A DNA stretch of 24,204 bases from a virus, in the IMG/VR virus record IMGVR_UViG_3300032053_008084, positions 1 to 24,204 of that record; one strand, given 5' to 3'. Under the pieces are notes generated by a model. That model saw only the letters and a list, made by a program, of their open reading frames with translations. It did no database searches and had not been told where the DNA came from. A program made the position numbers and the translations under genes. The number at the start of each line of letters is the position of its first letter. Position 1 is the stretch's first letter. Of this stretch, positions 1 to 24,204 are shown in pieces.

Positions 1-115
1 CATTGCCGGCAACGCTGTTCGTGGACTGTTTGGATTAAGTCCTCAAAATAATACCCCGACACAATATCATCCAGGATCAAGCCCGTTAACTTTTGGTGCC
101 AGATACGGTTTTTAA
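1..115 (+). CDS. 3' end of an unidentified gene (partial)
   Basis: Only the last 37 codons are in the window. The open frame starts at base 2 and ends at a TAA at 113-115; the frame beginning at base 1 is closed by a TAA at 49-51. The peptide end is rich in Gly, Pro, Asn and Thr and finishes with the residues PLTFGARYGF, a flexible-looking tail. I do not recognise the family. Its place directly upstream of the baseplate hub, interrupted only by an HNH gene, suggests another tail or tape-measure-region protein, but that is inference from position alone. Its stop is 14 bases before the HNH start, so it probably belongs to the same transcript. Confidence 0.6.
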   Translation, partial: IAGNAVRGLFGLSPQNNTPTQYHPGSSPLTFGARYGF

Positions 116-129
116 TTTAGGATAACAAA

Positions 130-870
130 ATGGAAAGAGTTTGCTTGTGTTGTAGAAAAGATATTTCGGAAAAAAGAAGCGATGCCAAATTTTGCTGTAG
201 GGGCTGTAAAGAAAAACATCGAGAAGATAATAATTTAGAAAGACAAAAATATAAAAAAGAATACTCCAAAGAATGGTATGACAAACATAAAAATGATGTT
301 GATTACAAAGATGGACAAAAAAAATATAATCAGGAGTATAATAAATCTGAAAAAGGTATAGAGAAAAGAAAGAAGTATCATTCCAATTGGTACAATAAGC
401 ATAAAGATGAAAGTAGTTTGCGTTGTAAAAAATATCGCGTCGCGCGAGCGGAAGACCTGAAGGAATATAATAAACAGTGGAGATTAGACAACATACAAGA
501 AGAGTCTCTAAAAGACTCTGAGTATGCAAAAAAACATCCTGATAAAATACGTGAAAAATCTAGGCGCCGCCGGGCAAAAAAACTAGAGGTTAACGAAATA
601 TTTACTTCTCAGGATGAACGATTTGTTTATAATTTATTTAATAACGAATGTTTTAATTGCAAAAATAAAGATAATTTATGCATCGATCATGTTCGTCCTC
701 TTTCAAAAGGAAACGCACTTACTGTAAAAAACGCTTGTGTATTGTGTGTTTCGTGTAATTCATCAAAGGGAGATAAGTGTCCCGAAGAGTTTTATACAGA
801 AAGTAGATTTATAGAGTTAATGAATGTTTTAGACACAACAATCAAAGAAAAAATCAAGGAAAATATATAA
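130..870 (+). CDS. Free-standing HNH homing endonuclease
   Basis: This 246-residue protein is a probable DNA-nicking or DNA-cutting HNH endonuclease. The N-terminus has a zinc-knuckle pattern (C5, C8, then C22/C23 and C26). A long Lys/Tyr-rich helical stretch (about residues 35-155) follows, with recurring Y-x-x-x-Y and W-Y-x-K-H-K units, likely a DNA-binding spacer. The C-terminal core is a canonical HNH fold: C174-x2-C177, the D186-H187 catalytic pair in IDHVRPLSKG, N201, and C206-x2-C209-N210 with a following KG. All key residues look intact. The ATG at 130 has an AGGA site at 119-122. The stop TAA (868-870) directly abuts the hub ATG at 871. The hub ribosome binding site lies inside this gene's 3' end, so the two are probably translated together. 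It is most likely a mobile gene inserted in the structural operon. No intron around it is evident. Confidence 0.9.
   Translation: MERVCLCCRKDISEKRSDAKFCCRGCKEKHREDNNLERQKYKKEYSKEWYDKHKNDVDYKDGQKKYNQEYNKSEKGIEKRKKYHSNWYNKHKDESSLRCKKYRVARAEDLKEYNKQWRLDNIQEESLKDSEYAKKHPDKIREKSRRRRAKKLEVNEIFTSQDERFVYNLFNNECFNCKNKDNLCIDHVRPLSKGNALTVKNACVLCVSCNSSKGDKCPEEFYTESRFIELMNVLDTTIKEKIKENI
856..860 (+). promoter_or_regulatory. Ribosome binding site of the hub gene, inside the HNH coding sequence
   Basis: AAGGA sits ten bases before the ATG at 871. It falls within the last codons of the upstream HNH gene, whose TAA immediately precedes the hub start. Hub translation is therefore either coupled to the endonuclease or relies on a site supplied by the inserted gene. 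Confidence 0.6.
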
Positions 871-3800
871 ATGGCAATTTTGTTTGGTTCTGATGTAGGA
901 GTTCAACAAGACAGCTTTGGACAAGTGCTGGATTATTTTAATTCAGAGTACCAAACTATCAAAAATGGTTTGATAAACGCTTTTACAATGAGAATGACAA
1001 CTCCTCCAGCTCCACCAAAAGAAAAAGTATTTGTTGATTCTGGATTCAGCAATGTTCCTGGAACTAGTTTTGTTGGATCTAACTTAAGCAGCGTGGACGA
1101 TATTCAAACTAGACAGGTAACGTCACAAGAACCGGTTTTAACATTGTATATAAAAAAGCGAGCATTCCGGGCGCTTAGAAACGAAAATGACTTAAAGTTT
1201 TTTGATAGTGGAGAAAAACTATTCCTCCGCGCCACCAAAATATTATTCGAAAACAAATGTCAGCAAATAGCAGCCTATGAAGCTTTAACAAAGGCGTCAT
1301 CTCTGCTAAACGAAGAGTCTAGTTTGGACTATGACCGTATCGCGTCCATTGTGACAGTTTTAAAAGAGTATCTGGACAGTTCACAGCAATTATCTTTTTC
1401 TCAAATTGAGTCGCTTCTAGAGTTTTCTGGTGTTGGTGTTTCGTCGGCACTAGCCAAAGCAAACGACATTATTACACAAGCGCGTGCTGATAGCGAGTAT
1501 TGGTCATCTATGATAATTGGTCTAGAAGAGCTTCAAAACAAGGCTGGTAGCTTGAGACATGCCACTAGAACAAACTGGGTTGTTGATATTAATCAACCAG
1601 ATGCATTTTTGGTTGGAAGAGGAAGCGGAGTAATAGAGTTAACAATGGTTACCGATTTAAACACATCTTTGTCATTAGACGGATCTGTTGGAACTATTGG
1701 TTTTACAATGCAGGATCCCTATAATTTAACCAAAATTACCTCGGATGAAATAGAGGTTGCTTTGTCTGCCGCACAGGCGGAGCTGGATTATCCTCAGAGA
1801 ACGCGTAGTTATTTGGGACCACAGGCGTATCTGGATACAGCCCAAAGACTTGATGGACAATTAAAGAGTTTGAGAAAAGATAGGATAGCAAATGCTTTTG
1901 GCCTAGGGCAAAACTCTGGAAACGCCATATTGGGTGGAACAGATAATACTGAAATTATATTTGAGATAAACTTGTCTTCTTCCGCCAGTAATAAAGTAAC
2001 GGCTAGCATTGGAGATGGCGCTTCTTTTAATGAGAATAATTTCAGAATTGCTTTATTGCAACTTCCGATAGAACAACAATTAACACCAGAAGAAAATGAT
2101 TTGGTAATTAAGATATTTTTTAATCTAGAAGGATATGTTGCCGATCTAACAAGGCTAAACGCCACCTATATAGAAAACAATAATAGTTATGATACTATTC
2201 ACGCCAGAAGAAACCTAAGAGTTCATTATCTTGGAAAAACAATTGTTCAGCCCATGGACTCCGTAAATGTTTATATTCGAGGAAACACTTTCAAACAAGA
2301 TGAGTTAATTGGGCCGCTTAGTTCTTTTTTAAACAATTCTCCGTTTTTGCGAAATTTTGAACAAAACGATAAAGTTTCTGATGCCATGCTAGAGGAAGAA
2401 ATGAAGGCCATGGGAATAGATGGGTTAGACATACCTGTTGAAATTTACAGAACTCTTAGAACAGACAGTCTAATGAGAAACGCCGGAACCCATGTGTTTG
2501 GCGGAATTATCACGACCGTTTCGGAAGATTATTCTGCAGATAATGGAACCTACACAACACAAGTTAGTGGCGCAAGCAACATGCAGTGGTTAGAGATGTC
2601 AAGAGTTAATCGCGCTCCCAGTCTAGACCAAACTCAGGGTTTGCTGGAAGACCCGCTTACACCGTTTGATATTAAAGTTGATGAAGCAACAGGTTTGCCT
2701 TTAGACAACCCACAGCTTAACAAGGCTACGCAATTTTTTATGGACAATGATGTTATTAACTTCAACAGTGGTACCAATACTGGAGATAAATTCAGCACCA
2801 ACACGCATGTGCAGGATTACTTAACAAACGGAGATGGAACCACTATACCCCAATACAAACACGCCCCAGGCGTAGTTTATAAGTGGAAACAAGGAATAAT
2901 TGTTGCAACCAGAAATGTTAACTTGAAAACTTCTTTAGGAGATCAAGAAGACCAGACACAAAAATTACAAAGAGAAATGGGCATGACAGTAATCAATGAT
3001 CCTTTTTCTGGACAAGATGCGGCAGATATAGTTAGCGTTTTAGTAACCGGATACCCCCACAATTACGAGTCTTTTTATGAAAACGCCATGTCTGTTGGAA
3101 CGTTTAACAATAATGTTCAGTCTAATTCTCCAGAAAGCTATTTTCATTCGTTTTTTGATATAAATCGTTCTCAGAATAGAGCTTTTGGAAATTTTCAGCC
3201 GTTTAAAACAATTCGTGTTGATCCAAAAGCACTTCATGCCCGTTTAAGTGAACAAAATTATTTACAGAATACTTCTAAAGAATTAAATAAACTGAGAGTT
3301 GATTTAGCCAAACTCCAAGACCAGAGGTTCGTTTTAGGCAAAAGCGTAGAAGAAAGCACTGCCATTCAAGGAACAGAGGCTGGTAACGCTCTTACTGACA
3401 AGCAAATAAAGCAACAAATAGAGCTAAATAGGGTTTTAACTAGTTTAGATAACAGAATTAAGTATTCAACAAGTCAAATAAACGAAAAATCCAAAAAATT
3501 TAAGGAGAGCGCCTCGGCCGCCCCAACAAAGGGACTAAGACTGTATGGAACAGATTTTGCTTTAGATTTTGGTGGAAGCAATGCGGAGTCAGAAAGTGAG
3601 AGCATGAAAGAAAAATTTAAGCGTTTGTGGCTTCGAAACACTATCTTGCAGTTTAGGCCACAATATGACTGTAGGTTAAACTTTGATACTAATTTGTTTA
3701 TTGTTGGAGAAGAATACGATAAAGACCTAGACATTGAGGCTTTTGTTGTAAACATGTCTCAAAATATAAGCTTGTGGGAGAGTCAGTTTAAAAGCCCAAG

Positions 3801-5595
3801 AGATATTTGTTCATTGGTTGCCAAAACTTTAGATTTTGAGTTTTTTTGCGACGCGCAAGGACATTTGCAGTTTCGTCCACCCAGATATAATAAAGTTCCA
3901 CTATCTTTATTGCTTAAATTGTTTTTATTGGATAATAGAGAGGGAAGAAAATTATATCCACCATTTTTGTCAAGTTTGTTTAAATCTAGAAGCAAAAATG
4001 TTGTTGATGAGTTAGAAATAGTTGATTTAAATATTGATATTGAGTCCGCCCTCCTTGGGACACAGTTTGCTGATAATGACGTTTCGTTAATAAAAAGTGT
4101 GGTCGGAACTCTTGGCCCAGAGTCTATTTCAACCGAAAGTGTCAGGGCTCCTTCTGATTTAAAAGTTCGTGGTTTAGCGAAATTTATTTTGGACACCCGT
4201 TCCACCCTTCGTTCTAAAACTGGCGGGGCCGGTGTTGATCCCGCTTCCGACAATGATATTACTGCAATTGAAAAAGAAATAATCGACATCAACAGTCCCC
4301 CAAATATGTCCACTAACCGATTAAAGCATATAAGTCAACTAGCGCAACTGGTTAGTCATAAGGAGAGATTAGAAGATTCTAAAAGAAAACTTGACCAACA
4401 GGCAAATACTTATGATGTTACCATGCCGGCTGGCGGAATTGGAAATAACCCAAGTCCAGATATGATAAGTCCGTTTTCGGATTTAATAGAAGATGATTTT
4501 AATGATTATCTTGGACCAAATTCGTCTAAACGTTTCATAATATATGATGATCAAATAATACGTTCTAATTTTACAGAAAGTTGTGATAACGTTATTTGTA
4601 GAGTGGATGTAAATGGCGAACAAGATTTGATTGGAGAAGGGCCCGGCTCCATTGGCCAGATTCCGGTCTTGTGGGCCGGCGCGACCGATTTTGATTTATG
4701 GAGACAGTATGGATATAGGTCTGATGGCGGAATCAGTCGGCCGTTCTTTAAAAACGCTGAAACGCAATGCGCTCCGTATGCCATGATGTTGTTAAATCAA
4801 AATCGCAAAAAGGCCGTGAAGGGGTCAGTGACACTGTGTGGAAACGAGTACTATCAGTTGGGAGACGTGGTATACATAAACTCAAGAGATACTCTTTATT
4901 ATGTAACATCCGTGTCTCATGCCTTTTCTTATGCCGGATCTTTTACGACTACACTTGCGTTGGAAATGGGACACCCGCTAGGAGAATACATTCCAACACC
5001 CCTCGATGTTATTGGAAAAGGAATCATTAAAACTCAAAGAAAATTCAACAAGGTTATGTCCTCTCGACAAACTGCTGGGAAACAACTAGGAAGACATTTG
5101 GCGACAATAATATTTCCAAATACAGTATCAGACTCTGGAGAGCAGGTTTCTATGATGTCTGGGGATTTTGCTAGCTTTAATGTAAATGAAATAAAAAACG
5201 CTTTATCTATAGCTTCTTTATATCTAGGAGAAAACAAAGCTGAGTCTTATCCCAAAATAGAGGTTAGGGGTTTTACAACAAATGAAGATAATAACGATAA
5301 AGTTTTACAACGAATTGATGCCGTAATTAATATATTAAAGTGCCCTGCCGGAAAATTTTCTCAAACAAGTGGTACTTTTGCAAAATTAAATAGAAAATAT
5401 TTTAATATGGCAATACAAGATAAACAGTTTAATTATCCCAGCACTGAACCTGTTTTAATAACAGGAGATATGAATGAATCAAAAAATTCTTTAAGGTGTC
5501 CAAAAGAAGAGGTTTTTAGTTTAGTTGGGCAAAACATAGAAAATATTGAAAATATAATTGAAATAGTATTGGTTTTCAAGGATCCCGAAAAATGA
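871..5595 (+). CDS. Baseplate hub / tail-tip structural protein, very large
   Basis: This 1574-residue protein is the likely baseplate hub, the ring that carries the central spike. An N-terminal region holds a conserved-looking virion-type segment (W236 onward, DINQPDAFLVGRGSG). A coiled-coil candidate spans about 804-880 and a second helical stretch about 1128-1182. The most diagnostic part is at 1310-1382: an AMMLLNQNRKKAVKGSVTLC segment, then YQLGDVVYINSRDTLYYVTS (1328 onward), SHAFSYAGSFTTTL and PTPLDVIG (1375-1382). That pattern resembles hub proteins of large contractile-tailed phages, functional analogues of T4 gp27 and of late-control D proteins. A further 192 residues follow, an unusual extension. 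The ATG at 871 follows an AAGGA at 856-860. The TGA stop overlaps the next HNH gene (ATGA). The hub call rests on pattern memory of the C-terminal motif and on the spike gene downstream; the role of the N-terminal two thirds is not assigned. Confidence 0.75.
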   Translation: MAILFGSDVGVQQDSFGQVLDYFNSEYQTIKNGLINAFTMRMTTPPAPPKEKVFVDSGFSNVPGTSFVGSNLSSVDDIQTRQVTSQEPVLTLYIKKRAFRALRNENDLKFFDSGEKLFLRATKILFENKCQQIAAYEALTKASSLLNEESSLDYDRIASIVTVLKEYLDSSQQLSFSQIESLLEFSGVGVSSALAKANDIITQARADSEYWSSMIIGLEELQNKAGSLRHATRTNWVVDINQPDAFLVGRGSGVIELTMVTDLNTSLSLDGSVGTIGFTMQDPYNLTKITSDEIEVALSAAQAELDYPQRTRSYLGPQAYLDTAQRLDGQLKSLRKDRIANAFGLGQNSGNAILGGTDNTEIIFEINLSSSASNKVTASIGDGASFNENNFRIALLQLPIEQQLTPEENDLVIKIFFNLEGYVADLTRLNATYIENNNSYDTIHARRNLRVHYLGKTIVQPMDSVNVYIRGNTFKQDELIGPLSSFLNNSPFLRNFEQNDKVSDAMLEEEMKAMGIDGLDIPVEIYRTLRTDSLMRNAGTHVFGGIITTVSEDYSADNGTYTTQVSGASNMQWLEMSRVNRAPSLDQTQGLLEDPLTPFDIKVDEATGLPLDNPQLNKATQFFMDNDVINFNSGTNTGDKFSTNTHVQDYLTNGDGTTIPQYKHAPGVVYKWKQGIIVATRNVNLKTSLGDQEDQTQKLQREMGMTVINDPFSGQDAADIVSVLVTGYPHNYESFYENAMSVGTFNNNVQSNSPESYFHSFFDINRSQNRAFGNFQPFKTIRVDPKALHARLSEQNYLQNTSKELNKLRVDLAKLQDQRFVLGKSVEESTAIQGTEAGNALTDKQIKQQIELNRVLTSLDNRIKYSTSQINEKSKKFKESASAAPTKGLRLYGTDFALDFGGSNAESESESMKEKFKRLWLRNTILQFRPQYDCRLNFDTNLFIVGEEYDKDLDIEAFVVNMSQNISLWESQFKSPRDICSLVAKTLDFEFFCDAQGHLQFRPPRYNKVPLSLLLKLFLLDNREGRKLYPPFLSSLFKSRSKNVVDELEIVDLNIDIESALLGTQFADNDVSLIKSVVGTLGPESISTESVRAPSDLKVRGLAKFILDTRSTLRSKTGGAGVDPASDNDITAIEKEIIDINSPPNMSTNRLKHISQLAQLVSHKERLEDSKRKLDQQANTYDVTMPAGGIGNNPSPDMISPFSDLIEDDFNDYLGPNSSKRFIIYDDQIIRSNFTESCDNVICRVDVNGEQDLIGEGPGSIGQIPVLWAGATDFDLWRQYGYRSDGGISRPFFKNAETQCAPYAMMLLNQNRKKAVKGSVTLCGNEYYQLGDVVYINSRDTLYYVTSVSHAFSYAGSFTTTLALEMGHPLGEYIPTPLDVIGKGIIKTQRKFNKVMSSRQTAGKQLGRHLATIIFPNTVSDSGEQVSMMSGDFASFNVNEIKNALSIASLYLGENKAESYPKIEVRGFTTNEDNNDKVLQRIDAVINILKCPAGKFSQTSGTFAKLNRKYFNMAIQDKQFNYPSTEPVLITGDMNESKNSLRCPKEEVFSLVGQNIENIENIIEIVLVFKDPEK

Positions 5596-6317
5596 GCAGA
5601 ATTAATTTATTAAAATTTAATAAAACAAAACTGTGCGGCGGTCCGTGCGGGTGCGGAAAAGAAAAAACACTTAACGAGTTTTGTGTAAAAACTGGGCAAT
5701 GCAAGGAATGCAGAAAAATATATATGAAAAAATACAGAGAAGATAACAAAGAATATATAAAAAAACAAAGAAAAGAGTTTAGAGATTCTCACAAAAAAGA
5801 AATAAAAGCATATATGTCGTGCTATAGACAAACTCCTTTAGCAAAAGAGTCAAAAAAAATTCATGATAAGCTATATTATGACAATAATAAGACAAAAATT
5901 AAAATATATAAACAATATTATTCCAAGAAAAACAAAAATAAAATAAATGAAAACATGAGAAAAAAAAGAAATAATAATATAAATTTTAAAATTTCTTGTT
6001 CTTTGCGTAGCCGTTTGAACGAGGCTCTTAAACGTAATTTTAAAACCGGCTCTGCCGTTAGAGACATGGGATGCTCTATAGAGATGTTAAGGATTCATCT
6101 TGAGTCTAAATTTTATCAGAACAGTGAAACTGAAGAAAAAATGACATGGAACAATTATGGACGCCTGTGGCACATAGATCATGTTATTCCACTGTCCACT
6201 CTAGATTTAAAAGATGAGGATCAGTTTTATAGAGCCTGTCACTACACCAACTTACAGCCACTTTGGGTTAAAGAAAATTTAGAAAAACACAATAATTCTT
6301 TATGGGATTGGGAGTAA
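5592..6317 (+). CDS. Second HNH-type homing endonuclease (WHIDH / HYTNLQPLW class)
   Basis: This 241-residue protein belongs to a different HNH subgroup from the upstream one. The N-terminus has a zinc-ribbon-like cluster (C15, C19, C21, C31, C37, C40). Residues about 41-130 are extremely Lys/Tyr/Asn-rich and probably helical. A conserved central part (NFKISCSLRSRLNEALKRNF) leads to the catalytic region W193-H194-I195-D196-H197 and H217-Y-T-N220-L-Q-P-L-W225 with N229 and K232, the usual signature of this phage HNH class. The start is translationally coupled: its ATG overlaps the hub TGA by the ATGA arrangement, with AAGGA at 5578-5582. The stretch 5800-5990 is markedly A-rich compared with the flanking structural genes, consistent with separate ancestry. 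It ends three bases before the spike ATG. All key residues are present, so it is probably active. Confidence 0.9.
   Translation: MSRINLLKFNKTKLCGGPCGCGKEKTLNEFCVKTGQCKECRKIYMKKYREDNKEYIKKQRKEFRDSHKKEIKAYMSCYRQTPLAKESKKIHDKLYYDNNKTKIKIYKQYYSKKNKNKINENMRKKRNNNINFKISCSLRSRLNEALKRNFKTGSAVRDMGCSIEMLRIHLESKFYQNSETEEKMTWNNYGRLWHIDHVIPLSTLDLKDEDQFYRACHYTNLQPLWVKENLEKHNNSLWDWE
6310..6314 (+). promoter_or_regulatory. Ribosome binding site of the spike gene, inside the second HNH coding sequence
   Basis: GGGAG occupies the final Trp-Glu codons of the HNH gene, six bases before the ATG at 6321. As with the other HNH gene, the downstream structural gene's ribosome binding site lies within the endonuclease coding sequence. 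Confidence 0.6.
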
Positions 6318-6320
6318 TAC

Positions 6321-8399
6321 ATGGCACGTATACCTGGCGGTTATTCTGTCCGTTTGGCCATAATTGTGAAAGTATACAAGACACAGGTGGAGTGTCGTTA
6401 TTTGGATCGCGAGGGAGAACACAATATTCGTTGTCCCATTCCTCACCCATGTGCCGGAACAGGTACAGGTATTTTTGTTGGTTTTCAGAAAAACACAAAA
6501 GTTCTTATTGCCATGGCGCCGCAAGAACAACCTTATATAGTGGCAATTATTCCTGAGCATGGTTATTATTTTGACCAGAGTGGGGTGTCTGATAGCTCTG
6601 TTGACGTATCTCCATACCCTGACATTAAGCCAGGAGAGATTAGTTTAAAAGGAAAAAATAGTAGTATAGATTTGACCACAAACAGTGTTTGTTTAGATTG
6701 TGGGGCCGGAGAAAACGGGGTAGATTTGGAAATATCTAGATTGTCTAAAGCGATGTTTGTTAGGACAAGTAATTTATATTCATTTAGCGAAGCGGGAAGA
6801 AAAACTGAAGGAGTTGTTAGAAGAGACAAGGGCGACGTAGAGGACCCAAATGACACAAAGACGTTGGATTTTTTAAGCGGCATTGCTTATGATTCTATAT
6901 TAGTTGATATCGGCAGATCTCCAGAAGACGAGGTTAGTCTAAGAAGCAGTATGGTTTCTAAACTAACAATAAGAAACCCAGCATTGGTTGAGAAAAGAGA
7001 TATAACGTATGAGTTTGCTGATAGTTTCGGCGTCAGAGATATTGAAAGCGAGTCAAGCGCGACAACTCTAATAAATCAAAATAATATCAATGAAAGCTCT
7101 AATAATATTGTTGTAAATCCGTCGCATAGAGAAAATAGACGAACCGATTCTTTGGACTTGAATTTAAGAAACTTTAATCATTTAATAGAAAAAACAGAAG
7201 GTACCGTTGTAGATATATATGGCAATGTTCTAGATATAAACAGACACAAGATAACTATACCGGAATTAGAAACTATTAATACAAAAGATGCGGCCTCTCA
7301 TGGTCTCAAAAGACTATATAGTTATTTGCGCAGATCTGTTAAATATCATTTTGAAATCAATGCGAGAAAAGATGTTCCTGATACCAATTTGCCCACCAAG
7401 ATTAAAAATACTTTATATAATGCGACAGAACATGGCAGATGGAGCGTTGATGTTGACGGTGAAGGATTAACAAAAATAAATATTCCAGCTTCGTCTGAAA
7501 CCGGAAATATACCCGTTCTTGGAAGATATATTGTATCTCGTCCAGAAACAAATCCTGCCCAAGGGCAATTTAAAGACCCGCAAAAACAAGATGTAAGATT
7601 GTTGCCATTTGGATATAAGACCATAACCAATGGTGTGGCAAGTTTTTCCGGCCCAACCATTGTGGATAAAGAATACGTTCCAATTACGGTTGATGGGTAT
7701 GTGGCCGCCGGAACAGCTCATCATGATATTGTTGCTATAGCTCCATCGATATTTAAAAGCGGAGAGTTAAAAAGCCCTGATCCCATTAATAGTTCTGCGT
7801 CGGTTGGCCCGGTTACAACTAAGCTTTATAACACAATACTTCCGCTACAAGAAAACAATTATCAGACAAACCCCCAAGCAAATGCTGGAGGAAGAAGTCT
7901 TCACGCTAACTTTGACGGAAGTGCCGAGGTATCAGTTGGGGCAGATACCGCTGATAGAAAATCTTTAGTAATCGACTTGGCTGGCGGGATTGTTTCTCAT
8001 TATGGAAGAGATAGAAATGGGAGAAGCGTGATACATCAAACAGACGGGGACGTTATAATACAAATTGGCGGAAAAGGAATAACTGGAGACAAAAGATTTA
8101 CTGCCTCCAGCGACACTAATGACAGACCTGGAAGAATCGAAATACACCTAAACAGACCAGGCAAAGAAAGTCATAAAATTATTATAGATGAATATGGAAT
8201 GACCATAGATATACAAGGAAATATTGCCCTCAAGTCTGTTGGTGATTTTTCAATTTCCGCGGGCGGAAAGCTATTGTTAAATGGTGACAAAATACACACT
8301 TATGGAATAGCAGGCACTACTCCAGTAGATAAAAAAGGCAATATTACTCCAGGAAACACAGAGAGATTTATATCAAGATGCGGACGAACAATAGATTAA
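6321..8399 (+). CDS. Baseplate central spike protein (gp5/gpV-like)
   Basis: This 692-residue protein is probably the membrane-piercing spike below the hub. Residues about 8-90 form a beta-rich segment compatible with the OB-fold found in gpV and gp5 spikes (the VRLAIIVKVYKTQVECRYLD strand pair, then glycine-rich turns). A long central region (about 95-545) has no family I can name. The C-terminal part (551-670) shows repeating short beta strands with Gly/Asp turns: IDLAGGIVSHYGRDRNGRSV, DGDVIIQIGGKG, HKIIIDEYGMTIDIQGNIAL (618 onward) and GDFSISAGGKLLLNGDKI. This is typical of the triple beta-helix needle in VgrG/gp5-type proteins. There is no lysozyme domain. The ATG at 6321 is set by GGGAG at 6310-6314. 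Its place after the hub gene supports the call. It is much longer than a minimal gpV spike because of the central region. Confidence 0.75.
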   Translation: MARIPGGYSVRLAIIVKVYKTQVECRYLDREGEHNIRCPIPHPCAGTGTGIFVGFQKNTKVLIAMAPQEQPYIVAIIPEHGYYFDQSGVSDSSVDVSPYPDIKPGEISLKGKNSSIDLTTNSVCLDCGAGENGVDLEISRLSKAMFVRTSNLYSFSEAGRKTEGVVRRDKGDVEDPNDTKTLDFLSGIAYDSILVDIGRSPEDEVSLRSSMVSKLTIRNPALVEKRDITYEFADSFGVRDIESESSATTLINQNNINESSNNIVVNPSHRENRRTDSLDLNLRNFNHLIEKTEGTVVDIYGNVLDINRHKITIPELETINTKDAASHGLKRLYSYLRRSVKYHFEINARKDVPDTNLPTKIKNTLYNATEHGRWSVDVDGEGLTKINIPASSETGNIPVLGRYIVSRPETNPAQGQFKDPQKQDVRLLPFGYKTITNGVASFSGPTIVDKEYVPITVDGYVAAGTAHHDIVAIAPSIFKSGELKSPDPINSSASVGPVTTKLYNTILPLQENNYQTNPQANAGGRSLHANFDGSAEVSVGADTADRKSLVIDLAGGIVSHYGRDRNGRSVIHQTDGDVIIQIGGKGITGDKRFTASSDTNDRPGRIEIHLNRPGKESHKIIIDEYGMTIDIQGNIALKSVGDFSISAGGKLLLNGDKIHTYGIAGTTPVDKKGNITPGNTERFISRCGRTID

Positions 8400-8409
8400 A
8401 GGAAACAAT

Positions 8410-10284
8410 ATGACGTGGTTTATAAATGATCCAAACATTTTAGCAACTTTGCAGACAATTACGCAGTTGGCTGGGCCCAATTTCGCTCTTCCCTATGACG
8501 ACTCAAGCCAGCCGTCGGATGGGTCAAAGCTAATGTCGGATAATTTATTACAAATCCAGTCTCCTGGCGGAATTAAAATTAGTCCGTCTGGTGATCCCAC
8601 TAAAACAAATCATATGGGATCAGCAATTAGCTCACTGCTAACTGTTTTTTCTCCTTTCGTCTATGCTTATTCCCTTATATTGCCTATACTAGGGGTTATA
8701 CGTGGTATTATAGAAGTTTTATGTGCTCTTAAAAACCCTTTTGCCGTTATTAAAGCAATTATAAGATTGTTTAAAAAATGGATACCTGCATTTCTTTCAT
8801 TATTTCCTCCAACTGCCGGTCTTTTATTGATACTGGGAGTTATTAAAATTATTTTAGCAATAGTTCTTTTTATACTAACTGTGGTTGTTCCCATTTATCA
8901 GCTTATAAAAAGAAACCTGCAAATATTAACCAACGCTACTAATGAACAACAGAAAGCTGCTTGTAAAGAAAAATTAAAAACTCTTATTGTTGAATTATTA
9001 AAACAGACGGGGTTATTGAATGTGGTAAAACCAATATTAGAGATTGTGATGGCAATTCTAAGATTGTTTAGCGGAAAGCCGTGCAAAAAGAAAAAGTCTA
9101 AAGGAAAAGCTGATCTTACAAAGGTCGTGCTCTCTGTCGATGTTGATGATGCTGATGATACCTGTTGTGATGATAACGTTTGTCCGCCAGTGTTCAAAAG
9201 TCCGCCAAAAGGAAGAGCTACTATTGTTCCGACATCTTTTTCTGACGCTCCTCCATATTTTGCTTGGAAGATATCTACTATAACAGGAAATAGTGGATTG
9301 TCACAAATATCACCATACATACAAAGTTTTCAGCAACAATTAAATTCTCAGTTAGACGAGCCTGTTAGCGAGGCCCAGACGGCAGGATCATCGGGAAACT
9401 CTGCAAGCTTCAACGTGAAGATTACAGGAAGACGAGGACAGCAGACCGCAACCATGCCAATTGTAAAAATAAAAGGTAATGATATAACTGTTATTAATCC
9501 TAGTCTTTTTACAATGATTGGTGCCGTACAATATGAAATAATTCCAAATTGGGAGGTTCTAATTGCATACGATGTTGTTGGTCTAGCTTGTCATCCTGAT
9601 GTTGCTGCCGCAAGAGATTCTATAGAGTATCCGGATACTCCGGGAATAGACATAGTTCCCGAGCTTGACAATATCGGGTTTGATAAATTTGTGTCGGACC
9701 TAAATGCCCTGATAGACTCTACTAATAAAGTTGTATTAGGTGAGCCACCATTTGATATTGATGGAATACAAAACGATATGGTTAATCTTTTAATTAATTT
9801 CATAAATAACTTAAAAAATATAATGAACAGAACCTTGTCAAAAATTACTAGTCCTTTAAATAGCGAACTAGATGTAGATAAAAATTTGGTTAAGGCTGGG
9901 GAAACAGACAAGGCTATAATTTCCGTGATACCACGTGATGCCACTGGAGCTTTAATTGCACAGCAATTGCCTGACGGTGTAAGCGTGGATGTAAAATTAT
10001 TTACAGATTTTGGAACAATATCCAACCAGGTATTGAATAGTTCAACAGGTGTTGTTACGGCAGATATAGTCTCATTGTTTTCAGGTGTAGCTACTATTAC
10101 AGCAAAAATAAACAATGAGTATATAGTAGAATTTTCTAATGATTCTAAAATTACCAGAGAGGTTTCTGTAAGATTTATTTCCGACGCGGTTCTACCAAAA
10201 CGCCGTCTTGTTTCAAAACAAAGCGCAGGTGATATTGCTCACGGAACTAGTGGGGGCTCTCAAAGAGAGCCTGGAGGAAAATAA
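8410..10284 (+). CDS. Hydrophobic baseplate-operon protein with C-terminal Ig-like domain
   Basis: This 624-residue protein is not a family I can name. Residues 76-107 and 125-166 are long, nearly uncharged stretches broken by short basic loops (K108, R119-K123), and a weaker amphipathic stretch runs about 188-212; this is how multi-pass membrane or membrane-inserting segments look. A basic cluster (KPCKKKKSKGK) and an Asp/Cys-rich segment (DDADDTCCDDNVC) follow. Residues about 485-590 fit a bacterial Ig-like (Big_1-type) domain: AGETDKAIISVIPRDATGA, then FTDFGTISNQVLNSSTGVVT and FSGVATITAKIN. AAGGA before the ATG overlaps the spike stop, and its own stop overlaps the next start (TAATG). A virion protein that enters the host membrane during DNA delivery is one reading; a chaperone-like assembly factor is another. 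Neither is shown by sequence. Confidence 0.55.
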   Translation: MTWFINDPNILATLQTITQLAGPNFALPYDDSSQPSDGSKLMSDNLLQIQSPGGIKISPSGDPTKTNHMGSAISSLLTVFSPFVYAYSLILPILGVIRGIIEVLCALKNPFAVIKAIIRLFKKWIPAFLSLFPPTAGLLLILGVIKIILAIVLFILTVVVPIYQLIKRNLQILTNATNEQQKAACKEKLKTLIVELLKQTGLLNVVKPILEIVMAILRLFSGKPCKKKKSKGKADLTKVVLSVDVDDADDTCCDDNVCPPVFKSPPKGRATIVPTSFSDAPPYFAWKISTITGNSGLSQISPYIQSFQQQLNSQLDEPVSEAQTAGSSGNSASFNVKITGRRGQQTATMPIVKIKGNDITVINPSLFTMIGAVQYEIIPNWEVLIAYDVVGLACHPDVAAARDSIEYPDTPGIDIVPELDNIGFDKFVSDLNALIDSTNKVVLGEPPFDIDGIQNDMVNLLINFINNLKNIMNRTLSKITSPLNSELDVDKNLVKAGETDKAIISVIPRDATGALIAQQLPDGVSVDVKLFTDFGTISNQVLNSSTGVVTADIVSLFSGVATITAKINNEYIVEFSNDSKITREVSVRFISDAVLPKRRLVSKQSAGDIAHGTSGGSQREPGGK

Positions 10285-11618
10285 TGGTTGAATTTAATAA
10301 AGACCTTGATTTTATTACTTTTTCTACCAATATTGTCAAAGAGATTGACAGTATACGCTCAAGTGGAAAAGACGGAGATATTCAAGAGTCCAGAATTAAC
10401 GCTCTTTATCGTGCAATTGGATTGCCAGCAATTGTTACAGACACGCGCGCGGAGCTCTTAAAATTCAACAATAATAATATATTTGATAAAATTACCGACG
10501 AAGATATCATAAATGGTCTTAAAAACAGGGAGGTTTTATATAAAACAAATCATACTGTAAAAATGGAGTCAAGTGATCCAAGATTAAAAACATTATTTGA
10601 TTTTAACTCCTCTAGCATTAAGGACAGTATAAGCGGAGATTCTAGTTTGCGAGCTCAACTGTTTCCAATGTGCAACAACGCAAATGTTGACATTTTCCCA
10701 CAAGGAAAACGGGTTGGTGGCGCTTTTATGACTGATGAAGGTTTGCAGTTTGATAAAACAAAACATTATAGGCCCTTAATAGAAACAATAATAATACTTC
10801 GCAGTAATGCATTGGGAAATTTTAATTCTGGCGACCAAAACAAAATAATAGCGCAGGGGGATTTATCTAAAGAGTTTGTTCAAATATCTAAAGACATTGA
10901 ATACAGCTTAATATTGTCTCTAAGCAACGTTGTTGTTGACATGACAGATGTAAAAAAAACAATAGACAGGTGTCGCAAACAAACCAGCGATCAAGTTGTT
11001 CCTAGCGCAACTCCGGATCAAAATACCGACATTGCCGAGAATACAGAGAATCCTGGAGAAATAGATCGTGTTCTGAAAGAACAAAAACAGTATATTGCAT
11101 TAAAAGACGCTAGATTATCCATGTTTGGTTTCGATGATACCATTGGAGTCGGAGAGTTAAAAACAAGAAATCTAAAAGATGCGGTTATGGCTTCTAGTTT
11201 AATTAATATTATTTTCAGTGATTCTGGGCAAATAGAGACTTCGATAAAAGAAATTGAAAAGAAAAAAGAAAAAGTAACAGTTTCGTTAAAGCAAACCTTT
11301 AGAGACTTGGATTTGATACTCGGGACGTTTAGCGGATTGTCTGGCACAGACGTCCTTGTTATACTTTTTGCTTTGTTTAGACTAGATGTTACGTCTCTAA
11401 TGCAACTCCTAAACAAAGATGCTAGAATTAGACTAAAAGGTCAGTTGGGTTTAGATTACGTTGAATCATTTGATGACAGTGCCAGTGTTATTGGTGCCAT
11501 AAAAGCTCTTGAAACAAAAGTTGAAAAAATTATCAATGCGCTATCATCTGAGATGGAACAAACCAAGCATAAAAACAAAGATATAAATAAAATTTCAAAT
11601 ATATGGGAGAGCATATAA
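10284..11618 (+). CDS. Uncharacterised baseplate-region protein
   Basis: I do not recognise this 444-residue protein. It is mostly polar and probably helical. It has a possible coiled coil around 310-340 (KEIEKKKEKVTVSLKQTF), one short hydrophobic stretch at 356-376 (DVLVILFALFRL, then TSLMQLL), and a Lys-rich helical tail ending in NIWESI. Two cysteines occur among the polar residues. The start overlaps the upstream stop by one base (TAATG) with a perfect GGAGG at 10273-10277. The stop overlaps the gp25-like start in the same way. Tight coupling on both sides, between the hydrophobic protein and the wedge gene, argues for a fixed structural or assembly role in the baseplate. There is no catalytic motif to suggest an enzyme. 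Confidence 0.5.
   Translation: MVEFNKDLDFITFSTNIVKEIDSIRSSGKDGDIQESRINALYRAIGLPAIVTDTRAELLKFNNNNIFDKITDEDIINGLKNREVLYKTNHTVKMESSDPRLKTLFDFNSSSIKDSISGDSSLRAQLFPMCNNANVDIFPQGKRVGGAFMTDEGLQFDKTKHYRPLIETIIILRSNALGNFNSGDQNKIIAQGDLSKEFVQISKDIEYSLILSLSNVVVDMTDVKKTIDRCRKQTSDQVVPSATPDQNTDIAENTENPGEIDRVLKEQKQYIALKDARLSMFGFDDTIGVGELKTRNLKDAVMASSLINIIFSDSGQIETSIKEIEKKKEKVTVSLKQTFRDLDLILGTFSGLSGTDVLVILFALFRLDVTSLMQLLNKDARIRLKGQLGLDYVESFDDSASVIGAIKALETKVEKIINALSSEMEQTKHKNKDINKISNIWESI
11605..11609 (+). promoter_or_regulatory. Ribosome binding site that sets the gp25-like start
   Basis: GGGAG lies eight bases before the ATG at 11618. An earlier in-frame ATG at 11603 would put this site inside the coding sequence and would lack its own, so 11618 is preferred. 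Starting there also makes the protein begin MSFDLALINGDL, the usual beginning of this family. Confidence 0.7.
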
Positions 11619-12043
11619 TGTCATTCGATTTGGCTTTAATTAATGGAGATTTAAAAATTCAACCTAATGGGTTAGTTAAAACAATAACAGATACTCCAAA
11701 GTTACGTCAGGATATTATTAAAATAGTTTTAACTCCCTTGGGATCAAACCAAAACCACATGTGGTATGGTTGTTCTATTTCAGAAGATATTGGTAAAAAC
11801 TTTCCACACGATCTTCATTTAGCAAGAATACAAACAAACGTGTCCAAAACCTTAGACAGGCTTAAGGCTTTGCAAATATCTCAATCCGTTAATCAAAAAG
11901 TTTCTTTGGCTGAATTAATTAATAGCGTTGGGGAAATTAATGTGGAAAGAGATGATAATGACCCACGGCAACTAAATGTCGTGGTAACAGTATTTAGTAA
12001 AAGATTAGCCAAAATAGAGGAGTTGTTTACGATAATTTCATAA
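11618..12043 (+). CDS. Baseplate wedge protein, GPW/gp25-like
   Basis: This 141-residue protein matches the GPW/gp25 family, the small wedge component that nucleates the sheath and links it to the baseplate in contractile tails and related injection systems. Visible hallmarks are the N-terminus (FDLALINGDLKIQPNGLV), the TDTPKLRQDIIKIVLTPLGS segment, and then the WYGCSIS turn. A helical middle and a final beta strand (LNVVVTVFSKRLAKIEELF) follow. The length is normal for the family. The start at 11618 overlaps the preceding TAA by one base. Its position just before the J-like gene repeats the gene order seen in many myoviruses (W then J), which supports both assignments. Confidence 0.88.
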   Translation: MSFDLALINGDLKIQPNGLVKTITDTPKLRQDIIKIVLTPLGSNQNHMWYGCSISEDIGKNFPHDLHLARIQTNVSKTLDRLKALQISQSVNQKVSLAELINSVGEINVERDDNDPRQLNVVVTVFSKRLAKIEELFTIIS

Positions 12044-12061
12044 ACAATTATAGGAGAAAAT

Positions 12062-15000
12062 ATGATTTTTAAATCATTTAATGATATTGTTATAAGTATG
12101 ATTGACTATTTGAGACTTGTTCAAAACGACCTGGATACAAAACCAGGAACGGTATCTAGAGACCTATTTATTGATTCACCGGCCCAACAAATGGCGGAAA
12201 TATACTCTCAAATAAGAAATATAGCAAATCTTTCTTCTTTGTTTTCTTCAAACGGGTCTGACTTGAATAATTTGGCTTCCAACTTCAACGTTTCTAGAAA
12301 TCCAGGGAGTTCGTCTATCGGTGTTGCTATTTTTACAACAAATATTTTAGATACTGATATAATAATTGCTTCTGGATCAGTGGTTGTTGCTAATAATGGG
12401 GTTTCGTTTCAGGTAGTTAACACTGCTGTTATGAAAGCTACAAGCTCAAATGTGTATAAGTCAACGGCAACAAGGTTTAAAACAGAATTAAATTTGGCCG
12501 GAATAACAGACACATATGCTATAGAGGTAAATGTCGAGTCATTAACTACTGGTTCTTCGGGAAATATTGGGCCATATTCTATATCTTCTCAGAATGTTTC
12601 TGGTGTATCAAATGTAACCAATTTACAGTCTTTTTCTGGAGGAAGCAATCCTGAAAGTGATGATGCTTTTAGAACAAGAATTTTAAGCGTATTTGCGGGA
12701 AGTAACACGGGAACTTCGTTAGGTTACACAACCACCATAGAGTCTTTGTCTGGAGTTGAAGACTCTGTAATTGTTTTGCCTGGCGACACATTATTGATAC
12801 GAGACGGCACACAGGTTGTTACTGACAGTGATGGGAATTCCACAATAACATCTATTGGAACTGGCGGAAAAGTAGACATATATGTTCTGGGCAACGTTTT
12901 ATCTTCCAGAATAGATTCTTTTATTTATAACGATAAAAGTGGAAATCATGATTCTACAGATCCTATAAACGATTTTATATTAGGACAACAGGGGCAGAGT
13001 ACATCCACAAATGTTTCTCAAAGAAGAATTGATTTAATATCTTCGGAACAATTGCCTTTTCAGCCGGTTGATGGTGTTGTTTCAGTTGTAGGAAGCTCTT
13101 CTGGGTCAAACTTTATAGAAAAATATACTGATGGCTCTGGCCTAACGCACGGAAACTTTCAACTACTAAAAGACACTGGGGATTTTGGTGGAAGTCCTTT
13201 TGGATTTGATCGTTTAAGGTGGGTGTCTAGTTTGATTGAGCTAGAGGGGGAGGAAGCAACTAAGGGAATTTTTAATGGCACAGACCAAATGCAATTTTCT
13301 GACATTGAGGAGATTAAATCAATAACTCAAGATGTTTTGGTTATCAGTGAGAGTGTTTTTGTAAACTCAAGCAGCAGAAGTTCTGTTACATTAAAACACA
13401 CTCCTATACGCAATGTTAATCGTGTAGTAAACCTTACCACAGGAGAAAGATATATAGTTTCTAATCAAAATCCTAATGGGGAGGCTGATGCATTAAACAC
13501 TACTGGAAGCATAACAATTAGTGGGAACACGCTGCCATCAGCAACAGATGTTTTACAGATAGACTATGTGTGGGTTAAGTCTTTTGACCGGGTGTTTGAT
13601 TTCGATAATTTGATAGACCATAATGCTACAAGGTTTGCGCAAGATTCTGTTGATTGGGGTTTTGGAAACTTAGTACAAAACGAACAAACAACTATTGTTT
13701 CTGATGTAGGTGGGAGTCTTAATGTTACAGTTGTAAATCCTATATACAGTGTTTTATCTGTGCTGGTTTTTCACAATTACACGTCTGTGGTTTCAGACGG
13801 CACCGTGTCTGTTGCTCCAGGAGATGTTGTTACCAACGTTCTTGATATAAGGCGGGCTAGCGACAATGCCGAGTTATTCAATACTGATTCAAGACAGGAA
13901 GGTCTCAATGGAACAAACGTAATATCTCTTCCGCTAGATAGTATTGCTAACGATGGAGATGTCGCAACAATAAGATTCAATTATTCTGATATTTTTTCGT
14001 CGGATGCTTACGGAACTGGGCATTTTTCCGACAACACAATTTATTTTTCTGAAAATGTGGCTTCCGAGGGAGATGTGGTTTTAGTGAATTACATTGCCAG
14101 CGTTTCCAATTTGATTCCAGAGAATAATATTTCTTTATTGCCAGCTGTTTCGTCTGAAAACAAATTCATGTTAGATGGCGTTTTATTGGGATATCAGCCA
14201 ACATCAAATGTTTATAGTGGAACGACGATAACTAATAACCTTAGAAAAGCAGGAAGTAATTTAAAAATTTCTGTTGGATCTACGCGGTCGAGTGGCGCCC
14301 TTTCTGTTTTAGGAACAACTATACATTTGGTTTCTGACGCATTAGTTTCAATAACCTCATCTGATGGGTTTGAGGTAGATTTATCTAATGCTATAATGGA
14401 TGACGCCAATATATCCGCCATTACGTCCTCAATAAAAGTTGCAAAAATTTACTCTGTTGAAAAAGTTCACATTGATTCTTCGAACAACGTTATATCAGTA
14501 GATAATGTTTTTGATGTCGTTAATTATAAAATTAACGATAATTCTGGTGATATAAATATTGCTCTAACAGACACACTGCTATCTAAAACAAAAATAGCTT
14601 TACCGAGAACACCCGATAATATTATCAATCAACTAAACACAGGAGATTTGATAAGAATTACGTTTTATTATATTAATAATAATGATAATGAATCAATATA
14701 TTTTTCCAAAAATGGAGAGCAGATAACTAGCAAGATTTTCACAAATGTAAGTAGAATTTATGTAAATTCTGGATTTAAAGATATATCTAACAATCTTACC
14801 GGCGTGTTTTCTGTTAGTAATTTTAATCAACCGTTAGATAATACCACATATGTTTTAAATTATAATTATGTGGCACCAAAAGAAAATGAAAGAATAACAA
14901 TAACTTTTAATTACAACTCTATCATTAACACTTCTACTCTTGCTATTGAGCAAGTTAGACCAATAACCGCGGACATATTGGTTAAAGCAGCAAAAGAAAA

Positions 15001-15292
15001 AAGTATTAATGTATCTGTGAGAATAGTTTTGTTGCCAGAGTTTTCTGATCAAGAGCAAACTGTTGTCCAGAACGCTATAGATTCCGTGTCTTCTTTTTTT
15101 ACCAGCACGAGTCTTGGAACAACAATAGATGCATCTGATGTTATAAATACATTATACTCTGTGCAAGGAATAGATAGGGTTAGGGTTTTAAATTTCAGTT
15201 CCGACAACGGAAACAACACCCTTAGTATTACTGCCTTAAAAAACGAATATTTAAGTGCAGGAACTATAGATATACAATCTGAGACGAGGTAA
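12062..15292 (+). CDS. Baseplate J-like wedge protein with a large beta-rich insertion
   Basis: This 1076-residue protein is the J-like wedge component (P2 gpJ / T4 gp6 type). The N-terminal part (1-250) has the expected pattern: VSRDLFIDSPAQQMAEIYSQ, LASNFNVSRNPGSSS, GGSNPESDDAFRTRI, then SGVEDSVIVLPGD from about 230. The C-terminal part (967-1076) has the closing domain: TADILVKAAKEKSINVSVRI, then QTVVQNAIDSVSSFF, and DASDVINTLYSVQGIDRVRV. Between them lie about 730 residues rich in Ser, Asn, Thr and Asp. They carry repeated strand motifs of the type G-D-x-[VLI]-x-[IV]-x-[YF]-x-Y (near 496, 632, 670, 861 and 928), like stacked beta-sandwich domains. Ordinary members are a few hundred residues long, so this one is strongly enlarged. 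AGGAG at 12052-12056 precedes the ATG at 12062. The stop is three bases from the next start. Confidence 0.82.
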   Translation: MIFKSFNDIVISMIDYLRLVQNDLDTKPGTVSRDLFIDSPAQQMAEIYSQIRNIANLSSLFSSNGSDLNNLASNFNVSRNPGSSSIGVAIFTTNILDTDIIIASGSVVVANNGVSFQVVNTAVMKATSSNVYKSTATRFKTELNLAGITDTYAIEVNVESLTTGSSGNIGPYSISSQNVSGVSNVTNLQSFSGGSNPESDDAFRTRILSVFAGSNTGTSLGYTTTIESLSGVEDSVIVLPGDTLLIRDGTQVVTDSDGNSTITSIGTGGKVDIYVLGNVLSSRIDSFIYNDKSGNHDSTDPINDFILGQQGQSTSTNVSQRRIDLISSEQLPFQPVDGVVSVVGSSSGSNFIEKYTDGSGLTHGNFQLLKDTGDFGGSPFGFDRLRWVSSLIELEGEEATKGIFNGTDQMQFSDIEEIKSITQDVLVISESVFVNSSSRSSVTLKHTPIRNVNRVVNLTTGERYIVSNQNPNGEADALNTTGSITISGNTLPSATDVLQIDYVWVKSFDRVFDFDNLIDHNATRFAQDSVDWGFGNLVQNEQTTIVSDVGGSLNVTVVNPIYSVLSVLVFHNYTSVVSDGTVSVAPGDVVTNVLDIRRASDNAELFNTDSRQEGLNGTNVISLPLDSIANDGDVATIRFNYSDIFSSDAYGTGHFSDNTIYFSENVASEGDVVLVNYIASVSNLIPENNISLLPAVSSENKFMLDGVLLGYQPTSNVYSGTTITNNLRKAGSNLKISVGSTRSSGALSVLGTTIHLVSDALVSITSSDGFEVDLSNAIMDDANISAITSSIKVAKIYSVEKVHIDSSNNVISVDNVFDVVNYKINDNSGDINIALTDTLLSKTKIALPRTPDNIINQLNTGDLIRITFYYINNNDNESIYFSKNGEQITSKIFTNVSRIYVNSGFKDISNNLTGVFSVSNFNQPLDNTTYVLNYNYVAPKENERITITFNYNSIINTSTLAIEQVRPITADILVKAAKEKSINVSVRIVLLPEFSDQEQTVVQNAIDSVSSFFTSTSLGTTIDASDVINTLYSVQGIDRVRVLNFSSDNGNNTLSITALKNEYLSAGTIDIQSETR

Positions 15293-15295
15293 GAG

Positions 15296-18200
15296 ATGGC
15301 ATTTTCAATTGTTAGAATAACTAATTTTACTGTTTCTAATATCAATATTCTTTTCAACGAAGATATTGATACGTCGGTTGGTATAGATAATGTTTCATTA
15401 ACATCGTCTGTAAGCAGTGTTTCTGACCCAGACATAATATCTCTTATTATAGATAACGACAATATTAATTTAACATTCAGTCCTCTTTTCCCTAATATAA
15501 AATATTTTCTACAATTTTCTAGCACGCCCTCTGTTTTGTTTAGAGCTACTAGCGGAGAAGTTATAACAGAGGATGGGAACAGAAACGCTATTTTCATTGT
15601 TAGTCCGGGAGAAATCTCTGACAACATTAGAGAATCTATGATGGATGACTTGTCTCCAACGGTGTACGAAACAAGCGAACCAACCTTGATAAGAGATTTG
15701 GTGTCTGGGATGTCCAGCCAGTTTCATAAATTATCAGACTCAGCAGAAATAGCTCGTTCTGGAAATTATCTATCTGTTTTAGTTACAGATGAATTGGTTA
15801 CGCGCGGGGACGGCCCCACAGATAAGTTGTCCAAACAGGGCGCTTTTGAAATTTTAAAGGTGTCTCCTACCATATCAGGGTCAAGCAGGCCGGGGTTTTT
15901 AGAGTTTGGGTTTTCCAGAAAACAATTTTTTGATTCGCGAGATGGGATTTATTTAAATCCTATTATAGAAACTTTGACGTCAGATCCTATTAGTTTGCAA
16001 GCAGAAGATGTTGTTAATGAAACTGTAACAGACGATATTAATCTAAACAATCATTTTTCTGGATTAAAAATTAAACTAGAAAATAAAAATGTAATGCAAG
16101 TAATATCTGTTGCTCTTGTAAGAAATAGTTCTTACACAGAATATAATATTTCCGCCTATGGATATACTTTGTTAGATAACAGATATGACACGCTTCTGGC
16201 CGGAATTAATGTTAACTTAAACAGCAATGAGGTGGAGTTGTCATCAAAATCTATAACAGGGGGCGCTGGCGGTTTTATTATTCCAGAAGCCGGAGATCAG
16301 ATAAAAATTTCTTATGTTTACAAAAACCTTGGAAGAAATATAACATCTGGCAGTGTTTCTTTAACCACCACTAAAACTATTGCTCGAGAAATATGTCCCG
16401 CAATCACAAATAGATATTCTACTCTTAATGCCCCGATTATAAATAATTTTGACGAAATTTCTACCGCTGGTGGGGTTACCTTTTTGTGCACGCAGTCTAC
16501 GTCGTCATTAGATGCCTTTATATCAAACCATCCGGCCTTTAACAGAGAAATAAAATTTGATATTTCCAGGCTTCCGTCTAGGCCGGGAGAGTTTAGTGTC
16601 AATTATAATACCGGAGAGATAAATGTATTTGGTGAAGACCAGAATAATGATGGAACCGGTGTTGCACCTCCAGCAATAAATTACTTGTACAGAAAAATAT
16701 TTTTAGAGAATTTGGATTTTGTTTTTGATGGTGACACTAGCGAACTAGCAATAAACTCTACCAGAAATATATCTGGCATCGAGGCCAAGATATCTTTTGA
16801 ATTTGAAGATGTTTTCGCTGACGGGAGTGATTTTGTCGCTTTGTCTCATATAGAATCTTTAAATGAAAGAGTTGAAAACAGATTAGTTTCTGATTTCATG
16901 CTAAGCACAAAGAAATATCCGATAACAAATGTTTTTAGAATATTTAATGAAACTACCGGAGAAGTATACAATATAACTAGATTTAATGACTCTACGGTTA
17001 CTTTTTCAGGAAGACGTGCGCCTAGACAAATTGATGTTAAGAGAGAAAAAGCTTATTTTGACTCTGTGTCGCAAGAAGTTCTTTTAGTATCTGATGAACT
17101 AACAAACACCACAAACCTTAGAGTTTTTAAAATTAGTTTATCTAATGGTGGCTTAACAGATGGGCGCGGAAGATTTATTGGGGCCAATTTTAATACATCG
17201 GTGATATTTTCCAATAATGATATTTTTGTTAACGAGTTTTTTTACGAAGATAGGATTTATAACGATATTGATACCAATTTAGATAAACTAACATCTGTTG
17301 GAGATTATATCGTAGATTATATTAATGGAGTAGTATATGTTTCTGTTTCTTCTGACCAAGATTTGGATATTGGAGAAATAAAATATAAATATAAAAATAT
17401 AAAAACAAACAAAGAACATATATTAAATGTGTTTGATGTATACAGAAGCTCTAGTTCGTTATCATCTAATATTAAAAATTATAATTTTACAAACATATTG
17501 GATGGTACTGTAACGGTTTCTAACCTAGAAGAAGTTGGTCAAAAATTTATTGACGATGACTCCTCTAGACCGCTTATTGTTGGTGTTTCACAGGATGGAA
17601 ACGATGGAATATTTTCTCTTGGAAGAAATATATTTACATCAAATTCTGCTACTTTTACATCAGATGATGTTGGAAAAATACTAACTGTTGGTTCCAATAA
17701 CGATTTGCCAATAGATTCTTTTACTGTTACCATGATAGTGAACTCTCACCAGATTATTGTTGATCAGAATTTTACATTAGGAAAGAACGGAGCTCCGTGG
17801 AGCTTGGTATATTCTGATCAAGCATCACCAAAAACACTAGTGTTGGATTTTAATGCAATATCTGTTAAAGCTATCTATAAAACTTCTGAATTAGAAACTT
17901 TGCCGTTTTCTTCTTTAACAAATTACTTTGATATTAATACAGATTTTATTGAAGACAATATAGTCACTTTAGATGCGTATAATTTATTACAAAATGGCGA
18001 TTCTGTATTGATAGATTATAATTATGGAGATTTGTTTGTAGATTACGTTTATCTTGGTGACGAAATTTTAGTTTCATATGAATATGGGAATAATAGTTTA
18101 AATTGGAGTGTTAGCAGCTCTTTACCTGTCGGCAGCCAGTATTATGTTACATATAAATACGGGGCCCTAAGAGATTCTCTTTTGTCAAATTTTGGCTCGT

Positions 18201-21200
18201 TAACACAAATACCACAACTTACTACTTTTTCTCTGGATTTAAACAGAGAGACCTACAGGTCTATACTTGGAGGAACCCTTCAGTCTTTTATAACAGGTCC
18301 AACAATTCCATCTATAGAGGGTTTGGTTGAGTCGTTCACCGAAGTTAAACCAAATATAAAAGAAAACATAGTTGGGTGGATTTTGGGCGAAAGCAACCTA
18401 AATATTAAAGCCCCAACATATAATTCGTCAAAAACTTTTGATTTTGGAAAATTCAATCAAGGTCTCAGAGTGTCTGACAATCAATATGTAGAAGTTCAGG
18501 CGCCATCTCATTTAAAAATTAACGAAGGAACTATTGAAACATGGATAAGGCCATCTTGGAATGGAATTGAAAATGATTCAACATTAACTTTTGATTTATC
18601 AATGGATGGGTATTCGGATGCTTCAAATATATATATTGGGTTTTTAGGGGAAAATCCGAGCACAAATCCGTTTACATTAAAGATTGATTCTAATAATATA
18701 TTTGAATTAAATTTCCCATCCGAAATGAGTGACAAAACCGGGTTTTTTATATGGTTTGATGGCGTCAGCGGGTTATGGCAAATAAGATGGAGACAAAATC
18801 CGGCAGAATCTCATGTCTTTTCTGGAACCATATCTACTACTGGAGAGTTTTTTAACATATCTGTTCCTGTTGAAAACTCAAGCAACATCAATGAAGTAAC
18901 GGATGTGATTACTAGTACGGAAAAAGAAATAAATTTTAATGCATCTATAGATGGATATGATGTGGCAACAGATGATTATGGGCTGTCTATTGACGGAGTT
19001 TCTTTTTCGTCTGGTGACTCTCATTACATTTTTGATATGGCCCATGGGCAATCCTCTAATAGAATGTCATTATTTAAAGATGGAAAAGGATTTATTAATT
19101 TCAGAGTGTTTGATAACAAATCTCTATTCGGATTAAGCTCTGGTTTTTATAATTTATCTTCTGATGTTTCTGATTGGTTGTCTGAACAACTACACCATAT
19201 TGCCGTATCTTGGAAATTCAACTCTCCTGATGAGAAAGATGAGATGCACCTGTTTATAGATGGGTTTGAGGCTCCAAATTTATTTAAATATGGAGGAAAA
19301 CCAGATTTTGTAAATGATTCGTCTATGTTTGGAGATGTTGCCGAAGAGATTTTATCCGCATCTGCGCCAAAATCTATAGTTGGCGGTTTCGACGGATTCT
19401 CCACTGCTGGATCAAATATATTTTCATCACTAGGAAGTGATTTTGTGGCATCTGGTATTAGCGTGGGGGATTTATTATACATATTAGATGAAACTCCTGA
19501 CGGAACAGAGTTTCCAAATGAAGGAGACCCTTATACTATTACCGGTGTTGGAGAGCATTCAGTCGAGGTAAGCTCTAGCTTATCTCTATCTCTCGGAAAT
19601 ATACATTTCAGTATAAACCAATACAGTGTCAGTGTGGACACACCAATTGATATTCAAAGATTTGTGGTTGTAAAACAGGATGCCTATGGTAATGAAACAG
19701 AGATTAATGGACTTAACTCTGATTCTCCTGACTATTCTATTTTGTCTGGTTCAAATTTTTCTTACACTATTTATTTAAATAATAATATTGATGAAGGAAG
19801 CAGGGTTGTTTTAAAAACATTAGGTTTAATATTTAAGAGATTTTTAGACAAAATCTATGTATATGGTGGAGGTTATGACACTATTAGAACCAACTCTAGT
19901 CCACCAACAGACCTGAGCGATGTCAAAATAACAGAAATAATATTAGACGGATATAATATAAGCGTAGACAATGATTTTGTGATAAGCGGGCCAAATATGG
20001 AGAGGTTTCTTAATATATATTGCCAACCAAGCAATAATACACGAGGAAGAACCTTGGCGATTACTCTTTTGGGAGAAAATATAGATTATGGTGTTGGGCC
20101 AAATCAAGTTATTATAAGCGGAACAACTTATTCTGGTGCCACAACCGAAACTATAAATTTTAGTGAAAATGGAACACAATATACTGACGAATATTGGACA
20201 TCAATTAGCAACGTGTTTGTTGGCGTGACGCCAACAAATGATGTTATTGCGGACACATCATTGTCTGCCGGTGTGATAGAAATAAGAGAGAAGGACTCAA
20301 TAACAGTGTCTAACAATTCTGGAGATTGCGCGGAAGTTTCTCAATATTCTAATGGTATTTTTAGACTAGAAATATATGGTAGTGCCGGACAGCCTTTTGT
20401 TTTAAATGGATGCTTGTATGAAATAGATTACACATCATATCTTAAAATAAATATAGACAGTCTTCCAGAAATGTTTTATATTGGAAGTGATTTTGCTGGA
20501 CAAAACATATTAAATTCGGTTATTGATGAGTTTAGAATCTTAGATTACATGTCAACAGATACTAGAGTTGGGGAGTCTCTAGGAAGCTTACCAAGAACAA
20601 TAACTACTGATTTTATGTATAATTTTGCATTTACTGAAGATAATAATACTTTACTGCTTATGCATTTTGATGGCAGCGGAGACGACTCTTCTAAATTTAT
20701 TGATAAATTCAATTCTGGGTTTGAGGTGGCGCAAAGCGTTAATGATTCTTTTGATAAAGGAATTAAATTGGCGAACAATAGGCCGTATATTATAGATAAT
20801 GCGGGATTTATATTTAACAATAATGAGGGTTCTTTAGAATTTTGGATGAGTCCGCTAGAAGATATGAATAACAACCCAAATTATCATTATTATTTTGATG
20901 CATCTTCCATTGTTCAAGATGTTTCCGAATCAATAACAGCTACAACTGTCACGTCTAATCAAAAAATTAGAACCATTGATAGCGTTAGGCTTGTTAGCGA
21001 CACATATAATTCTGGAATAAATTATTTTGTCGGGGGACGCGTTTCTAATATTGATGGTAAAACTATTACTCTAGGAATACCGCTTCCGGCCCAAAACATT
21101 GGTGTGAAAATCACATATGTTCCAATGAGTAACAATGGCGACAGAGTTAGTGTTTTTGCTGACGAATTTGGGTTTATAAATTTTTATATAAAAGCAAGTA

Positions 21201-21847
21201 ATATAGAATATTTATTAAGCTCTTATGTAAATTGGAACAGACACACGTGGCATAGAATTATGGTAATGTGGAAGACTAATTCTGAGAATAATTTGGACAG
21301 AATGAGATTATTCGTTGACGGCAGCGAAAGTGGGACAATCAAATATGGAACAGGTTTATTGTACGGAAATGGTGTTATTTATGGTCAAGCGGAAATTAGA
21401 GCAGGAACAGATAGATTTTTGGTGGACAATATAGATTTAACAGATACATTTTCACAAATTTATACTGGAACAGATGTGTTTTCTGCAAACGGCGCAAATG
21501 CAATTTTAGATAATATTAGGTTTTCTGATATACAAAGATTGCAGTTGATTAGAACAACGACAACGGACATTATAGATGCAGGATTTCAGCAAAATACGGA
21601 TTTTGCAATTCCTACAGTTGGTGATTTAAATACTACAGCGTTGTATAATTTTGATTCTATTCCTTTTGAGATCACTAGTGCAACAACATTAGTGAATCCA
21701 AAAAATGGGATTTTTAAATTTGAGGTAGAGGTTATAGATTCTTTAGACAAAGTTATAGGAAATCCTGATTTAGAAAATCTATTAATAACACTGATTAATG
21801 TTATAAAGCCTGCCTCATGTACAGCGATTATCAAGTTTAGAAAATAA
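15296..21847 (+). CDS. Giant baseplate/tail protein with two LamG-like lectin domains
   Basis: This 2183-residue protein is the largest in the window. The N-terminus (about 5-100) looks like an Ig-like domain (NINILFNEDIDTSVGIDNVS). Several beta units carry the same G-D-x-[IV]-x-[IV]-x-Y-x-Y strand motif as the J-like protein. One has an acidic turn at 446-455 (GEDQNNDGTG). A conserved-looking helical segment (970-1025: YRSILGGTLQSFITGPTIPS) precedes the first LamG/concanavalin-A-like domain, with GTIETWIRPSW at 1078, HHIAVSWKFN at 1300, LFIDG at 1319 and FYIGSD...IDEFRIL at 1727-1749. The second copy has GSLEFWMSP at 1845, HTWHRIMVMWK at 1983, LFVDG at 2005 and IYTGTD...LDNIRFSD from 2055. 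Such domains usually bind glycans or proteins, so host-surface or inter-fibre contact is likely. GAGG at 15286-15289 overlaps the previous stop. Its place after the J-like gene would fit a gpI-type wedge-to-fibre adaptor, but that is positional inference. Confidence 0.75.
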   Translation: MAFSIVRITNFTVSNINILFNEDIDTSVGIDNVSLTSSVSSVSDPDIISLIIDNDNINLTFSPLFPNIKYFLQFSSTPSVLFRATSGEVITEDGNRNAIFIVSPGEISDNIRESMMDDLSPTVYETSEPTLIRDLVSGMSSQFHKLSDSAEIARSGNYLSVLVTDELVTRGDGPTDKLSKQGAFEILKVSPTISGSSRPGFLEFGFSRKQFFDSRDGIYLNPIIETLTSDPISLQAEDVVNETVTDDINLNNHFSGLKIKLENKNVMQVISVALVRNSSYTEYNISAYGYTLLDNRYDTLLAGINVNLNSNEVELSSKSITGGAGGFIIPEAGDQIKISYVYKNLGRNITSGSVSLTTTKTIAREICPAITNRYSTLNAPIINNFDEISTAGGVTFLCTQSTSSLDAFISNHPAFNREIKFDISRLPSRPGEFSVNYNTGEINVFGEDQNNDGTGVAPPAINYLYRKIFLENLDFVFDGDTSELAINSTRNISGIEAKISFEFEDVFADGSDFVALSHIESLNERVENRLVSDFMLSTKKYPITNVFRIFNETTGEVYNITRFNDSTVTFSGRRAPRQIDVKREKAYFDSVSQEVLLVSDELTNTTNLRVFKISLSNGGLTDGRGRFIGANFNTSVIFSNNDIFVNEFFYEDRIYNDIDTNLDKLTSVGDYIVDYINGVVYVSVSSDQDLDIGEIKYKYKNIKTNKEHILNVFDVYRSSSSLSSNIKNYNFTNILDGTVTVSNLEEVGQKFIDDDSSRPLIVGVSQDGNDGIFSLGRNIFTSNSATFTSDDVGKILTVGSNNDLPIDSFTVTMIVNSHQIIVDQNFTLGKNGAPWSLVYSDQASPKTLVLDFNAISVKAIYKTSELETLPFSSLTNYFDINTDFIEDNIVTLDAYNLLQNGDSVLIDYNYGDLFVDYVYLGDEILVSYEYGNNSLNWSVSSSLPVGSQYYVTYKYGALRDSLLSNFGSLTQIPQLTTFSLDLNRETYRSILGGTLQSFITGPTIPSIEGLVESFTEVKPNIKENIVGWILGESNLNIKAPTYNSSKTFDFGKFNQGLRVSDNQYVEVQAPSHLKINEGTIETWIRPSWNGIENDSTLTFDLSMDGYSDASNIYIGFLGENPSTNPFTLKIDSNNIFELNFPSEMSDKTGFFIWFDGVSGLWQIRWRQNPAESHVFSGTISTTGEFFNISVPVENSSNINEVTDVITSTEKEINFNASIDGYDVATDDYGLSIDGVSFSSGDSHYIFDMAHGQSSNRMSLFKDGKGFINFRVFDNKSLFGLSSGFYNLSSDVSDWLSEQLHHIAVSWKFNSPDEKDEMHLFIDGFEAPNLFKYGGKPDFVNDSSMFGDVAEEILSASAPKSIVGGFDGFSTAGSNIFSSLGSDFVASGISVGDLLYILDETPDGTEFPNEGDPYTITGVGEHSVEVSSSLSLSLGNIHFSINQYSVSVDTPIDIQRFVVVKQDAYGNETEINGLNSDSPDYSILSGSNFSYTIYLNNNIDEGSRVVLKTLGLIFKRFLDKIYVYGGGYDTIRTNSSPPTDLSDVKITEIILDGYNISVDNDFVISGPNMERFLNIYCQPSNNTRGRTLAITLLGENIDYGVGPNQVIISGTTYSGATTETINFSENGTQYTDEYWTSISNVFVGVTPTNDVIADTSLSAGVIEIREKDSITVSNNSGDCAEVSQYSNGIFRLEIYGSAGQPFVLNGCLYEIDYTSYLKINIDSLPEMFYIGSDFAGQNILNSVIDEFRILDYMSTDTRVGESLGSLPRTITTDFMYNFAFTEDNNTLLLMHFDGSGDDSSKFIDKFNSGFEVAQSVNDSFDKGIKLANNRPYIIDNAGFIFNNNEGSLEFWMSPLEDMNNNPNYHYYFDASSIVQDVSESITATTVTSNQKIRTIDSVRLVSDTYNSGINYFVGGRVSNIDGKTITLGIPLPAQNIGVKITYVPMSNNGDRVSVFADEFGFINFYIKASNIEYLLSSYVNWNRHTWHRIMVMWKTNSENNLDRMRLFVDGSESGTIKYGTGLLYGNGVIYGQAEIRAGTDRFLVDNIDLTDTFSQIYTGTDVFSANGANAILDNIRFSDIQRLQLIRTTTTDIIDAGFQQNTDFAIPTVGDLNTTALYNFDSIPFEITSATTLVNPKNGIFKFEVEVIDSLDKVIGNPDLENLLITLINVIKPASCTAIIKFRK

Positions 21848-21923
21848 AAGTATATTTTCAAAAGATATGTTAAAGTTTTAATAACATTTGGAAGTATATA
21901 TTAAATATGTGGGAAGGATTAAT
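21848..21923 (+). promoter_or_regulatory. AT-rich intergenic stretch, possible promoter for the fibre gene
   Basis: This is the only sizeable non-coding stretch in the window and starts right after the giant gene. It is almost pure A/T and contains TTAAAG at 21870-21875 and TATATT at 21897-21902, weakly like -35 and -10 boxes but with a spacing of about 21 bases, longer than usual. No phage-type late box is clear. A promoter here would let the fibre gene be expressed apart from the long upstream operon. The evidence is weak because AT-rich DNA often gives such matches. Confidence 0.2.
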
Positions 21924-21986
21924 ATGTTTCCTGTTGGGGTGTTCATAATGAACATTATCACGTGGTTTATAGAATTTGTCAAGTAA
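21924..21986 (+). CDS. Possible 20-residue hydrophobic miniprotein
   Basis: A short ORF of 20 codons plus stop lies in the intergenic gap. It has an unusually good ribosome binding site: GGAAGGA at 21912-21918, five bases before the ATG. The peptide is almost entirely hydrophobic (FPVGVFIMNII, then TWFIEFVK), with one acidic and one basic residue near the end, compatible with a single membrane-spanning or membrane-surface helix. Its stop is 14 bases before the fibre gene ATG, so it could act as a translated leader or be a small protein of its own. It may also be chance: the ORF is short and I know no family for it. The palindrome at 21940-21954 lies inside it. Confidence 0.35.
   Translation: MFPVGVFIMNIITWFIEFVK
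21940..21958. repeat. Two overlapping inverted repeats upstream of the fibre gene
   Basis: TGTTCATAATGAACA (21940-21954) is a perfect 6-base stem around TAA. ATAATGAACATTAT (21945-21958) is a second perfect 6-base stem around AA. They share bases, so in RNA only one hairpin can form at a time. They could be an operator for a dimeric repressor or a small RNA switch. No U-run follows, so this is not a terminator. Confidence 0.4.
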
Positions 21987-22000
21987 AAAAGGAGAGAAAA

Positions 22001-24204
22001 ATGGTTTCTAGAAATTCTTGGTTTGATGGGCAACAAGTAAGCGATGTTGATTTAAATACCGAACAAGATGCGTGGCTTGCTGGCACAACAAACGCTGTTA
22101 ATATATCTGTTGGGAGTGGTGTTGAAAAAGAATTCGCCGTCCAACGAACGTTGTTTGATTCTGACAGCGTCCCTGTGTCAATAACATCATTGATGCAAAC
22201 GCCCGCTTTCGACGGATGTCCAATTTTTCAAACAGATGTGTACGGTCTTCCTGTTTTTATTCAGCCATCAGATGCGTCGGGCGGAAACCAACTAGAAGTA
22301 ATTTTAACAGGATCTGGTCTGTTTGGGTCAGCCACTGTAAAAATATATATATTCGGAAAAATATTCGGTGGGTTGTTTTCCTATGAGGTTTTGACTTTTG
22401 TTAAAAACGAATCTCAAACTACGCAAAAATATTTTACAGAAATTATTTCTATTATGACGCAAGATTTTATGGGAAATCAAAATGATATCGTTACCGGAAC
22501 CCCCTGTAGGGTTGCGGGCGGAAGAATACAAATTTTAGAAACTGTTTCCATGACCGTTGTGAGAGACGCTGTAATGGCAGAGCAATCAGCGGAACCCAAC
22601 ATGGATTTTGTGGATTTTAAACCCGCAAATGTTTCTAAAAATTTAAACCAAGTGCTGGAAGAAATTGCGGCAGTAGACAGTCTAGACGTCAATGATTTGC
22701 AGATTAATGTTACGGCCACTGGTACCAGAAAACTGCTGCCAAGCGTTGGCGGGGTTATCGTGGGCCAAAAATTTAAAGCAACAACTGGCAATATACAAAA
22801 AGTATCTACACTGTTGTCTGTTGAAGACGACGCGGTATATGGGTTTAGTTGGTCTGGAAGCATAGTTTTGGGCATAAGACAATTGCAGTCTACAGTAACG
22901 TGTCAAACAGATATTGTTCCAGGAACATCAATTGAATTTGATCCATATCCAGTATCTTTAGCGGAAATATCTTTTACGCAAAATGATTTGGAAAATCTTG
23001 GTGTTATATTAACAGATGTTCCGCAGGTGGTAGACTTTGTTTTTGCAACTTCAACCATAGCAAATTCTTCTACATCAACGGGAATAGAGACAGATAAATT
23101 CTATATGGTTACTGTTAGTAGATCCGGTGATATTAGAGAAGGAACTATTGTTCTCGAAGAGGCGTCAAACATAACAGCAGACACTTCTTCTATGCGTTTG
23201 TCAGTGTTTTCTCAAAACACGTGGACGGATGTTGTAGGAAGCAATTTGTGGTTTAAAGTATACACCAGCGCGGCAAGAGTAACAAGCGGAACAGCCTATG
23301 ATAATGGGATACAGATAGTTTCACCAAAGATAGAATTAAACAGTGAAACGGGAGTTGAAGAATCACATAATGAAAATCATCATAGTTTGTTGAGTACATC
23401 TTATACTACTGACAATTATGTTATAGTTCAGGCGTCTAACAATTTTACAACATCAGTTCCCCATCCGGCCACGGGAAATCCGATTTTTACCAGAGTTGAG
23501 GATGTTCCGGATATATCTGTTGTGTCGAAAACAAGTCTAAACACTCTTATAGATGCCGGGAACGACACAATAATTTTAGGAAACATAAAAGATGATAATC
23601 GTACAGCAAAAAACAATATTGTATTATCCGGACAAACAATTTATCCAGGACTGGCAGGAGCATCAACTTTTACTATAATAAATCCTCCGCAAGAAATATT
23701 ATCAAATAATTTAGTCGGGTCTATTTTAACCCCAAATATAAACCTTTCCGCTCTCAAGTATAGAATAATATACTCTGAAATATTTGATGATAAATACGGA
23801 GATGTTAATGGTGATGGGATAATTAATGACAGTGATGTTACAGCAAACTTAATGTTAGACGGGTACTCTTTATCTATATTTCCTGATGACCAACTAGATG
23901 CCATTGTTGATGGATATATATCTATGGCAGAAATTATAAGGGCTGATGTTAGTGGAAACGGGACTGTAAGCCTAGCGGATGCCGTTTTAATACAGCAGTA
24001 TATAAATCTTGGAACACCGTTTCCTGTTGGAAATACGTTTAAACGAATAGAGTTGACTGTTGAAAGCACATTTGATCCACTAAATACTTCTGTGGACATT
24101 GTGGGAAATGATCCTTTGTTTAACACGGTTGTTCTTGAAGAGTTTCAGGCGCTCACATATCAAATAAAGATTGTTTCAACATGGAATCCGGAAAATATAG
24201 TAAT
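22001..24204 (+). CDS. Fibre-like tail protein with dockerin-like calcium-binding segment (3' end missing)
   Basis: The frame is open from the ATG at 22001 to the window end, giving 734 residues so far. The start has AAGGAG at 21989-21994, six bases before the ATG. The N-terminus (RNSWFDGQQVSDVDLNTEQD) has the WFDGQ-V...DLN-EQ pattern I associate with fibre or appendage proteins that attach to phage baseplates. The middle is Ser/Thr/Asn-rich beta structure without a family I can name. Residues 601-612 (DVNGDGIINDSD) and 649-660 (DVSGNGTVSLAD, followed by AVLIQQYINLG) are classic dockerin type I calcium-loop-plus-helix motifs. A degenerate third loop lies at 633-644 (D633, D637, G638, I640, E644). 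The protein probably sits at the tail periphery, next to the LamG protein, in host contact. The fibre call is moderate; the calcium-loop reading is strong. Confidence 0.7.
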   Translation, partial: MVSRNSWFDGQQVSDVDLNTEQDAWLAGTTNAVNISVGSGVEKEFAVQRTLFDSDSVPVSITSLMQTPAFDGCPIFQTDVYGLPVFIQPSDASGGNQLEVILTGSGLFGSATVKIYIFGKIFGGLFSYEVLTFVKNESQTTQKYFTEIISIMTQDFMGNQNDIVTGTPCRVAGGRIQILETVSMTVVRDAVMAEQSAEPNMDFVDFKPANVSKNLNQVLEEIAAVDSLDVNDLQINVTATGTRKLLPSVGGVIVGQKFKATTGNIQKVSTLLSVEDDAVYGFSWSGSIVLGIRQLQSTVTCQTDIVPGTSIEFDPYPVSLAEISFTQNDLENLGVILTDVPQVVDFVFATSTIANSSTSTGIETDKFYMVTVSRSGDIREGTIVLEEASNITADTSSMRLSVFSQNTWTDVVGSNLWFKVYTSAARVTSGTAYDNGIQIVSPKIELNSETGVEESHNENHHSLLSTSYTTDNYVIVQASNNFTTSVPHPATGNPIFTRVEDVPDISVVSKTSLNTLIDAGNDTIILGNIKDDNRTAKNNIVLSGQTIYPGLAGASTFTIINPPQEILSNNLVGSILTPNINLSALKYRIIYSEIFDDKYGDVNGDGIINDSDVTANLMLDGYSLSIFPDDQLDAIVDGYISMAEIIRADVSGNGTVSLADAVLIQQYINLGTPFPVGNTFKRIELTVESTFDPLNTSVDIVGNDPLFNTVVLEEFQALTYQIKIVSTWNPENIV

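Follow-up and report, generated by a model that had tools for sequence, protein, structure and literature searches.

Type I dockerins, which bind cohesins, have two EF-hand-like calcium motifs arranged as loop-helix-helix-loop-helix (PMC12484212). The DNA analyzed here, a linear virus record of 24,204 bases (IMG/VR record IMGVR_UViG_3300032053_008084; hereafter the window), encodes a dockerin-like module within a fibre-like phage protein, which raises the question of what such a module does in a phage appendage. An earlier note on this DNA had offered three roles: locking the fibre fold with calcium, joining the fibre to a cohesin-like partner in the virion, or binding cohesin-bearing surface proteins of the host. 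Of these, the present results agree best with a fibre fold locked by calcium.

The fibre gene is the last one in the window and stands downstream of genes for baseplate proteins:

11603-12043, plus strand: sheath initiator or gp25-like baseplate protein (PHROG baseplate protein, E 1.8e-11; Pfam below cut-off)
12062-15292, plus strand: Baseplate J-like wedge protein (Pfam Baseplate_J, E 1.2e-18; PHROG baseplate wedge subunit, E 9.7e-39)
15296-21847, plus strand: LamG-domain protein of 2183 aa, directly upstream of the fibre gene (Pfam Laminin_G_3, E 1.3e-8)
22001, plus strand: ATG start of the fibre ORF, preceded by AAAAGGAGAGAAAA, a good AAGGAG-type ribosome site
22001-24202, plus strand: fibre-like baseplate appendage protein, ORF open at the window end

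Because the fibre gene runs past the end of the window, only 734 residues of its protein are visible. The location of the baseplate genes upstream places this protein in the baseplate or appendage region of an apparently contractile-tailed phage, where it is presumably a fibre in the strict sense. The baseplate J protein of the window distantly resembles gp188 of Bacillus phage G. PHROGs yielded no match for the fibre protein of the window and no convincing one for its homologues. Further upstream, the tail region includes an HNH endonuclease gene (130-870; Pfam HNH match over the cut-off) and a second stretch noted as an HNH endonuclease gene (5592-6317), which exhibits an HNH-like IDHVIPLS string without a Pfam match. 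The product of 8410-10284 shows a weak Invasin D3/Big_1 Ig-like match near its C-terminus (E about 1e-3, below the cut-off).

Within the fibre protein, the module and its surroundings are composed as follows, with secondary structure taken from AlphaFold models of the window's own crop and of a complete homologue:

23759-23794, plus strand: predicted beta-strand directly before the module, residues 587-598 (crop model; counterpart 595-606 in the homologue model)
23795-24007, plus strand: Dockerin_1 profile match, residues 599-669 (Pfam E 9e-6; dockerin fold in the homologue model)
23801-23836, plus strand: predicted calcium loop 1, DVNGDGIINDSD, residues 601-612 (D1 and D12 in 35 of 35 modules, D5 in 33 of 35)
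23861-23944, plus strand: lengthened inter-loop segment, residues 621-648, with a predicted extra helix (invariant G621; includes DAIVDGYISMAE)
23945-23980, plus strand: predicted calcium loop 2, DVSGNGTVSLAD, residues 649-660 (D1 in 35 of 35 modules, D12 in 34 of 35, D or N at position 5 in 34 of 35)
23972-24010, plus strand: predicted helix after loop 2, residues 658-670 (helix 102-114 of the crop model; relatively conserved in the family)
24035-24067, plus strand: predicted beta-strand adjoining the module on its C-terminal side, residues 679-689 (crop model; 692-702 in the homologue model)

The two loops with dockerin spacing, which the earlier note had located at residues 601-612 and 649-660, were found exactly there. 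A profile search, suggested in the same note as a check, placed Dockerin_1 (PF00404) over residues 599-669 with a score of 26.2 bits, above the curated cut-off of 22.9. Solved dockerins also came out on top when structures were searched with the window protein using phmmer (E about 5e-7). Apart from DVNGDGIINDSD and DVSGNGTVSLAD, no match to D-x-[NDST]-x-[DN]-G-x5-D occurs in any of the six reading frames of the window, and the distance between the first aspartates of these two loops is 48 residues. The inter-loop string DAIVDGYISMAE (633-644), which is EF-like in the window, was discarded as a third calcium loop, the ligand positions not being kept in homologues. Acidic loops are common, and the pair could in principle consist of plain calcium loops or reflect a chance or low-complexity resemblance instead of a dockerin fold. 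However, when the composition of the protein was shuffled 200,000 times, a pair of such loops 28-70 residues apart appeared only once, with the loop pattern having been written after the loops had been seen.

Homologues of the fibre protein occur in about 40 IMG/VR contigs of uncultured phages with lengths of up to 395 kb, which were reached via neighbour genes and then via alignments. They fall into two subfamilies, with complete proteins of about 939-954 aa and about 1505-1540 aa, respectively. In both subfamilies the module is present at the same internal place in every homologue that reaches this position. Counted over 35 distinct modules, the ligand aspartates are almost invariant, with position 12 of the loops being an aspartate rather than a glutamate, and they stay in place while the overall identity of the fibre drops to about 30% across the family. 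This conservation speaks against a chance resemblance, for which the weakness of the profile in some members could be put forward. Dockerin_1 was matched by nine of the 13 members of alignment A5. In nucleotide searches of two sets of related records, matches were obtained in 10 of 19 and in 10 of 14, with the curated cut-off being exceeded in 7 of the 19 and 6 of the 14. Four of the 14 records gave no Dockerin_1 match at E 0.01, and a homologue with 55% identity reached a weak score of 17.7 bits. The one exception among the 35 modules (contig L015/L100) shows a frameshift precisely where the module begins (18434-18458 of L015) and a degraded second loop, DVLDVGLVTTAS, which represents either an assembly error or a decaying module. 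As all eight related records without a fibre end within the upstream LamG gene, no confirmed loss of the module is known.

No relatives of the fibre were found among 50,697 phage records; matches in these records that covered the dockerin stretch only, namely unverified faecal scaffolds and one weak match in a Rheinheimera phage, were set aside. A LamG protein with a length of 2.2-3.5 thousand residues is encoded in 18 of the 20 related records that were examined for it. The LamG neighbour of the fibre had no relative in bacterial genome contigs. An N-terminal stretch of the fibre (profile positions 89-156) recurs in two related contigs (L054 and L056; E 9.4e-8 and 4.5e-5) within the long LamG protein encoded upstream and, judged by this likeness, is a domain shared by both proteins. 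Downstream of the dockerin fibre, runs of glycosyltransferase genes were observed in three contigs (L004 10819-12936, L005 11818-17021 and L006 11556-15498; those of L004 and L005 were assigned by Pfam to group 1 and family 2, those of L006 by resemblance), which are possibly involved in the decoration of the virion or of host glycans. In L005, a NUMOD3/I-HmuI-type homing endonuclease follows the fibre gene.

Structure prediction, another check named in the earlier note, yielded a confident dockerin fold in the model of the 55% identical homologue and a low-confidence model for the window's own crop. The former was obtained from an AlphaFold run on a 13-row alignment, in which this complete homologue of 942 residues formed the first row. 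Across residues 601-690 its pLDDT is mostly about 78-93, dropping in a linker near 630-640. The module is predicted to sit between the strands 595-606 and 692-702, and about 250 further residues follow it on the C-terminal side. Compared with the dockerins 4uyp, 8x39, 4uyq, 4fl4 and 2ccl, the modelled module gave Z scores of 8.3-9.2 and an rmsd of 2.0-2.5 Å over 60-67 residues, those at Z 9.2 having an rmsd of 2.1-2.5 Å over 66-67 residues, and Foldseek assigned it to solved dockerins with a probability of 1.00 and a weak E-value of about 0.1. In the crop of the window, strands and helices follow one another as in the homologue (strand, helix, helix, strand), with a mean pLDDT of 55.9 and Z scores against dockerins of only 2.1-2.7; its Foldseek matches were dismissed as meaningless owing to the low confidence of the model. 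With several dockerins matching the predicted fold at Z 8-9 over 60-73 aligned residues, a mere resemblance of acidic loops appears extremely improbable. The profile match, the family-wide conservation of the ligands, the predicted fold and the baseplate context together bear out the earlier proposal that a phage appendage protein contains a dockerin-like module.

In several respects the phage module resembles type I dockerins of PF00404, such as those of ScaB (4uyp), the Clo1313_0689 double dockerin (8x39) and C. thermocellum xylanase Y (2ccl/1ohz). It shares with them two 12-residue D-x-N-x-D-G loops with an aspartate at position 12, a profile score over the cut-off and, with Z 8-9 for the homologue model, the predicted loop-helix-helix-loop-helix fold. 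Another likeness is to the group-1 dockerin 5m2o from R. flavefaciens, of which 73 of 74 residues align over residues 602-693 of the homologue (Z 7.4, 27% identity); unlike the phage module, 5m2o belongs to a fibre-degradation scaffold system and was solved together with its cohesin. Differences concern spacing and position. The loop starts are separated by 46-61 residues in the phage family but by 36 in the ScaB dockerin (as read from the alignments with 4uyp), and whereas cellulosomal dockerins are separate and usually terminal modules, the phage module is internal and predicted to lie between strands. Given these features, the module is classed as a dockerin by sequence and by fold, and not with the demonstrated members of a cohesin-dockerin system. 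The central domain of the fibre has other counterparts: residues of about 192-434 of the homologue model resemble phage baseplate and central-fibre domains (Z 10.9-12.0), and the likeness to the phi812 baseplate protein (9euj/9eui) and to the central fibre gp20 of mycobacteriophage Douge (8zdq) is restricted to this domain and does not include the dockerin module.

What is already known is one remote phage homologue in UniProt that bears the dockerin name. This protein of an uncultured Caudovirales phage (A0A6J5RS54, 1332 aa) appears from its Foldseek match (E 2.6e-66 at a probability of 1.00, 23% identity over 1128 columns) to be homologous to the fibre as a whole, along most of its own length, and its name "Dockerin domain-containing protein" is an automatic one. 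Searches of open-licence papers brought up no work on dockerins in phage appendages. The "dockerin" of E. coli phage HSE2 refers to a likeness to a carbohydrate-binding structure (PMC5967307), and that of VvAW1 gene 40 is a BLAST remark without structural context (PMC3558961).

As docking is the known job of the dockerin fold, the module might act as a protein-protein joint in the virion, which would attach the fibre to the baseplate or another appendage by docking it onto a beta-sandwich domain, cohesin-like or other, that could lie in the adjacent LamG protein, for instance. The frequent presence of the large LamG protein among related records and the conserved helix after loop 2, which judging from the alignment would also fit a partner interface, are in line with such a joint. 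However, the cohesin profile PF00963, which could miss a divergent cohesin-like beta-sandwich, matched neither the window nor any of 30 related records, ten of them of 206-395 kb, some being near-duplicates and the records being fragments or of unknown completeness. That the search works follows from the match obtained in the control genome of Methanosarcina acetivorans. In classical clostridial type I dockerins, positions 10-11 of the loops read the cohesin. In the phage fibre, positions 10-11 of loop 1 and position 11 of loop 2 are among the least conserved of the protein, while position 10 of loop 2 is moderately conserved in the family. Most of these positions thus vary in the phage modules, although they also differ between species in cellulosomal dockerins. 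Neither the profile search nor these weakly conserved positions lend support to the cohesin-like partner in the virion that the earlier note had considered, and the internal, not terminal, place of the module also speaks against it. With the helix following loop 2 fairly well conserved and the large LamG neighbour offering further candidate domains, docking inside the virion keeps some plausibility, though we regard such a joint as a tentative and rather doubtful explanation. Somewhat less likely still, and thus clearly speculative, is that the phage lineage uses a dockerin-type module as a standard internal joint of its virions, with a divergent cohesin-like partner in a neighbouring baseplate or LamG protein; if true, this would constitute a cohesin-dockerin-like connector in a virus.

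The module could also bind cohesin-bearing surface proteins of the host and be part of receptor recognition. Receptor-binding tips usually differ between phages, whereas the module occupies one place in every member of both subfamilies, and the long stretch that still follows it in the complete homologue is likewise not suggestive of a tip. As dockerin genes are known from environmental bacteria, e.g., Omnitrophota and Hydrogenedentes (PMC10066038; PMC9377139), hosts with cohesins are conceivable. On balance, binding to the host appears very unlikely.

It is probable, with some reservation, that the module serves the structure of a conserved baseplate fibre as an insertion stabilised by calcium, and this is more likely than a plug for a cohesin. 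In a beta-rich domain of this baseplate-associated fibre protein, residues of about 599-670 would sit between two strands as an EF-hand pair of the dockerin fold, in the order loop-helix, extra helix, helix-loop-helix. Uptake of two calcium ions outside the cell would cause this insert to fold, which would rigidify, stiffen or space that part of the fibre. The module would then be a built-in structural clamp or spacer that was inherited by the whole phage lineage, and not a removable cohesin plug. That it is conserved across two subfamilies points to a function within the virion itself and away from host recognition. What speaks against the calcium lock is that the good model is that of the homologue, the predicted structure of the window's own crop being poorly folded.

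Read as a calcium-held insert, the module would be a cell-surface assembly domain that has turned into a permanent component of a phage appendage throughout a lineage. By this module, a fibre family of uncultured phages with contigs of up to 395 kb can be recognised, and it provides a concrete reason to test the calcium dependence of these virions. Moreover, it may be a case of the dockerin fold working without a cohesin.
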